Shown: positions 1 to 64,000 of the stretch, one piece after another
How positions within the stretch are numbered: the stretch's first letter is position 1
Layout: the number at the start of each line of letters is the position of its first letter
Position numbers and translations under genes: made by a program
Source: Janthinobacterium sp. CG3
Lineage (GTDB): Bacteria; Pseudomonadota; Gammaproteobacteria; Burkholderiales; Burkholderiaceae_D
DNA: 64,000 nt
Assembly (NCBI RefSeq): GCF_000344615.1
Contig: NZ_KB467824.1
Location: forward strand, 2,475,963-2,539,962
Reading direction: 5' to 3'
Notes under the pieces: generated by a model
What the model was told of the DNA's origin: nothing
Seen by the model: only the letters and a program-made list of their open reading frames with translations
Database searches by the model: none

Positions 1-779
1 CTTTGCAGCCCGCTCCAATGCTGTTTTTGCTGAACGAGCCAAGCGATGTCGTTGGTGACAAGGCAGCGCCGGGTTTCGATCCGTCCGTGATCTTTTTCGG
101 TCTGGATGTGCTCCCAGAATGGACGATCCATCTTGCCTGCGTCGGCGGCGTCGAACCACAGCTTGACGGCTTCGGCCAAGACGGGCTGGTTGTCCTTCAC
201 ACCCAGAACATAGTCGGCGCCGCTGGCAACGATCTTGGCGGCGATGTCGCGCTGGCACCCCATCGCGTCGATTGTGATGATGGCGCCTTTGACGTCCAGG
301 GTATCCAATAATTCCGGTATCGCGGTGATCTCGTTGCTCTTGTCGGCGGTCCGAACCTGCCCAAGTGTGACGCCGCTCGCGCTGCTCCACGCCGACACCA
401 GATGAATGGCGCTCTGTTTGCCATCGTGTGAACCACGCACGCATTTGCCATCGATGGCAATGTGCTGCCCTTCAAGCGACGGACACAGTGCGCCCATCCA
501 GCGTACAAAACACGATTCGAACTGCTTCGCGTCAAGCAGGGAAAAAACGCGTCCGAAGGTGTCGTGCGAGGCGATGCCATTGGCGAACGGCCGGTACTGA
601 CGCAGCCACTCGAGCTTCATTTCGCTCCATTCCACAACCGTGGTCCAGCTTTCCGCTCCACTGATGACGGCGCAGATCGCGGCCAGCAGCAATTCGTCCA
701 GTTGATATGCGCACTCGCGCGCGCGCGGATCGCGTAATTCATCGAATGCTTCCAGCAGCGACATCGGTCCGATTGTCAT
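1..779 (-). CDS. ISAs1-family DDE transposase (3' end truncated by window)
   Basis: About 259 codons are visible, reading MTIGPMSLLEAFDELRDPRA from the start; a second Met five codons later is an alternative start. An N-terminal DDE_Tnp_1-associated region (residues 5-90) is followed by the catalytic core, with IAIDGK near residue 107, TIDAMGCQ near residue 174 and DHGRIE near residue 238. These supply the acidic residues expected of the family. Family members run to about 370 residues, so roughly 110 are missing beyond the left edge. The frame is unbroken in this window, so the element could be active, but this cannot be judged without the other end. Confidence 0.85.
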   Translation of the reverse strand, partial: MTIGPMSLLEAFDELRDPRARECAYQLDELLLAAICAVISGAESWTTVVEWSEMKLEWLRQYRPFANGIASHDTFGRVFSLLDAKQFESCFVRWMGALCPSLEGQHIAIDGKCVRGSHDGKQSAIHLVSAWSSASGVTLGQVRTADKSNEITAIPELLDTLDVKGAIITIDAMGCQRDIAAKIVASGADYVLGVKDNQPVLAEAVKLWFDAADAGKMDRPFWEHIQTEKDHGRIETRRCLVTNDIAWLVQQKQHWSGLQ

Positions 780-885
780 TTTTCTCGCCCAAATATCGAG
801 AGTAAACGCCTTTTTCAAAGAGTTTACAAGCGATACCTACAAGCTGTGCTCATCGCCTCGGCTCCGCCTTCATGCAATTGCCCTG
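1..885 (-). mobile_element. ISAs1-family insertion sequence, partial at window edge
   Basis: The element carries the ISAs1-type transposase described separately and runs off the left edge of the window. Its inner boundary is proposed at 885, where the minus strand begins CAGGGCAATTGCATG, a plausible terminal inverted repeat. The other terminus and the target-site duplication are outside the window, so the exact end is inferred. The boundary lies only about 20 bp upstream of the -35 box of the initiator tRNA promoter. Confidence 0.7.
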
Positions 886-904
886 AGACTTGTCGCCTCT
901 GCCA

Positions 905-933
905 TTGCGCATTGCAGCGTAGCTCTATATAAT
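905..933 (+). promoter_or_regulatory. promoter of the initiator tRNA gene
   Basis: A -35 TTGCGC (905-910) and a perfect -10 TATAAT (928-933) are separated by 17 bp. They lie immediately before the tRNA at 939. The insertion sequence ends about 20 bp upstream and has left the core promoter intact. Confidence 0.7.
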
Positions 934-938
934 GCGGC

Positions 939-1015
939 TGCGGGGTGGAGCAGTCTGGCAGCTCGTCGGGCTCATAACCCGAAGGTCACAGGTTCAAATC
1001 CTGTCCCCGCAACCA
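939..1015 (+). tRNA. initiator tRNA-fMet (CAT)
   Basis: This is a 77-nt cloverleaf with encoded CCA. The anticodon loop is CTCATAA, giving anticodon CAT. The anticodon stem carries the three consecutive G:C pairs that mark initiator tRNAs, and the D stem has the initiator-type A11:U24 pair. Position 1 is T and pairs with A72, whereas the E. coli initiator has a C1 x A72 mismatch. It is a single gene followed by its own terminator. Confidence 0.95.
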
Positions 1016-1022
1016 CATTTGC

Positions 1023-1060
1023 AAAGCCGCCGATTTTCCTCGAGAATCGGCGGCTTTTCC
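1023..1060 (+). terminator. Rho-independent terminator after tRNA-fMet
   Basis: A stem AAAGCCGCCGATT / AATCGGCGGCTTTT with a short loop is followed by a T-rich tract. It sits directly downstream of the tRNA. Confidence 0.85.
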
Positions 1061-1202
1061 TTTTTGCGCCCCTGCCTCCCCTCTGAGGCGCCTCGACGCT
1101 AGTAATTTCACAACGTTGCCATCCCGGTGATACAATTTTCCCGCGTGGCGGGCCGAGCGGTCCGCGCCGTCGCATCCGACGAACAACAACAAGGAGCACC
1201 GC

Positions 1203-2864
1203 GTGACGGACCAAGCCAACGACACGAAACACAAAGCCGACGACCTGCCCAGCAATCCGGCGCGCCGCCGCGTCTTCCAGGCCGCCACCGCGGTCGGCCT
1301 GGCCGGCGCGCTGCCGGCCGCCGTCAGCGACGCCAAGCCGGCCAGGACGACCCCGGGTTCGCTCGACGCCAAGCTCAAGGCGAACGTCAAGAACTTGGTC
1401 GTGATCTACCTTGAGAACCGCAGCTTCAACAATCTGTTTGCCGACTTCCCCGGCACCAGCGCGCCGCTGTCGGCGGTGCCGGCCGCGCTGGCGGCGCAGA
1501 AGGACCGCAACGGCGCGACCCTGGCGACGCTGCCGAAGATCTGGGGCGGCATGGTGCCGACGCCGCAAAACATCGGCGGCAAACAGTACGAGATCAAGGA
1601 AGACCAGGTCAAGGATCTGCCGAACGCGCCGTTCAAGCTGACCGGCACCGACGGCCAGCCGCTGCCGCCGTCGGTCATCACGCGCGACCTGTGGCACCTG
1701 TTCTACCAGAACCAGATGCAGATCAACGGCGGCAAGAACGACGGTTTCGTCGCCTGGGCCAACACCGGCGGCATGGTCATGGGTTACTACGGCGAGAGCC
1801 AGAAAAACCTGGACCTGTGGCAGATCGCCCGCCAGTACACCTTGTGCGACAACTTCTTCATGGCCGCTTTCGGCGGCTCCTACCTGAACCACCAGTTCCT
1901 GATCTCCGGACGCACGCCGGAGTATTTCAACGCCGCCTCGACGGCGGCCAACAAGAAAATCGCGGTGACGGCCGACGGTCCCGCCGGCGCGCGCCTGGCG
2001 TTGGCCGACGACGGCCCCGCCTCGGCCATGGACGGCAAACCGAAGTTCGTCAACGACGGCGCCATCACGCCGGACGGCTACGCGGTCAACACCATGGCGC
2101 CGCCGTACCAGCCGAGCTATGTGCGCCCGGCCGCCGGCGGCGACGCCCAACTGGCCGACGCGCTCGACCCGAGCACGCTGCCGCCGCAGACCTATCCGAC
2201 CGTCGGCGACCTGCTGTCGGCAAAATCGGTCGGCTGGGCCTGGTACGGCGGCGCCTGGCAGGCGGCGCTGGACGCCAGGGGCGGCGGCGAAAAACCAAAC
2301 TTCCAGTACCACCACCAGCCGCTGAACTACTTCCGCCAGTTCGCCCCGGGCACCCGCGCGCGCGCCGAGCACCTGCGCGACGGCGGCCTGGGCGACAGCC
2401 CGATCTCGAATAAATTCCTCGCCGACGTCGTCGCCGGCAAGCTGCCGGCCGTGGCGTTCTATAAGCCGCAGGGCAATCTGAATCTGCACGCCGGCTATTC
2501 CGACGTCGAGTCGGGCGACCAGCACATCGCCAACGTCGTCGAGCACTTGAAGAAGTCGCCGCAGTGGGAGAATATGATCGTGGTGATCACCTTCGACGAA
2601 AACGGCGGCTGGTGGGACCACGTCGCGCCGCCGCCCGGCGACCGCTGGGGTCCGGGTTCGCGCATTCCGGCCATCGTGGTCTCGCCGTTCGCCAAGAAGG
2701 GCGTGGTCGATCACAGCTTCTACGACACCACGTCGATCCTGCGCCTGATCACCCGCCTGCACGACTTGCCGCTGTTGCAGGGGCTGGCCACGCGCAACGC
2801 CGCCTTCGCCGCGCGCGGCGCGCTGCCGCCGGGCGACCTGACCGGCGCGCTGAGCTTCCGCTGA
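1203..2864 (+). CDS. secreted acid phosphatase / phospholipase C-type phosphoesterase
   Basis: This 553-residue protein belongs to the phosphoesterase family of AcpA and non-haemolytic phospholipase C (PF04185), which cleaves phosphate esters outside the cytoplasm. The start is GTG at 1203, with AAGGAG 6 bp upstream. The N-terminus holds a twin-arginine-like segment (RRRVFQAATAVGLAGALPA, about residues 22-40), suggesting Tat export. Family motifs are seen: ENRSFNNLF near residue 72 and FDENGGWWDHVAPP near residue 464. No phospholipase-specific extra domain is visible, so acid phosphatase is the safer call; the substrate is unknown. It is monocistronic. Confidence 0.85.
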   Translation: MTDQANDTKHKADDLPSNPARRRVFQAATAVGLAGALPAAVSDAKPARTTPGSLDAKLKANVKNLVVIYLENRSFNNLFADFPGTSAPLSAVPAALAAQKDRNGATLATLPKIWGGMVPTPQNIGGKQYEIKEDQVKDLPNAPFKLTGTDGQPLPPSVITRDLWHLFYQNQMQINGGKNDGFVAWANTGGMVMGYYGESQKNLDLWQIARQYTLCDNFFMAAFGGSYLNHQFLISGRTPEYFNAASTAANKKIAVTADGPAGARLALADDGPASAMDGKPKFVNDGAITPDGYAVNTMAPPYQPSYVRPAAGGDAQLADALDPSTLPPQTYPTVGDLLSAKSVGWAWYGGAWQAALDARGGGEKPNFQYHHQPLNYFRQFAPGTRARAEHLRDGGLGDSPISNKFLADVVAGKLPAVAFYKPQGNLNLHAGYSDVESGDQHIANVVEHLKKSPQWENMIVVITFDENGGWWDHVAPPPGDRWGPGSRIPAIVVSPFAKKGVVDHSFYDTTSILRLITRLHDLPLLQGLATRNAAFAARGALPPGDLTGALSFR

Positions 2865-2913
2865 CGGCCGCCGCCGCCCCTGGCAAAGCAGCGCCCACGG
2901 CGAAAAGAGAGTG

Positions 2914-2922
2914 TGATACACT
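2914..2922 (+). promoter_or_regulatory. extended -10 promoter before a hairpin transcript
   Basis: TGATACACT is an extended -10 element (TG-n-TACACT) without an obvious -35. It is placed to start a transcript near 2929 that would run through the hairpins described in the next entry. Confidence 0.4.
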
Positions 2923-2928
2923 GCGTGC

Positions 2929-3008
2929 CGCACTTTCACTGTGCGGGGCGGCGCGCCGGCCCCGCTTTGCACCACCTATTGAGCCCGACTCCCGCAGCCG
3001 GGCTTTTG
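2929..3008 (+). ncRNA. candidate small structured RNA of about 80 nt
   Basis: Between two genes lies a predicted transcript with a strong hairpin, in which GCGGGGC pairs with GCCCCGC around the palindrome GGCGCGCC and is extended by GTGC/GCAC. It ends in a second hairpin (AGCCCG/CGGGCT) with a T-rich tail typical of a terminator. The arrangement promoter-hairpin-terminator in about 95 bp is what a small RNA gene looks like. No known RNA family was recognised, and it could instead be a 5' leader with attenuation ahead of the gene at 3127. Confidence 0.35.
2982..3008 (+). terminator. hairpin with T tract
   Basis: AGCCCG (2982-2987) pairs with CGGGCT (2999-3004), followed by TTTTGTTTT. It would end the candidate small RNA or transcription from the phosphoesterase gene. 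Confidence 0.55.
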
Positions 3009-3126
3009 TTTTCTGCGGCGCGTTTACGCGGCCGCTAAGCTGCTACTATTTAAGCGCCCAGAGGTCATGGCCGCTCCGTTGTCAGCATCGCCGTTGGGGC
3101 GGCGCGCAATGGCACGAGGTTCCGAA

Positions 3127-3360
3127 ATGAGAGATAAAAAAGACAACGCGACGTTCGACCTGCCCGGATTCGGTCCGCCCCCCGCCACCCTGCTGACGCC
3201 GGCCGAGCCGGTGCCGTGGCGCGCCGCCCGCATCAAGAAGGCCAACCTCAAGCAGGTGCAGCTCGAACTGCTCGATCCGACCGACGCCTCCGGCCTGCCG
3301 GTCTGGCAGCGCGACGACAACACCGACCTGACCGGCCTGCCGAACTGGGCGCCGGCCTGA
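3127..3360 (+). CDS. small hypothetical protein, 77 aa
   Basis: The frame starts at ATG 3127 (MRDKKDNATFDLPGFGP), preceded by GAGG about 8 bp upstream; upstream in-frame starts look weaker. The protein is Pro-rich at the N-terminus, has a short basic stretch (RAARIKKANLKQ) and ends DLTGLPNWAPA. There is no signal peptide or membrane segment. Codon use matches neighbouring genes, with G/C at most third positions, which supports real coding. I do not recognise the family. It stands alone between a hairpin region and dbpA. Confidence 0.55.
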   Translation: MRDKKDNATFDLPGFGPPPATLLTPAEPVPWRAARIKKANLKQVQLELLDPTDASGLPVWQRDDNTDLTGLPNWAPA

Positions 3361-3476
3361 CGCCACTCCCCCCCGGCCCGCCGCCACACCGGCGCGGGCC
3401 GACCCGCTATCCGCACAGCGGCGCCCGACGCTGTTAGACTGTGCCCACCCTTCCCCGCTTCTTTACTGGCCCCCAT

Positions 3477-4895
3477 ATGAATCCGAATTCCTTTTCCAGC
3501 CTGCCGCTGACGCCCGCCTTTCTGGCCAATCTCGACCTGCTCGGCTACCATGAAATGACGACGATCCAGGCGCAAAGCCTGCCGGCGGTGCTGGAGGGAC
3601 GCGACTTGATCGCCCAGGCGAAAACCGGCAGCGGCAAGACCGCCGCCTTCGGCATCGGCATCCTGCACAAGCTCAATCCGGCCTGGTTCGCGGTGCAGGG
3701 CCTGGTGCTGTGCCCGACCCGCGAGCTGGCCGACCAGGTCGCCAACGAACTGCGCCGCCTGGCCCGCAGCGCCGGCAACATCAAGATCCTGACGCTGACC
3801 GGCGGCACCTCGATGCGCCCGCAAATGGCCTCGCTCGAACACGGCGCCCACATCGTCGTCGGCACCCCGGGCCGGCTGCGCGACCACCTCGGCCGCGGCA
3901 CCCTCAACCTGGGCCACGTGCAGACGCTGGTGCTCGACGAGGCCGACCGCATGACCGACATGGGCTTCTACGACGAAATCGCCGGCATCGTCAGCGCCTG
4001 CCCGGCGCGCCGCCAGACGCTGCTGTTCTCGGCCACCTACCCCGACGACATCCGCCGCGCCACCGCCAACTTCCTCGACAACCCGCTCGAAGTGACGGTG
4101 CAGGCGCAGCACGACAACGACAAGATCGAACAGCGCTTCTACGAGGTCGGCTTCGACGAGCGCAACGCCGCCGTCGGCAAGCTGCTGACGCACTTCCGCC
4201 CGGTCTCGACGCTGGCCTTTTGCAATACCAAGATCCATTGCCGCGAACTGGCCGACGAGCTGCGCCAGCAGGGCTTTTCCGCGCTGGCGCTGTACGGCGA
4301 GCTGGAACAGCGCGAGCGCGACGAGATCCTGGTGCTGTTCGCCAACCGCAGCTGCTCGGTGCTGGTGGCAACCGACGTCGCCGCGCGCGGCCTCGACATC
4401 CAGAGCCTGGGCGCGGTCATCAACGTCGACGTCTCGAAGGACACCGAAGTGCACATCCACCGCATCGGCCGCACCGGCCGCGGCGGCGAAAAGGGCTTGG
4501 CGCTGTCGCTGTGCGCGCCGAACGAGAAGAAGTGGGTCAAGTTGATCGAGCAGTACCAGGACAGCAGCGTCGAGTGGCACGATTTGAAGGAGTTGGATGG
4601 CCAGCCGGCGCACGCCGAGCCGGCGCTGGCCGCGCCGATGGTCACGCTGTGCATCATGGGCGGGAAGAAGGACAAGCTGCGTCCGGGCGACTTGCTGGGC
4701 GCGCTGACCGGCGACGCCGGCTTGACCAAGGAGCAGGTCGGCAAGATCAACGTGTTCGAGTTCATGACCTACGTCGCGCTCGAACGCGGCATCGCCGAGC
4801 AGGCGTTCAAGCGCCTGAACGGCGGCAATCCGCTGGGCCGCGACTTCGGCAATATCAAGGGGCGCAGTTTCAAGATGCGCTTTATCGACGCGTAA
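3477..4895 (+). CDS. dbpA: ATP-dependent RNA helicase DbpA
   Basis: This is a DEAD-box helicase of 472 residues. The Q motif (TTIQAQSLPA), Walker A AKTGSGKT, the box DEAD and SAT (helicase domain 1) are followed by ARGLDIQ and HRIGRTGRGG (domain 2). The last 75 or so residues, from VTLCIMGGKKDKLRPGD onward, are the DbpA RNA-binding domain, which in E. coli recognises hairpin 92 of 23S rRNA and directs the protein to 50S assembly. The start at 3477 is chosen because SLPLTPAFLANL is the normal N-terminus; an upstream in-frame start would add an unrelated 12 residues. Confidence 0.95.
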   Translation: MNPNSFSSLPLTPAFLANLDLLGYHEMTTIQAQSLPAVLEGRDLIAQAKTGSGKTAAFGIGILHKLNPAWFAVQGLVLCPTRELADQVANELRRLARSAGNIKILTLTGGTSMRPQMASLEHGAHIVVGTPGRLRDHLGRGTLNLGHVQTLVLDEADRMTDMGFYDEIAGIVSACPARRQTLLFSATYPDDIRRATANFLDNPLEVTVQAQHDNDKIEQRFYEVGFDERNAAVGKLLTHFRPVSTLAFCNTKIHCRELADELRQQGFSALALYGELEQRERDEILVLFANRSCSVLVATDVAARGLDIQSLGAVINVDVSKDTEVHIHRIGRTGRGGEKGLALSLCAPNEKKWVKLIEQYQDSSVEWHDLKELDGQPAHAEPALAAPMVTLCIMGGKKDKLRPGDLLGALTGDAGLTKEQVGKINVFEFMTYVALERGIAEQAFKRLNGGNPLGRDFGNIKGRSFKMRFIDA

Positions 4896-4910
4896 TGGCG
4901 CCGTGCCGTT

Positions 4911-4972
4911 CCGGCTTAGCCGCAACGGCGCAAGCCGACAACGTCGACTTGGCGCGGCGCGTCCCGCCGCGG
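4911..4972 (+). repeat. palindromic intergenic repeat (copy 1, related to 50047)
   Basis: CCGGCTTAGCCGCAACGGCG is followed by CAAGCCGAC, forming an imperfect hairpin. The next 30 or so bases (ACAACGTCGACTTGGCGCGG...) match the flank of the repeat near 50076, so the repeated unit extends beyond the hairpin. Confidence 0.6.
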
Positions 4973-5018
4973 CCTACAGGGTCGGACGACGCGTTGCGCT
5001 GATCCGACCCGCGACACG

Positions 5019-5765
5019 CTAACTTGACGGCGCCAGCTCGTTGCCGCCGGCTTGGGCGTGCGCATCGGCGCGCGCCCCTACTTCTTCGCTGGCGATCAGG
5101 CGGTACGCCAGGGCGCCCAGCAGCGCGCCGACGATAGGCGCGACCCAGAACATCCATAGCTGGTCGACGGCCCAGCCGCCGACGTACAGCGCCACGCCGG
5201 TGCTGCGCGCCGGGTTGACCGAGGTGTTCGTCACCGGGATGCTGATCAGGTGGATCAGCGTCAGCGCCAGGCCGATCGGCAGCGGCGCGAAGCCGGCCGG
5301 CGCGCGCTTGTCGGTCGCGCCCAGGATGACGATCAGGAAGAACATCGTCATGACCACTTCCGTGATCAGCGCCGCCAGCATCGAGTAGCCGCCCGGCGAG
5401 TGCTCGCCGTAGCCGTTGGAGGCGAAGCCCTTGCTGACGTCGAAGCCGGCGGTGCCGCTGGCGATCAGGTACAGCACGCCGCCGGCGGCGATCGCGCCGA
5501 CCACCTGGGCGACGATGTAGGGCAGCAGTTTCGATGCCGGGAAGCGGCCGCCGGCCCACAGGCCGATCGACACCGCCGGGTTCAAATGGCAACCCGAGAT
5601 ATGCCCGATGGCGTAGGCCATCGTCAGCACCGTCAGGCCGAAGGCCAGCGAGACGCCGTGCAAACCGATGCCGACACCGGGAAATGCCGCTGCCAGCACC
5701 GCGCTACCGCAACCGCCGAGCACCAGCCAAAACGTACCAAGAAACTCCGCGCCGTATTGCTTCAT
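5019..5765 (-). CDS. aqpZ: aquaporin Z, water channel
   Basis: This inner-membrane water channel has 248 residues, close to the usual 230-250. Six transmembrane helices are visible, plus the two half-helices carrying [13 protein letters not shown] in the first half and [10 protein letters not shown] in the second. The start at [18 protein letters not shown] is the conserved beginning; longer in-frame starts upstream lack homology. The C-terminal tail (from about residue 225) is hydrophilic and slightly longer than in E. coli. The gene is divergent from the large GGDEF/EAL gene, with about 215 bp between them. Confidence 0.95.
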
Positions 5766-5981
5766 ATGCGCATCCTTATAAAAATGTGTGTGGGGGTGAG
5801 AAAAAGGGCGGGCGAAGGCCAAACTTAGGCCGTCGATCCCGCCATGTTGGCATACAAGCATCGTTATCGCAACATCAAACTTGGCTTCGTTTACATACGG
5901 CGCCGGCGCGCCAATATTTTCCGCGGTGAAATACCGCCGCCGCCCGGCAGCTGCGATACAATCATTCGCAATGGACCAGCC

Positions 5982-8900
5982 ATGAGCATAAAAAGCCTCA
6001 GCAGATACGTCGCCGTCGCCACCATCGCCATGCTGACGGTGATGGGCGCGGTGATTTTCCACGCGCTGCAAATCGAGCAGCGCGTCAACCGCGGCGAGGA
6101 GCACCGCCTGCGCTCGCTAACCCTGGCCGACGAGCTGTTTCAAAGCTCGGAGGACTTGACGCGCATGGCGCGCAGCTACGTCACCACAGCCGACCCGGCC
6201 TACGAGGCGCGCTACGACGCCATCCTGGCCATCCGCAACGGCCGCCGCCCGCGCCCGCTGCGTTATTCGCCGACCTACGGGAACCTGGCCGGCATGGGCC
6301 GCGGCCCGGCCGTCGCCATGGGCGAGGCGACGCCGCTGAGCGAATTGATACGCCGCGAGGGCGCCGCCGCGCGCGAGTTCGACCTGCTGCGCCAGTCGTT
6401 GGCCAATTCCGACGCCCTGGTCGCCTTCGAACGCCTAGCCTTCGCCGCCGTCAAGGAGCGCCATGCGCACGAGCGCGCCGCCGCCGTCGGCCTGCTGTAC
6501 GGCCCGCGCTACCTCGACGCCAAGGCAACCATCATGGCGCCGATCCAGCGCTTCGCCGACGCCATCAACGCCCGCACCAAGCGCGAACTGAGCACGCTGC
6601 AGCGCCAGTTGCAGTTGCAAGTGATGCTGCTGATGGCGCTGGTGCTACTGGCCCTGGTGGGCGTGATCGGCGTGATCCTCTACACCCGCCGCGCGGTGTT
6701 GTTGCCGCTCGGCCAGCTGGGCCGCCACGCCGACCAGGTCGCGCGCGGCGACTACGCGGCGCGCTGCGCGGTCCCGTTCGGCAACGAGCTGACCCAGCTG
6801 GGCGAACACTTCAACCACATGCTCGACGCCGTCGAGCGCGACATCGGCGAACGCGAACGCGCCGAGCGGGCGCTGGCGCGCGCCAACGGCGAGCTGGCCG
6901 GGCGCGAGGCGCTGCTGCAACGCATCCTCGACACCTCCACCGTGGCCATCTTCCTGGTCGACATGGAAGGCAAAATCACCCACGCCAACCGCTGCATGGC
7001 CGAGATGTTCGGCTGGCCGCTGGCGCAGCTGATCGGCAAGGACTACGTCGCCCTGGTGCATCCGTCCGAACGCGCGCCCGGCCGGCAAAAAATGCTGGCC
7101 CTGCTGCACAGCGAGATCAAGTCGGTCGACCTGGAGCGCCACTACTGGCGCGCCGACGACACCGCCTTCCTCGGCCACCTGACCGGCCAGCGCTCCTACG
7201 ACGGCGCCGGCGTCGAACGCGGCCTGGTCGGCGTGATCGCCGACGTCACCGCGCGCCGCCTGGCCGAACAGCGCGCCCAGCACCACAACCGCGTGCTGGC
7301 GATGCTGGCCGCCAAGGCCGACCTGGCCCGGGTGCTCGACACCATCGCCGCCGACGTCGAGGCGATCTACCCGGCCATGTTGTGCTGCATCCTGCTGCTC
7401 GACGACGAGGGCCGGCACCTGCGCGTGGCCGCCGCCCCCAGCCTGCCGTCCGGCCTGCGCCAGGCGATCGCCGCGCTGGCGCCCGAGTCCGGCGGCGCGC
7501 TCGGCCTGGCCGCCCTCACCGGCGCGCCCGTGGTGGTGGCCGACATCGCCGGCGCCGAACCCGCCGCGACGCTGCTGACGCTGGCCTTCCAGGCCGGCCT
7601 GGGCGCCTGCTGGACGCAGCCGGTGCGCAGCGCCCAGGGCGACGCGCGGGGGGTGTTCGCGATCTTCCACCGCCACGCCCGCCAGCCCGGGCCGGCCGAA
7701 CGCCAACTGCTCGAGGACGAGGCGCGCATCGTCGCGCTGGCGCTCGACCAGGGCGCCGCCGAGGCGCGCCTGCAACTGGCCGCCAGCGTCTTCACCCACG
7801 CCCGCGAGGGCATCATGATCACCGACGCCGACGGCGTCATCATCGAGGTCAACGACACCTTCACCCGCGTCACCGGCTACAGCCACCAGGAGGCGCTCGG
7901 CCAGACCCCGCGCATCCTCAACTCCGGGCGCCAGCCGCCCGACTACTACAGCGCCATGTGGCGCGCCCTGATCGACAGCGGCCACTGGGACGGCGAGGCC
8001 TGGAACCGGCGCAAGAATGGCGAGGTCCACGCCGAAATGATCACCATCAGCGCGGTGCGCGACGGCGCCGGCAAGACCAAGAACTACGTCGCCCTGTTCA
8101 CCGACATCACGCCGCTCAAGGAGCACCAGCGCCAGCTCGAATACATCGCCCACTACGACGCCCTGACCGGGCTGCCCAACCGCGTGCTGCTGGCCGACCG
8201 CCTGCGCCACGCGCTGGCGCAGAGCCAGCGCCGCGGCCAGTCGCTGGCGCTGGTCTACCTCGACCTGGACGGCTTCAAGGCGGTCAACGACCAGCACGGC
8301 CACCAGGTCGGCGACGCCCTGCTGGTGACGCTGGCGCAACGCATGCAGACGGCGCTGCGCGAGGGCGACACCATCGCCCGCATCGGCGGCGACGAATTCG
8401 TCGCCGTGCTGGTCGACCTGGACCGGCCGCGCGACTGCGAGCCGGTGCTGGAGCGGCTGCTGCAGGCGGCCGCCGAGGCGGTCCAGGTGGAGCAGCAACT
8501 GCTGCGCGTCTCGGCCAGCATCGGCGTCACGCTGTACCCGCGCGACGGCGCCGACGCCGACCTGCTGATGCGCCACGCCGACCAGGCCATGTACCTGGCC
8601 AAGCAGGCCGGCAAGAACCGCTACCACATGTTCGACGTCGCCCAGGACCAGGCCGAGCAGGTCTACCGCGAGAGCGTCGAGCGGATCCGCCTGGCGCTCG
8701 AACTGGGCGAGTTCGAGCTGCACTACCAGCCGCGCGTGGACATGCGCAGCGGCGCGGTGGTCGGCGCCGAGGCGCTGCTGCGCTGGCGCCACCCGCAACG
8801 CGGCCTGCTGCCGCCGGCCGCCTTCCTACCGGTGGTCGACGGCCAGCAGACCGGCGTCGAGCTGGGCGAATGGGTCATCGGCGGCGCGCTGGCGCAGATC

Positions 8901-9812
8901 GGCGCCTGGCGCGCCGCCGGCCTGGCGCTGCCGGTCAGCGTCAACGTCAGCGCGCGCCAGTTGCAGCAGAACGACTTCGGCGCGCGCCTGGCGGCGCAAC
9001 TGGCGGCGCATCCGGAAGTGCCGGCCGACTGCCTGGAGCTGGAAATGCTGGAAACCAGCGCGCTCGAGGACATCGAACAGGTGATGCGGGTGATGCACGC
9101 CTGCCGCGCCCTGGGGGTGCGCTTCGCGCTGGACGACTTCGGCACCGGCTACTCCTCGCTGACCCACCTGAAGCGGCTGCCGGTCGAATCGCTGAAAATC
9201 GACCAAAGCTTCGTGCGCGACATGCTGGACGACCCCGAGGACCTGGCCATCATCGAAGGCGTGGTCGGGCTGGCGCTGGCGTTCCGGCGCCAGGTCATCG
9301 CCGAGGGCGTCGAGACGGCGGCGCACGGCGAACTGTTGCTGCTGCTGGGATGTACGCTGGCGCAGGGCTTCGGCATCGCCGAGCCGATGCCGGCGCCGGC
9401 GCTGCCGGGCTGGGTCGCCGACTGGCGCCCGTACCCGGCCTGGAGCGCCTGGCGCGCACGCCAGCCCAGTGCGAGCGACCGCATGACGGCGTTCGCCGAA
9501 GTCGAGCTGCGGCACTGGCTGCGCGCCATCGACGGCCACCTGGACGGCGAGCGCGATGCGCCGGCGCCGCTGGAGCCGGGCCAGAGCCACTTCGGCCGCT
9601 GGCTGGCGTGCCAGGGCCGCGCGCTGTACGGACACGGTCCGGCGTTCGCGGCGCTGCCGGCGCTGCACGCGCAAGTGCACGCGCTGGGGCGCGAGCTGCT
9701 GCAACTGCAGCGCGCCGGCCGCGGCGCCGAGGCCCGCACGCGGCAGCGGCGCCTGCACGCGCTGCGCGACGAGCTGATCGACCGCCTGCGCCGGCTGGTG
9801 CGCGCCGGCTGA
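5982..9812 (+). CDS. membrane GGDEF-EAL protein with HAMP, PAS, GAF and CZB-like tail
   Basis: This c-di-GMP turnover receptor has 1276 residues. Order: TM helix (9-29), extracytoplasmic region, TM helix (about 212-235), HAMP (236-290), PAS (310-425), GAF (435-590), PAS/PAC (605-720), GGDEF, EAL, and a C-terminal region from about 1170. The cyclase motif GGDEF is intact at 802-806 and preceded by the inhibitory-site RxxD (REGD). The EAL domain keeps [23 protein letters not shown] and EGVET, so both activities are plausible. The tail resembles a chemoreceptor zinc-binding (CZB) domain but appears to lack two ligands. The start is ATG 5982, just ahead of the first helix. Confidence 0.9.
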
Positions 9813-9848
9813 ACCAGCTTAAACGGCTTCGACGCAACCCCGGGGTCC

Positions 9849-9933
9849 GTAGGTCGGATTAGCCAAGCGTAATCCGACGCCGAGCCGCCGCCGACGCCAG
9901 TCGGGTTACGCCGTTCCGGCTAACCCGACCTAC
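9849..9933. repeat. double-hairpin palindromic repeat (copy 2)
   Basis: The unit begins GTAGGTCGGATTAGC and ends GCTAACCCGACCTAC, so its ends are inverted repeats. Inside are two separate hairpins, one GTCGGATTAG/TAATCCGAC and one GTCGGGTTA/TAACCCGAC. Related units lie near 17275, 19719, 50047, 56276 and 62162. Confidence 0.75.
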
Positions 9934-9949
9934 CAAAACCCTTCAATTA

Positions 9950-10005
9950 ACGGCATTCGGGTCCGACCCCGGCGCTTTGCCCCGGCTTGATTTCCAGCGC
10001 CAACG
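9950..10005. repeat. GGGTCCGACCCC-type repeat with shared flank
   Basis: GGGTCCGACCCC (9959-9970) belongs to a second palindromic family also seen near 24167, 30914, 49014 and 63542. The following CTTGATTTCCAGCGCC recurs as CTTGATTTTCAGCGCC near 60445, downstream of the TonB receptor gene. Confidence 0.5.
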
Positions 10006-10037
10006 ACGTTAAGTTGGCGCGGTTTTCGTCGCTCGGG

Positions 10038-11642
10038 TTAGCGCACCGCCGGCGACACCGTCGCCAGGAACCGCGGCGCGCGCCGGTGCAGCGTCGCCTG
10101 CTCGAACGCATACGCCATCTTGATCAGCGCCGCCTCGCTGTAGGCCGCGCCGACGAACGACAGCCCCACCGGCAGGCCGTGCACGAAGCCGGCCGGCACC
10201 GTCACGTGCGGATAGCCGGCCACCGCCGCCGGCGTCGAAAAACTGCCGCCGTAATGGTCGCCGTTGATAAAGTCGGTCAGCCAGGCCGGCCCGCCCGTCG
10301 GCGCCACCAGCGCGTCGAGCTGGTGCTCGCGCAGCACCTGGTCGAGGCCCTCCTCGCGCGCGTAGCGTTGGTTGTTGGCCAGCGCGTCCAGATACTCCCG
10401 GCTGTCGAGTCCCTTCTTGCCTTCCGCGAGCAGCAAATACTCCTGGCCGAAATAGCGCATCTCGGCGCGCTGGTGCTTCTGGTTGAAGGCGGTCACGCCG
10501 GCCATGTCCGCCACCGGCGCGCCGGGCGCGTACTCCCTCAAATAGTCGGCCAGGCCGGCCTTGAACTCGTGCAGCATCACCTCGGCTTCACTATCGGCGT
10601 ACTTGGCGACGTTGGGCACCTGCACCGGGTCGACCAGGATGGCGCCCTGCGCCGCCAACACCAGCAGCGCCCGTTCGATTACCGCGTCGAGGCCGTCGTT
10701 GCTGCCGAAGAAATCGCGCGCCACGCCGATGCGCATGCCGCGCAAGCCCTTCTTGTCGAGCGCCCTGGCGTAGTCGCCGGCCTTGCCGGCACCGTCCAGC
10801 GTGGCGGCGTCGGCGCGGTCGACGCCAACCATCGCCGCCAGCATCAGCGCGGCGTCGGCGACGCTGCGCGCCATCGGCCCGGCCGTGTCCTGGGAACGGG
10901 AGATCGGAATGATGCCGCTGCGGCTGACCAGGCCCAGCGTCGGCTTGATGCCGACCAGGCCGCAGACCGACGCCGGCGAGACGATCGAGCCGTCGGTCTC
11001 GGTGCCCACCGCCAGCGTCGCCAGGCAGGCCGCGATGGCCGCGCCCGAGCCCGAGCTGGAACCGCTGCAACTGCGGTCCAGCGCGTAGGGGTTGCGGGTC
11101 AGGCCGCCGCGCGCGCTCCAGCCGCTGACCGAATGGGTCGAACGCATATTCGCCCACTCGCTCATATTGGTCTTGCCGAGAATGACGGCGCCGGCCGCGC
11201 GCAGCCGCGCCACCACGTGGGCGTCGCGGCTGGCGCGCACGCCGGCCAGCGCCAGCGAACCGGCGCTGGTGCACATGCGGTCGCCGGTGGCGATGTTATC
11301 CTTCAGCAGAACCGGAATGCCGTGCAGCGGGCCGCGCACCTTGCCGGCGGCGCGCTCGCGGTCCCTTTCGCGGGCGATCGTCAAGGCGTCGGGATTGAGT
11401 TCGATGATGGCGTTGATGCGCGGTCCGGAGCGGTCGATGGCGTCGATGCGGGCCAGGTACTGCGAGGTCAGCGCGTGCGAACCGAGCCGGGCGGAGCGCA
11501 TCAGCGCCTGCTGGCGCAGCACGCCGGCGTCGAGCACGCCGCCGGCGCCGGGCTGCGCGGCGGCCGCGGCACCCGGCGCCTGACTGACACCTGCGGCGGC
11601 GCCAGCGGCCAAACCGATCCGAACGAAATCCCTACGATCCAT
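10038..11642 (-). CDS. amidase-signature family hydrolase with Tat signal
   Basis: This 534-residue protein of the amidase signature family (PF01425) hydrolyses C-N amide bonds. The N-terminus MDRRDFVRIGLAAGAAAGVS is a clear twin-arginine signal, so the enzyme is probably exported folded to the periplasm. The Ser-cisSer-Lys machinery is visible: Lys in VLLKDNIATGD and the Ser pair in the Gly/Ser-rich stretch CSGSSSGSGAA and the downstream GTETDGSIVSPAS. The length fits the exported subgroup, which is longer than GatA. The substrate is unknown; aryl-acylamides or peptides are possible. It is monocistronic, with a repeat cluster downstream. Confidence 0.85.
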   Translation of the reverse strand: MDRRDFVRIGLAAGAAAGVSQAPGAAAAAQPGAGGVLDAGVLRQQALMRSARLGSHALTSQYLARIDAIDRSGPRINAIIELNPDALTIARERDRERAAGKVRGPLHGIPVLLKDNIATGDRMCTSAGSLALAGVRASRDAHVVARLRAAGAVILGKTNMSEWANMRSTHSVSGWSARGGLTRNPYALDRSCSGSSSGSGAAIAACLATLAVGTETDGSIVSPASVCGLVGIKPTLGLVSRSGIIPISRSQDTAGPMARSVADAALMLAAMVGVDRADAATLDGAGKAGDYARALDKKGLRGMRIGVARDFFGSNDGLDAVIERALLVLAAQGAILVDPVQVPNVAKYADSEAEVMLHEFKAGLADYLREYAPGAPVADMAGVTAFNQKHQRAEMRYFGQEYLLLAEGKKGLDSREYLDALANNQRYAREEGLDQVLREHQLDALVAPTGGPAWLTDFINGDHYGGSFSTPAAVAGYPHVTVPAGFVHGLPVGLSFVGAAYSEAALIKMAYAFEQATLHRRAPRFLATVSPAVR

Positions 11643-11733
11643 GCCATCCCCAATTTACGGTCATGCGCAAAACCGCGTTTGCGCGAGTCCGTAGCATAGC
11701 AGCGCGAGTCATTGGAAATCCAGACAAGATTAG

Positions 11734-11753
11734 TTTTTTTGCATGCAAAAAAA
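11734..11753. other. perfect 20-bp A/T palindrome
   Basis: Seven T, GCATGC, seven A form a perfect palindrome between the amidase start and the efp terminator. It could act as a bidirectional terminator or a protein site; its function is not known. Confidence 0.4.
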
Positions 11754-11800
11754 GATAACAAAAAAAACGCCGCTGAAACGCCGAGGCCGAAAAAAGGACG

Positions 11801-11832
11801 AAAAAAAACGCTGCCTGTTTTCGGCAGCGTTT
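11801..11832 (-). terminator. terminator of efp
   Basis: On the minus strand AACGCTGCC pairs with GGCAGCGTT and is followed by eight T. It lies just downstream of the efp stop codon. Confidence 0.85.
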
Positions 11833-11858
11833 TCGCAGATGCGCGCCTAAGTGTTATC

Positions 11859-12434
11859 TTAGTTACGGACCACGCGCTTGTATTCGTTGGTACGGGTATC
11901 GATTTCAATCGTATCGTCCTGGCTGACAAACAGCGGCACTTGAACGGTGTGGCGATGCGCTTCGATGGCGTTTTCGATCTGCGCTTCTTTCAAGACGTTA
12001 CCCGAGGTATTGCCTTTGACCGCTGGCTCCGAATAGAAAATCTGACGAGCGATGGTGGTTGGCAATTCAACCGAAATCGCTTTGCCGTCGTAAAACACGG
12101 CTTCGCATTCCATACCGTCTTTCAGGTAATGCAATGCATCGCCCAGGTTTTCTTCTTCGATTTCATACTGGTTGTATTCAGCGTCCATGAACACGAACAA
12201 TGGATCGGCGAAATACGAATACGTCACCGGCTTTTTATCGAGAACAACCACGTCAAATTTATCGTCGCCGCGGAATACGTTTTCCTGAGGGCTGTTCGTC
12301 AGAAGATTTTTCATCTTCCATTTGTACGTGAAGCCCGTGCGGCTCGAACCGTTGACATCGGAACGCAAGATGATCATAGGCTTGCTGTCGACCATAATGA
12401 TGTTGCCAACGCGAATTTCTTTTGCAGGTTTCAT
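11859..12434 (-). CDS. efp: elongation factor P, Arg32 type
   Basis: EF-P binds the ribosome E site and rescues stalling at polyproline. The protein has 191 residues and three KOW/OB domains. The tip loop reads NGSSRTGFT, placing Arg at position 32 where E. coli has Lys34. This is the variant modified by rhamnose on arginine through EarP, and earP lies immediately upstream on the same strand, 136 bp away. Codon use is less GC-biased than in neighbours (many A/T third positions), as often seen in highly expressed genes. It has its own terminator. Confidence 0.97.
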
Positions 12435-12570
12435 AGGGAGTGTACGTAAAAAGTAGGTTGCATAAAAATCATCTGTCGCCTCTGGGCCAAGGGCGCCGAA
12501 AGCTCACGTTTGATCGAAAAAAATACGTTATAAATTAACCGGGCATTTTACCCTGTTTTTCGCGCCCCGC

Positions 12571-13743
12571 CTACCGCAGCGAACGGGAAAACTTCAGCAG
12601 GTTGCTCGCCAGATCGCCGTTGGCCAGCATTTCCCCCTGCCAGCCGGCGGAGCGACGCGCCACTTCCGCCATGTCCGCCTGAACCGACGGCCACAGCGCG
12701 GACCAGTCGGCCCGCTCGCCGACGCCCGGCGCCGGCGCGCCGTTCCAGCGCAGGGAAAAGGCGGTCAAACTATCAATGTTGTCGCAATAGCGTTGCAAAA
12801 ACGCCCGCAATTTGACATGGTGCAAATTCTCGTCCTGCGGATAAATATGCCAGATAAACGGCTTACCCGCCCACTGCGCGCGCACAAAAGAGTCTTCGCC
12901 GCGCACAAAATTCAGGTCGCAAGCCCATAACAGCTTGTCGTAGTCCGGCTGGGCGACAAACGGCAACACGCGCACGGTCAGCGCGCCGCGCGTAGCTGCC
13001 GCGCCCGCGCCCGCCGCCGAACCGAGAAACGCCCGCACCGCCTCGACCGCGACGCCTTCGGGTACCAGGCAGGTGACGGGCGCATCGCCGCTTTGCCACG
13101 CGGCAAACATTTCCGCGACCGGCGCGTGCGGATAGCAGAACAGCGACACCTTTAGCGACGCCATCTCGGCCGGCGCCACGCCAAACCTGGCCAGGAAGGC
13201 GGCCATGGCCGCCGGCTCCGACTGGAACTGCCGACGCTGCCCCTCCAACGCGGATTCGCGCAATAGGCCGCCGGTTTTACTGGTGAATCCGGGAAAGAAA
13301 AAATGTTTCGTCAAAGGCAAGCGGGGATGCGGCGACGGCAAAGTGTGGCAACCCTCGACCCACTCCTCGGCAGTCAAGCCTTCCAGATTCAGCCACACCG
13401 GGCGCGGATCGCACCCGGCCATCGCGGCAATATAGCCCGGCGGAATATCGCAGGCGAAAAACTCGATCACGATGTCGGCCACATCGCCGGGCGCAAACAC
13501 GCCCTCCTGGTCGCGCCAGTGGCGTACCGCCACGCCGGCCAGCTGCTGCGCCTCGGCGTCGAGCGCGACGTCCGGGCAAATGCGCTGAAAAGTCGGCAAG
13601 TCGTCGACCCACAGGGTGACGGCGATGCCGTGCTCGCGCTGCAATTGGCGGGCGAAGCGCCAGCAGATGCCGATGTCGCCATAGTTGTCGACGACCTTAC
13701 AGAACAGGGCCAGGGAGGTCGCGCGGTTTTTATCGGGTTGCAT
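12571..13743 (-). CDS. earP: EF-P arginine rhamnosyltransferase EarP
   Basis: This protein of 390 residues is a GT-B fold, inverting glycosyltransferase that transfers rhamnose from dTDP-L-rhamnose to Arg32 of EF-P. The family N-terminus is clear: FCKVVDNYGDIGICWR near residue 14, with the aspartate used in catalysis. The C-terminal nucleotide-sugar site reads RGEDSFVRAQWAGKPFIWHI near residue 280. It sits directly upstream of efp on the same strand, the usual pairing. The dTDP-rhamnose supply genes are not in this window. Confidence 0.95.
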   Translation of the reverse strand: MQPDKNRATSLALFCKVVDNYGDIGICWRFARQLQREHGIAVTLWVDDLPTFQRICPDVALDAEAQQLAGVAVRHWRDQEGVFAPGDVADIVIEFFACDIPPGYIAAMAGCDPRPVWLNLEGLTAEEWVEGCHTLPSPHPRLPLTKHFFFPGFTSKTGGLLRESALEGQRRQFQSEPAAMAAFLARFGVAPAEMASLKVSLFCYPHAPVAEMFAAWQSGDAPVTCLVPEGVAVEAVRAFLGSAAGAGAAATRGALTVRVLPFVAQPDYDKLLWACDLNFVRGEDSFVRAQWAGKPFIWHIYPQDENLHHVKLRAFLQRYCDNIDSLTAFSLRWNGAPAPGVGERADWSALWPSVQADMAEVARRSAGWQGEMLANGDLASNLLKFSRSLR

Positions 13744-13874
13744 AGTGGATGGTTGTCATTCAAGGCTAGGCGTACGGCAAGGATGCCCCACATTGTATCG
13801 CCTAGGCGCGCCGGCGTGCCGGATGTTGGCGTGAACACGCCGTAATTTGGCATTCTCCACAATATGCCGGGCGA

Positions 13875-13898
13875 CAAAAAAGCCGCTCAAGGCGGCTT
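13875..13898 (-). terminator. terminator of the first tRNA-Glu pair
   Basis: On the minus strand AAGCCGCC...GCGGCTT is followed by a T run. It closes the two tRNA-Glu genes at 13926-14142, and nearly the same hairpin occurs at 15175-15201. Confidence 0.75.
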
Positions 13899-13925
13899 AT
13901 TTGCTGGCTTCCAACGAAGCTGAAC

Positions 13926-14001
13926 TGGCGTCCCCAAGGGGATTCGAACCCCTGTACTCACCGTGAAAGGGTGATGTCCTAGGCCTCTAGACGATGGGGA
14001 C
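13926..14001 (-). tRNA. tRNA-Glu (TTC), copy 1
   Basis: This is a 76-nt cloverleaf with encoded CCA and anticodon loop CTTTCAC (anticodon TTC). The gene body appears identical to the three other tRNA-Glu copies. Confidence 0.95.
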
Positions 14002-14066
14002 AGAAATCTGTCCTGAATGCCGAACCGCGCATCCTGACCTGGTAGTGCCGACTGCCGAAAAAGCCT

Positions 14067-14142
14067 TGGCGTCCCCAAGGGGATTCGAACCCCTGTACTC
14101 ACCGTGAAAGGGTGATGTCCTAGGCCTCTAGACGATGGGGAC
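14067..14142 (-). tRNA. tRNA-Glu (TTC), copy 2
   Basis: This has the same 76-nt sequence and anticodon TTC as copy 1, from which it is separated by 65 bp. Confidence 0.95.
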
Positions 14143-14380
14143 CTGTGCTGATGATACCGTTCAGCGGACTCTGATTCGAGAGTTTTTTGCCCCTCAAAAA
14201 AGCGTGCGCGAAGTTTAACACGAAGCGCCGCGCTAAATCAATAGATGGGCCGCCGCCGCCAACGTTTATTTCACCAGGACAACGATAGCCGGCATACGAA
14301 AATCCGCAACTTCGCGAGCGTCATCGCGGCGGGAACCCCACGCGGTGCTGCTAGCCGGCCCAAAACAACAGGCCGACGCC

Positions 14381-14812
14381 TTATGACGTTCGCCACATCT
14401 GCATTAAGCCAATCATGTGTACCAATCCATAAGCCAGGCAAATCAGCGAACTCCAGACCAGAAAGGGCGTGGGCGGCACCTTCGCAATCGATATCAGCGG
14501 CAAAATGGCCAGACCCCTAAGCAGATAGACGATCGTGATCAACACCAGCGCCAACTCCAAAAACGGCAACCGGGCCAGCAGTCCGGCGCCGGAAAATGCA
14601 TATGCGGACCATGCCGCCAAGACCAAGGCGATGCACGAGGTGACGATCGTCGGATACAAGTGCCCGGCCTGCGCCGCCGTAGCCATCCGCTCCCCCGCGC
14701 CAAAAAAACGATACCAGGACGGGCCGCCCAGGATGATGCCGATGTGCAGCACCGCCGCGATGGCGCTCAAACATCCGCCGATCAAAAGAAGAATATTGTA
14801 GGGTTTGTTCAT
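14381..14812 (-). CDS. hypothetical four-helix membrane protein, 143 aa
   Basis: The protein starts MNKPYNILLLIGGCLSAIA and has four hydrophobic segments (about 5-28, 52-75, 81-103 and 113-137) with short polar turns, so it is an inner-membrane protein. No catalytic motif is visible and the family is not recognised. It lies between two groups of tRNA genes, on the same strand, in a stretch with more A/T than the surroundings, which suggests it was inserted there. About 240 bp between it and the tRNA-Glu at 14142 shows nothing recognisable. Confidence 0.65.
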   Translation of the reverse strand: MNKPYNILLLIGGCLSAIAAVLHIGIILGGPSWYRFFGAGERMATAAQAGHLYPTIVTSCIALVLAAWSAYAFSGAGLLARLPFLELALVLITIVYLLRGLAILPLISIAKVPPTPFLVWSSLICLAYGLVHMIGLMQMWRTS

Positions 14813-15174
14813 CAGTTAAGGGGCAGCAAGTTGAAATTGCATTCATATTAACATTTCTCGCCGCCGATATACTGGCACTGCAATTCAAAACCCTTTCATG
14901 CGTCGATTCCAAAAGGTCGCGACGGAGGAATCAGCAGCGAAGGACGCGCCAGCGTCGCGCACAACGCGGCGATCGCATCATCGACACAAGTTCGAAGCCA
15001 GTCCGATGATCGATGCGTACCTGAAAACGATTCAGCCGGCAAAATAGTGGAAATAAATACCCAAAGCGTCATCAAGGTGCCGCAAGGTAAATGGATTCAA
15101 TTGGCAAGCAACAAGCGGCCAACGCGAGACCGGGCCGGTCCGCCGCGCCAAATTGAAGATATGGAGGGGGAGGA
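14813..15174. other. gene-poor spacer with one possible small ORF
   Basis: There is no clear gene here. One frame, 14898-15047 on the plus strand, encodes 49 residues (MRRFQKVATEESAAKDAP...) ending IQPAK. It is basic, lacks a convincing ribosome-binding site and resembles nothing I know, so it is noted only as a possibility. Confidence 0.3.
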
Positions 15175-15201
15175 AAACAAAAAAGCCGCACTAGGCGGCT
15201 T
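15175..15201 (-). terminator. terminator of the second tRNA group
   Basis: On the minus strand AAGCCGC pairs with GCGGCTT and is followed by a T-rich tract (TTTTTTGTTTT). It ends the Ala-Glu-Ala-Glu tRNA group. Confidence 0.75.
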
Positions 15202-15258
15202 GATCTGTCACTTGCTATGGACGTGTTTGCCGGCGCTGGCCCCGCAAACTGTCGAAAT

Positions 15259-15334
15259 TGGCGTCCCCAAGGGGATTCGAACCCCTGTACTCACCGTGAA
15301 AGGGTGATGTCCTAGGCCTCTAGACGATGGGGAC
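15259..15334 (-). tRNA. tRNA-Glu (TTC), copy 3
   Basis: This is a 76-nt gene with CCA and anticodon TTC. It is the last gene of the four-gene group transcribed away from gltX. Confidence 0.95.
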
Positions 15335-15360
15335 CATGAACTGCTCAATTTTCTGTGCTT

Positions 15361-15436
<76 letters not shown>

Positions 15437-15499
15437 CTGGCACAGAACATTACAAACCGCGTGAACGGCTTTTACTAGCTACTGCTTTACTACGAAACC

Positions 15500-15575
15500 T
15501 GGCGTCCCCAAGGGGATTCGAACCCCTGTACTCACCGTGAAAGGGTGATGTCCTAGGCCTCTAGACGATGGGGAC
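15500..15575 (-). tRNA. tRNA-Glu (TTC), copy 4
   Basis: This is a 76-nt gene with CCA and anticodon TTC. It lies between the two tRNA-Ala genes, an alternating order that points to tandem duplication of an Ala-Glu unit. Confidence 0.95.
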
Positions 15576-15642
15576 CCTGAACTAGCATTTACTACATCTG
15601 CACCATATTCAAACTAAACGGAGAAACTTCTTTTCCATTTGC

Positions 15643-15718
<76 letters not shown>

Positions 15719-15780
15719 GTTGGCGCAGAAACAAGAGTATAGCAAAGATACAGAAGAACGCAAATACCCTTTTGCAACTA

Positions 15781-17190
15781 TTAGAGATATTTGGCCAAAC
15801 GCGCCAGGGCGGTTTCGCGGCCGAACACTTGCAGCACCGCGTCGATGGCCGGGGTTTGCAGCTGGCCAGTGAGGATCAGGCGCAGCGGCATCGCCAGCAA
15901 TGGCATCTTCAGCGTGTTCGCGGCCAGCACTTCCTTGATCATCGCGGCCAACGCCTCCTTGCTCCACTCCACGCCTTGGCAGCGCTGGGCGAACTGCGCC
16001 AGCGCCGGCTTGATGGCGTCGGTCAGGTGCTGCGCCAGCAGGGCCGCGTCCGGCTGCGGTTCGCGGTAGAACAGCATCGCCGCCGTCGCCAGTTCGTTGA
16101 CGGTGTTGACCCGCTCTTTCAGCATGCCCAGCACCAGCGCCAATTCCGGCGCGCCGTCGAAGACCGCGCCGTCGGCCAGCATCAGCGGACGGGCCAGGTC
16201 CGCCAGGCGGGCGTTGTCCGCTTGCTTAATATAGTGGTTGTTCAGCCATGCCAGTTTTTCGTGGTTGAACTGGGCCGCCGATTTGGTCAGGTGGTTCAGG
16301 TTGAACCACTCGCAGAACTGCTCCATCGAGAACACTTCGTCGTCGCCATGGCTCCAACCCAGCCGCGCCAGGTAGTTCAGCATCGCTTCCGGCAGGTAGC
16401 CCTGGGCCGGGTAGTCCATCACGCTGACGGCGCCGTGGCGCTTCGATAGCTTCTCGCCGTCGGAACCGAGGATCATCGGCAGATGGCCGTACAGCGGCAG
16501 CGGCGCGCCGATCGCGCGCAGGATGTTGATCTGGCGCGGCGTGTTGTTGACGTGGTCGTCGCCGCGCAGCACGTGGGTGATGCCCATGTCCCAGTCGTCG
16601 ACGGCGACGCAGAAATTGTAGGTCGGGGTGCCGTCCGGGCGCGCGATGACCAGGTCGTCCATTTCGCGGTTCGAGATGGTGATACTGCCTTTGACGACGT
16701 CGTCCCAGGTGACGTCGCCGTCCAGCGGGTTCTTGAAGCGCACCACCGGCTTACGGTCGGCCGGAACCGCCGGCAGGGTTTTGCCCTCTTCAGGACGCCA
16801 GGTGCCGTCGTAACGCGGCTTGTCGCCGGCGGCGCGCATTTTTTCGCGCATCGCCTCGACCTCTTCCGGCGACGAGTAGCACAGGTAGGCGGTGCCCTCT
16901 TCCAGCATGTTGGCGACGACTTCGCGGTAGCGATCCATCCGCTGCATTTGGTAGAACGGGCCTTCGTCGTGCTCCAGGCCGAGCCACTTCATGCCGTCGA
17001 TGATCGCCTGCACCGCTTCCGGCGTCGAGCGTTCCAGGTCGGTGTCTTCGATGCGCAGGATGAAAGTGCCGCCGAAGTGGCGCGCGAACGCCCAGGAGTA
17101 CAACGCCGTGCGGGCGCCGCCGAGGTGGAGGTAGCCGGTCGGGCTGGGAGCGAAACGGGTGCGGACGGGCTTAGCGGATGCAGTGGTCAT
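15781..17190 (-). CDS. gltX: glutamate-tRNA ligase
   Basis: This class I aminoacyl-tRNA synthetase of 469 residues charges tRNA-Glu. Motifs: the HIGH box as GYLHLGG near residue 18, IEDTDLERS, and the KMSKS box as EKLSKRHG near residue 240. The C-terminal helical anticodon-binding domain is complete. The start at 17190 ([19 protein letters not shown]) gives the family length; a start 11 codons upstream is possible. It lies directly upstream of the Ala/Glu tRNA group, so the enzyme and its substrate RNA are neighbours and possibly co-expressed. Confidence 0.97.
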
Positions 17191-17274
17191 CGAAGTGGTC
17201 AGGCTAAAAGAGAAAGACGCCATTTTACCGCGTTGGCACTGGCCGGGGCCAAACCGGTCGGCGCGATATTCGTC

Positions 17275-17302
17275 GGTCGGATTACGCTGCGCTAATCCGA
17301 CC
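17275..17302. repeat. palindromic intergenic repeat (copy 3, single hairpin)
   Basis: GGTCGGATTACGC and GCGCTAATCCGACC form one hairpin of the same family as 9849-9933. It lies between gltX and lysR. Confidence 0.65.
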
Positions 17303-17357
17303 GGCGACACTGTGCCGTTAATTCGACCCGCAACCAAGGGCGAGGGCCAGCGGCGTT

Positions 17358-18269
17358 TTATAGCCGGCGGATTTGTTCGGCGATGCGCTCGGCCTGCCTT
17401 TGCAGCGCCGCCTCGAAGACGTCGACCAGTTGCGACAGCGGCCGGTGCAGCGGTTTAACGATATTCACGGTGAACGGCAGCGACACCGTGAAGCGGCGGA
17501 TTTGCAGCCCCTGCCCGGCGAAGTCGAGCGCCGTCAGCGGGTTGACGATGGCCAGGCCGACGCCTTCGCGCGCCATCGCGCACACCGAGGCGGCGCTGGG
17601 CGTGTCGAGCACCATGCGCCGTTCGACGCCGCCCTGGCGGAAAATTTCGTCGATCTGCTGGCGGTAAGGGTCGACCGCCGACAGGCTGATGAAGGGCTGC
17701 CCGGCGAAGTCGGCCGGCGCCAGCGCCGCCTTCGCCGCCAGCCGGTGCCCGTCCGGCAGCACGCACACCTCGTCGACCGACATCAGGGGACTCAGCACCG
17801 TGCCGGGCGGCGCGTTGTCAACCTCGGTCAGGCCGAGGTCGTGCCGCTGCGCCGACAACCACTCCTCCAGCAGCGGCGACTCCTGCGGCGTGATGCTCAC
17901 GCTGACCTTCGGGAATTGCGCCAGGAACGGCCGGCACGCCTGTGGCAGCAGCGACTGCGCGAACACCGGCAGGCAGGCGATCGACAACTGGCCCTGCTCG
18001 AACTGGCGCAGCGCGGCGGCGGCGCTGACGATGCGCTCCAGCCCGAAATAGGCGCGCTGCACCTCCTCGAACAGTTGCAGCGCCTGCGCGCTCGGGCGCA
18101 GGCGCCCGCGCACCCGCTCGAACAGCGTCAACTGGGTCAGGTATTCGAGCCGGGCCAGCTCGCGGCTGACGGTCGGCTGCGAGGTGTTGAGCATCTGCGC
18201 CGCGCCGGTCACGCTGCCGGCGGTCATGATGGCGCGGAACACCTCGATATGGCGCAGGGTAATGGACAT
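17358..18269 (-). CDS. lysR: LysR, transcriptional activator of lysA
   Basis: This LysR-type regulator of 303 residues has a winged HTH at 1-60 ([20 protein letters not shown]) and a type-2 periplasmic-binding-like effector domain. It is close along its length to E. coli LysR, for example in [31 protein letters not shown] and [12 protein letters not shown]. It is divergent from lysA, which LysR activates when lysine is low and its precursor diaminopimelate is available. The start at 18269 ([18 protein letters not shown]) is conserved. Longer readings upstream would run into the shared promoter. Confidence 0.93.
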
Positions 18270-18316
18270 GGCCGGAAGGGTTGAGGATAAACATATATCA
18301 TAAATGAATAAGGTAG

Positions 18317-18343
18317 CGTCAAATAGATATTTTCTGTTTGACG
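18317..18343. promoter_or_regulatory. probable LysR operator
   Basis: CGTCAAA and TTTGACG form a 7-bp inverted repeat separated by 13 bp in the lysR-lysA intergenic region. This matches the dyad layout of LysR-type binding sites. A possible lysA -10 element, CATAAT, starts about 10 bp further on. Confidence 0.55.
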
Positions 18344-18418
18344 CGCAGCGCGCCATAATGTTTCCACACGACAGACGCAAGCGCGGCCACCGCCCCTACC
18401 CATATAAGAAAGCAGACA

Positions 18419-19666
18419 ATGAACAGCATTTCAGAGCAGACCCTCGCCGAACTGGCCCAACAACACGGCACCCCCTTGTGGGTCTACGACGCCGCGCTGA
18501 TCCGCGCGCGCATCGCCCAGCTGGCCTCGTTCGACGTGGTGCGCTTCGCCCAGAAGGCCTGCTCCAACATCCATCTGCTGCAATTGATGCGCGACGCCGG
18601 CGCCCACGTCGACGCCGTCTCGCTGGGCGAGATCGAGCGCGCGCTGCAAGCGGGTTTTACGACCGAAGAAAAGAACGGCGCCGCCGGCGTGGTGTTCACC
18701 TGCGACCTGTTCGACCGCCCCACCCTGCGGCGCGTGGCCGAGTCGAAAATCGAAGTCAACGCCGGCTCCATCGACATGCTGCACCAGCTGGGCGCGGTGT
18801 CGCCGGGCCACCGGGTCTGGCTGCGCATTAACCCGGGCTTCGGCCACGGCCACAGCAACAAGACCAACACCGGCGGCGAAAACAGCAAGCACGGCATCTG
18901 GCACACTGAACTGAAGGACGCCATCGCGCTGATCCGCCAGTACGGCCTGCACCTGGTCGGCCTGCACATGCACATCGGCTCGGGCGTCGACTACAGCCAT
19001 CTGGAACAGGTTTGCGGCACGATGGTCGAACTGGTCGCCGGCATGGGCCACGACATCGAGGCCATCTCCACCGGCGGCGGGCTGTCGGTGCCGTACCGCG
19101 AAGGCGAGCAGCCGGTCGACACGGCGCACTACTTCGCGCTGTGGGACGCGGCGCGCAAGCAGATCGAGGCGCACCTGGGCCACCCGGTGCGCATCGAAAT
19201 CGAGCCGGGCCGCTTCCTGGTCGCCGAGGCGGGTTTGCTGGTCACGGAAGTGCGCGCCACCAAGCAGATGGGCGGCAATCACTTCACGCTGCTCGACACC
19301 GGCTTTAGCGAGTTGATGCGCCCGGCCATGTACGGCAGCTACCACGAGATGACGGTGCTGGCGCGCGACGGCCGCGACCTCGCGGCGCTGCCGCCGCGCG
19401 CCACCGTGGTCGGCGGGCCGCTGTGCGAATCGGGCGACGTGTTTACGCAGTTGGAGGGCGGCGTGGTCGAGACGCGCTTGCTGGCGCAGGCGCAGGTGGG
19501 CGATTATGTGGTGATGCACGGCGCCGGCGCGTACGGCGCGTCGATGTCGTCGAACTACAACAGCCGCCCGCACGCCGCCGAATACCTGGTCGACGGCGCG
19601 CGGTCGCGCCTGATCAGAAGGCGCCAGACGGTGGCGGAATTGATTTCGCTGGAATTGCTGGGGTAA
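18419..19666 (+). CDS. lysA: diaminopimelate decarboxylase
   Basis: This PLP enzyme of 415 residues makes L-lysine from meso-diaminopimelate. A fold-III barrel carries the PLP lysine in VVRFAQKACSN (near residue 46), followed by HMHIGSGVD and EPGRFLVAEAG. The C-terminal beta domain has CESGDVFT and the YGASMSSNYNSRP segment. It is very close to the E. coli enzyme and paired with lysR in the same divergent layout. That differs from the lysA type usually found beside cyaY in betaproteobacteria, so a second lysA or a transferred lysR-lysA pair is possible. Confidence 0.95.
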   Translation: MNSISEQTLAELAQQHGTPLWVYDAALIRARIAQLASFDVVRFAQKACSNIHLLQLMRDAGAHVDAVSLGEIERALQAGFTTEEKNGAAGVVFTCDLFDRPTLRRVAESKIEVNAGSIDMLHQLGAVSPGHRVWLRINPGFGHGHSNKTNTGGENSKHGIWHTELKDAIALIRQYGLHLVGLHMHIGSGVDYSHLEQVCGTMVELVAGMGHDIEAISTGGGLSVPYREGEQPVDTAHYFALWDAARKQIEAHLGHPVRIEIEPGRFLVAEAGLLVTEVRATKQMGGNHFTLLDTGFSELMRPAMYGSYHEMTVLARDGRDLAALPPRATVVGGPLCESGDVFTQLEGGVVETRLLAQAQVGDYVVMHGAGAYGASMSSNYNSRPHAAEYLVDGARSRLIRRRQTVAELISLELLG

Positions 19667-19718
19667 TGCGAAGGGCGGCGCCGCGGGTGTGTCGGCTCGC
19701 CCGCCAACGCGGATCGCA

Positions 19719-19749
19719 GGTCGGGTTAGCCGGAACGGCCTAACCCGAC
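19719..19749. repeat. palindromic intergenic repeat (copy 4, single hairpin)
   Basis: GGTCGGGTTAGCC and GGCCTAACCCGAC form a hairpin in the gap after lysA. It may also act as a terminator for the convergent genes. Confidence 0.65.
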
Positions 19750-19780
19750 ACCGGCGTCGACGCAGGCCGAGGCGCGATAC

Positions 19781-20191
19781 TTACTTGACGGTGACTTTGA
19801 TGGTGTTGCTCAGCGCCGGGCCGTACGATTGGTGCGCGCCGTTGGCGAACTGCATCGTCAGGCTGTAGACGCCGGGCGCCAGCTTGACTTCGGCTTCGGT
19901 CTGGCCCTTGCCGAAATGCAGGTGGGAATCGTCGAACGGCACCGAATCGCCGGCCTTGATCGATTCCTTGTTGATCAGCAGGTGGTGGTGGCCGCTGTTG
20001 GCGGCGATCTCGCCGGCCGGCTTGACGTCCATTCCCGCCACGGCGAACTTCACCTTGAACGGGCTGCTGACGGTGGCGCCGTCGGCCGGCTCGGTGAAGG
20101 AAACCGATTGCGCGAAGGCGCTCGCCGCCATGCAGGCGGTGACGATGGTGGCGGCCGCCAGGCGGCGCAGGAACTGGGTGCGGATATTCAT
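19781..20191 (-). CDS. periplasmic DUF4399-family protein
   Basis: The protein has 136 residues. A signal peptide (1-27, ending SAFAQS) is followed by a small beta-sandwich with the DUF4399 hallmark NSGHHHLLIN near residue 67 and a second His pair region, DDSHLHFGKGQ. The clustered histidines suggest metal binding, but no function is established for the family. The C-terminal part (GVYSLTMQFANGAHQSYGP) is typical. It is convergent with lysA and 33 bp from apbC on the same strand, so it may be its operon partner. Confidence 0.8.
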   Translation of the reverse strand: MNIRTQFLRRLAAATIVTACMAASAFAQSVSFTEPADGATVSSPFKVKFAVAGMDVKPAGEIAANSGHHHLLINKESIKAGDSVPFDDSHLHFGKGQTEAEVKLAPGVYSLTMQFANGAHQSYGPALSNTIKVTVK

Positions 20192-20224
20192 CTAGGCGTT
20201 TCTCCTTGGTTGCTCAATCGACCG

Positions 20225-21313
20225 TCAGTCGTTTTTGATGACGATGCTTGGGAACTTGCTGGTCAAATCCTTGGCCTTCTCGGCCACTTTCACCGCGATC
20301 TTGCGGGCGATCTCTTTATAGATGGCGGCGGCGGCGCCGTCCGGCTCGGCGACCACGGTCGGCCGGCCGGAATCGGTCTGCTGGCGGATCGCCATCGTCA
20401 GCGGCAGCGCGCCGAGGAAGTCGACGCCGTATTCGCCGCACATCTTCTGGCCGCCGCCGGCGCCGAAAATCTCTTCCGCGTGGCCGCAGTTGGTGCAGAT
20501 GTGGGTGCTCATGTTCTCGACGATGCCGAGGATCGGAATGCCGACCTTCTCGAACATCTTCAAGCCCTTGCGCGCGTCCAGCAGCGCGATGTCCTGCGGC
20601 GTCGTGACGATCACCGCGCCCGTCACCGGCACTTTTTGCGACAGCGTCAACTGGATGTCGCCGGTACCCGGCGGCATGTCGACGATCAGGTAGTCAAGGT
20701 CGCGCCAGTTGGTTTGCTCGAGCAACTGCTGCAGCGCCTGCGTGACCATCGGGCCGCGCCACACCATCGGCTCGCCCGGGTCGATCATGAAGCCGATCGA
20801 CGACACCTGCAGGCCGTGGTTTTCCAGCGGCTCCATGGTCTTGCCGTCGGTGGTTTTCGGTTGTTCGTTAATGCCCAGCATCATCGGCTGCGACGGGCCG
20901 TAGATGTCGGCGTCGAGCAGGCCGACCGAGGCGCCCTCGGCCGACAAGGCCAGCGCCAGGTTGACGGCGGTGGTCGATTTGCCGACGCCGCCCTTGCCGG
21001 AAGCGACGGCGATGATGTTCTTGACGTTCGGCATCAGCTTCAGGCCGCGCTGCACGGTGTGCGAAATAATCTTCGAATACACGTTGACGGCAACCGAGGC
21101 GGCGCCGGGCAAGGCCTGCAGCGGCGCCTGCACGCTGGCGCGGATGGCCTCGAACTGGCTCTTGGCCGGGTAGCCCAGCTCGATGTCGAGCGAAATGGCG
21201 CCGCCCTCGACCTTCAGGTTCTTGACGCACTTCGAGGCCACGAAGTCCTTGCCGGTGTTCGGATCGATAACGCTTGAGAGGGCTGCCTTGACGTCTTCTA
21301 CTGTGATGCTCAT
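20225..21313 (-). CDS. apbC: iron-sulfur cluster carrier ATPase ApbC/Mrp
   Basis: This P-loop ATPase of the Mrp/NBP35 family (362 residues) carries and delivers Fe-S clusters in the cytoplasm. An N-terminal MIP18/DUF59 domain (1-90) is followed by the deviant Walker A GKGGVGKST at about 109 and LLDADIYGPS. The cluster-binding CxxC is in HICTNCGHAEE near residue 270. The gene is divergent from metG, a common arrangement in betaproteobacteria. Confidence 0.95.
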   Translation of the reverse strand: MSITVEDVKAALSSVIDPNTGKDFVASKCVKNLKVEGGAISLDIELGYPAKSQFEAIRASVQAPLQALPGAASVAVNVYSKIISHTVQRGLKLMPNVKNIIAVASGKGGVGKSTTAVNLALALSAEGASVGLLDADIYGPSQPMMLGINEQPKTTDGKTMEPLENHGLQVSSIGFMIDPGEPMVWRGPMVTQALQQLLEQTNWRDLDYLIVDMPPGTGDIQLTLSQKVPVTGAVIVTTPQDIALLDARKGLKMFEKVGIPILGIVENMSTHICTNCGHAEEIFGAGGGQKMCGEYGVDFLGALPLTMAIRQQTDSGRPTVVAEPDGAAAAIYKEIARKIAVKVAEKAKDLTSKFPSIVIKND

Positions 21314-21407
21314 GAAAATCTCCGTGTGTGATCCCGCAGTCTAGCGCAAAATTGACGAAAAATCAGGGCGGCCCGCCGCGCCGCCGATGTCCAGCCGGCC
21401 TTTCCGC

Positions 21408-21416
21408 TGTTAAAAT
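21408..21416 (+). promoter_or_regulatory. extended -10 promoter of metG
   Basis: TGTTAAAAT (TG-n-TAAAAT) lies 33 bp before the metG start. No good -35 is seen. Confidence 0.45.
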
Positions 21417-21448
21417 GTATTTTTTATCCAACCCAAAGTGCATCAATC

Positions 21449-23611
21449 ATGACTCGCAAGCTGTTCGTCACCACTGCCCTGCCTTACGCAAACGCCGCCT
21501 TCCACATTGGCCACATGATGGAATACATCCAGGCCGATATCTGGGTCCGGTTCCAGCGAATGCAACGCGACGGTGCGAGCCCGCGCGAGGTGCACTTCGT
21601 CGGCGCCGACGACACCCACGGCACGCCGATCATGATCGCCGCCGAAAAAGAGGGCCTGACGCCGCAGGAATTCGTCGCCAGGATCGCCGCCGGCCGCGCC
21701 CAGTACCTCGACGGCTTCCACATCGCCTTCGACAACTGGTACTCGACCGACTCGCCGGAAAACGTCGAGCTGTCGCAGGGCATCTACCGCAAGCTGCGCG
21801 ACACCGGCCTGATCGTCACCAAAACCGTCGACCGCTTCTTCGACCCGGTCAAGGGCATGTTCCTGGCCGACCGCAACATCAAGGGCGAATGCCCGAAATG
21901 CGGCGCCAAGGACCAGTACGGCGACAACTGCGAAGTGTGCGGCGCGGCCTACCAGCCGACCGAACTGGTGCGCCCGTTCTCGGTGTTCACCGGTTCGACG
22001 CCGATCATGAAACCGTCCGAACAATACTTCTTCAAGCTGTCCGACCCGCGCTGTTTCGTCTTCCTCAAGGACTGGCTGAACACGCCCGGCCGCCTGCAGC
22101 CTGAAATGGTCAACAAGGTCAGCGAATGGCTGGGCGAAGCCGGCGAAAAGCTGGCCGACTGGGACATCTCGCGCGACGCGCCCTACTTCGGCATCCCGAT
22201 TCCCGACGCGCCGGGCAAATTCTTCTACGTCTGGCTGGACGCGCCGGTCGGCTACCTGGCCAGCCTGAAGAACTACTGCGACAAGAAGGGCATGGACTTC
22301 GAAGCGCTGCTGAAGGACCCTGCCACCGAACAGATCCACTTCATCGGCAAGGACATCGTCTCCTTCCACCTGCTGTTCTGGCCGGCGATGCTGAAATTCG
22401 CCGACCACCCGGTGATCGACAAGCTGACCGTCAACGTGCACGGCCACCTGACCGTCAACAACGAGAAAATGTCGAAGTCGCGCGGCACCGGCATCTCGCC
22501 GCTGCGCTACCTGAACCTGGGCATGAACCCGGAATGGCTGCGCTACTACATCGCCTTCAAAATGAACTCGAAGGTCGAAGACCTCGACTTCACCGGCGAC
22601 GACTTCGTGGCGCGCGTGAACAGCGACTTGATCGGCAAATACGTCAACATCGCCAGCCGCTGCGCCGGCTTCATCGCCAAGAAATTCGACGGCAAGCTGG
22701 CCGCCGGCCTGTCCGACGGCGCCCGGGCCTGGGTCAACCGCGCGCTGACGGTCGAGCACGACGGCGTCGCCAGCGAGCGCCAGGCCAGCATCGCCCACCA
22801 CTTCGAGCACCGCGAATTCGGCAAGGCGCTGCGCGAAATCATGGAAATCGCCGACATCACCAACCAGTACGTCGACGAGAACAAACCGTGGATCCTGGCC
22901 AAGGACGAGACCAAGCTCGCCGAGCTGCACGACGTCTGCAGCGCCGCGCTGATCCTGTTCCGCCAGTTGACGATCCTGCTGTCGCCGGTGCTGCCGGACG
23001 TGGCCGCCAACGTCGCCCGCTTCCTCAACGACGCGCACCTGAGCTGGGCCGACACCGACGTCGCCAGCGGCGCGGTTTACCAGACTATGCTGGGCCGTAG
23101 CATCGGCGCCTACAACCACCTGATGACGCGGGTCGACGCCAAAATGGTCGAGGCCCTGTTCGACGCCCCGGCGCCGGCCGCCGCCCCCGCTGCCGTGGCG
23201 GCCGCGGCCGCCGACGCCGCGCCGGCGCTGCAAGCGTCGGCGCCAAGCAGCCAGATCGAGGCGCTGGCGCCGGAGATCAAGATCGACGACTTCGCCAAGA
23301 TCGACCTGCGCATCGCCAAAATCGTCAACTGCGAACACGTGGCCGGCTCCGACAAGCTGCTGCGCCTGACGCTGGACGCCGGCGAAGGCCGCCTGCGCAA
23401 CGTCTTCTCCGGCATCAAGGCCGCCTACCAGCCGGAAGAGCTGATTGGCAAGCTGACCGTGCTGGTGGCCAACCTGGCGCCGCGCAAGATGAAATTCGGC
23501 GTCTCCGAAGGCATGGTGCTGGCCGCCTCCGCCGCCGACGAAAAAGCCAATCCGGGCATCTACATCCTCAACCCGTGGCCGGGCGCGGAACCCGGCATGC
23601 GGGTCGGCTAA
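21449..23611 (+). CDS. metG: methionine-tRNA ligase
   Basis: This class I synthetase of 720 residues charges both initiator and elongator tRNA-Met. The HIGH box is FHIGHMMEY near residue 20. The knuckle [18 protein letters not shown] is a four-Cys zinc site near residue 150, and the KMSKS box is [10 protein letters not shown] near residue 345. After an Ala/Pro-rich linker (about 570-595) comes a C-terminal OB-fold tRNA-binding domain (615-720) that dimerises the enzyme. A GNAT gene follows 9 bp later, probably in the same operon. Confidence 0.97.
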
Positions 23612-23620
23612 GGCATAGCG

Positions 23621-24100
23621 ATGAACATCGTGGTGCGGGAAGCAACGGACGCCGACGCGAAACTGATCGCCGACCTGACGCGGGCCGCGTGGGCCGGCAA
23701 GGTCAGCGTCACCTCCAGCGGCCACCGCGAAACGACGGTCCACGTCGGCGAGCACCTGCGCGCGGGCGGCGGCTTCATCCTGCTGGTCGACGAGACGCCG
23801 GTCGGCTCGCTGCGCTGGCTGCCGCTCGACAGCGCAGCGGACGTGTGGGAAATCCTGCGCATGGGCGTGCTGCCGGCCTACCGCGGCAGCAACATCTCGC
23901 AGCACCTGCTGGAGGCGGTGATCCACCACGGGCTGGCCTCGGGCGTGGAAGAACTGCGGCTGGCGGTGCGGCTCGACCAGCCCAAGCTGCGCGATTTCTA
24001 CACCGCCTACGAGTTCGAACTGGCCGAGGAACTGGAATACTCGCACGCCAACCCGTTGGAACCGGCGCCGATGGTCATGCGGCGCGCACTGCGCTGCTAG
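23621..24100 (+). CDS. GNAT-family N-acetyltransferase
   Basis: The protein has 159 residues. The N-terminus MNIVVREATDADAKLIADLT is a standard GNAT beginning, and the acetyl-CoA loop is seen as MGVLPAYRGSNISQHLL (near residue 86-102), with the pyrophosphate-binding Arg-Gly-Ser turn. It begins 9 bp after metG and is probably co-transcribed. The acceptor (an amino acid, antibiotic or protein N-terminus) cannot be told. Confidence 0.85.
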   Translation: MNIVVREATDADAKLIADLTRAAWAGKVSVTSSGHRETTVHVGEHLRAGGGFILLVDETPVGSLRWLPLDSAADVWEILRMGVLPAYRGSNISQHLLEAVIHHGLASGVEELRLAVRLDQPKLRDFYTAYEFELAEELEYSHANPLEPAPMVMRRALRC

Positions 24101-24166
24101 CGCGCCACCGGTTCAAACAACACAGCGGCAAAGAGCCGGCGCCAAGGCGAGAGGGCCAGCCCCCAA

Positions 24167-24182
24167 GGGTCCGACCCCGGGG
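24167..24182. repeat. GGGTCCGACCCCGGGG repeat
   Basis: This is a short palindromic member of the second repeat family, lying between the GNAT gene and the transporter gene. Confidence 0.45.
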
Positions 24183-24195
24183 TGGCGCCCTTGGC

Positions 24196-25098
24196 TTACC
24201 CCTTGCGCGACGACACCACAATCCCCCCCACAATCAACAAAAACGCCAAGCCGTGGTACGGCTGCGGCAACTCGCCCAGGAAAGCGGCCGACATCAGGGC
24301 GGCGAACAGCGGCGTGAGATTACTGAAAAACGCCGCCACGCTCGGGCCGGCGCGCTGCACCCCCGCGCCCCAGCAGCGAAACGCGATCACCGCCGGGCCG
24401 ACCGCCACATACACCAGCGCGGCGACCAGCGTCCAACTCCAGCCGATCCGCGCGCTGCTCAGCGTCCACTCGCCGGCGGCGAAAGCGCCGGACCACACCA
24501 CCCCGAACGCCACCTGCGCCAACAAAAAACTGGCCCAATGGCCGCGCACGTCGTCGGGCGCGTTCGAGCGCGTCAACAACCAGCTATACAACGACCACGC
24601 AATCGTCGCGAAAACCATAAACACATCGCCCGGCACCAGGCGCAACTCCAGCGCATGGCGCAACTCGCCGCGGGCGAGCACCAGCAACACGCCGGCGATC
24701 GACAGCGCCGCGCCCAGCACCTGCCTGCCGGACACGCGGGCGCCGAAAAACAGCCAACCGGTGAGCATCATCCAGACCGGCATCCCGGCCGCGACCAGCG
24801 TCACATTGATCGGCGTCGAACTTTGCAGCGCCATATACTGCAGCGCGTTATACATCCCGACGCCCAGCAAGCCGAGCACGGCGAAGCGGCGCCAATGCGA
24901 CCACAAACCGCTGCCGCGGCGGAAAATCGGCCCCGCCAGCGGCAGCAAAATAAAGAACGCGATCAACCAGCGCAGGAAATTCAAGGTCATCGGCGGCACC
25001 ATCTCATGCACCAGCCGCCCGACAATGGCATTACCCGCCCACAACAATGGAGCGAGGACCAACAAAAAAACGGTGGAAGGCGTCAAACCTGGATTCAT
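24196..25098 (-). CDS. EamA/DMT-family transporter
   Basis: This inner-membrane permease of 300 residues has ten hydrophobic helices in two EamA repeats (about 5-140 and 150-290). The first helix carries LLWAGNAIVGRLV and the second repeat starts near FMVFATIAWSLYSWLLTR. Family members export amino acids or other small metabolites; the substrate here is unknown. ATG 25098 (MNPGLTPSTVF) is preferred to a TTG two codons earlier. It is convergent with the GNAT gene. Confidence 0.85.
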   Translation of the reverse strand: MNPGLTPSTVFLLVLAPLLWAGNAIVGRLVHEMVPPMTLNFLRWLIAFFILLPLAGPIFRRGSGLWSHWRRFAVLGLLGVGMYNALQYMALQSSTPINVTLVAAGMPVWMMLTGWLFFGARVSGRQVLGAALSIAGVLLVLARGELRHALELRLVPGDVFMVFATIAWSLYSWLLTRSNAPDDVRGHWASFLLAQVAFGVVWSGAFAAGEWTLSSARIGWSWTLVAALVYVAVGPAVIAFRCWGAGVQRAGPSVAAFFSNLTPLFAALMSAAFLGELPQPYHGLAFLLIVGGIVVSSRKG

Positions 25099-25321
25099 AG
25101 GCAAGCAATAAAGTGGACTCGGGAAAAACCGACACCCCGGGGTTGTCGGTGCGTCGAGGATAGCCGATTTCGCCAGCGACGGCAGGGGACGCCAAAAATG
25201 CTACGGCGGCGGGGCATTTTTGGCCGTTTTCAGCCGATTCCTACCCGGGCCGTGGAGATAGAATGACCGCAGCACCGCCCGGCGCGGTAAAATATCGATT
25301 GCCTCTTACCAATAAGACTAT

Positions 25322-25531
25322 ATGAAACTTACCAAACAGTTCCAGTTGTATGAATCCGATCACACTTTGTTTATCAAGGCGCTGAAAGAGAAGAACCCGG
25401 GCATGGAAGAGGGCCAGCGCGCCGGCCGCGCTTTGTTGTGGGATAAGCCGCCGGTCAGCCTGAGCGAGCAGGAAAGCCAGATGGAATCGGCCATCAAGCA
25501 ACAAGCTTACGTTTACCAGAACAAGATTTAA
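25322..25531 (+). CDS. DUF3460-family small protein
   Basis: The 69-residue protein, with motifs FQLYESDHTLFIKALKEK and RALLWDK, is typical of DUF3460. This betaproteobacterial family has no known function and is usually found just upstream of scpA. It is soluble and highly charged. scpA starts 18 bp later, so the two share a transcript with panC. Confidence 0.85.
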   Translation: MKLTKQFQLYESDHTLFIKALKEKNPGMEEGQRAGRALLWDKPPVSLSEQESQMESAIKQQAYVYQNKI

Positions 25532-25549
25532 GCGATCGGGACGAGCGCT

Positions 25550-26371
25550 ATGTTGCCAGTCGAACCGGCGGCAATGACGCCGGCGGTCGATCCGGTCGGT
25601 TTCGCGCGCCTGTACGGCGAGCCGCTGATGCGCATGCCGACCGACCTGTACATCCCGCCCGACGCGCTGGAAATCTTCCTGGAGGCCTTCGAGGGGCCGC
25701 TGGACTTGTTGCTCTACCTGATACGCAAGCAAAACTTCAACATCCTCGACATTCCGATGGCGCAGGTCACCCTGCAGTATCTGAAGTATGTCGACCAGAT
25801 CCGCGTGCACAACCTGGAGCTGGCCGCCGAGTACCTGCTGATGGCGGCGATGCTGATCGAGATCAAGTCGCGCATGCTGCTGCCCTCGACCAGGTGCGAC
25901 ATCGAGGACGATATCGGCGACCCGCGCGCCGAGCTGGTACGGCGCCTGCTCGATTATGAGCAGATCAAGCTGGCCGCCTACGATTTGAACGCGCTGCCCC
26001 AGCTCGAGCGCGATTTCCTGCGCCCGGCCATTTTCATCGAGCAAAGCCTGACGCCGACCTGGCCCGACGTCGAGCCGGCCGACCTGCAGGCGGCCTGGTT
26101 GGACGTGCTGAAGCGCGCCAAGCTGACCCAGCACCACAGGATCAGCCGCCAGGAACTGTCGGTGCGCGAACACATGACGGGTATCCTGCGGCGCCTGCAA
26201 ACGGCCCGCTTCGTCGAGTTCGCCGATCTGTTCGACCCCGCCGGCGGCGTGCCCATCGTCGTCGTCAACTTCGTCGCGCTGCTGGAACTGGCCAAAGAAA
26301 CCCTGATTGAAATTACGCAAGCCGAGCCGTTTGCGCCGATTTATGTGCGGCTGGCATATTCGCCGGCCTGA
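25550..26371 (+). CDS. scpA: segregation and condensation protein A
   Basis: ScpA (273 residues) is the kleisin subunit that bridges SMC heads with ScpB in the bacterial condensin. The N-terminal SMC-neck-binding region is recognised by FLEAFEGPLDLLLYLIRKQN (about residues 43-62) and the middle helix by LLMAAMLIEIKSRMLLP. The C-terminal winged helix includes VNFVALLELAKE. An N-terminal extension of about 35 residues is seen. Within the DUF3460-scpA-panC cluster, scpB is not next to it in this window. Confidence 0.95.
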   Translation: MLPVEPAAMTPAVDPVGFARLYGEPLMRMPTDLYIPPDALEIFLEAFEGPLDLLLYLIRKQNFNILDIPMAQVTLQYLKYVDQIRVHNLELAAEYLLMAAMLIEIKSRMLLPSTRCDIEDDIGDPRAELVRRLLDYEQIKLAAYDLNALPQLERDFLRPAIFIEQSLTPTWPDVEPADLQAAWLDVLKRAKLTQHHRISRQELSVREHMTGILRRLQTARFVEFADLFDPAGGVPIVVVNFVALLELAKETLIEITQAEPFAPIYVRLAYSPA

Positions 26372-26417
26372 GCGGACCGCGCGCCGCCCCCCCACCGTTT
26401 TCCCATTAGCGCCATAG

Positions 26418-27269
<852 letters not shown>

Positions 27270-27307
27270 GCCCTCCCGCCCGCCCGCCTCCAACGCAATT
27301 CGGGGGC

Positions 27308-27372
27308 GGGTCTGGACATGGCGGTTTTCCAAACGGAAAACCGCCATGTCCAGACCCGACCCCTTTTTTTTT
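27308..27372 (+). terminator. very long perfect hairpin terminator after panC
   Basis: A perfect 23-bp stem (27308-27330 with 27335-27357) around the loop AAAC is followed by GACCCC and nine T. The stem ends GGGTCTG/CAGACCC echo the second intergenic repeat family, so a repeat may have been recruited as a terminator. Confidence 0.85.
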
Positions 27373-27639
27373 GCCGGGCCGCCGCCTGAAAAATGGGGAA
27401 CTTTTTCACTGCCGAGCACCGTTACATCTTGCTTTTTGGCTTCAAACCCTTGTGCTAAAACGTGAAGACCGCGTATGCGGCGCAACGCGTTTCTCACGCG
27501 AAAATGAACAGTCTTTACCCGTAGCGAAAGTGTTTTCCCATGACCGTATGGAGGCTCACATGGCTCTCACAAGTGATGCAGCAAAAAAGTTCTTTGGTAG
27601 TTTGTATGACCGTTCCAACACACCCGATCTCTGCGGTGG
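27373..27639. other. A/T-richer spacer with a possible truncated gene start
   Basis: At 27559 a frame begins ATGGCTCTCACAAGTGATG behind GGAGG, encoding MALTSDAAKKFFGSLYDRS, then loses coherence at the edge of the IS3 remnant. It may be the 5' end of a gene cut by that insertion. I do not recognise it, and the rest of the stretch shows nothing. Confidence 0.3.
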
Positions 27640-27795
27640 TCAAGTAATTTCGGACACAACAATAGGGGCTTTTTTTGCCATTTCCCGCTCGTAGGCGGCG
27701 GGCGGCATTGCCCAGTACTGAATTCAATCGCTTGCAGTTGTAGAACCCGACGATGTAGTCCGTGATATGAGAATACGCGCAAATCCAGCGACGCG
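27640..27795 (-). pseudogene. remnant of IS3-family transposase C-terminus
   Basis: On the minus strand DYIVGFYNCKRLNSVLGN, a hallmark of the end of IS3-group OrfB integrases, is followed after a frameshift near 27706 by PPAAYEREMAKKAPIVVSEI and a stop at 27640-27642. Only about 50 codons survive, in two frames, with no catalytic DDE residues. The 5' side blends into unrelated sequence near 27800. Confidence 0.75.
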
Positions 27796-27912
27796 CAAGG
27801 CGCGGTCCCAATCCTAGGAAAAGCCGCGGCAGGTCGCAATATGTCCGGATTAGAATATCACTCATATAAACATGCATATAATAACTTCTACCTAGCCTGC
27901 TACGCTGGGGCC

Positions 27913-28692
27913 ATGGACACATTTTCGACACCCGGCCAGGCCGCACTTGTCCGCCCCGGCATCACCTCCCCCACCGAATGGCAAACCCGCATCGACCTCG
28001 CCGCGTGCTATCAGTTATGCGCGCTGTACGGCTGGGACGACGGTATTTACACGCATATTTCAGCCGCCGTACCCGGCGAACCGGGTCGTTACTTGATCAA
28101 CCCGTTCGGCATGCGCTTCAATGAAGTCACGGCGTCGAACCTGGTCAAGGTCGACAGCGACGGCAACATCGACGGCCAGTCGCCATACACGGTGAACAAG
28201 TCCGGCTTCCGCCTGCACGCGGCCGTGCACAAGGCGCGTCCGGACGCCGCCTGCGTCATGCATTTGCATAACCTTGCCGGCATTGCCGTCGGGATGCAGG
28301 ATACCGGCCTGCAGCCGCTGTCGCCGTACGCACTGCGTTTTTACGGCGAACTGGCCTATCACGACTACGAAGGCATTGCCATGACGGAAGACGAGCAGGA
28401 GCGCCTGGTGCGCAACTTGGGCCCCCGTTACGCTATGCTATTGCGCAACCACGGCAGCCTGACCGTGGGCCGCACCATTCCCGAAGCGTTCGTGCTGATG
28501 GAAACCCTGGACCGGGGCTGCGATGTACAACTGCGCGCGCAAGCGGCGATGGTGCCGCTGCGCCAGCCGTCGGAAGCCATGTGCCTGAAAGCCCATGCGC
28601 AACTGGTGGGCGACGGTTCGCCTGAGGGCGTGCCCGAGTGGCCTTCCCTGTTGCGTCGCCTGGACGCCGCCGGCTCCCCATACCGTACCTGA
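27913..28692 (+). CDS. class II aldolase/adducin-family protein
   Basis: The protein has 259 residues from ATG 27913 (MDTFSTPGQAALV); longer in-frame starts lie in A/T-rich non-homologous sequence. The aldolase II fold is recognised by YGWDDGIYTHISAAVPG, the metal-site motif CVMHLHNLAGIAV and LLRNHGSLTVG. This provides the His cluster of the zinc enzymes. The nearest types are the decarboxylase or aldolase-like proteins of aromatic or sugar metabolism; the substrate is not clear. A tautomerase gene follows 24 bp later. Confidence 0.85.
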   Translation: MDTFSTPGQAALVRPGITSPTEWQTRIDLAACYQLCALYGWDDGIYTHISAAVPGEPGRYLINPFGMRFNEVTASNLVKVDSDGNIDGQSPYTVNKSGFRLHAAVHKARPDAACVMHLHNLAGIAVGMQDTGLQPLSPYALRFYGELAYHDYEGIAMTEDEQERLVRNLGPRYAMLLRNHGSLTVGRTIPEAFVLMETLDRGCDVQLRAQAAMVPLRQPSEAMCLKAHAQLVGDGSPEGVPEWPSLLRRLDAAGSPYRT

Positions 28693-28716
28693 TCCCCTTA
28701 CTGAGAAGAAGCAACT

Positions 28717-28902
28717 ATGCCGACCATTAACGTTCAACTGTTCGAAGGCCGTACCCTGGAACAAAAACGCGCCTTCGTACAGGCCGTCACGGAAGCCACC
28801 GTCAAAACCCTGGGCGCCGCGCCGGAATCGGTCGACATCCTGATCCATGAAATCAAGCGCGAGCACTGGGCCACCGGCGGCAAGCTGTGGTCGGACGAAT
28901 GA
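28717..28902 (+). CDS. 4-oxalocrotonate tautomerase-family enzyme
   Basis: This small tautomerase has 61 residues after the Met, starting with Pro (MPTINVQLFEGRTLEQKRAF); Pro1 is the catalytic base. The family beta-alpha-beta fold and length (about 60) are right, and an Arg (KR, about position 18) is present. It is 24 bp downstream of the class II aldolase-like gene, so the two probably act on the same oxo-acid, perhaps from aromatic ring cleavage. That pathway role is inference. Confidence 0.85.
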   Translation: MPTINVQLFEGRTLEQKRAFVQAVTEATVKTLGAAPESVDILIHEIKREHWATGGKLWSDE

Positions 28903-29018
28903 GCAAACGTCCTATATAACGGGACCGGACGCGGGGGCCGGATGCGGCCTCCCGCCGGTACGTGTTTCTTTCCGTCTGAGCCCCGGCCCGCCGCACCGCA
29001 GCAGGGTTCCGCTCCGGC

Positions 29019-29327
29019 TTAGTAGTGGCTCAGGCTCCAGGCGCCGGACAATCCCGCGCCGGTAGCCCAGGTGCCGCCCATCGCCAGCGGCGAATCGAGA
29101 TTGCCGTTGAAGGTGGCGCTGGCAACGCCGCTCACGCTCAGCTTGAACGCCAGGTTGCCTTGCGCGTCGACGGTGCCGTTGACGGCAAACGCCCCGCCTT
29201 GGCCGGAGAAGCACGAACCGCTCACGACGCCGGACGCGGAGATATCCACGCTGCAGTTACCCGCATCGGCGCCCGAATAGTCGCCCGTCCACGTGCCGGC
29301 GCAGGTTTCGATACCGATTTTATCAAA
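29019..29327 (-). pseudogene. fragment of a secreted protein gene lacking its 5' end
   Basis: The frame reads ETCAGTWTGDYSGADAGNCS and continues through SGSCFSGQGGAFAVNGTVDA to GLSGAWSLSHY and a stop. It is Gly/Ser/Ala-rich beta-type sequence with paired cysteines, like an exported protein. Upstream the frame runs into a stop in A/T-rich DNA near 29330 with no ATG and no signal peptide. A GTG at 29249 could start a 76-residue product but is internal to the domain. Most likely a truncated remnant. Confidence 0.5.
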
Positions 29328-29489
29328 ATAATAATTCGATGTGAATTATATACGTCAATTCGATTCTATCAGGAACAAATAGTTACGTTATGGGAATTCG
29401 CTATCAAGGCGATACACGGCGGGGGATGGGGCCAGGGATGGCGCTATCGGCGCGCCTGCGCCGCGCTGGCGGCAAGCGCCGCGGCCACT

Positions 29490-30701
29490 TCAGGTGGCGA
29501 TGCTTTGCGCCCAGGCCAGCGCCGACAGGTGCGCCTTGTTGACGTCGAGCGGGCTGAATTTAAGCGAGGCGGCCAGCGACGACACCAGGTTCGAGTTCAG
29601 TTCGCAGGCTTCGGCCAGCGCCAGATAGGGGCCGTATTTGCCGCCGCGCGTGAGCAGCGCCTCGACCACCTCGGACGGCAGTTGGATGGTTTCCAGCACT
29701 TCCTTCATGGGCAGGCCGAGCAGGCGGTCGAGCAGCGAGAACATGCCGGCCACGAACAGGTTTTCCGCCTCGTGCTTGCCGAGCGCGCCAACGCCGAGCA
29801 GCTCGGCCAGGCGCCCGCGCACCACCGCCGTCTCCATCAGCACCGGCGAGTAGCCGCTGGTGCTGGCGGTGGCCAGCAGCAAGGTCAGCCAGCGGTACAG
29901 CGGCGCGTAGCCCAGCAAGGCCAGCGCCTGGCGCAGCGACTGCACCTCCGCCCCCAGGCCGAAGCTGGCCGAGTTGATGAAGCGCAGCAACTTGTACGAC
30001 AGCGCGGCGTCGCGCTTGAGGGCGTTTTCGAGGTGCTTGATGTCGGCGTTTTGGTTCACCATCTGCATCAGTTGCAAGATGATGGTCTGGGCCGGGTTCA
30101 TGCCCTTCACCGGCGCGTCGCCGCCGCGCGGCGTCAGGTGCAGCTTGCCGACGAAGGCGTCCAGCCCGAGCGCGGCGCAGGCGTCGAAGTCGGCCCAGGT
30201 CGCCACCGGCCGGCCCACCATGCGCACCGACGATTGTTTTAAGGCGGAAAAGACGCGCGCCTGCGCCGCCACGTCGGCGCCGGTAAAGCGCACCTCGACG
30301 TAGGAGGCGATGGCCGCCAGGTTCTTGCTCAGCAGCGCCGCCGGCGCCTCGCGCAGCGAGATGCCGACGCCGCCGGCGCGCAGGCCGCGCACCGCCGCCA
30401 GCGTGTCGCGGTTGTGCAGTTCGGCGCTGCGAATGCTCAACACGGTGAATTCGGGCGGCATCGAGAACAGCGCGTCGGTTGACAGCATCGCCGGCACCGC
30501 GTCGAGGAACAGCAGTTTGTCGCGCAGCAGCCAGCCGCGTTCGTCGTCGACCAGTTGCGCCGCGACGAAGCCGATCAGCTCTTCGAGCTGGGCGTCGGTC
30601 GAGGCGGCCGCGCCGCTTTGCTGCCACGACAACTCATAGCCAATGACGCGCTGCTTCGGATCGAGCAGCGGTTCGCGAACGATGAAATTGGTTTGGTGCA
30701 T
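29490..30701 (-). CDS. EAL-HDOD signalling protein (YuxH type)
   Basis: The protein has 403 residues. The N-terminal half (1-190) is a degenerate EAL-like domain (FIVREPLLDPKQRVIGYEL) without an EAL motif or metal ligands, so it is presumably not catalytic. The C-terminal half (about 205-395) is an HDOD domain (LQLMQMVNQNADIKHLENAL, INSASFG). Such proteins link c-di-GMP or stress signals to motility. It lies on the same strand beyond cheY with a 300-bp gap, so a role with the chemotaxis locus is possible but unproven. Confidence 0.85.
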   Translation of the reverse strand: MHQTNFIVREPLLDPKQRVIGYELSWQQSGAAASTDAQLEELIGFVAAQLVDDERGWLLRDKLLFLDAVPAMLSTDALFSMPPEFTVLSIRSAELHNRDTLAAVRGLRAGGVGISLREAPAALLSKNLAAIASYVEVRFTGADVAAQARVFSALKQSSVRMVGRPVATWADFDACAALGLDAFVGKLHLTPRGGDAPVKGMNPAQTIILQLMQMVNQNADIKHLENALKRDAALSYKLLRFINSASFGLGAEVQSLRQALALLGYAPLYRWLTLLLATASTSGYSPVLMETAVVRGRLAELLGVGALGKHEAENLFVAGMFSLLDRLLGLPMKEVLETIQLPSEVVEALLTRGGKYGPYLALAEACELNSNLVSSLAASLKFSPLDVNKAHLSALAWAQSIAT

Positions 30702-31015
30702 GGCGGCGGCTCGGGTAGGCTAAAGTGTGGCACGCGCAATGTGCGAGCAAGACGAGTGTATCACCACACCTGCGGCCCAGGTAGCCCGGCAGCCTCAATA
30801 TTGCGTGAAAGCATCAGAAGGGGCGCGGCTATCGCGCCGACGCGGGCGCGATCAGGCCGCGCCTGGCCGTGTCGTCTTTACGCGGCGTCGGCGCAGACGT
30901 CATCAACGCCAACGGCGTAACCCTGGGGTCGGACCCTGGAGGTCTGACCCCGGCTGTTTGCCGCTGCTTGGTTGTGAGTGCGCCGGCGCGCGAACGACGC
31001 ATCGCCGGGGTTTTG
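30702..31015. repeat. spacer with GGGGTC-type repeat (30914-30955)
   Basis: The spacer between cheY and the EAL-HDOD gene holds no gene. GGCGTAACCCTGGGGTC then GGACC and GGTCTGACCCC form nested palindromes. The first 17 bases recur exactly near 49014, so this is a dispersed repeat. Confidence 0.55.
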
Positions 31016-31414
31016 TCAGGCGCCGGCTTTTTCGAGTTTTTCGAAAATTTTGTTGAGCTTCTCGTCCAGCGTGGCGGCCGTGAACGGCTTGACCACATAT
31101 CCGCTGGCGCCGGCTTGGGCGGCGGCGATGATGTTTTCTTTTTTCGCTTCGGCGGTCACCATCAACACCGGCAACTTGGCCAGCGCCGGGTCGGCGCGAA
31201 TGTGCTGCAACATCGTCAGCCCGTCCATGTTCGGCATGTTCCAGTCGGACACGACGAAGTCGAACGATTCCGCGCGCAGTTTCGCCAGGCCCATGACGCC
31301 GTCTTCTGCCTCGTCAACGTTGGCGTAACCCAGTTCTTTCAACAGATTCCGGACAATGCGACGCATTGTCGAAAAATCGTCAACAACTAAAAATTTCATC
31401 TTTGGATCAGCCAT
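31016..31414 (-). CDS. cheY: chemotaxis response regulator CheY
   Basis: CheY (132 residues) is a single receiver domain that carries the signal from CheA to the flagellar switch. The acidic pocket is in [10 protein letters not shown], the phosphorylated Asp in [12 protein letters not shown], the Thr in VTAEAKKEN and the Lys in VVKPFTAA. It closely resembles E. coli CheY. It is the last chemotaxis gene in this run, 146 bp after cheB; no cheZ follows, although cheYZ are usually adjacent in relatives. Confidence 0.95.
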
Positions 31415-31560
31415 GAATTACTCCGTTGTTTCTCTAGCGGTTTATTAATAAGGCGACATGAATGCCGGCGCGTACGCCAGCACTACGGCAGCAGTTTATA
31501 GGATAGCATTTTCGTTGCCCTTAGGCGAACAAAGTCGCGTAAAAACGCATGAAAGCTGAT

Positions 31561-32631
31561 TTACACACGCAAAGCGCGCATACCGTGCTTGGCCAGGTAT
31601 CCCAGCACCATGGCCGGCAGCGCCGTCAACGCGCCGACCTCGTGCGCGCCGCCCAACGCAATGGCTTCGCGCGGCATGCCGAACACCACGCAACTGGCCT
31701 CGTCCTGGGCGAAATTATACGCGCCGGCCTGCTTCATTTCCAGCATGCCGGCGGCGCCGTCCTTGCCCATGCCGGTCAAAATCACGCCGACCGCGTTCTT
31801 GCCGGCGGCCAGCGCGGCCGAGCGGAACAGCACGTCGACCGACGGCCGGTGCCGGTTCACCGGCTCGCCCTGGTCGATCTTGGTCATGTAGTTGGCGCCG
31901 CTGCGCGTCAAGGTCAGGTGCGAGTGGCCGGGCGCGATGTAGGCGTGGCCCGGCAGCACGCGTTCGCCGCCGGCCGCCTCCTGCACCGAGATCTTGCACA
32001 GCGAGTCGAGGCGCCGCGCGAACGAGCGCGTGAAGCCCTCCGGCATGTGCTGGGTGATCAGGATGCCGGGGCAGTCCGACGGCATCTGCATCAGGAATTC
32101 GCGGATCGCCTCGGTGCCGCCGGTGGAGGCGCCGACGATGATCAGTTTTTCGCTCGACGTCAAGGGGTTGCGCAGCGCCGGCAGCGGCGTCGCGCCGGCC
32201 TCGCCGGCCACCGGCAGCGTGCGGGCGCGGATGCGCGCCTTCGAGGCCGCGCGGATCTTGTCGGCGATCATCTCGGTGTATTCGCGCATGCCGCTCTGGA
32301 TCGAGATCTTCGGCTTGGTCACGAAGTCGACCGCGCCCAGTTCCAGCGCGCGCATGGTGATCTCCGAGCCGCGCTCGGTCAGCGACGACACCATCACCAC
32401 CGGCATCGGCCGCAGCCGCATCAGTTTTTCCAGGAAGTCGAGCCCGTCCATCTTCGGCATCTCGACGTCGAGCGTCAGCACGTCCGGGTTGGTTTGTTTA
32501 ATCAGCTCGCGCGCCACCAAGGGGTCGGGCGCCACGCCGACGACCTCCATGTCGGGCTGGCTGTTGACGATTTCGCTCATCACGCTGCGTATCAGCGCGG
32601 AGTCATCCACGATCAGGACTTTGATCTTCAT
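31561..32631 (-). CDS. cheB: chemoreceptor methylesterase/deamidase CheB
   Basis: CheB (356 residues) has a receiver domain (1-120, phospho-Asp in [12 protein letters not shown]), a linker, then the methylesterase domain. The catalytic Ser is in GASTGGTEA, His in [10 protein letters not shown] and Asp in [10 protein letters not shown]. It removes methyl groups from chemoreceptors during adaptation, opposing CheR. It lies 45 bp after cheD in the operon. Confidence 0.96.
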
Positions 32632-32676
32632 ACTGCCTACTTTCCGGGCCTGGCCCTGGTCATTAATACCGCTGTG

Positions 32677-33285
32677 TTAAAACAACTCGATCTCGCCGCC
32701 GACCGGCTGCACCTTGAGGCGCTTGGCGTAGTCTTGCTCGCGTTTGACCAGCGTGTCGTTGTGGGTCTGCATCAATTTTTTCACCAGCACCTTGCCGGTG
32801 CGCGGGAAAAAATACACCTTGCGCGGGTGGATGTCGTTCAAGTCCTCGGCCACCACGCGCATCTTCTCGGCGCGCAGATAACTGAGCACGAAAGCGGCGT
32901 TGCGCTCGCCGACGTTGATCGCCGTGAAGCCGCGCAGCACCGCGCCGCCGCCGAACACCTTGGCCTCCATGTTCTCGCGCCGGGCGCCGGCCTTGAGCAA
33001 GTCGTTGATCAGGATTTCCATCGCGTAGGTGCCGTAGCGCATCGAGGCCGACACCGGGCTGCTGGCGTCGCCGCCGCCGTCGGGCAGCATGAAGTGGTTC
33101 ATGCCGCCCAGGCCGCTGACCCGGTCGCGGATGCAGGCCGACACGCAGGAACCCAACACCGTGACGATCAGCATGTCCTTGTTGGTGAAGTAGTATTCGC
33201 CCGGCAGGATCTTGGCGGCATCGCAGTCGAACGTCCTATCGTAATAAACGTTGGTGGCAAACTGGTCTTTGGAATCTAAGCTCAT
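32677..33285 (-). CDS. cheD: chemoreceptor glutamine deamidase CheD
   Basis: CheD (202 residues) deamidates receptor glutamines. The catalytic Cys and His are in VTVLGSCVSACIRD and GGMNHFMLPD. The protein ends GGEIELF; the same kind of end (GDIELF) occurs on the CheZ-like protein at 39425, a shared C-terminal motif of unknown meaning. cheR is 9 bp upstream, so translation is probably coupled. Confidence 0.93.
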   Translation of the reverse strand: MSLDSKDQFATNVYYDRTFDCDAAKILPGEYYFTNKDMLIVTVLGSCVSACIRDRVSGLGGMNHFMLPDGGGDASSPVSASMRYGTYAMEILINDLLKAGARRENMEAKVFGGGAVLRGFTAINVGERNAAFVLSYLRAEKMRVVAEDLNDIHPRKVYFFPRTGKVLVKKLMQTHNDTLVKREQDYAKRLKVQPVGGEIELF

Positions 33286-33294
33286 AGTCTATTC

Positions 33295-34164
33295 TCATGT
33301 TCGATGCGGGGACGTCTTGTGGCCGGCGCCGCGCTCGTCCAACTCGTACACCGTCTTGCCGCGCAGTTTCAGCGACTCCGAGACATACAAGAAATTCTCC
33401 GAGTGGCCGGCGAACAATAGCGCGTCCGGCTTCATCAGCGGGACGAAGCGCGCCAGGATCTTGCGCTGGGTCGCCTTGTCGAAATAAATCATCACATTGC
33501 GGCAGAAAATCACGTCGAACTGGCCCGACAGCGGCCAGCCGTCGGCCAGCAGGTTGAGCTGCTTGAAGGTGATCAGCTGGCGCAATTCGGGGCGCACCCG
33601 CACCATGCCCTCGCGCTCGCCCTTGCCGCGCTGGAAAAAGCGCTTGGCCCGCTCCGGCGCCATCTTGTCGAGCCGGTCCAGCGTGTAGACGCCGCTGGCG
33701 CCCGCCGCCAGCACGTTGGTGTCGATGTCGGTGGCGACGATCGTCACCGGCGGCGTCAGCGTGTTGAAGGCCTCGCAGGCGGTCATGGCGATCGAATACG
33801 GCTCCTCGCCGGTGGAGGCGGCCGAGCACCAAATCGTGGCCGGGCCGCCGATCTTTTTCAAGTGGTCGGCCAGCAGCGGAAAGTGGTGCGACTCGCGGAA
33901 AAACGAGGTCAGGTTGGTGGTCAGGGCGTTGGTGAACGCCTCCCACTCGTCGCCCAGGCGGCCGGCGTCGAGGTCGTCGAGGTACTTGACGAAGGAGTGG
34001 ATGCCGGTGGCGCGCAGGCGCCGCGCCAGCCGGCTGTAGACCATTTCCTGCTTGCTGTCGGCCAGCGCAATGCCGGCCCGCTTGTAAATCATGGCGCGGA
34101 CCCGTTCGAAGTCCTTGCCGGTAAAATCAAATTCTTTGACGGTATCCGTTTTATTATGCGGCAT
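33295..34164 (-). CDS. cheR: chemoreceptor methyltransferase CheR
   Basis: CheR (289 residues) uses S-adenosylmethionine to methylate receptor glutamates. An N-terminal helical domain (YSRLARRLRATGIHSF) is followed by the catalytic domain with TNLTSFFRESHHF, the SAM site CSAASTGEEPYSIAM and CRNVMIYFD. The start at 34164 (MPHNKTDTVKEFDF) is preferred; a longer reading adds unrelated residues. Its receptor gene is directly upstream. Confidence 0.95.
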   Translation of the reverse strand: MPHNKTDTVKEFDFTGKDFERVRAMIYKRAGIALADSKQEMVYSRLARRLRATGIHSFVKYLDDLDAGRLGDEWEAFTNALTTNLTSFFRESHHFPLLADHLKKIGGPATIWCSAASTGEEPYSIAMTACEAFNTLTPPVTIVATDIDTNVLAAGASGVYTLDRLDKMAPERAKRFFQRGKGEREGMVRVRPELRQLITFKQLNLLADGWPLSGQFDVIFCRNVMIYFDKATQRKILARFVPLMKPDALLFAGHSENFLYVSESLKLRGKTVYELDERGAGHKTSPHRT

Positions 34165-34275
34165 CTGTATTACCTTTTTAAACTTGCAAATCAATGCCTT
34201 GCTGCGGTTGCCGCCATGGCTTTGCCGCGCCGCCACGTCCGAATCGCTGTTCGCGTGGCGGCGCGCCGGTAACGC

Positions 34276-36021
34276 TTAGAACTCCTCCCAATCGTCGCCG
34301 GCCGGAGCGGTCAGCTTCTTCTGGGCCGGCGCCGCGGCGGCCGGTGGCGCCGCCGCGGCCGCCCGACGGCCGACGGCGGCGCGCGCCGCCGGCGCCGGCC
34401 GCGCCGGCGTCCGCGCCGGCGCGGCGTGCGCGGCGTGCGCGGCGTGGGCCGGCGCGGCGTGCTCGTGCTCGTGGTCGTCGTCGAGCTTGAAGATACTCAC
34501 CGCCTGGGCCAGCTTCAACGACTGTTCCTGCATGCTTTCGGCGGCCGCCGCCGCCTGTTCGACCAGCGCGGCGTTCTGCTGCGTCATCTCGTCCATCTGC
34601 GTGATGGCTTGGTTGACCTCTTCAATGCCGTTGCTCTGTTCCAGCGTGGCGGCGGTGATCTCACCCATGATGTCGGCGACCTGCTTGATCGACGTGACGA
34701 TCAAGTCCATGGTCTGGCCGGCCTCGTCGACCAGCTTGCTGCCGGCGTCGACCTTGTCGACCGAGTCGCCGATCAGCTGTTTGATTTCCTTGGCCGCGCC
34801 GGCGCTGCGCTGGGCCAGGTTGCGCACCTCGGAGGCGACCACGGCGAAACCGCGGCCCTGCTCGCCGGCCCGGGCCGCTTCGACGGCCGCGTTCAGCGCC
34901 AGGATGTTGGTCTGGAAGGCGATGCCGTCGATGACGCCGATGATGTCGACGATCTTGCGCGAGCTGTCCTTGATCGAACCCATCGTGCTGACCACCTGCG
35001 ACACCACGCTGCCGCCCTTGACCGCGACCGACGAGGCCGACACGGCCAGTTGGTTGGCCTGGCGCGCGTTGTCGGCGTTTTGCTTGACGGTCGAGGTCAG
35101 CTCTTCCATCGAGCTGGCGGTTTGTTCCAGCGAGCTGGCTTGCGACTCGGTGCGCGAGGACAGGTCGGCGTTGCCGGAGGCGATTTCGCGCGAGGCGATG
35201 GTGATCGTCTCGGTGCCGGCGCGCACGTCGGTGACGGTCTTGACCAGGCTTTCGTTCATTTCCTTGAGCGCCCGCAGCAGCGCGCTGGTTTCATCCTTGC
35301 CGGTGACCTCGACGTGCGAGGTCAGCTCGCCGGCGGCGACCTTTTGCGCCACCTCGACCGCGCCGCGCAGCGGCCCGGTGATGCTCTTGGTGGTGACGAT
35401 GGCGCAGACCACGCCGACGGCCACGGCGACGCCGCCGAGCGCGAACAGCATCAGCATCAGGCGCATGTCGCCGGCCACCGAGCCGTCCATGAAGCTGCGC
35501 GCGGCGCTCTGCTGCAGGCCCAGCAACTGGTTGATCGCCACCAGGGTTTTCTGGTTCAGCGGGTCGATGCGGCTGGCGATGACCTTGGCCGCGCCTTCGC
35601 TGTTAAACGCCAGCACCTGGCCGATCGCCTCCTTGAAGGCGACGTCGACTTCCTTGTCGAAGGCGGCGATCTCGCCCAGCACCTTCTTCTCGGTGTCGTC
35701 CAGGCCCAGCGTCTGCAGCTTGTCGCGCGCCGCCTCGTAGCGCTTGCGCTGTTCCTTGACCTTGCCCTCCTCCTTCTGCATCAGGCTGACGTCCGACTGC
35801 AGGCCGATGTTGCGCATGGCGATGCCGGTTTCCAGCATCGCGCTTTTCATCGCCGCCGCCTGGGCGATCTTGGCGTTCGACAGCTCGACGCCGGTGACCA
35901 GCTCGGCCTTGTTGCGGTAGTTCAGGAAATTGGCCGACAATACCATCGCCACCAGGATGGTCAGAATAATGCCAAAACCAATTCCCAGACGAGTGCCAAT
36001 CTTGAAGTCGCGTAAATTCAT
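34276..36021 (-). CDS. methyl-accepting chemotaxis protein with C-terminal tether
   Basis: This chemoreceptor of 581 residues has TM1 (about 10-32), a four-helix periplasmic ligand domain (33-190), TM2 (about 191-212), HAMP (213-265), then the signalling hairpin. The invariant tip lies around [20 protein letters not shown]. The end is unusual: a low-complexity His/Ala/Pro linker (from about [13 protein letters not shown]) of some 70 residues finishing GDDWEEF. That resembles the xWxxF pentapeptide that tethers CheR and CheB. Its gene lies between cheW and cheR. The ligand is unknown. Confidence 0.93.
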
Positions 36022-36202
36022 TTCAGTCTCCGTAAAATCCCACTTTGTCCTGCCGGCGCCCCCGCTGCGCGCCGGCAAACCCCTGTTGACCCGGTCTCTT
36101 GCGAACCTTCGGCCGGCCGCCCCCGCGTCGACGGCGTGGTCCGGCAGCACTGCATGGCCCTACCTTACCGCAACGCGGCCCGGGCGGAAAACAATTCCGC
36201 CG

Positions 36203-36706
36203 TCACGCCGCCAGCTTGTCGATCAAGCCCATTTCGCCGCTCGACATCAGCTTGTCGATGTCGACCAGGATCAGCATGCGCGCGTCGATGGTGCCCAGGC
36301 CGATCATGTAGTCGCTGCTGAAGGCGGTGCCCATCTCCGGCGCCGGCTTGACCTGGTCCGGCGTCAGCGTGGTGACGTCGGAGACGCTGTCGACCACCAT
36401 GCCGACGATGCGCCCGCCGATGTTGAGGATGATGACGACGGTGAACTGGTCGTACACCGGCGTGCCGAGCTTGAACTTGATGCGCATGTCGACCACCGGG
36501 ATGATGATGCCGCGCAGGTTGATGACGCCCTTGATGAACTCGGGCGCGTTGGCGATGCGCGTCACCACCTCGTAGCCGCGGATTTCCTGCACCTTCAGGA
36601 TGTCGATGCCGTATTCCTCCGAGCCGAGCGTGAAGGCGAGGAATTCATGGCCGGCGATGTCCTTGCCGTCGGCTAGTTTCAGCCCTGAGTTTTGCTGGTC
36701 TGCCAT
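36203..36706 (-). CDS. cheW: chemotaxis coupling protein CheW
   Basis: CheW (167 residues) couples CheA to receptors. Signature stretches: [31 protein letters not shown] and [12 protein letters not shown]. It starts 17 bp after cheA, with an N-terminal extension of about 20 residues typical of betaproteobacteria. Confidence 0.95.
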
Positions 36707-36723
36707 GATGGTTTCCTATCTGG

Positions 36724-38937
36724 TCAAGAGGGGATGGATTCGTCGGCCAACTGGCGCGATGAACGGATGAGGGCTGTGACATCGAGGATCAGCGATACGC
36801 CGCCATCGCCCAGGATGGTCGCGCCGGACACGCCGACGACCTTGCGGTAGTTCGACTCCAGGTTCTTCACCACCACCTGCTGCTGGCCGACCAGGTCGTC
36901 GACGAACAGCGCCGCCTTGCGGCCCTCGGTTTCGAGGATCACGCAAATGCCCTGCGACGGATCGGTGAAGCGCGGCGCGATGTCGAACATCTGGTACAGC
37001 GGGATCAACGGCAGGTATTCGCCGCGCACCTTGACCACGCTGCCCTTGCCGCTGATTTCCTTGACGTCCTCGGGGGCCGGTTGCAGCGACTCGATGACGT
37101 AACCCAGCGGCAGGATGTAGACTTCCTCGCCGACGCGGATCGACATGCCGTCGAGGATCGCCAGCGTCAGCGGCAGCGAAATCGAAATGGTGGTGCCGAA
37201 GCCCTTGGCCGAGCGGATGTCGACGGTGCCGCCCATGGCGCCGATGTTGCGCTTGACGACGTCCATGCCGACCCCGCGGCCGGACACGTCGGTGACCGCC
37301 TCGGCGGTCGAGAAACCCGGCGCGAAGATCAGTTGCCACACCTCCGGGTCGCTCATCTGCTCGGACACGGCCATGCCCTGCTGCAGCGCCTTGGCGAGGA
37401 TGCGTTCGCGGTTCAGGCCGGCGCCGTCGTCGGACACCTCGATGACGATGTTGCCGCCCTGGTGGCTGGCCGACAGGAACAGCCGCCCGGCCTCGCTCTT
37501 GCCGGCGGCGGCGCGCGCGGCCGGCATTTCGATGCCGTGGTCGATGCTGTTGCGCACCAGGTGCGTCAGCGGGTCGACGATGCGCTCGATCAAACCCTTG
37601 TCGAGTTCGGTGGCGGCGCCGTTGGTGATGAAGTCGATCTTCTTGCCCAGCTTGGCGGCCAGGTCGCGCACCATGCGCGGGAAGCGCGAGAACACGAAGT
37701 CCATCGGCATCATGCGGATCGACATCACCGCTTCCTGCAGGTCGCGGGTGTTGCGGGTCAACTGGCCAATGCTGTTGAGCAGGCGCTCGTGCAGCATCGG
37801 GTCGAGCGCGTCGGCGCGCTGCTCGATCATCGCCTGGGTGATCACCAGCTCGCCGATCAGGTTGATCAACTGGTCGACCTTCTCGATCGAGACGCGGATC
37901 GACGAGGACTCGGCGCCGGCGCCGGCCTTCTCGCCGTCCTTGCGGGCGGCCGGCTTCTTGTCGGCGTCGGCGTCGGCCAGGGCCTCGCCGCGGACGGCCG
38001 GCGCCGCCGGCTCGGGCGCGGCGATGCCGGCGACGGCGCGGATTTCCTCGATCGGCTGGAAGAAGCCGTAGCCGCGCTCGGCGTCGCTCGGTTCGTTCGA
38101 CAGCGCGCGGATTTGTTCGATCGGCTGGAAGAAGCCGTAGCCCTCGCCGGACTCGCCGGCGGCCGCGGCGAACGGTTCGATCGGGTCGAAGAAGCCGTAG
38201 CCGAGCGCCCCTTCCACCTCGGCGCGGGCGGCGTCCTCGATGCCGCGCTGGGCCGGCGTCAACGGCGGCGCCTTCGACACCACCAGGTCGTCCGGGTTCA
38301 GCACGAACGAGCAGATGGCGATGATGTCGTCCAGGCTTTCATGGGTCGTCACCATCATCGCGTGGCGCTCGCCGTCGAGCGGCGTCAGCGCGACCAGGCC
38401 GAGCAGGCCCAGTTCGGCGGCCAGCGCGTGCACCTCGCGCAAGTCCATCGGCGGCAACTCCAGGCGGTAGCGGGTGCCGCCCTCGTGGTTGACGACCTTC
38501 ACCTCGGCGCTGTGGAAGGACGGCGCCGGCGCCATCGCGTGCACCGGGGCGCCCTGCGACAGCGACTGCAGCATCATGCGCACGTCGGCCACGGCGTCCT
38601 GGTCGACGGCGCTGCCGAGGCGGTGGCCGTCGAGCTGCACCTTGAGGATGTCCTTGGCCGCCAGGAAGGCGTCGACGTGCTCGGACGTCAGCGCCATCTC
38701 GCCCTTGCGGATGCGGTCGAGCAGCGACTCGAGGATGTGGGTCACCTCCGACATGTCGGTGATGCCGAACGTCGAGGCGCCGCCCTTGACCGAATGGGCG
38801 GTGCGGAACACGGCGTTCAGGTCTTCGGCGTCGGGCGCGGCGATGTCGACGGCCAGCAGCAGCCGTTCCATTTCGGCCAGCAGTTCCTCGGCTTCATCGA
38901 AAAAGACCTGGAAGAACTGGCTTATATCGATGGTCAT
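36724..38937 (-). CDS. cheA: chemotaxis histidine kinase CheA
   Basis: CheA (737 residues) has an HPt domain with the phosphorylated His48 in FRTAHSVKGGAS, and a P2-like region (about 145-215). A linker, a dimerisation helix pair (about 345-400) and an ATPase domain with HLVRNSIDHGIE and GRGVGMDVVKRN follow, then a CheW-like regulatory domain to the end. The linker carries three copies of GYGFF(D/Q)PIE at about residues 246, 266 and 289, separated by acidic spacers. It is the central kinase of the operon, followed 17 bp later by cheW. Confidence 0.96.
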   Translation of the reverse strand: MTIDISQFFQVFFDEAEELLAEMERLLLAVDIAAPDAEDLNAVFRTAHSVKGGASTFGITDMSEVTHILESLLDRIRKGEMALTSEHVDAFLAAKDILKVQLDGHRLGSAVDQDAVADVRMMLQSLSQGAPVHAMAPAPSFHSAEVKVVNHEGGTRYRLELPPMDLREVHALAAELGLLGLVALTPLDGERHAMMVTTHESLDDIIAICSFVLNPDDLVVSKAPPLTPAQRGIEDAARAEVEGALGYGFFDPIEPFAAAAGESGEGYGFFQPIEQIRALSNEPSDAERGYGFFQPIEEIRAVAGIAAPEPAAPAVRGEALADADADKKPAARKDGEKAGAGAESSSIRVSIEKVDQLINLIGELVITQAMIEQRADALDPMLHERLLNSIGQLTRNTRDLQEAVMSIRMMPMDFVFSRFPRMVRDLAAKLGKKIDFITNGAATELDKGLIERIVDPLTHLVRNSIDHGIEMPAARAAAGKSEAGRLFLSASHQGGNIVIEVSDDGAGLNRERILAKALQQGMAVSEQMSDPEVWQLIFAPGFSTAEAVTDVSGRGVGMDVVKRNIGAMGGTVDIRSAKGFGTTISISLPLTLAILDGMSIRVGEEVYILPLGYVIESLQPAPEDVKEISGKGSVVKVRGEYLPLIPLYQMFDIAPRFTDPSQGICVILETEGRKAALFVDDLVGQQQVVVKNLESNYRKVVGVSGATILGDGGVSLILDVTALIRSSRQLADESIPS

Positions 38938-38987
38938 GTGGTGACTCCGTCAAATTCGCGTTGCATCTGTGCACTCCATGGCGAACA

Positions 38988-39353
38988 TTAGCCGATCACC
39001 TTCTTGACCACCTCGATCAGGCGTTGCGGGTCGAACGGCTTGACCAGCCAGCCGTTGGCGCCGGCCGCGCGGCCCTTCGCCTTCATCTCGTCGGACGACT
39101 CGGTGGTCAGCATCAGGATCGGCACCTTCTGGTACGCCTCCTGCTGGCGCAGCAGCTTGATCAGTTCGAGGCCGTCCATGCGCGGCATGTTCTGGTCGGT
39201 CAGCACCAGGTCCACCGTTTGCAGCTTGGCCTTTTCCAGGCCGTCCTGGCCGTCCACCGCCTCGACCACCAGGTAACCGGCGGCCTTCAGGCTGAAGGCC
39301 ACCATCTGGCGCAGCGAGCTAGAATCATCCACTGCAAGTATCGTTTTAGCCAT
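38988..39353 (-). CDS. CheY-like single-domain response regulator
   Basis: This 121-residue receiver protein has AVDDSSSLRQ, the phospho-Asp in VLTDQNMPRMDG, the Thr in MLTTESSDE and the Lys in LVKPFDPQR. It is distinct from the cheY at 31016 and lies directly upstream of cheA, as the second CheY often does in flagellar operons of this group. It may compete for CheA phosphate as a sink, or act on another target. The start is ATG 39353 (MAKTILAVDDSS). Confidence 0.92.
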   Translation of the reverse strand: MAKTILAVDDSSSLRQMVAFSLKAAGYLVVEAVDGQDGLEKAKLQTVDLVLTDQNMPRMDGLELIKLLRQQEAYQKVPILMLTTESSDEMKAKGRAAGANGWLVKPFDPQRLIEVVKKVIG

Positions 39354-39424
39354 CTTTGCTCCCACTATTTTAATTCCGGGCACCGCGCCCGCTTGTTTGA
39401 CCGATTGTGTCGACGCCCCCCGGG

Positions 39425-39973
39425 CTAGAACAGCTCGATGTCGCCGCTTTCCAAATGCTGTTGACTGACTGCCTTGCGCAGCACGCTGCGCAACTCCAAA
39501 CTCTGTATCGCCAGCGCCATGCTGACCTTGCCGAGCAGTTCGACGATTTCATCGTTGTCGCTTTCCGGCAACATTTCAGCCCCGTGCGAACTCAGCGTGC
39601 CGAGGAATTCGCGCAGGCCGGTGACGCGTTTCAGCGTGCGGTCGATCAGCTGGCTGGTCATGTCCTGGAATTGCATGCTGGTGATGGCGGCGTTGACATA
39701 GCCGCCGACCTCGCCCTGCATCGCCGCCAACCTGGCGCCATCCTCGGCGCTGGGCACGCCGCCGGCCAGCAACAGGTCGATGGTCTGCTGCTGCGCGGCG
39801 ACGGCGGCGTGGATCGCCATGAAGTTGCTCGACAGCTTCTCGATCGCCTCCTCCAGCAGGAAGCCGGTCTGCACCAGGTCGGTCTCGACTTCCGTCAAAT
39901 GCTTGCGGCCGTGGTCCGAGACACCGGACAGCAGGCGCTTCACGTGTGAGCCAAGGATCTTTTTTCTCGTCAT
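39425..39973 (-). CDS. CheZ-like putative phosphatase of the chemotaxis operon
   Basis: The protein has 182 residues, is mostly helical and likely coiled-coil (KLSSNFMAIHAAVAAQQQ). The segment SMQFQDMTSQLIDRTLKRV (around residue 100) resembles the CheZ active-site helix QDFQDLTGQ, keeping the Asp and Gln (D-x-x-x-Q) used to dephosphorylate CheY-P. The canonical CheZ C-terminal CheY-binding tail is missing; instead the protein ends GDIELF, like CheD. I infer a CheY phosphatase, but a structural or receptor-linked role is possible. Confidence 0.6.
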   Translation of the reverse strand: MTRKKILGSHVKRLLSGVSDHGRKHLTEVETDLVQTGFLLEEAIEKLSSNFMAIHAAVAAQQQTIDLLLAGGVPSAEDGARLAAMQGEVGGYVNAAITSMQFQDMTSQLIDRTLKRVTGLREFLGTLSSHGAEMLPESDNDEIVELLGKVSMALAIQSLELRSVLRKAVSQQHLESGDIELF

Positions 39974-40016
39974 AACCGTTCTCGTTTTCCAGATGCGCGC
40001 CCAGACGCGCGCCTTG

Positions 40017-40943
40017 CTATTTTTTCAGTGGCTGCGGCGGCGGCGCCGCCGGCGCCGGCTCGGCCGGTACGTCCAGCGCCGCGCCGTCGCGCAACACGTT
40101 CTCTTCGGTGCGCTTGTTCATGACGATGATGCTGATGCGCCGGTTGATCGGATTGAACGGGTCGGCCCGGTCCAGATGGGCCGCCGACGCCAGTCCGACG
40201 ACGCGCAGGATCTTGCCCTCGGCCATGCCGCCGACGATCAGCTCGCGCCGCGAGGCGTTGGCGCGGTCGGCCGACAACTCCCAGTTGCTATAGCCGACGT
40301 CGCTCATATACGGCGTCGAGTCGGTGTGGCCGGACAGGCCGATGCGGTTCGGCACCTCGTTGAGCACAAAGCCGATCGCCTGCAGGATCTCGCGGGTGTA
40401 GGGCTGCACCACGGCGCGCGCCAGCGCGAACATCGGGCGGTTCTGCTCGTCGACGATCTGGATCCGCAAGCCCTCGCTGGTAATGTCGAGCAGCAGCTGG
40501 TTCTTGTATTTGCGCAGCGCCGGATTGGCGTCGATGGTCGCCTCGATCTTCGCCTTCAGCGCCGCCAGGCGCTGCCCCTCTTCGCGTTCGAGCGCCGCCT
40601 TGGCGCCTTTCAGGTCGAACGTCTTCTTGACCAGCGGGTCCTCGCCTTTTTTGACCTGGCCCTGCTGCCGGCTCAAGTCCTCGCCGCCGCCCGGCACCAC
40701 CGAGGAGCTGTCGCCGCTGCCGGAGCCGCCTTGCATGGCCACCTTCAGCGGCGTCTTGAAGAATTCGGAAATGCCGTTCAGGTCGCCCTTGGTGGTCGAG
40801 CCGAGCAACCACATCAGCAAGAAGAAGGCCATCATCGCGGTCACGAAATCGGCGTAGGCGATCTTCCACGCGCCGCCGTGGTGGCCGCCGGCGGTTTTCT
40901 TGATGCGCTTGACGATAATCGGACGCAGGCCTTCATCCGCCAT
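40017..40943 (-). CDS. motB: flagellar stator protein MotB
   Basis: MotB (308 residues) has an N-terminal cytoplasmic tail and plug with a single transmembrane helix in WKIAYADFVTAMMAFFLLMW, holding the proton-carrying Asp. The C-terminal OmpA-like peptidoglycan-binding domain has IGLSGHTDSTPY and NRRISIIVMNK. A Pro/Ala-rich tail ends the protein. With MotA it forms the stator of the flagellar motor. Confidence 0.95.
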   Translation of the reverse strand: MADEGLRPIIVKRIKKTAGGHHGGAWKIAYADFVTAMMAFFLLMWLLGSTTKGDLNGISEFFKTPLKVAMQGGSGSGDSSSVVPGGGEDLSRQQGQVKKGEDPLVKKTFDLKGAKAALEREEGQRLAALKAKIEATIDANPALRKYKNQLLLDITSEGLRIQIVDEQNRPMFALARAVVQPYTREILQAIGFVLNEVPNRIGLSGHTDSTPYMSDVGYSNWELSADRANASRRELIVGGMAEGKILRVVGLASAAHLDRADPFNPINRRISIIVMNKRTEENVLRDGAALDVPAEPAPAAPPPQPLKK

Positions 40944-41020
40944 GTTGTGCCCCTTGCGTGTGCGGCAAACCAGCTTGCCGCGGTGTCGACTGCCGCGATG
41001 TGTTCATGGTGCGCCGGCGC

Positions 41021-41887
41021 CTATTTCGTCTTCGATTTTTTGATATGCTCTTCCAGTTCGCCGAAGGTCGGACGCTCGGTCGAATACAGTACCTTGCGGC
41101 CGAACTCGACCGCCAGCGCCGGCGCGTAGCCGTTCAGGCTGGCCAGCAGCGTCACTTTAACGCATTGGAACATCTTGGTCGACTCGTCGAGCTTTTGCTC
41201 CAGCAGGCTGGCCAGCGGACCGACGAAACCGTAGGCCAGCAAGATGCCGAGGAAGGTGCCGACCAGCGCGTGGGCGATCAGCATGCCCAGCTCGGCCGGA
41301 GGAATGCCGACCGACTCCATCGTGTGCACCACGCCCATGACGGCGGCGACGATGCCGAACGCCGGCAGGCCGTCGCCGAGTTTGGCGACGCAATGCGCCG
41401 GCACGGCGCCCTCGTGGTGGTGGGTCTCGATTTCATTGTCCATCAGATTTTCGATCTGGAACGCATCCATGTTGCCCGACACCATAAGGCGCAGATAATC
41501 CGTCATGAATTCAACAATATGATGATCCTCCAGAACCGACGGATACTTGCTGAACAAGGGGCTATCTTGCGGGGTGTCAATGTCACCCTCGATCGACATC
41601 AGGCCTTCCTTGCGCACCTTGCTGAGCACGTCGAACAGCAGCGACATCATCTCCATGTACAAGTCGCGGGTGTAGCGCGAACCCTTGAACAGGCTCGGCA
41701 CCGCCGCCATCGTGGCCTTGATGGCCTTGCCGGTGTTACCGACCAGGAAGGCGCCGAGCGCGGCGCCGCCGATCATCAGCAGTTCCAGCGGCTGGAACAG
41801 CGCGGCCAAGTGCCCCCCCGCCATGGCGAAACCGCCGAAGACCGAGCCGCATACGATCACGTAACCAATAATAACTAACAAGTGCAC
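41021..41887 (-). CDS. motA: flagellar motor protein MotA
   Basis: MotA (288 residues) is the proton-conducting stator subunit, with four transmembrane helices (about 3-21, 33-50, 170-190 and 200-222). The cytoplasmic loop contains the charged Arg/Glu positions contacting the rotor. Motifs such as GMLIAHALVGTFLGILLAYG are typical of the TM3-TM4 region. The start is GTG 41887 with GGGAG upstream. motB begins about 77 bp later. Confidence 0.95.
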   Translation of the reverse strand: MHLLVIIGYVIVCGSVFGGFAMAGGHLAALFQPLELLMIGGAALGAFLVGNTGKAIKATMAAVPSLFKGSRYTRDLYMEMMSLLFDVLSKVRKEGLMSIEGDIDTPQDSPLFSKYPSVLEDHHIVEFMTDYLRLMVSGNMDAFQIENLMDNEIETHHHEGAVPAHCVAKLGDGLPAFGIVAAVMGVVHTMESVGIPPAELGMLIAHALVGTFLGILLAYGFVGPLASLLEQKLDESTKMFQCVKVTLLASLNGYAPALAVEFGRKVLYSTERPTFGELEEHIKKSKTK

Positions 41888-41979
41888 TGACTCCCAAAAT
41901 AAGGCCGCGCTGCAAACTTCGGCTGGTCCATCTATCCATGCTCAGGCACAACAAGCACGAGGGGGCAGAATGTATACGG

Positions 41980-42031
41980 AAACCGACCCGGTTTCATAAA
42001 AATTACAGGTGGAACGACAAACAGGTGGAAC
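41980..42031. promoter_or_regulatory. direct and inverted repeats upstream of motA
   Basis: ACAGGTGGAAC occurs twice (42005-42015 and 42021-42031) with a 5-bp gap. Nearby AAACCGACCCGGTTT (41980-41994) is an inverted repeat. They lie about 100 bp upstream of motA and are candidates for regulator binding, FlhDC among others. Confidence 0.4.
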
Positions 42032-42082
42032 CACAATAACCTGACTATGGCCACCGAGCAAGTAAATAACGCAGAGGTGTGC

Positions 42083-42850
42083 TTAAAAGTACCAGACATA
42101 CAGGGCCGGCCCGCCGGGTGTGGCGGCGATGCTGCGGTCGGGCTTTTGCGCGGCGATATTGAACTCATAACTAAACAACATCGTACCCGGGCGCATCTCG
42201 CGCGCCGCCTTTTCCCACAGCGCCGCCATCGCCGCCGGCGACAGGTAGGCGAACACCGCATCGTAGTTGCCGAAGTCGAGCCGCTCGTAGTCGCCGCGCA
42301 CGAAGCGCGCCGCGCTGCCGCCCAGGCGCGCGCGCAGCACGCTCAGCAGCCACGGCAACGGCGCCAGTTCGATGCCGGTGAAGACGCAGTCGGGACGGCG
42401 CCGCGCCAGCTCCAGCACCAGCCCGCCGAGGCCGCTACCGATGTCGATCAGGCGCGCCGGCCGCTGCGAAGGCAGCAGCCGGGCGACCGCGTCCCAAACC
42501 GCCGGGCCGGACGGATAAAACGGCACCTGGGTGCGGAAGGTGGACCAATACAGGCCGAGCAGGAAGAGGAAGGCCAGCAAGAACAGCAGCGGCGGCAGGT
42601 GCAGCGATTGCGCCGCCAGCAGCGCCAGCGGAAACAGTAGCTGGATCGCGCGCCACCACGACGCCAGGCCGCAGCGCCAGCTCAGCGCCGCCGCCAGCGC
42701 GCCCTGCAACAGGGCCACGCCAACCATCGGCGGCGGCAGCCCGGCGCGCGCCAGCAGATACACCAGCGACAACATCAACGGAAAGGCGAGCGCCTGCAAC
42801 AGCGCCGCGCGCACGGCGGGCGCGCGCCACAGCTGGCGCGGCAAACTCAC
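42083..42850 (-). CDS. membrane-anchored class I methyltransferase-like protein
   Basis: The protein has 255 residues. The first 110 form about four transmembrane helices (AFPLMLSLVYLLARAG, LLFPLALLAAQSLHLPPLLF and others). The second half is a Rossmann-type SAM domain with motif I LIDIGSGLGGLVLELA (near 135) and the acidic residue after it in FTGIELAP. It lies between flhC and motA on the same strand, 37 bp from flhC, so it is likely part of the motility regulon. No substrate is known. Confidence 0.75.
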   Translation of the reverse strand: MSLPRQLWRAPAVRAALLQALAFPLMLSLVYLLARAGLPPPMVGVALLQGALAAALSWRCGLASWWRAIQLLFPLALLAAQSLHLPPLLFLLAFLFLLGLYWSTFRTQVPFYPSGPAVWDAVARLLPSQRPARLIDIGSGLGGLVLELARRRPDCVFTGIELAPLPWLLSVLRARLGGSAARFVRGDYERLDFGNYDAVFAYLSPAAMAALWEKAAREMRPGTMLFSYEFNIAAQKPDRSIAATPGGPALYVWYF

Positions 42851-42887
42851 GCGGCAACCCGTCCGGCCAGTACGCGGGCAGCCGGAA

Positions 42888-43445
42888 TCACGCCCCCAGC
42901 GGCAGGTTGGCGCCGGCGGCTTCTTTGGCTTTTTTGGTTTTGCCGGCGCGCGAAGGCATGTGGCACAGGCCGCAAACGTAGTCGGCGGTCAGGTCGAAGG
43001 TGTTGACGACGAACTTGCCGGTGCATTTTTTGCACGGCGCCATCGCCAGCATGTTGCTGTTGAAAAAACGCACCAGGGTCCAGGCGCGCGTCAGCGACAG
43101 CAGCGGCTCTTCGCCCGGTTCCGGCGGCATTTGTTCAAGGTACAACTTATAGGCCTTCATCACCGCTTCGATGCCGCTGGCGCCGGCGTGCTCGACCAGG
43201 AAGGCGTGGATGTTGATGAACAGCGAGGAATGGATGTTGGGTTGCCAGGTAATGAACCAGTCGGTCGAAAACGGCAGCATGCCCTTCGGCGGCGAGACGC
43301 CCTTTAATTCCTTGTAGAGATTGAGCAGGCGTTCGCGCGACAGCGACACTTCGGTCTCAAGCAACTGCAGACGGGCGCCAAGCTGGATCAGTTCGATCGC
43401 AAGCTGGATCTCCTGCGCTTCCGACACCACACTTTTCTTGGCCAT
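42888..43445 (-). CDS. flhC: flagellar master regulator subunit FlhC
   Basis: FlhC (185 residues) pairs with FlhD to activate class II flagellar promoters. The zinc site is seen as CKKC and CGLC, near residues 138 and 157. Helical stretches such as QLAIELIQLGARLQLLETE are typical of the N-terminus. The C-terminal tail is basic (RAGKTKKAKE). It follows flhD by 32 bp. Confidence 0.95.
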   Translation of the reverse strand: MAKKSVVSEAQEIQLAIELIQLGARLQLLETEVSLSRERLLNLYKELKGVSPPKGMLPFSTDWFITWQPNIHSSLFINIHAFLVEHAGASGIEAVMKAYKLYLEQMPPEPGEEPLLSLTRAWTLVRFFNSNMLAMAPCKKCTGKFVVNTFDLTADYVCGLCHMPSRAGKTKKAKEAAGANLPLGA

Positions 43446-43477
43446 GTTCTCTACTCCGCGGTTGACGCTGAAACTGG

Positions 43478-43801
43478 TTAAGCGATTTCTTCGACGGCTT
43501 GGCCGGCCATCAGGATGGCGGCGTGCGACTGGGCCAGCGAGCGATCTTTATTATAGTTCGTCAACATGCCCAGAATGGCGCTGTCGTCGAAGCGGAAGCG
43601 GGCCAGCATCATGTTGCCGCCGGCGAGCTTGAGAATCTGGGCGTTGCTCATGCCTTCGATCAGCTCGGCGATATCAGCGGCGATGCCAAGACGGAAGATT
43701 GCCGTTACCTTGTCCGCGCGGATCATCTGCTGGGCCAACATCAGGTAGCTCAGGTTGGCGTCGCGAATTTCGGCCATCATGTCGTTAGCAGTCATTTCCA
43801 T
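43478..43801 (-). CDS. flhD: flagellar master regulator subunit FlhD
   Basis: FlhD (107 residues) shows the characteristic run LSYLMLAQQMIRADKVTAI and LKLAGGNMMLARFRFDDS. It forms the FlhD4C2 activator at the top of the flagellar cascade. The first of two near Met codons is used; starting two codons later would change little. A leader of about 630 bp lies upstream. Confidence 0.95.
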   Translation of the reverse strand: MEMTANDMMAEIRDANLSYLMLAQQMIRADKVTAIFRLGIAADIAELIEGMSNAQILKLAGGNMMLARFRFDDSAILGMLTNYNKDRSLAQSHAAILMAGQAVEEIA

Positions 43802-44430
43802 CTCCTCAGTGCGTTGAACTCATCCGGCGTCTGTTGCGTATTGCCGATGAGATACATTCTGATGGAGCAACAAGTTTAACAGTAGAGGTGGCGCGCTGTA
43901 TTTTTCGTCCGACAATAGACGGTGCGACCTGTAGGTGTTTGTCCGACAAACACTAGCAGGTCATGCTGTGACGCCCGTGGAGGACGCTATTTGATGGGGC
44001 TGAAAAGTTCAAAAGCTGACTTCCTGCCTGAGGTGGAAACGCCGTTTTCTACAACTCTTTTGTGCTGCGACAACCGCTTCTACTTTCTATAACGGCAGCC
44101 TCGCCGAGAACTTGAGGGGTATTTTGAAAAAACTTTGAAAAATCTTTCAATCTCTTTCATGTACTCTTTTACGGCGGCCGCGGCGGGAACTTGAGGGTTT
44201 TTTGAAAATAATGCGAAAAAACTTCAAAATAGTTGCCGTAGCCCGGGACGGGGCCTTGAAAAGCGCTCACTTGGCGGGCTGTACGTGTTCGGCTGCGACA
44301 AATTAGTTACGGACGCCTACATCACCGTCGTCGGCTTCCAGGCCGTGGCCCGAACCGGCCAGCATGGCGTCGGCGTACTCGCGCTGCTGGCCGCGGGGCG
44401 GCGCCGACAAGCGCGGGCCGGCTGCGCGGA
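43802..44430. promoter_or_regulatory. long regulatory leader upstream of flhDC
   Basis: No convincing gene is seen. Features: an inverted repeat GTGTTTGT-CCG-ACAAACAC at 43935-43953, and two near-identical direct repeats GAACTTGAGGG followed by TTTTGAAAA at 44108-44130 and 44187-44209. Between them lies A/T-rich sequence with many AAAA/TTTT tracts. This is consistent with a heavily regulated flhDC promoter, possibly with bent DNA and several binding sites. Confidence 0.5.
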
Positions 44431-44474
44431 CGAAAAAAACCGGCCCGCGCTTGCGTCGCAAGCGGGGGCCGGTT
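44431..44474 (-). terminator. terminator of htpG
   Basis: On the minus strand a long stem beginning AACCGGCCCCCGCTTG and closing GCGCGGGCCGGTT is followed by a T run. It lies 20 bp after the htpG stop. Confidence 0.8.
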
Positions 44475-44493
44475 TGGCGTCGGACAGTAAGGC

Positions 44494-46419
44494 TTACTTG
44501 GCCGGGGTGTTCAGCAGCATGTCATTCAGGCGCTTGACGAAGGCCGTCGGATCGGCCAGCGAACCGCCCTCGGCCAGCATGGCTTGGTCAAACAAGATGT
44601 GCGACCAGTCGGCGAACAGCGTGCCCTTTTCGGCGTCTTCGTACTTCAGGCGCGTCACCAGAGGATGGTTCGGGTTAATTTCCAGAATCGGCTTCGATTC
44701 GGGCGCGCTTTGACCGGCGGCCTTCAACATGCGCAGCAGGTTGCCCGACAACTCATTTTCATCGGCGACCAGGCAGGCCGGCGAATCGGTCAGGCGGAAC
44801 GTGACGCGCACGTCCTTGGCCTTGTCGGCCAGCGCTTCCTTCATCTTGCCGACCAGGTCCGCGTACGAGGTTTCGGTCTCTTCGTGCTCTTTCTTTTCGG
44901 CTTCGTCTTCCAACTTGCCCAGGTCGAGGCCGCCCTTGGCCACCGACACCAGTTCCTTGCCTTCGAAGTCCTGGATGAACGACAGCATCCATTCGTCGAC
45001 GCGGTCGGTCAGCAACAGCACTTCGACACCCTTCTTGCGGAAGATTTCCAGGTGCGGGCTGTTCTTCGCGGCGCGGTAGTTGTCGGCCGTGACGTAGAAA
45101 ATCTTGTCCTGGCCTTCCTTCAAGCGCGCCACGTAGTCGGCCAACGAGGTGTTCTGCTCGTCGCCGTCGTTATGCGTGCTGGCGAAACGCAGCAGCTTGG
45201 CCAGACGCTCCTTGTTGACCGCGTCCTCGCCGATGCCCTCTTTCAGCACCTGGCCGAACTCTTTCCAGAAGGTCGTGTACTTGTCTTTTTTCTCTTGCTC
45301 GTCGGCGTTGGCCAACTCTTCCAGCATGCCCAGTACGCGCTTGGTCGACCCTTCGCGGATCACCTTGACGTCGCGCGACTCTTGCAGGATTTCGCGCGAG
45401 ACGTTCAGCGGCAGGTCGTTCGAATCGATCACGCCCTTGACGAAGCGCAGGTAGGCCGGCATCAACTGCTCGGCGTCGTCCATGATGAAGACGCGCTTGA
45501 CGTACAGCTTGATACCGCCGCGCTTGTTGCGGTCCCACATGTCGAACGGCGCCTTGGCCGGAATGTACAGCAACTGCGTGTACTCGCTGCGGCCTTCGAC
45601 GCGGTTGTGCGTGTGCGTCAGCGGCGCCTGGAAGTCGTGCGAGACGTGCTTGTAGAATTCCTCGTACTGCTCGGGCGTGATCTCGGACTTGTTGCGTGCC
45701 CACAGCGCGCTGGCCTGGTTGATCGTCTCGAATTCTTCCTTGACGACGGTTTCCTTCTTCTCTTCGTCCCATTCCTCTTTCTGCATTACGATAGGCAGAG
45801 AGATGTGGTCGGAATATTTGCGGATGATCGACTTGATCTTCCAGCTCGACAGCAGCTCGTCCTCGCCTTCGCGCAGGTGCAGGATGATGTCGGTGCCGCG
45901 CGCGGTTTTCTCGACCGGCTCGATGCTGTAGTCGCCCTCGCCGGCCGATTCCCAACGCACGCCTTCGGACGCGTCCACGCCGGCGCGGCGGGTCTCGACG
46001 GTGATCTTGTCGGCGACGATGAAGCCTGAGTAGAAGCCGACGCCGAACTGGCCGATCAGGGCGGCGTCCTGCTGCTGGTCGCCCGACAGCTTGCCGAAGA
46101 ATTCCTTGGTGCCCGATTTGGCGATGGTGCCCAGGTGCGAGATCGCCTCATCGCGGCTCATGCCGATGCCGTTGTCGGAAATCGTGATGGTGCGCGCTTC
46201 CTTGTCGAAGCTGACTTTGATTTTCAGTTCGTGGTCGTTGCCGTACAAGGCGTCGTTGTTGATCGCTTCGAAGCGCAGCTTGTCGGACGCGTCGGAGGCG
46301 TTCGAAATCAGCTCGCGCAGGAAAATTTCCTTGTTCGAGTACAGGGAATGGATCATCAATTGCAGCAGTTGCTTCACTTCAGCTTGAAAGCCAAGGGTTT
46401 CTTTTTCGGCGACAGCCAT
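44494..46419 (-). CDS. htpG: molecular chaperone HtpG (Hsp90)
   Basis: This bacterial Hsp90 of 641 residues has an N-terminal GHKL ATPase domain with [17 protein letters not shown] and [10 protein letters not shown], a middle domain (about 230-505) and a C-terminal dimerisation domain. The length and the conserved start [19 protein letters not shown] fix the start at 46419. A near-consensus heat-shock promoter lies just upstream and a terminator follows, so it is a single heat-inducible unit. Confidence 0.96.
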
Positions 46420-46459
46420 GTTTTTACCTCGTGTAAGACTAGTTGAACGGATGTAAGCA

Positions 46460-46488
46460 AGATGGGGATTATAAACATGGATTTCAAG
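46460..46488 (-). promoter_or_regulatory. sigma-32 heat-shock promoter of htpG
   Basis: On the minus strand CTTGAAA (46482-46488) and CCCCATCT (46460-46467) are separated by 14 bp. This matches the consensus CTTGAAA - CCCCATnT for RpoH. It lies about 40 bp before the start codon. Confidence 0.85.
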
Positions 46489-46510
46489 GGCATGGCCGAA
46501 AGCGCCCGCC

Positions 46511-46541
46511 GACAACAAAAATGGCGGCCGAAGCCGCCACT
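46511..46541 (-). terminator. terminator of the PEP-CTERM gene
   Basis: On the minus strand TGGCGGC-TTCG-GCCGCCA, with a stable TTCG loop, is followed by TTTTTGTTG. It lies about 20 bp after the stop codon. Confidence 0.8.
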
Positions 46542-46561
46542 TTTCGCACTATCAAGCGGTA

Positions 46562-47104
46562 CTAGGCTTGGCGGCGGCGCAGGAAGGCCAGACCGGCCAG
46601 GCCCGCCAGCAGCATCGTTACCGTGCTCGGCTCGGGCACCGCGGAGGTCATCCGCACGTAGATCGTTTCGGGAACGCCGGACAAGACGCCGTTGACGCCA
46701 TCGGTCACGCGCCCCTGGTCAAAGTCCTGCGCGTCGACGTGCGAGAAATAGCTCCAATACTCGGAAGCGTAGATGTAGTGGGCGTGGTTGTAGAACGTGC
46801 CCGAGCTGACGATGCCGCCCGGGTTGCCCGGGGCGATGAAGTCGTTCCACAGCGGATGCGCCGCCCATTCGGCCGCGGTGGCGGTGCGCCAACCCTCCGC
46901 CGCGCGATACGCGGCCGGCTGGATATCGCCCGGGCCCCACTCGTTCGGCGCGATCGGACCGGCGTACACCCAGTCCAGACCGGAGCCCGCGTAGTTCATC
47001 AAAACGTAGGCGCCGGGAATCGGCGTGGCCGAGCTGATGATTTGCGCCTGGGCGCTGCCGACGCCAACAACCACAAGTAACGAAGCAAGAAGTATCCGTT
47101 TCAT
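46562..47104 (-). CDS. PEP-CTERM sorting domain protein
   Basis: The secreted protein has 180 residues. A signal peptide (1-20, VVGVGSAQA) is followed by an aromatic, Gly/Ala-rich domain of unknown function (about 21-150). The C-terminal sorting signal is VPEPST, a hydrophobic helix (VTMLLAGLAGLAFL) and RRR. Such proteins are cut and anchored by exosortase in species that make an exopolysaccharide matrix. No exosortase gene is in this window. It has its own terminator. Confidence 0.9.
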   Translation of the reverse strand: MKRILLASLLVVVGVGSAQAQIISSATPIPGAYVLMNYAGSGLDWVYAGPIAPNEWGPGDIQPAAYRAAEGWRTATAAEWAAHPLWNDFIAPGNPGGIVSSGTFYNHAHYIYASEYWSYFSHVDAQDFDQGRVTDGVNGVLSGVPETIYVRMTSAVPEPSTVTMLLAGLAGLAFLRRRQA

Positions 47105-47417
47105 ATTACCCCCTTATTGGTTTTTTTATAAGCAAAGAGGATGCTAGGCAAAAGTAATTTGGCCGAAACGGGCGCACGCGGTCACGCCCCACACCAGCTT
47201 CCGCCCCCCGCATGGCCCGACTCTTCGTCGTTGAAACCGAAAGAACCAGACCAGCGGGTACCACCGCAGCCCAAGCTTCCCCTGCGCATCGCGCCCGCCG
47301 TATCGCTTTAACGGACAGCTAAAATCCTAGCACAGAGTTATTTTATTTGCTTGCATTTTTATTACTAATATTTACAATATGGAATCTTTATTTGGCAACT
47401 CGACAAGGCGCCGGCGC
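47105..47417. other. spacer without recognisable gene
   Basis: 313 bp lie between the PEP-CTERM start and the MocR stop. The right third is A/T-rich (ATTTTATTTGCTTGCATTTT and on). I see no gene, repeat or clear hairpin. Confidence 0.4.
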
Positions 47418-48893
47418 CTACTGGCGCGGCAGCTCGCGCTCGAAAAAACGCCATACCGCCGGGTCCTGCATGGTCGCCACGTTCAGGCGCATGCGCGTCG
47501 ACGGCAATTGCTTGGGCGAGAACAGGCTGGCCGGCGCCAGCAGCAGGCCCTGCGCCATCGCCTTTTCGGTCAGCACGTTGGTGTCGCAGCCGGCGTCGAC
47601 CCAGACGAACATGCCGGCCGGCGCGGCCACCTCGATGCGCAGCCCGGCGCGCTCCATCTGCCGCACGGTCTTCTCGCGCACGCGGTCGAGCCGGGCGCGG
47701 ATGCGCTCGGCGTGCTTGCGGTACAAACCCTCGGAAAGGATTTTGTACACCACCCGCTCGCTGATTTCGCCGCTGGTCAGCGTGACCAGCATTTTGCGGT
47801 CGGTCAGCCGCGTGGCCCACGCCGGCGAGGCGGCGATGAAGCCGACCCGCAGCGTGGCCGACAGCGTTTTCGAGAAGCCGCCCAGGTAGATCACGCGGTG
47901 CAACTGGTCCAGCGCGGCCAGGCGGGTGGCCGGCTGCACGCCGCTGCCGGGGTGCAGGTCGCAATAGATGTCGTCCTCGACGATGATGAAGTCGTGCTCC
48001 TCGGCCAGGCGCAGCACCTGGAACGCCTTGGCCGCCGACACCGAGGTCGAGGTCGGGTTGTGCAGCACCGAGTTGATCACGTACAGCTTGGGCTTGTGCA
48101 GCGCCGCCATCTCGGCCAGGAAGGCGATGTCCGGGCCGTCGGCCAGGCGCGGGATGCCGATCACCTTGGCGCCCAGCGCGGCGAAGGAGCCGAACATCAA
48201 GAACCAGGCCGGGTCGTCGACGAAGATGGTGTCGCCGGGCCGGGAGAACTCGCGCGCCACCAGGTCGAGCGCCTGCGTCACGCCCACCGTCATGACGAAC
48301 TGCTCGGGCGCGGCGGCGATTTCCAGCTCGGCCAGCTTGATCTGCAACTGCTGGCGCAGCGGCAGGAAGCCTTGCGCCTGGCCGTAGCCGAGCAGCGCCG
48401 CGCCGCTCTGGCGGCTGACCGCGCGCAGCGCGTTGGCGATCAGGCCGGCGTCGAGCCAGTCGGCCGGCAACGTGCCCACGCCCGGCGCCTGGCCCAGCGG
48501 GGTTTGCCGGAACATATTGCGCACCAGCCAGACCACGTCCAGCGGCTGGGCCTCGCCGGCGCCGGCCGCGCCACTGGCGGCGCCCGGCGCGGCCGGCTGC
48601 TGCGGCGAGCGCTCGCGCACGAAGAAACCGGCGCCGCGGCGCGACTCCAGGTAGCCGCCGCCGACCAGCTTGTCGTAACTGGCCACCACCGTGAAGGCCG
48701 ACACGCCGTGCGCCGCCGCAAACTGGCGGATCGACGGCATGCGCGCGCCGCTGCGCAGTACGCGGTCGTCGATACGCGCCGCTACCGCGCGAACGATCTG
48801 GTCGATCAGGGACTCGCCGGAATCGCGCGAAATCAGGCCGAGCGTCGTGGCCGCCGGCGGCGCCGCCGTGGCGTGGGAGTGCGTATTGGTCAT
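47418..48893 (-). CDS. MocR-type regulator (GntR HTH fused to aminotransferase fold)
   Basis: The protein has 491 residues. The N-terminal GntR winged helix (about 25-95: IDQIVRAVAARID, MPSIRQFAAAHGVS) is joined by a linker to a type-I aminotransferase-like domain. The PLP lysine is in LGGFSKTLSATLR. MocR proteins sense PLP or an amino-acid adduct and control a neighbouring gene. Here a DMT-family exporter is transcribed divergently, and tandem repeats lie between, so it probably regulates that exporter and itself. Confidence 0.9.
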   Translation of the reverse strand: MTNTHSHATAAPPAATTLGLISRDSGESLIDQIVRAVAARIDDRVLRSGARMPSIRQFAAAHGVSAFTVVASYDKLVGGGYLESRRGAGFFVRERSPQQPAAPGAASGAAGAGEAQPLDVVWLVRNMFRQTPLGQAPGVGTLPADWLDAGLIANALRAVSRQSGAALLGYGQAQGFLPLRQQLQIKLAELEIAAAPEQFVMTVGVTQALDLVAREFSRPGDTIFVDDPAWFLMFGSFAALGAKVIGIPRLADGPDIAFLAEMAALHKPKLYVINSVLHNPTSTSVSAAKAFQVLRLAEEHDFIIVEDDIYCDLHPGSGVQPATRLAALDQLHRVIYLGGFSKTLSATLRVGFIAASPAWATRLTDRKMLVTLTSGEISERVVYKILSEGLYRKHAERIRARLDRVREKTVRQMERAGLRIEVAAPAGMFVWVDAGCDTNVLTEKAMAQGLLLAPASLFSPKQLPSTRMRLNVATMQDPAVWRFFERELPRQ

Positions 48894-48906
48894 TTTACCG
48901 TCACAG

Positions 48907-48947
48907 TATGTGAAATTATGTGGAAAAGTGTATTGGCACTGTATTGG
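48907..48947. promoter_or_regulatory. tandem repeats, likely MocR operator
   Basis: Two pairs of direct repeats, each about one helical turn apart: TATGTG at 48907 and 48917, and GTATTGG at 48930 and 48941. Direct repeats of this kind are reported for MocR/PdxR binding sites. They lie just upstream of the regulator gene. Confidence 0.55.
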
Positions 48948-49013
48948 TTTTGTAGTCTAGGATACATCCATTGAGCGAACAAATCCACTGCCGCGAACGT
49001 CGGAAAAAACACC

Positions 49014-49053
49014 GGCGTAACCCTGGGGTCAGGCCGTAAGGGCCGAACCCGGC
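49014..49053. repeat. GGCGTAACCCTGGGGTC repeat
   Basis: This is a second copy of the sequence at 30914, followed by an arm AGGCCGTAAGGGCC and CCGAACCCGG. It lies in the leader of the transporter gene. Confidence 0.5.
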
Positions 49054-49102
49054 TCGTCGCCCCCGGTTTGTGGCTCCACCAACACCACGCCAACTTGGAG
49101 AC

Positions 49103-50029
49103 ATGATGAACAACAGCACTCTTCCGCTGCCCGCCGGCGCCGCCGCGCGCCTCTCGAACGAAACCAAGGGCATGCTGCTCGGCCTGGTCGGCGTACTCAT
49201 TTTCAGCCTGACGCTGCCCTTCACGCGGCTCGCCGTGGCGGCGTTCGACCCGGCCTTCGTGGCGCTGGGCCGGGCGCTGGTGGCCGCCGCGCTGGCCGGC
49301 GCCTGGCTGTGGTGGCAGCGCGCGCCGCTGCCGCCGCGCGGCGCGCTGCTGCCGCTGGCGATGGTGGCGGGCGGCTGCGTCGTCGGCTTCCCTTGGCTGA
49401 CCTCGATCGCCATGCAAACCCTGCCGGCCTCGCACGGCGCGGTGCTGGTTGGCATATTGCCGTTGGCCACGGCCTTGTTCTCCGCGCTGCGCGGCAATGA
49501 AAAACCCTCGGCCGGGTTCTGGGTCACGGCCGTGACCGGCTCGGCGCTGGTCGTCGGCTTCGCGCTGCGCCAAAGCGGCGGCGCCTTCCACCTGGCCGAC
49601 CTGGCGATGTTTGTCGCCGTGGTGCTGGGCGCGCTGGGCTACGCCGAAGGCGGCCGGCTCTCGCAAAGCATGGGCGGCCAGCAGGTCATCAGCTGGGCGC
49701 TGGTGCTGTCGGCGCCGCTGCTGTTGCCTTTGGTGCTGTGGCTGAGCTGGTCGCATGGCGCCGCCATCGCCGCCGCCGGCGCCGGCGCCTGGCTCGGCTT
49801 CGCCTACGTGTCGGTGTTTTCGATGTTTATCGGTTTCTTTTTCTGGTATCGCGGCATGGCGCTGGGCGGCGTGGCGCGGGTCGGCCAGACCCAGTTGGTG
49901 CAGCCCTTCCTGACCCTGCTCGGCGCCGCCCTGCTGCTGGGCGAAACGCTGGAATGGAGCACGGTGCTGTTCGCGCTGGCCGTCATCGCGGTGGTCGCGG
50001 TAGGGCGCAAGATGCAAATCAAACGCTGA
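49103..50029 (+). CDS. EamA/DMT-family exporter
   Basis: The protein has 308 residues and ten transmembrane helices in two EamA repeats. The first begins GMLLGLVGVLIFSLTLPFTR and the second LADLAMFVAVVLGALGYAEG. The start at 49103 (MMNNSTLPLPAG) has GGAG nearby. Divergence from a MocR regulator suggests export of an amino acid or related amine. The substrate is unknown. Confidence 0.85.
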   Translation: MMNNSTLPLPAGAAARLSNETKGMLLGLVGVLIFSLTLPFTRLAVAAFDPAFVALGRALVAAALAGAWLWWQRAPLPPRGALLPLAMVAGGCVVGFPWLTSIAMQTLPASHGAVLVGILPLATALFSALRGNEKPSAGFWVTAVTGSALVVGFALRQSGGAFHLADLAMFVAVVLGALGYAEGGRLSQSMGGQQVISWALVLSAPLLLPLVLWLSWSHGAAIAAAGAGAWLGFAYVSVFSMFIGFFFWYRGMALGGVARVGQTQLVQPFLTLLGAALLLGETLEWSTVLFALAVIAVVAVGRKMQIKR

Positions 50030-50046
50030 CATTCCGATTTTCGTAG

Positions 50047-50116
50047 CTCGGGTTAGCCGGGACGGCGCAACCCGACAACGTTGACCTGGAGCGGCGCGGC
50101 TCGCCTCGGCGCCCCC
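50047..50116. repeat. palindromic intergenic repeat (copy 5, related to 4911)
   Basis: CTCGGGTTAGCC and GGCGCAACCCGAC form a hairpin. The next 30 or so bases (ACAACGTTGACCTGGAGCGG...) match the flank of the repeat at 4911. Confidence 0.6.
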
Positions 50117-50434
50117 CGCGTCCGAGCTACGGCACCGCCGCCGGGCGAAACGCCGGCCGCTGGCAGTTTCTATGGTTTGCAGGCTCCGGCGGCGGCGGCC
50201 GCATCACTATATAGCTCGGCCCGACGGTTTTACCTGATTAAGTTCCGATTTTTGGCTTTAGTGGGCATAGCAGGCTGCAAGACGTACAATATCGGTACTC
50301 GCGGCTGAGCCGCCGGGCGCGCCAACCGCCCCGGCACCGGCGCCGGCCCGCGGCAATGGCATCGCACTAGCACCCGCGGCGGCGCCGTCCACACCCTGAA
50401 CCCGCCGCACTTTTGGCACCTATATGGATACTAC
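50117..50434. other. leader of the Rid-family gene
   Basis: About 320 bp without a gene. It is GC-rich apart from a stretch near 50200-50300 with TATATAGC and TACAATATCGG, which could hold the promoter of the Rid-family gene. Confidence 0.35.
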
Positions 50435-50896
50435 ATGTCAGTTTACGCAAAACTCGAAGCGCTGAATATCACGCTGGCCAAACCGGCCGCGCCAGCCGCC
50501 GCCTATGTCATGCACGTGCAAACCGGCAACCTGGTGTTCATTTCCGGCCATATCGCCAAGAAGGCCGACGGTTCGGTCTGGGTGGGCCAGCTCGGCAAGA
50601 ACATCGGCACCGAAGAAGGCCAGGCCGCCGCGCGCGCCATCGCCATCGACCTGATCGCCACGCTGCAAGACGCCTGCGGCGGCGACCTGACCCGCGTCAA
50701 GCGCATCGTCAAACTGGTCAGCCTGGTCAATTCGACCCCCGACTACACCGAGCAGCACCTGGTCACCAACGGCGCCTCGAACCTGCTGGGCGAGGTCTTC
50801 GGCGCCGCCGGCGTGCACGCCCGCGCCGCCTTCGGCGTGGCGCAGATTCCGCTAGGCGCCTGCGTGGAAATCGATCTGGTCGTCGAAATCGCCTGA
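50435..50896 (+). CDS. Rid/YjgF-family protein
   Basis: The protein has 153 residues and is a trimeric chorismate-mutase-like fold, recognised by NLVFISGHIAKKADGSVWVG and the end GVAQIPLGACVEIDLVVEIA. RidA enzymes hydrolyse reactive imines made by PLP enzymes using an Arg in V-A-R-L-P; here the equivalent reads V-A-Q-I-P, so this belongs to a Rid subgroup without that Arg and its activity is uncertain. A PLP aminotransferase gene follows 123 bp downstream, a sensible partner. Confidence 0.85.
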   Translation: MSVYAKLEALNITLAKPAAPAAAYVMHVQTGNLVFISGHIAKKADGSVWVGQLGKNIGTEEGQAAARAIAIDLIATLQDACGGDLTRVKRIVKLVSLVNSTPDYTEQHLVTNGASNLLGEVFGAAGVHARAAFGVAQIPLGACVEIDLVVEIA

Positions 50897-51019
50897 TCCG
50901 GCGCCGGCGCTTCCCCTTTTTTCGGGCGGCGCTTATCCGGCGCCGTTCTTTTATAGCCGCCACAAGCGCGCTTGTTACCCCGGCCGGGCGCTGCACGGTC
51001 CATCCTTAGTGAGACACGT

Positions 51020-52213
51020 ATGAAAATTGAAAATCCAAATCCGATCCAGTGGCGTTTCGCCGAACGTGCCGAGCAGCTGCAAAGCTCCTTCATCCGCGAA
51101 ATCCTGAAAATCACCCAGCAGCCGGAAATTATCTCCTTCGCCGGCGGCCTGCCCTCGCCGGCCACCTTCCCGGTCGAGGAAATGAAGCTCGCCTTCGACA
51201 AGGTGCTGTCGAACAACGGCAAGGTCGCGCTGCAATACGGCCCGACCGACGGCTACCTGCCGCTGCGCCAGTGGATCGCCGATTCGCTGTCGGCCAACGG
51301 CGCCAAGATCGTGCCGGAACAGGTGTTGATGACCTCCGGCTCGCAGCAAGCCCTCGATTTGCTGGGCAAGGTGCTGATCGACGAAGGCAGCCGCGTGCTG
51401 GTCGAAACGCCGAGCTACCTGGGCGCGCTGCAGGCGTTCTCGGTGTACCGCCCCGAGTTCGTCTCGGTCGCCACCGACGAGCACGGCCTGGTGCCGCAAT
51501 CGGTGACTGCCGTGGCCGAAGGCGCGCGCCTGCTGTACGCGCTGCCGAACTTCCAGAACCCGACCGGGCGCAGCCTGTCCGTCGAGCGCCGCCTGGAATT
51601 GGTCGAAACCTGCGCCCGCCACGGCCTGCCGTTGATCGAAGACGATCCGTACGGCGCGCTGAGCTACAAGGGCGCGCCGTTCCCGAAAATGCTGGCGATG
51701 AACCCGGACGGCGTCATCTACATGGGCTCGTTCTCGAAAGTGCTGACGCCGGGCATCCGCCTCGGTTACGTGGTGGCGCCGCTGCCGCTGGTGCGCCGGC
51801 TGGAACTGGCCAAGCAAGCGGCCGACCTGCACACCTCGCAACTGACGCAGATGGTGGTGCATGAAGTGATCAAGGACGGCTTCCTGGACCGCCACATCCC
51901 GAGCATCCGCTCGCTGTACGGCGACCAGTGCCAGGCCATGCTGGCGGCGATGGACCAACACTTCCCGGCCGGCGTGCAATGGACCCGCCCCGAAGGCGGC
52001 ATGTTCATCTGGGTCACGCTGCCGGCCCATATCGACGCCATGAAGCTGCTCGACGAAGCCATCGCCAACAAGGTCGCCTTCGTACCGGGTTCGCCGTTCT
52101 ACGCCAACGCGCCGGAAACCAACACCTTGCGCCTGTCGTTCGTGACGGTGTCGCCGGAACGCATCCGCGAAGGCATCGCGATCCTGGGCAAACTGATCGC
52201 CGCCAAGATCTAA
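51020..52213 (+). CDS. PLP-dependent aminotransferase (class I, LysN/2-aminoadipate type)
   Basis: The protein has 397 residues. Fold-I features: ISFAGGLPSPATFPVEEM at the N-terminus, TSGSQQALDLLGKV, LPNFQNPTGRSLS, and the PLP lysine in GSFSKVLTPGIRLGY. The early GGLP segment is typical of the 2-aminoadipate or aromatic/branched-chain transaminase group. The amino donor cannot be fixed. It follows the Rid-family gene. Confidence 0.88.
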   Translation: MKIENPNPIQWRFAERAEQLQSSFIREILKITQQPEIISFAGGLPSPATFPVEEMKLAFDKVLSNNGKVALQYGPTDGYLPLRQWIADSLSANGAKIVPEQVLMTSGSQQALDLLGKVLIDEGSRVLVETPSYLGALQAFSVYRPEFVSVATDEHGLVPQSVTAVAEGARLLYALPNFQNPTGRSLSVERRLELVETCARHGLPLIEDDPYGALSYKGAPFPKMLAMNPDGVIYMGSFSKVLTPGIRLGYVVAPLPLVRRLELAKQAADLHTSQLTQMVVHEVIKDGFLDRHIPSIRSLYGDQCQAMLAAMDQHFPAGVQWTRPEGGMFIWVTLPAHIDAMKLLDEAIANKVAFVPGSPFYANAPETNTLRLSFVTVSPERIREGIAILGKLIAAKI

Positions 52214-52226
52214 GTCCGCATCCCGC

Positions 52227-52255
52227 CTGCCGCGGCGCTTGGCGCCGCGGCAGGC
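52227..52255 (+). terminator. strong hairpin after the aminotransferase gene
   Basis: CCTGCCGCGGCGC and GCGCCGCGGCAGG form a perfect 13-bp stem with a 3-base loop. No T tract follows, so termination is probable but not assured. Confidence 0.5.
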
Positions 52256-52628
52256 CCCACCCCGTCGGCTCCGGCGGGGCTCCCCCCTCCCGCCCGCGCC
52301 GACCGGTGCTTGCATTGTATCCATGCAAGGATCATAAAAATTCATCCGTTGCAATACAATTCGATAGAATTGGCCATCTATTTACCTGTATCGCCGTTTT
52401 TTCTTCAGCCCTCTTCTAAGAATTTTTCACCCAAGAAATTACCAAAGCGGTATTATCCAAACAAAGAACGATTTCCAGATTAGGCCAGACTTTGTCAGCA
52501 CGCGCAGAACCTTTCCCTGCCCGCCGCGCCAACGCAGCGGGCTGCATGGCGTCGCTCCGGCGTCCGCACCCGCGGCCGGAGCGGGCGCGTGCGCCCCGCG
52601 GCCGCGGCGTTCCGACCAGGGGGACGCC
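52256..52628. other. leader of the REC-PAS-GGDEF gene
   Basis: No gene is seen. The middle (about 52305-52480) is A/T-rich with GCATTGTATCC and GCAATACAATTCG as a partial inverted match, a likely promoter region. The last 130 bp are GC-rich. Confidence 0.35.
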
Positions 52629-53990
52629 GTGACGCAGGCGCTTGGCGCGAGCTTTCCCGCGCGGCGCGAAGCCGCCATCCTGATCGTCGACGACGCCCCG
52701 GCGAACCTGACAATGCTACGCAAGCTGATGACGGACCAGGGCTACCAAACCTTCGTCGCCGTCTCCGGCGAGCGCGCGCTGACGATCGCCCAGCGCGTGC
52801 ACCCCGACCTGATCCTGCTCGACGTGGTCATGCCCGGCATGGACGGTTTCGAGACCTGTCGCCAGCTCAAGCAAAACCAGCTGACCCGCGGCATCCCGGT
52901 GATCTTCATGAGCGCCAAGACCGATACCGATGACGTGGTCGCCGGCTTCGACCTCGGCGCGGTCGACTACATCAGCAAGCCGCTGCGCATGGCCGAGGTG
53001 TGCGCGCGGGTACGCGCCCAGTTGCAAATCCGCAGCAACAGCGAGACCCAGCAGGAACAGGCCGAGCGCCTGCGCACGATCGTCAACAACATGGCCGAGG
53101 GCCTGTTGATCATCGAGGCCGACGGGCGCATCCAGTTCACCAACCCGGCCTGCGACCACTACCTGGGCTACCAGGAGAACCAGTTGGCCGGGCGCGGCAT
53201 CGGCGAGCTGCTGACGCCGCTAGTGACCCAGGAATACCTCGACTACTTCGCGATGTACGCGGCCAACCCGGACACCGCGCACAACCACGGCACGCGCGAG
53301 GTGGCGATCCGCCACAGCAACGGCGCCATCCTCAGCATGGACTTGACGCTGACGCCGATGTACCTGCGCCAGCCGCTCTACATCGGCCTGCTGCACGACA
53401 TCACGCACCACAAGCAGTCCGAGGACGCGCTCCAGCGCGCCGCCTACCTCGACCCGCTGACCAAGATCGCCAACCGGCGCCACTTTGACAGCTTCCTTGA
53501 AAAAGAGTGGCAGCGCGCGGTGCGCAGCGGCGCGCCGCTGTCGCTGGTGGTGCTCGACGTCGACCACTTCAAGCTGTACAACGACAGCCTGGGCCACCCG
53601 GCCGGCGACCTGTGCCTGCAACACGTGGCGCAGGCGCTGCAAACGCACGCCTGCCGCCAGACCGACCTGGCGGCACGCTATGGCGGCGAGGAGTTCGCCT
53701 TGCTATTCGCCGAAACCGACGCCGAGGCGGCGCTGCCGATCGCCGAGGCGATCCGCCACCACATCGAGACGCTGCGCCTGCCGCACCCGCGCTCGGCGAC
53801 GTCGGCATGGCTCACCGTTAGCATCGGCGTGGCGACCATCTACCCGCACCTGCTCGACAGCAAGGAGGCGCTGTTCGTCGCCGCCGACCGCGCCATGTAC
53901 GCGGCCAAGGAAGGCGGCCGCAACCGCGTCCACTCGACCCACTCCGGCAGCGCCGCGTGGGACGCCGTCAAAGCCATCGTGACGCGCTAA
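52629..53990 (+). CDS. diguanylate cyclase response regulator (REC-PAS-GGDEF)
   Basis: The protein has 453 residues. The receiver domain (about 15-135) has VDDAPAN, the phospho-Asp in ILLDVVMPGMDG and the Lys in YISKPLR. A PAS domain (about 150-265) follows, then a GGDEF domain with GGEEF near residue 357. The cyclase motif is preceded by RQTD at the spacing of the inhibitory RxxD site, so product inhibition is expected. No histidine kinase lies beside it. The start at MTQALGASFPAR has no strong ribosome-binding site. Confidence 0.93.
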   Translation: MTQALGASFPARREAAILIVDDAPANLTMLRKLMTDQGYQTFVAVSGERALTIAQRVHPDLILLDVVMPGMDGFETCRQLKQNQLTRGIPVIFMSAKTDTDDVVAGFDLGAVDYISKPLRMAEVCARVRAQLQIRSNSETQQEQAERLRTIVNNMAEGLLIIEADGRIQFTNPACDHYLGYQENQLAGRGIGELLTPLVTQEYLDYFAMYAANPDTAHNHGTREVAIRHSNGAILSMDLTLTPMYLRQPLYIGLLHDITHHKQSEDALQRAAYLDPLTKIANRRHFDSFLEKEWQRAVRSGAPLSLVVLDVDHFKLYNDSLGHPAGDLCLQHVAQALQTHACRQTDLAARYGGEEFALLFAETDAEAALPIAEAIRHHIETLRLPHPRSATSAWLTVSIGVATIYPHLLDSKEALFVAADRAMYAAKEGGRNRVHSTHSGSAAWDAVKAIVTR

Positions 53991-54399
53991 GGCGCCAAAC
54001 ACAAGCAAGAGCGCAACCCTGCGCTCAACCCGCCCGCCCGCCCCCCCGCGAAGAGCCTGCCCCTTCACTTTTCCGCCTTGCCTGGCATTCACATGCCGGG
54101 CGCATTGACGCCGCCGCAACCGCCCCATCGCGCCCAACATTTCCATCGATTTGCAAGGAAAATCAAACGGAAGGCCATTTTCCCGAGCATTCCTGTGCCC
54201 AAGCGGAGAATTCTGTTGTTTTTACGAGCAGATTGTTGGTTTTTCTTTTAATTTTCTTAAATACTCTCCAAAACTCACTTAATTATTTTTAGATAAGTTA
54301 CAATGCTGAAAAGAAATTATAGTTGCATCGACCACAACACGTCGACACCCTCTCTTTACTCCGGCTGTTCCGCGACAGCCACTACACGGGATTATTACC
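53991..54399. promoter_or_regulatory. A/T-rich leader of the ThDP-enzyme locus
   Basis: The gap holds no gene. From about 54215 to 54320 the sequence is strikingly A/T-rich for this window, ending with a possible -10 TACAAT at 54299-54304. A small hairpin, GGCTGT-TCCGCG-ACAGCC, lies at 54363-54380 in the presumed 5' leader. It is probably the promoter of the downstream locus. Confidence 0.5.
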
Positions 54400-56256
54400 A
54401 TGCTCGATACGCTTGCTCCGGAACAAGTGCGCCCACGCACTTCGCCTACCGCCCCACCCGCCCCGCCAATGGATATGGCCGACCTGCTGGTGGCCTACCT
54501 CGAACAGCTCGGCATTGAATATGTCTTCGGCATTCCCGGCGGCGCCATCGAGCCGCTCTACAACGCCCTGGCGCGCAGCGAGCGGCGCGGCGGCATTCGC
54601 CACATCCTGGCGCGCCACGAAGCCGGCGCCGCCTTCATGGCCGACGGCTACGCCCGCGAGACCGGCAAGATCGGCGTCTGCATCGCCACTTCCGGCCCCG
54701 GCGCCACCAACCTGATCACCGCCGTCGCCAGCGCCTACGAGAACAACATTCCGATGCTGGTCATCACCGGCCAGCCCGCCCTGCCCTCGTTCGGCAAGCA
54801 CCCGCTGCAGGAATCGGGCTGCACCGGCATCAACGTGCTCGGCATGTTCCGCCACTGCACCCGCTACAACTCGCTGGTCTCGCACCCCCAGCAGTTCGAA
54901 GCGAAACTGATCGCGGCGCTGCAGAGCGCCACCCGCACCCCGCGCGGCCCGGTGCACCTGTCGATCCCGGTCGACGTGTTCCGCCAGCCGACCGCCGTGA
55001 GCGCCCCCACTTACAACCTTCAGGCGCTGCTCAAGCCCTCGTCGCTGGTGGACGACGACGCCGTCGACCAGCTGCGCGGCATGCTGTCCGAAGCGCGCAA
55101 CGTGGTGCTGCTGATCGGCGGCTGGGCCGGCGACGGCATCGAGACGATCCTGCAGTTCGCCAGCCTGAAAGGCGCCACCTTCGTCACCACGCCGGACGGC
55201 AAGGGGCTGGTCAGCCCGCAGCACCCGCTGTTTCGCGGCGTGTTCGGCTTTGGCGGCCACGCGTCGGCCGAAGCGGCGTTGCGCGATCCGTCGGTCGACC
55301 TGATCGTGGCGATCGGCGCCAGCATGGGCGAATGGAACACCGGCGGCTGGAGCGACAGCCTGCTCAACGAGCGCCTGGTGCACATCGACGAATCGGAAGA
55401 CCACCTGGCGCGCACGCCGATGGCGCGCTTCCACATGCGCGGCTCGATCCGTTCGATCTTCAACCGCCTGGTCGAGCGCACCCACCAGGCGTGCCTGGAG
55501 CACGACGCCCCCACCCAAAAGCGGCGCCTGCTGCGCGAACTGGCCAACATGAACTGGGAGCCGGACAGCATCCTGGCCGCCCCGCAAGCCTTCACCAGCG
55601 AGGCCACGCCGATCAAGCCGCAGCGCCTGATGCGCGACCTGTCGCGCCTGTTCCCGCCGAGCACGCGCTTTCTGGCCGACACCGGCAACAGCGTGGCCTG
55701 GGCAACCCACTATTTGCAGCCAAGCGACCGCCGCATGGGCGAGCGGCGCATGGGCGGCAACGGGCGCAAGCGCGTGCCGGGCCAGCGCCTGACGAGCGGC
55801 GGCTGGCTGCGCGTCACGATGAACTTCGCGGCCATGGGCTGGGCCATCGGGGCTGCCATCGGCACCGCCGCGGCCAGCCCGTCGGCGCCGGTGGTCTGCA
55901 TCACCGGCGACGGCAGCATGCTGATGAACGGCCAGGAACTGTCGGTCGCGGTGGCGGAACAGCTGACCGTGGTGTTCGTCGTCCTCAACGACAGCTCGCT
56001 CGGCATGGTCAAGCACGGCCAGCGCCTGGCCAAGGCGGAACAGATCGGCTGCGCCATGCCGCCCACCGACTTCGCCATGCTGGCGCGCGCGCTGGGCGGG
56101 CGCGCCCACACCATCCTGTCGCCCGCCGACATGGACGCGCTGGATATCGACGCGATGCTGAACCACCCCGGCCCCACCCTGCTCGACGTGCGCATCGACG
56201 CCGATGAAGTACCGCCGATGAACAGCCGCATGCGCGTGCTGGCCGGCGACTTCTAA
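54400..56256 (+). CDS. thiamine-diphosphate enzyme of the acetolactate synthase superfamily
   Basis: The protein has 618 residues. The Pyr domain (25-200) has YVFGIPGGAIEPLYNAL and the catalytic Glu in ARHEAGAAFMADGYAR. The middle domain is about 215-375, and the PP domain from about 420 has CITGDGSMLMNGQELS and VLNDSSLGM, the ThDP/Mg site. It resembles the acetolactate synthase/benzoylformate decarboxylase superfamily rather than housekeeping IlvB. An extra Arg/Gly-rich segment (RRMGERRMGGNGRKRV, about 442-467) interrupts the PP-domain start. It is the first gene of a locus with citrate-synthase-like genes and a TonB receptor; the reaction is unknown. Confidence 0.85.
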   Translation: MLDTLAPEQVRPRTSPTAPPAPPMDMADLLVAYLEQLGIEYVFGIPGGAIEPLYNALARSERRGGIRHILARHEAGAAFMADGYARETGKIGVCIATSGPGATNLITAVASAYENNIPMLVITGQPALPSFGKHPLQESGCTGINVLGMFRHCTRYNSLVSHPQQFEAKLIAALQSATRTPRGPVHLSIPVDVFRQPTAVSAPTYNLQALLKPSSLVDDDAVDQLRGMLSEARNVVLLIGGWAGDGIETILQFASLKGATFVTTPDGKGLVSPQHPLFRGVFGFGGHASAEAALRDPSVDLIVAIGASMGEWNTGGWSDSLLNERLVHIDESEDHLARTPMARFHMRGSIRSIFNRLVERTHQACLEHDAPTQKRRLLRELANMNWEPDSILAAPQAFTSEATPIKPQRLMRDLSRLFPPSTRFLADTGNSVAWATHYLQPSDRRMGERRMGGNGRKRVPGQRLTSGGWLRVTMNFAAMGWAIGAAIGTAAASPSAPVVCITGDGSMLMNGQELSVAVAEQLTVVFVVLNDSSLGMVKHGQRLAKAEQIGCAMPPTDFAMLARALGGRAHTILSPADMDALDIDAMLNHPGPTLLDVRIDADEVPPMNSRMRVLAGDF

Positions 56257-56275
56257 TACCAAATCCCGGATTTTC

Positions 56276-56385
56276 GTAGGTCGGGTTAGCCCGCATGGGC
56301 GTAACCCGACTGGCGTCGGCAGCGGCCCGGCCTCGGATGACGCGTGCCGCTAATCCGACCTACGCAAGCTTAACTTAGCGGCATT
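56276..56385. repeat. double-hairpin palindromic repeat (copy 6)
   Basis: GTAGGTCGGGTTAGCC...GTAACCCGAC is followed by TGGCGTCGGCAGCGGC, a second half ending CTAATCCGACCTACG, and TTAACTTAGCGGCAT. The whole 110-bp arrangement matches the copy at 62162. Confidence 0.75.
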
Positions 56386-56435
56386 ACCGCCAGGCCCGCG
56401 GCGTCGCCGTTTCACACCAACATTCACCACACACC

Positions 56436-56561
56436 ATGAAAAAACTCGAAGGAAAAATCGCGCTGATCACCGGCGGCAGCGGCGGCATCGGCTTGGCCAG
56501 CGCCCGCCTATTCAAAGACCAGGGCGCCGAGATCGTCGGCGGCGGCATGAGTCGGTTGTAG
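56436..56561 (+). pseudogene. N-terminal stub of a short-chain dehydrogenase
   Basis: 41 codons read MKKLEGKIALITGGSGGIGL then ASARLFKDQGAEIVGGGMSRL and a stop. This is the Rossmann TGGSGGIG cofactor loop of an SDR; the remaining 200 or so residues, including the catalytic Tyr/Lys, are gone. The stop (TAG at 56559) lies within the ribosome-binding site (TAGGAG) of the next gene, so translation of the stub may feed ribosomes to it. Function as an enzyme is excluded. Confidence 0.8.
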
Positions 56562-56570
56562 GAGCGCGCC

Positions 56571-57377
56571 ATGAGTGATCAATTTCCGGATCAAATCCAG
56601 ACCAGGCTATGGCAGGAAGTCCCCTGCGCCGACGACCCGTTCAGCGCCGACACCTGCCGCGCCGGCGGCTATGACGTGTACGGCGACCTGCTTGGCAAGA
56701 TCGGCTATATCGATTATTTGTACCTGCTGTTCAAGGGCGAACGCGCCAGCGCGCGGCAGGCGCGCACCCTGTCGCTGGTGGCCGTGGCGCTGGCCAATCC
56801 CGGCCCGCGCGACCAGTCGGTGCATGCCGCCATGGCCGCCGCCAGTAGCGGCAACCCGGCCGGTTCGACGCTGATGGCGGCCATCGCGGCCGGCGCCGGC
56901 TCGGGCGGCGGCGCGCGCGAAGTGCTGCTGGCAATGCAAGCCTGGCAGCTGTGCGGCACCGACCTCGGCGCCTGGTGCGCCCACCTTGCCAACCCGCCCG
57001 AGCCGCGCCCCAAGCTGTGGCCGCGCACGGGGCACGCACCCGGCTTTGCCGCGCATGGCGTCAGCTGCGCCAAACCGGTGCGGCAACTGCTGGACGCCTT
57101 GTGCGCCGACGCGCCGGGCGAACAATTGGCATGGCTGGGCGCCAACCGCGGCGCGCTCGAAGCGTCCACCGGCATCCCGCTGGCGCAGACCGGCGTCGTC
57201 GCCGCGGCCCTGACAGCCATCGGCCTGCGCCCGGAGGAAGGCGAAATGCTGACCCTGATGCTGCGCCTGCCCGGCGCCGCCGCCCACGCGCTGGAACAGG
57301 CCCAATTGGGCTTCCGGCATTTGCCCTTCTTCGAGCTGGCACTCGACAACGATCCCGCCCGCAAGGAGGCGCCATGA
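56571..57377 (+). CDS. citrate-synthase-fold protein A (divergent)
   Basis: The protein has 268 residues and resembles the small citryl-CoA lyase/citrate synthase group (PF00285-like): YDVYGDLLGKIGYIDYLYLL, LMAAIAAGAGSGGGAREVLL and the C-terminal RLPGAAAHALEQAQLGFRHL. By eye, GGGAREV aligns with the citrate synthase HGGANE motif, so the first catalytic His is Gly. It overlaps the next gene by 4 bp (ATGA), so the two are translationally coupled and likely form one complex. The reaction is unknown. Confidence 0.65.
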   Translation: MSDQFPDQIQTRLWQEVPCADDPFSADTCRAGGYDVYGDLLGKIGYIDYLYLLFKGERASARQARTLSLVAVALANPGPRDQSVHAAMAAASSGNPAGSTLMAAIAAGAGSGGGAREVLLAMQAWQLCGTDLGAWCAHLANPPEPRPKLWPRTGHAPGFAAHGVSCAKPVRQLLDALCADAPGEQLAWLGANRGALEASTGIPLAQTGVVAAALTAIGLRPEEGEMLTLMLRLPGAAAHALEQAQLGFRHLPFFELALDNDPARKEAP

Positions 57378-58186
57378 GCAAGAATCAGGTATTGGAACAA
57401 TTCGAAGGCCCGCTGCCGACCAGCATGGGCCAGTGCTTCCCCAGCGAACGCACAGTGTTTCGCGGACTCGACCTGCATACGGCGTTCGCCGAGGCCGACT
57501 GGTTCGAGCTGTATATCTTCAGCGTTACCGGGCGCCGCCTCGCGCGCGCCGAGCTGAAGGTGCTGCAAAGCGTCTGGGTGTACACCAGCTACCCCGACGC
57601 GCGCCTGTGGTGCAATCGCGTCGCCGCCCTGGCCGGCAGCAGCCGCGGCACCGCCGGCCAGGCTCTCGGCGCCGGCATCGCCAGCTCGGAAGGGGCGATC
57701 TTCGGTCGCCAGACCGAAACCGGCTCGGCCGACTTCCTGGTGCGGGCACTGGCCGGCGTCAAGGCCGGCGAAGCGCTGGAACAGGTGGTGCGCGAGGAGC
57801 TGAAACGCAATAAACGCATCATGGGCTATGGCCGCCCGGTCGCCACACCTTACGTCGACGAACGCATTCCGGTCACGCTGACGATGATGGCGCGCGAAGG
57901 TGTTGCCATTGGTCCACACTTCCAGTTGGCGCTCGAGATCGAGGCCATGCTCGAAAAAGTGCTGGGACGGCGCCTGCCGATGACCTACGCCGCGGTGGCC
58001 GTCGCACTGCCGCTGGACATGGGTTTCTCGGAGCTGGAATGCAATTTGTACATGCAACCAGGCTTCCTCGCCGGCATGATTCCCTGCTACATCGAAGCGC
58101 TGGAACGGCCCTCCGGCGCCACCTTCGCATTGCGCTGCGACCGCATCGCTTACACAGGTGTTGCTCCACAAACATGGGAAGAGTAG
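57374..58186 (+). CDS. citrate-synthase-fold protein B (divergent)
   Basis: The protein has 270 residues and is a second, distinct member of the same fold: FELYIFSVTGRRLARAELKV, AGQALGAGIASSEGAI, and the end LRCDRIAYTGVAPQTWEE. The segment KRIMGYGRPVATPYVDERIP aligns with KIMGFGHRVYK of citrate synthase, putting Arg at the second catalytic His. It begins at ATG 57374 inside the end of gene A, with AAGGAGG upstream. It may be a heteromeric partner of A, or use another mechanism. Confidence 0.65.
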   Translation: MSKNQVLEQFEGPLPTSMGQCFPSERTVFRGLDLHTAFAEADWFELYIFSVTGRRLARAELKVLQSVWVYTSYPDARLWCNRVAALAGSSRGTAGQALGAGIASSEGAIFGRQTETGSADFLVRALAGVKAGEALEQVVREELKRNKRIMGYGRPVATPYVDERIPVTLTMMAREGVAIGPHFQLALEIEAMLEKVLGRRLPMTYAAVAVALPLDMGFSELECNLYMQPGFLAGMIPCYIEALERPSGATFALRCDRIAYTGVAPQTWEE

Positions 58187-58286
58187 CTTTCCAGCACCAT
58201 TTGAGTACATAATATCCAGAAAATGCCACCCAACCCTTGCGGAAACTGAGTCAAGTCAGCGCCTGCGCACACCGGAAGCGTTGCCA

Positions 58287-60398
58287 ATGAATGTATATGC
58301 CGGAAAAATCAAGTTGATCACCGTGGCGCTCGGCATGGCATTTGGCAGCGCCAGCGCCCAGAGCACCGATGAAGAAGAGTTGGCGATGTCGTACGGCGAC
58401 GGCGCGCTCGTCAGCATTGCCACCGGCAGCGAACAGCCGCTGGCGCGGGTGCCGGCCGTGGCCTCGGTGATCACGGCCCAGGATATCGCGGCCATGGGCG
58501 CCACCGACCTCGACCAAGTCCTGGAAAGCGTGGCCGGCCTGCACGTGGCGCTCTGGTCGGCGCCGCTCAATCCGATCTACGCCTTCCGCGGCATCGTCAG
58601 CAGCTACAACACCCAGGTGCTGATGCTGGTCAACGGCGTGCCCATCACCTCTTCCTTCATCGGCAACCGCGGCCAGGCCTGGGGCGGCATGCCGCTTGAA
58701 AACGTCGCCCGCGTCGAAATCATCCGTGGCCCCGGTTCGGCCCTGTACGGCGCCGACGCGTTTTCCGGCGTCATCAACGTCATCACCAAGTCGGCGCGCG
58801 CCATCAACGGGCTCGAAGCGGGCGTGCGCGTTGGCAGTTTCCACAACCGCGACGCCTACGTCCAGTACGGCGGCGCCGTCGGCCCCGTGCAAACGGCGCT
58901 GTACCTGCGTGCCGGGCGCACCGACAGCCAGCACGGCGTCGTCGAAAAAGACGTGCAAAGCGGCCTCGACGCCCTGTTCGGCAGCCACGTCTCGAAGGCG
59001 CCCGGGCGCATCAACGCCGCGCGCGAGACGGCCGACGCGCGCCTCGAACTGGCTTACGACGAATGGCGCCTGCGCCTCTCCGCGCAGGACCGCAAGGTGG
59101 GCATCGGCGTCGGCCTGGCCGACGCGCTCGACCCTGAAGGCGTGGTGCCGGAAACGCGCGCCTACGCCGACCTCAGCTATACCAAGGACAACTGGCTGCC
59201 CAACTGGGATGTATTGGCCACGGCCGGCACCTACGACCTGCGCGAACGGGTCGCCAATCCCGGCCTGCGCTTGTTCCCGGCGGGCGCCTTCAACGGCGCC
59301 TACCCGAACGGGGTGATCGGCAACCCGGGCCACTCGGAACGCCATCATCACCTGAGCGCCACCGCCCTCTACACCGGCTGGAACGGCCACCGGGTGCGCG
59401 TCGGCGCCGGCTACCGGCTCGAAGACCTGCGCCGCACGACCGAATTCAAGAACTTCGATTTCGTCGTCGCGCCGGGCGTCGGGCCGTCGCTGGTACCGCT
59501 GCCGGGATTGGTCGATGCCGGCACCGATCCGAACCTGCTGTATATGCAGCCGCACAAGCGCAACCTGCGCTACGCCTTCGTCCAGGACGAATGGCGGCTG
59601 GCCAAGGACTGGACCCTGACGGCCGGCGTGCGCCACGACCGCTATTCCGATTTCGGCGGCACCACCAACCCGCGCCTGGCGCTGGTGTGGGACGCCAGCT
59701 ACAACGTTATCGTCAAGGCGCTGCACGGGCGCGCCTTCCGCGCGCCGACGTTCATCGAACAATACTCGCGCAACAACCCGGTCAATGTGGGCAATCCGAA
59801 CATCAAGCCCGAAACGATCGCCATGAACGAGCTGGCCTTCGCCTGGCAGCCGCTGACCGCGCTGCAGACCAACCTGAGTCTGTTTCGCTACCAGATGAGC
59901 GACATTATCGTCGCCACCACCAACCCGGACCCCAGCACCGGCAAGACCTACCAGAACTCGGGCGACCAGTCCGGCCGCGGCGTCGAGCTGGAGGCGAACT
60001 GGGATGCGGCGCGCACGCTGCGCGTTACCGGCCACTTTTCGCTGCAAAAATCGACCGACCAGGCCAGCGGCAAGGACGCCGGGCTGGCGCCGCAGCGGCG
60101 CCTGTTCGGCCGCGCCAGCTGGCAGCTGGCGTCCAACTGGCAACTGGGCGGCATCGTCAACCACGTGGCCGACCGCGCCCGCCAGCCGGGCGACAACCGG
60201 CCGCGCGTGGCCGACTACACCACGCTCGACCTGACCTTGCGCCACCAGAAGGCGTTCGGCAACTGGGACCTGCGCGCAACCGTGCTCAACGTGTTTAACC
60301 GCGACGCGCGCGAACCGAGTTTCGCGCCGGGCAATATCCACTTCGACATCCCGCTGCCGCGCCGCGCGCTCAACGTCGAACTGGCGTATCGGATGTAG
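58287..60398 (+). CDS. TonB-dependent outer-membrane receptor
   Basis: The protein has 703 residues. The signal peptide (1-23, FGSASA), plug domain (about 45-165, with SVITAQDIAAMGATDLDQVL and IRGPGSALYGADAFSGVINV) and beta-barrel to the end (LNVELAYRM) are complete. The segment SYGDGALVSIATGSEQPLARV near the N-terminus is the typical lead into the plug of the colicin-I-receptor-like group. It is 100 bp after the citrate-synthase-like pair on the same strand, so it may import a product made by the locus or an iron-chelate. The substrate is unknown. Confidence 0.92.
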   Translation: MNVYAGKIKLITVALGMAFGSASAQSTDEEELAMSYGDGALVSIATGSEQPLARVPAVASVITAQDIAAMGATDLDQVLESVAGLHVALWSAPLNPIYAFRGIVSSYNTQVLMLVNGVPITSSFIGNRGQAWGGMPLENVARVEIIRGPGSALYGADAFSGVINVITKSARAINGLEAGVRVGSFHNRDAYVQYGGAVGPVQTALYLRAGRTDSQHGVVEKDVQSGLDALFGSHVSKAPGRINAARETADARLELAYDEWRLRLSAQDRKVGIGVGLADALDPEGVVPETRAYADLSYTKDNWLPNWDVLATAGTYDLRERVANPGLRLFPAGAFNGAYPNGVIGNPGHSERHHHLSATALYTGWNGHRVRVGAGYRLEDLRRTTEFKNFDFVVAPGVGPSLVPLPGLVDAGTDPNLLYMQPHKRNLRYAFVQDEWRLAKDWTLTAGVRHDRYSDFGGTTNPRLALVWDASYNVIVKALHGRAFRAPTFIEQYSRNNPVNVGNPNIKPETIAMNELAFAWQPLTALQTNLSLFRYQMSDIIVATTNPDPSTGKTYQNSGDQSGRGVELEANWDAARTLRVTGHFSLQKSTDQASGKDAGLAPQRRLFGRASWQLASNWQLGGIVNHVADRARQPGDNRPRVADYTTLDLTLRHQKAFGNWDLRATVLNVFNRDAREPSFAPGNIHFDIPLPRRALNVELAYRM

Positions 60399-60470
60399 GC
60401 GCGACAAACACGTCGCGCGCTCCAGCCCCGGCTTTTTGCCTTTGCTTGATTTTCAGCGCCGTCGGCACGC

Positions 60471-61712
60471 TCATTCAACGCCAGACAACCCTACTTCCCC
60501 CACCACGCCAGCCAGCAGTTGGGCGCTGCCGCAGGCCAGCGTCCAACCAAGCGCGCCGTGGCCGGTGTTGACGAACACGTTCGGCACAGAGGTCCGGCCG
60601 ATGATCGGCGCGCCGCCCGGCGTGGCCGGCCGCAAGCCGGCCCAGGGCGCCACACCGGCCGCCGCGTCCCCGTCGTCCAGCGCCGGGAACAGGCGCCGCG
60701 CCTGCCGCGCCAGCGCCTGCCAGCGGCGCTGGTCCAGGCTCAGGTCGGCGCCGACGATGTCGACCCGCCCGGCCACGCGCAGGCGCGCGCCAAGGCGCGC
60801 GTAGACGATTTTATTGGCCAGGTCGGTAACGCTGACCGACGGCAGGCCGGCCGCCGGGTCGGCCGCGAACGTGACGCTGTAGCCCTTGAGCGGATAAATC
60901 GGCAGCGCAAAGCCCATCTGCGCGGCGCTCTTGACGCTGCCGACGCCGTTGGCCAGCACGAAGGCGTCGGCGCCGATATCGCCCGCCGGCGAGCGCAACG
61001 CCACTACCCTGCCGCCCGCCATGACGACGCCGTCGACGGCCGTGTCGAGCGCGAAGCGCACCGGATTCGCCTGCAGCGCCAGCGCCGCCGCCAACTGCTG
61101 GCAAAATTCCCCGCAATCGCCGACCTGCTCGGACGGCGTGTAGACGCCGCCCGACCAGCGCGCCCGCGAGGCCGCCAGCGCCGGCTCGATGTCGACGCAG
61201 CGCCCGGACGACAGCACCTGCTGCTCGCAACCCAGGCCGCGCTGCACCTCGACCTGGCGCCGCGCGGCCTCCAGCGCGGCCGCCGACGCCAGCATCACCA
61301 GCTTGCCGGCGCTGCGCAGGTCGAACTCCAGCTTCAGTTCACGCTGCAGCTCGGCCAGGCAGTCACGGCTAAAAAAGGCCAGCCGCAGCAGCTCGGCGGT
61401 GGTGCGCGCCGACGCGCCGGCGTTGCAGGCCATCAGGAAGCGCGCGATCCAGCGCCACTGCGCGGCGTCGAACGCCGGCCGCCAGCTCAGCGGCGAATCG
61501 CGGTGCAGCAGGTACTTCGGCAGGTTGCGCCATACCGAGGCGTCGGCCAGCGGCGCCACGTAGGAATAACTCAGCTGGGCGCCATTGGCCAGGCTGGCGC
61601 CCTGCCCGACCCGCGCGTGCGCGTCGACCACGCTCACCTCGTGGCCGCGGCGCGCCAGCGCATAGGCCGAAGTCAGACCGACAACGCCGGCCCCGAGCAC
61701 GCATATTTTCAT
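60471..61712 (-). CDS. dadA: D-amino acid dehydrogenase small subunit
   Basis: This FAD flavoprotein of 413 residues has the N-terminal dinucleotide-binding motif CVLGAGVVGLTSAYALARRG, GASLANGAQLSYSY and the C-terminal GLRPATPGGAPIIG and NTGHGALGWTLACGS. It oxidises D-amino acids to 2-oxo acids and passes electrons to the quinone pool. ATG 61712 (MKICVLGAGV) is fixed by the motif. Its start overlaps the stop of a decayed puuD by 4 bp, evidence of a former operon. Confidence 0.93.
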   Translation of the reverse strand: MKICVLGAGVVGLTSAYALARRGHEVSVVDAHARVGQGASLANGAQLSYSYVAPLADASVWRNLPKYLLHRDSPLSWRPAFDAAQWRWIARFLMACNAGASARTTAELLRLAFFSRDCLAELQRELKLEFDLRSAGKLVMLASAAALEAARRQVEVQRGLGCEQQVLSSGRCVDIEPALAASRARWSGGVYTPSEQVGDCGEFCQQLAAALALQANPVRFALDTAVDGVVMAGGRVVALRSPAGDIGADAFVLANGVGSVKSAAQMGFALPIYPLKGYSVTFAADPAAGLPSVSVTDLANKIVYARLGARLRVAGRVDIVGADLSLDQRRWQALARQARRLFPALDDGDAAAGVAPWAGLRPATPGGAPIIGRTSVPNVFVNTGHGALGWTLACGSAQLLAGVVGEVGLSGVE

Positions 61713-62148
61713 GATTGCCACCTCGATTCCATCCGTACTTCCCGGTACGCCCGCGCGGCCCGCACCAGCGCCGCGAAAAAATCGCCCTCGCAGGCGTTGG
61801 CCAGGCACTCGGGATGCCACTGCACACCGGCGCAAAAGGCCTGCCGGTCGACCTCGACCGCCTCGACCACGCCGTCGTCGGCCAGCGCCGTCATGGCCGG
61901 CATCGCGCTGCCGGCCATGACGTCCCGGTGGCGCAGGCTATTTACTCGGCAGCGCCCGACGCCCAGGATGCGCCGCGCAGGCGGCGGCCATCGACCAGGT
62001 TGACGGCGTGCGCCCCCAGCTTACACGGCGCGCTCTGTTTATGCTCGACGCGCGTGCCGACGTCCGCCGGACCGAGGCCGACGCCGGCGACCCGCGCCAG
62101 GCCACCACGGTTGCCCCAAAGCTGGTCGACACCAAGGTCAACGCCCCA
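61709..62148 (-). pseudogene. puuD: decayed gamma-glutamyl-GABA hydrolase (PuuD-like)
   Basis: The last 70 or so codons (ALADDGVVEAVEVDRQAFCA then GVQWHPE) keep the His/Glu end of the class I amidotransferase triad. Further upstream, in another frame, pieces such as VDLGVDQLWG and VEHKQSAPCKLGAHAV match the middle of PuuD, with a stop at 61942-61944 and a deletion between. The N-terminal half with the nucleophilic Cys is not recognisable. The enzyme is dead, but its end still overlaps the dadA start. Confidence 0.65.
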
Positions 62149-62161
62149 GGGGACAGACCCT

Positions 62162-62287
62162 AATGCCGCAAAGTTAAGGATGGTCGGGTTAGCCGGAACG
62201 GCGTAACCCGACTGGCGTCGGCAGCGGCTCGACGCCGGATTACGCTGTCGCTCATCCGGCCTACGCAAGCCTAACTTAGCGGTATGA
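62162..62287. repeat. double-hairpin repeat with terminal inverted repeats (copy 7)
   Basis: The unit starts AATGCCGCAAAGTTAAGG and ends CCTAACTTAGCGGTAT, which are imperfect inverted repeats of each other. Between them is the double hairpin GGTCGGGTTAGCC...GTAACCCGAC and CGGATTACG...CATCCGGCC. It is the most complete copy of the family in the window. Confidence 0.75.
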
Positions 62288-62729
62288 GGGTCAAACCCCG
62301 AGGATCCGGCTCCGCCGTTGGCGGGCGTCACGTAGAGCGCCGCTGTGGGTGCCCGTGCTGTCCATATTCATTGTTGTCCGTTGCAAAATGGGGGGTGTAA
62401 GCCGGAACCGCCGGAAATTCCGTCACCCAAACCAATCCAGAATCCAGACATGAACGTATCCGGGTCGATGAGCCTGCCGTTGCCCTGGAATTTGAGCGGT
62501 CGAACACGATAATGTTGCCACGCAGGCGAACAATTGGCGCTGCGTGAAGACGTTGGATACGCGCACCTTGGTATGGATCCCCGGATTAGTCGAGGACGGC
62601 CCTTTTCACGAATGAAGAGAGTTGTTCAAACCGCCTGCGGGCGTTATCGCACATACGTAATGGGGTATCCGGCTTATTGTGTTCATTCTTGGGCATATGT
62701 GTCCATCCTCCCCGAACAAGGAGCCAAAT
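62288..62729. other. spacer without recognisable gene
   Basis: About 440 bp of mixed composition. Open frames exist but are short, overlap the following gene and have no familiar content. A short AAGGAG at 62718 is the ribosome-binding site of the next gene. Confidence 0.4.
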
Positions 62730-63092
62730 ATGAAAACTACGACATCAGCACCCTCTGCACAAGCCCTGAATATGCAGTCCTGCATCGACGCTTGTTCATC
62801 GTGCCACCAAGTCTGCCTGCAAATGGCCATGAATCATTGCCTCGACAGCGGAGGAAAACACGTTGAGCCGGAACACTTTCGGCTCATGATTAACTGCGCT
62901 GATATCTGCCAGACTTCGGCCAATCTGCAGCTGAGCGGCTCCACCTTCAGTAGCCAGCTGTGCGAGTTGTGTGCCAACGTGTGCGAAGCATGCGCCGATA
63001 ATTGCCGCACTCTGGACGGCATGGAAGACTGCGTTCGCGCCTGCCAAGCGTGCGCCGCCAGCTGCCGCAGCATGGCCACGATGAAGCACTGA
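62730..63092 (+). CDS. cysteine-rich four-helix-bundle copper-binding protein (Csp-like)
   Basis: The protein has 120 residues. Repeated Cys-x2/3-Cys spacing (CIDACSSCHQVC, CADICQ, LCELCANVCEACADNC, CVRACQACAASC) puts many cysteines along four amphipathic helices. This is the pattern of Csp copper-storage proteins (DUF326) that bind Cu(I) in the bundle core. No signal peptide is seen, so it is probably cytosolic (Csp3-like). The start is ATG 62730 behind AAGGAG. It is followed 25 bp later by a DUF305 gene, probably as one operon. Confidence 0.85.
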   Translation: MKTTTSAPSAQALNMQSCIDACSSCHQVCLQMAMNHCLDSGGKHVEPEHFRLMINCADICQTSANLQLSGSTFSSQLCELCANVCEACADNCRTLDGMEDCVRACQACAASCRSMATMKH

Positions 63093-63117
63093 CCACTCGA
63101 CGGACAAGGAGAATCGT

Positions 63118-63516
63118 ATGATTTTGAAGAACAATAGGATCGGTCCGGTACTGGTCCCCTCACTAGCTCTCGCGCTGGCCACCGCCATGCCACTACCCGC
63201 GTTCGCACAGTCCGCTTCTGCCATGCCCACCCATAGCGCGATGGCGGCGCCATCGACGGACGTCGGGATGAAAATGCGGAAGTCAATGGATGATATGCAT
63301 GAAAAGATGGGCCAGATGAAAATGTCCGGCGATGTCGATCATGATTTCGTAATGCTGATGAAATCACATCATCAGGGCGCCATTGAAATGGCTCAGATGG
63401 AGGTCGATTCTGGCAAAGATGCCGCTGCGATCAAGTCGGCGAAGAAGATTATTTCGGCGCAAAAGAAGGAGATCGCCGCGTTCGACGATTGGCTCAGCAA
63501 ACATCCCATGAAGTAG
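63118..63516 (+). CDS. exported DUF305-family protein
   Basis: The protein has 132 residues. The signal peptide (about 1-30, LALATAMPLPAFAQ) is followed by a Met/His-rich helical domain with MHEKMGQMKM, HDFVMLMKSHHQGAIEMAQM and ISAQKKEIAAFDDWL. DUF305 proteins are ferritin-like and often sit with copper-resistance genes; the Met and His residues could bind Cu. AAGGAG lies 8 bp before the ATG. It is the second gene of a two-gene copper-type operon. Confidence 0.85.
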   Translation: MILKNNRIGPVLVPSLALALATAMPLPAFAQSASAMPTHSAMAAPSTDVGMKMRKSMDDMHEKMGQMKMSGDVDHDFVMLMKSHHQGAIEMAQMEVDSGKDAAAIKSAKKIISAQKKEIAAFDDWLSKHPMK

Positions 63517-63541
63517 CATACGGTGGGCGATGTCCGGGGCC

Positions 63542-63568
63542 GGGGTCGGACCTCGCGGGTACGACCCC
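63542..63568. repeat. GGGGTCGGACC...GACCCC repeat
   Basis: This is an imperfect palindrome of the second repeat family, between the DUF305 gene and the kinase gene. Confidence 0.5.
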
Positions 63569-63703
63569 GGGCAACGGGCCGGGGATTCCATGCAGCATTG
63601 CATTATTGTTTTAATGAAATGCAGCAGGACGGCACATTGAATGAAAATTTTCGCAACTACGGGACTCAATAAAATCGCTGAGCGGTGGCGCCCAGCGGTT
63701 TGC

Positions 63704-64000
63704 CTATCCGGGGTAGCCGGTGATGTCGGCGATGTCGCGGTACAGCGGTTGCAGGCGCGCGTACATTTTGGTGTAGACGCGGCGGTATAACTGGTCGTAG
63801 ATTTTGCTGTGCCGCGGGTCCGGCTGGAACACCCGGCCCGGCCGCGTCATGCCCGCCACCGCCGCCGCGAAATCCGGGTACAGGCCGAGGCCGACGGCGG
63901 CGTCGATCGCCGCGCCCAGCGCCGAGCTTTCGTAGACGTGCGCGCGCGCCGCCGGCAGGCCGAAGATGTCGGCCGTCAGTTGCATCGCCGCGTCGCTTTG
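63704..64000 (-). CDS. FGGY-family carbohydrate kinase, C-terminal part
   Basis: About 98 codons are visible, entering from the right edge of the window (SDAAMQLTADIFGLPAARAH). The segment ESSALGAAIDAAVGLGLYPD is the end of the second actin-like domain of FGGY sugar kinases, with a typical helical tail IYDQLYRRVYTKMYARLQ. The substrate cannot be told from this part. A Met inside the visible part is not the start. Confidence 0.8.
   Translation of the reverse strand, partial: QSDAAMQLTADIFGLPAARAHVYESSALGAAIDAAVGLGLYPDFAAAVAGMTRPGRVFQPDPRHSKIYDQLYRRVYTKMYARLQPLYRDIADITGYPG

Follow-up and report, generated by a model that had tools for sequence, protein, structure and literature searches.

Parts of the locus analysed here resemble several described systems. 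In hydroxyketone signalling (CqsA/CqsS, LqsA/LqsS), a synthase gene comes with a dedicated sensor kinase, and the system considered here may work in a similar way, a hydroxyketone-type product being our guess. The CqsA and LqsA synthases are PLP enzymes, unlike the ThDP enzyme of this locus, and hydroxyketone signalling systems are not known to include a TonB receptor or PF04392 binding protein. TonB-imported siderophores with piracy receptors offer a second likeness, since their receptor is co-inherited with synthesis genes and receptor-only genomes exist. However, no hallmark of iron regulation or siderophore assembly was detected here by weak tests, and the partner is a sensor module. Among enzymes, the AHAS large subunit shares with the ThDP enzyme the three-domain ThDP fold, the cofactor Glu and the GDG...N motif, and citryl-CoA lyase (PDB 6hxp; ACLY lyase module) is, at about 265 aa, similar in size to two proteins named here CS-A and CS-B and is their best fold match. 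For the whole gene set, a combined-term search of open-licence papers found no paper on a described pathway. This is weak evidence of absence but agrees, as far as it goes, with the preliminary description of this DNA, which knew of none.

We estimate at roughly one half the probability that the locus belongs to a conserved biosynthesis-and-sensing system, devoted to a self-made molecule that would be imported through a TonB receptor and sensed. Such a system may represent an undescribed kind of bacterial signalling or of chemical sharing.

Layout of the locus

The window (the whole stretch of 64,000 nucleotides that was analysed) carries on one strand the genes that the preliminary description had listed, and both its ORFs and domain searches confirm them:

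54190..54399, + strand: A/T-rich upstream region, presumed operon promoter (GC and sequence reading; putative function)
54400..56256, + strand: ThDP-dependent carboligase-like enzyme, AHAS superfamily, own subfamily, 618 aa (Pfam, PDB sequence matches, invariant residues)
56272..56367, no strand: REP-like inverted repeat, 19-nt arms (18-base core dispersed in genome)
56436..56561, + strand: SDR gene remnant, 41 aa (apparent in-frame internal deletion)
56571..57377, + strand: CS-A, citryl-CoA-lyase-fold protein without citrate-synthase catalytic residues, 268 aa
57374..58186, + strand: CS-B, citryl-CoA-lyase-fold protein with substituted catalytic residues and an invariant set of its own, 270 aa
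58287..60398, + strand: TonB-dependent receptor (Pfam plug and barrel)

The 4-bp overlap of CS-A and CS-B (57374-57377) was likewise found as described; the CS-B reading frame sits within a longer mechanical ORF. The upstream region had been called an A/T-rich promoter region. Its A/T-richness holds (GC 0.53 in 54000-54499 versus ~0.69 inside the ThDP gene), but a consensus scan detected no plus-strand sigma-70-like site upstream of 54400, the sole promoter-like site there being on the minus strand (54345-54316). Therefore, the promoter is unproven.

The REP-like repeat separates the ThDP gene from the SDR remnant. Its 18-base core has 14 exact matches in the genome (0 for the reversed control), and the repeat is probably not part of the system. 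The remnant consists of ~35 N-terminal residues of the relatives' SDR fused to GGGMSRL, the counterpart of the VVDGGMSLL end of several of these SDRs, and it looks like the result of an in-frame internal deletion. A relative's SDR searched in the window genome gave a best full-length match of 37-38%. The receptor most likely starts at the ATG at 58287 rather than at the upstream GTG at 58158, since the ATG has a signal-peptide-like start (read by eye).

The ThDP enzyme, the CS-A/CS-B pair and the receptor

The ThDP protein has the Pfam TPP_enzyme N, M and C domains, all far above cut-off, together with the activating Glu and the GDG...N motif of the superfamily: E74, G503-D504-G505 and N530 are invariant in 25/25 aligned sequences. 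However, it differs from AHAS in several respects. It scores 318.6 bits with TIGR00118 (cut-off 538.35), and no AHAS model within the best 25 of 59 matching models reaches its cut-off. Furthermore, the ARFDDR segment of AHAS I, which contains the 2-oxo-acid-binding Arg, aligns with ASMGEW in the ThDP enzyme, and the LGMVKHGQ segment of the latter contains G540 (invariant in 25/25), in the region of the acceptor-pocket residue of AHAS. Judging from its sequence, the enzyme keeps the cofactor residues and lacks the acceptor-site Arg of acetolactate synthase. Given the cut-offs and acceptor residues, we reject a plain acetolactate synthase.

The best PDB sequence matches of the ThDP enzyme are BbmA (8x3x/8x3y/8xod; first), CsmA (8x3z; third) and AHAS I, and 2-hydroxyacyl-CoA lyase is also among the matches. 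At the position altered in BbmA-G484F, the aligned residue of the ThDP enzyme is the invariant G540, and a MVxHG motif is common to CsmA and the ThDP enzyme. This likeness is limited to the ThDP protein, and no function was transferred because the literature search found no paper naming both BbmA and CsmA. A bacillimidazole lead for the name BbmA was dropped, since passages of PMC8779896 named no such enzyme. Where a ThDP paralogue occurs in the absence of the CS pair (L109-L111), the neighbouring genes differ and encode e.g. PI-PLC-X and GGDEF/EAL proteins.

CS-A and CS-B match Pfam Citrate_synt with E 4e-5 and 2e-5, both under the gathering score. The NCBIfam 'citryl-CoA lyase' models give best E values of 9e-13 and 3e-12, both far below cut-off, and PRK06224-type NCBIfam models are the best sequence families, also below cut-off. 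For the predicted models of both CS-A (pLDDT 85) and CS-B (pLDDT 77, with poor stretches), the best Foldseek match is 6hxp (E 3e-8, TM 0.70, rmsd 5.1 and E 3e-9, TM 0.64, rmsd 13.9, respectively); by these models, the two proteins have the citrate-synthase/lyase fold. Unlike citryl-CoA lyase, they are two different tandem subunits, whose genes overlap by 4 bp in 20/25 pairs (starts chosen by script), and the catalytic His/His/Asp are replaced. The alignments A1/A2 contain none of the distant L088-L096 sequences and leave out CS-A of L044 (overlong start) and CS-B of L026 and L046 (cut by contig ends). CS-B has Y/F for the HGG His, R for the GYGH His and A/G/S/T for the NVD Asp, each in 26/26 sequences. 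CS-A keeps these residues in 3/25, 1/25 and 0/25 sequences, respectively, a placement that is less certain because the GltA reference lacks its own Asp in the Asp column. The substrate-carboxylate Arg of the DPR motif is kept in CS-B (26/26) and is H in CS-A (21/25). CS-B has in addition invariant residues distinct from those of citryl-CoA lyase (W68-VYTSYPD-R77-W79-N81-R82, R154, D162-E163-R164 and D215). On these residues we reject a plain citrate synthase or citryl-CoA lyase function of CS-A/CS-B. As to a plasmid origin, a tblastn search for CS-B in a plasmid collection gave no match.

The receptor has TonB plug and beta-barrel domains, both above Pfam cut-off. Its nearest solved sequences are Cir and BtuB, and siderophore-receptor profiles match it below cut-off.

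Conserved neighbourhood and co-occurrence

The neighbourhood search that the preliminary description had proposed found the grouping kept in related loci. Among 24 loci collected by CS-B search, CS-A adjoins CS-B in 23, with the ThDP gene in 19 and the receptor in 20. Of the ThDP-less loci, L031, L033 and L046 run into a contig end; in L026 and L043, the sequence on that side is present and ThDP absent, the probable genome of L026 (G082) having a ThDP gene on another contig. Four loci show no receptor (L024 and L029, as well as L026 and L037, which are both truncated by contig ends), and at L029 and L038 the ThDP protein is just 35-37% identical and encoded on the other strand. A near full-length SDR match (query: SDR of L028) occurs in 14/24 loci, and L031 has a fragment where its contig ends. 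Moreover, 15 further regions of 10-20 kb have ThDP in 15/15, CS-A in 14/15 and the receptor in 11/15. Four f78 loci from one distant genus (27-38% identity) keep the set together in a different gene order, and L093-L096 have neither receptor nor periplasmic binding protein (SBP, PF04392) near the core; one AMP-binding gene follows the core in L093. Cassette proteins co-vary across 25 loci (r 0.65-0.89, shared ancestry not removed).

Sensor counts come from a 39-locus survey because, when the 24 loci were clustered, a single cluster (c4) took in several kinase/GGDEF proteins, among them that of the GGDEF gene upstream in the window. Of the 39 loci, 19 contain the SBP and 15 of these 19 also match a sensor N-terminus; mostly, the SBP adjoins a kinase/c-di-GMP sensor. 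At the f86 loci, a giant Ser/Thr kinase-histidine kinase (2/2 scanned, of 3 loci) and a LuxR-type regulator (1/1 scanned) come after the core. Tailoring genes encode a sulfotransferase (6/39), an APS kinase (5/39) or a P450 (4/39); one query sulfotransferase, searched with no positive control, had no match in the window genome. In this genome, a second locus (C1, ~915.5-922.2 kb) encodes two SBPs and a HisKA-RR-Hpt-GGDEF-EAL sensor that is 60-66% identical to the sensors adjoining the ThDP gene in G098 and G047.

Across 198 related genomes, ThDP is present in 13, CS-B in 11, the receptor in 14 and the SBP in 17, with thresholds (E 1e-150, <=1e-55, 1e-120 and 1e-30, respectively) set after first results and just the best few candidates scored per genome (e.g. 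5-6 for ThDP and for the receptor). In nine other genomes, CS-B matches were weaker (E 7e-4 to 7e-10); these were set aside as presumably ordinary members of the citrate-synthase family. All 11 CS-B genomes have ThDP, and ThDP is accompanied by the SBP in 13/13 genomes and by the receptor in 12/13 (the missing one is 68% complete). Fisher values are 3e-17 to 5e-13 where ThDP or CS-B is one of the pair and 3e-10 for ThDP-SBP by genus; they include the genome of the window itself and assume that related genomes are independent. The co-occurrence check, also suggested by the preliminary description, found synthase-like genes and receptor together both in the 198 genomes and at the loci. Since some genomes are shared by the two sets (L026/G082, L037/G081, L046/G034), these lines are not fully independent. 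Synthase-like and sensor-side genes are jointly present; a quorum-sensing or other self-made signal system, here putative, would in addition have a diffusible product, a cognate receptor and a response.

Two 99% complete drafts (G154 and G187) have receptor, SBP and sensor, and searches of them gave nothing for CS-B at E 1e-3 or for ThDP at E 1e-150. Conversely, G178 (100% complete) and G047 (80% complete) have ThDP without CS-B, which means that the system can dispense with the CS pair in some cases. Within its own genus the operon is rare, just two genomes other than the window genome having a CS-B match. Forty genomes of the genus were searched. The best full-length match among congeners to the flanking FAD oxidase gene is 46%, and the operon-bearing G034 has two partial matches (58% and 69%).

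A putative make-and-sense system and its alternatives

The proposed system builds on what was seen directly, i.e. gene content, conservation, co-occurrence, predicted fold and residue replacements. The ThDP enzyme would couple an acyl anion, derived from a 2-oxo acid, to an acceptor that differs from that of AHAS and is probably larger, giving an acyloin or an alpha-hydroxy-keto compound. CS-A and CS-B may assemble into a hetero-oligomer with the citryl-CoA-lyase fold. The remodelled site of CS-B would work on an intermediate, perhaps a CoA ester or a carboxylate, through a reaction different from that of citrate synthase. In many relatives, an SDR would reduce the intermediate; some relatives would also tailor it with a P450 and a PAPS-dependent sulfotransferase. 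After putative export, the product would re-enter through the TonB receptor, presumably its match, and be bound by the PF04392 periplasmic protein. A hybrid kinase or GGDEF/EAL sensor would then be told of it, with phosphorelay and c-di-GMP signalling as output. In the window genome, the synthase and receptor half lies in the window and the binding-protein/sensor half elsewhere on the chromosome. With just a remnant of the SDR left and the sensor at another locus, the window copy could be decaying or rewired.

The preliminary description supposed that the locus may build and retrieve a molecule, either a metallophore or another signal. Building and retrieval are supported, as far as tested, by the conserved neighbourhood and by the co-occurrence of synthase-like genes and receptor, the function itself staying presumptive. 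A signal, equally presumptive, fits better than a metallophore because what is linked to the receptor and synthase-like genes is a binding protein together with a sensor. It is nevertheless conceivable, though unlikely, that the enzymes make an alpha-hydroxy-carboxylate chelator, that the receptor recovers its metal complex and that the sensor reports the supply of this complex. Acetolactate-type products are alpha-hydroxy acids, the receptor resembles Cir and BtuB and has sub-threshold siderophore profiles, and receptor-only genomes also fit siderophore piracy. Several observations argue against this: the window contains no Fur-box-like site (a weak test with one consensus and <=3 mismatches), no siderophore synthetase or assembly family occurs among the 26 neighbour proteins scanned (a subset of the neighbours), no siderophore synthetase is found among nine clusters present in at least 4 of the 24 loci, and both the sensor-linked partner and the altered residues of the CS-fold pair point elsewhere. 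A polycarboxylate metallophore made by citrate-synthase condensation, as first guessed, is not supported: the Fur-box scan of the window and the scan of the 26 neighbour proteins were negative, and the catalytic His/His/Asp are absent in nearly all CS-A/CS-B members.

Catabolic uptake has a similarly low probability: the receptor would import an environmental compound, the sensor would detect it and the ThDP, SDR and CS-fold enzymes would break it down. The nine clusters include no beta-oxidation, CoA-ligase or ring-opening gene, the sulfotransferase and APS kinase of a subset point to building, and the receptor/SBP/sensor set persists without the enzymes. On the other hand, a TonB receptor with binding protein and sensor suits substrate sensing on general grounds and could serve nutrient sensing, catabolic loci have P450 and SDR neighbours, and the AHAS superfamily includes lyases such as the 2-hydroxyacyl-CoA lyase matched above.

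We give no more credence to an antibiotic-like or envelope compound, for which receptor and sensor would provide feedback or immunity rather than communication. Tailoring genes vary as in secondary metabolism, but the nine clusters include no export or resistance gene, and co-occurrence is as close for the sensor side as it is for the synthase side. Finally, chance grouping of unrelated genes, which would suit the rarity of the operon in its own genus, is refuted by the conserved neighbourhood and, given also the 4-bp overlap and the co-occurrence, is extremely improbable.

Going one step beyond biosynthesis and sensing, we tentatively suggest, with somewhat less confidence, a new class of chemical communication: a ThDP/pseudo-citrate-synthase signal, sometimes sulfated, would pass from TonB receptor to PF04392 protein to kinase/c-di-GMP sensor, receptor-only genomes would be eavesdroppers, and CS-A/CS-B would be a new catalytic family on the citrate-synthase fold. 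The gene set lets synthase-plus-receptor and receptor-only genomes be compared directly. If the proposed biosynthesis and sensing are true, they would add an unrecognised make-and-sense system spread patchily over Proteobacteria (and two desulfuromonad MAGs), in which the citrate-synthase fold is re-purposed, the ThDP acceptor site is altered and the output is c-di-GMP or a phosphorelay.

The operon and its conserved neighbourhood

Re-reading of open reading frames (ORFs) and domains in the window bore out the gene list and coordinates of the preliminary description:

54400-56256, plus strand: ThDP enzyme of the acetohydroxyacid synthase (AHAS) superfamily (ORF and domain scan)
56436-56561, plus strand: SDR remnant, 41 codons (comparison with the SDR of relatives)
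56571-57377, plus strand: CS-A, citrate-synthase-fold gene (ORF and domain scan)
57374-58186, plus strand: CS-B, citrate-synthase-fold gene, overlapping CS-A by 4 bp (ORF and domain scan)
58287-60398, plus strand: TonB-dependent receptor (ORF and domain scan)
56272-56367, second copy at 9849-9933: REP-like inverted repeat, core GTAGGTCGGGTTAGC (near-match counts)

The SDR stub is indeed a remnant: it retains the N-terminus of the SDR of relatives and an end resembling the C-termini of several of them, the middle being absent. When the SDR of a relative is compared with the genome of the window, its closest full-length counterpart shows 37-38% identity. As for the promoter region placed upstream of the operon, its A/T-richness was confirmed and a consensus scan gave no promoter-like site on the plus strand. 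The 14-base core of the REP-like repeat has 8 near-matches in the window for 0.16 expected, and its 18-base core has 14 exact matches genome-wide (0 for the reversed control).

Other features of the window include a FAD-dependent amino-acid-oxidase-like gene (60474-61718) that reaches at most 46% in full-length matches to 39 congeners; nearer partial matches (58% and 69%) are found only in G034, a related genome that also carries the operon. A stretch of locally low GC (62694-63516) encodes a small Cys-rich DUF326 protein and, after it, another small protein that looks secreted. Furthermore, six tRNA genes (4 tRNA-Glu and 2 tRNA-Ala) lie inside 1.8 kb of the minus strand (13926-15718).

The ThDP, CS-A, CS-B and receptor set is a conserved unit. 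A search for the neighbourhood in other genomes, proposed in the preliminary description, found it: among 24 loci obtained by scanning genome contigs with CS-B as query, CS-B is adjoined by CS-A in 23; the ThDP gene occurs in 19 and the receptor in 20. The one locus without an adjoining CS-A is L046, which starts at a contig end. The ThDP gene is missing from L026 and L043 despite the presence of sequence on the relevant side, and the receptor from L024 and L029 despite that of downstream sequence. An SDR match occurs in 15/24 loci, including one fragment at a contig end. CS-A and CS-B overlap by 4 bp in 20/25 pairs, a count biased towards overlap since start codons were chosen by script close to the expected spot. 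The hosts are chiefly Burkholderiales and other betaproteobacteria, with one Moraxellaceae MAG and two desulfuromonad MAGs (L029 and L038), in which the ThDP protein is just 35-37% identical and encoded on the opposite strand.

Moreover, 15 further genome regions carry ThDP (15/15), CS-A (14/15) and receptor (11/15) genes. Among them, four loci of one distant genus (group f78) show 27-38% identity over the four core proteins, with a different gene order; their binding protein is 24-26% identical, in 3/4 loci at that threshold. Loci L093-L096, also among the 15, have ThDP, CS-A and CS-B without receptor or binding protein, CS-A being undetected in L096. At E 1e-15, CS-B has a match in 10 of 398 sampled genomes of the phylum, that of the window included. 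Only two of its congeners have one and the operon is therefore patchy within the genus. Duplications were also observed: a Rhodocyclales MAG carries a duplicated cassette in tandem, CSA-CSB-CSA-CSB-CSB (L024, 9186-13651), and Pseudoduganella namucuonensis two ThDP-CSA-CSB sets with sulfotransferases (L023, 1054-10810).

Predicted enzymes and product

The ThDP protein should be an active ThDP enzyme, since its cofactor-activating Glu (E74) and its GDG...N motif are invariant in 25/25 members. Among the best 25 of 59 NCBIfam models, none is reached at its cut-off, and the protein scores under those for AHAS. Unlike AHAS I, it has ASMGEW in place of the ARFDDR segment. Its LGMVKHGQ motif includes Gly 540, also invariant (25/25), whose position in the alignment is the one mutated in the PDB entry 'BbmA-G484F'; MVxHG is common to this protein and CsmA, like BbmA one of its best PDB matches. 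In AHAS, the second 2-oxo acid is bound by residues at these positions (ARFDDR segment and Gly 540 region). In two genomes (L110, 9025-12229, and L111, 5913-9232), a paralogue from this ThDP subfamily has no CS pair nearby and adjoins a PI-PLC-X domain protein.

CS-A and CS-B reach no Pfam or NCBIfam model at its cut-off. The top structural match of both predicted models is the citryl-CoA lyase 6hxp. CS-A was modelled well (pLDDT 85, TM 0.70); the model of CS-B (pLDDT 77, TM 0.64, rmsd 13.9) has poor stretches and a bad full-length superposition, and the CS-B sequence profile likewise reaches 6hxp (E 4e-10). Catalytic residues were read from an alignment with 6hxp and GltA, the citrate synthase of the same genome. 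In CS-B, both catalytic His residues and the catalytic Asp have given way to Y/F, R and A/G/S/T in 26/26 members, and the DPR Arg is retained in all 26. Its 40 invariant columns include P74, R154 and R164, which align with citrate-synthase active-site positions. The CS-B active site may thus be re-purposed rather than dead. In CS-A, the first catalytic His is found in 3/25 members, the second in 1/25 and the Asp in 0/25, the alignment to GltA being off at the Asp column.

Near the core, the 39 loci carry genes for Sulfotransfer_3 (6/39), APS kinase (5/39) and P450 (4/39); a sulfotransferase is additionally found in L107 and L112. Judging from these neighbours, some members of the family probably make a sulfated or hydroxylated product. 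One sulfotransferase sequence used as query had no match in the genome of the window.

Binding protein and sensor

Of the 39 loci, 19 encode a periplasmic binding protein of the PF04392 (ABC_sub_bind) family, and 15 of these 19 also match the N-terminus of a linked sensor. The domain make-up of the scanned sensors varies and draws on HisKA/HATPase, receiver, Hpt, GGDEF and EAL; sCache_4 is above cut-off in L034, and L089, L117 and L118 have weak sCache_4 or CHASE8 matches. In the f86 group, the core is followed by a giant Ser/Thr kinase-AAA-GAF-histidine kinase protein in the two loci scanned (L095 and L096) of three (L094-L096):

L095, 11025-19877: giant kinase protein beside the core; after it come a LuxR-type response regulator, an SDR-like protein and an FkbH-like protein
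L096, 10892-16075: giant kinase protein beside the core

The operon of the window has no PF04392 binding protein alongside. Elsewhere in this genome, chromosome contig C1 encodes two of them (about 920.0-922.2 kb) and a hybrid sensor (915.5-919.9 kb), 60-66% identical to sensors adjoining the ThDP gene in genomes G098 and G047.

The same 198 related genomes were queried with four proteins, and 13 were positive for ThDP (E 1e-150), 11 for CS-B (E <=1e-55), 14 for the receptor (E 1e-120) and 17 for the binding protein (E 1e-30). ThDP occurs in 11/11 CS-B genomes, and the binding protein in 13/13 and the receptor in 12/13 ThDP genomes, the miss being G082 (68% complete). Fisher values for pairs with ThDP or CS-B range from 3e-17 to 5e-13 with kinship ignored, and ThDP against binding protein by genus gives 3e-10; they are guides only, because related genomes are non-independent and that of the window is counted.

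In four genomes, the binding protein occurs but ThDP does not: G045 (73% complete), G059 (86%, partial match), G154 and G187 (both 99%). In G154 and G187, receptor, binding protein and sensor form loci without match to ThDP, CS-A or CS-B; the G045 locus has a binding protein and a sensor, together with a fragment of the receptor at the end of a contig. ThDP is present without CS-B in G047 (80% complete) and G178 (100%), the latter with the row receptor-sulfotransferase-ThDP-binding protein-sensor.

A proposed small molecule made, imported and sensed

These gene sets would be most simply explained by a molecule that the bacteria themselves make, import and sense, because synthase-like genes, receptor, binding protein and sensor co-occur, because the synthase and sensor halves are split yet both retained in the genome of the window, and because receptor-only sets persist in other genomes. 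We give about even odds (0.5) to this molecule being of the signal type. It may alternatively be another public good. The metallophore suggested in the preliminary description found no specific support here, in tests that were weak.

A combined-term search of open-licence full text gave no paper on this gene set. Small molecules that are made and sensed by their producers are an already known class; as far as checked, neither this set of enzymes nor sensing by way of TonB/PF04392 has been described for such a molecule.
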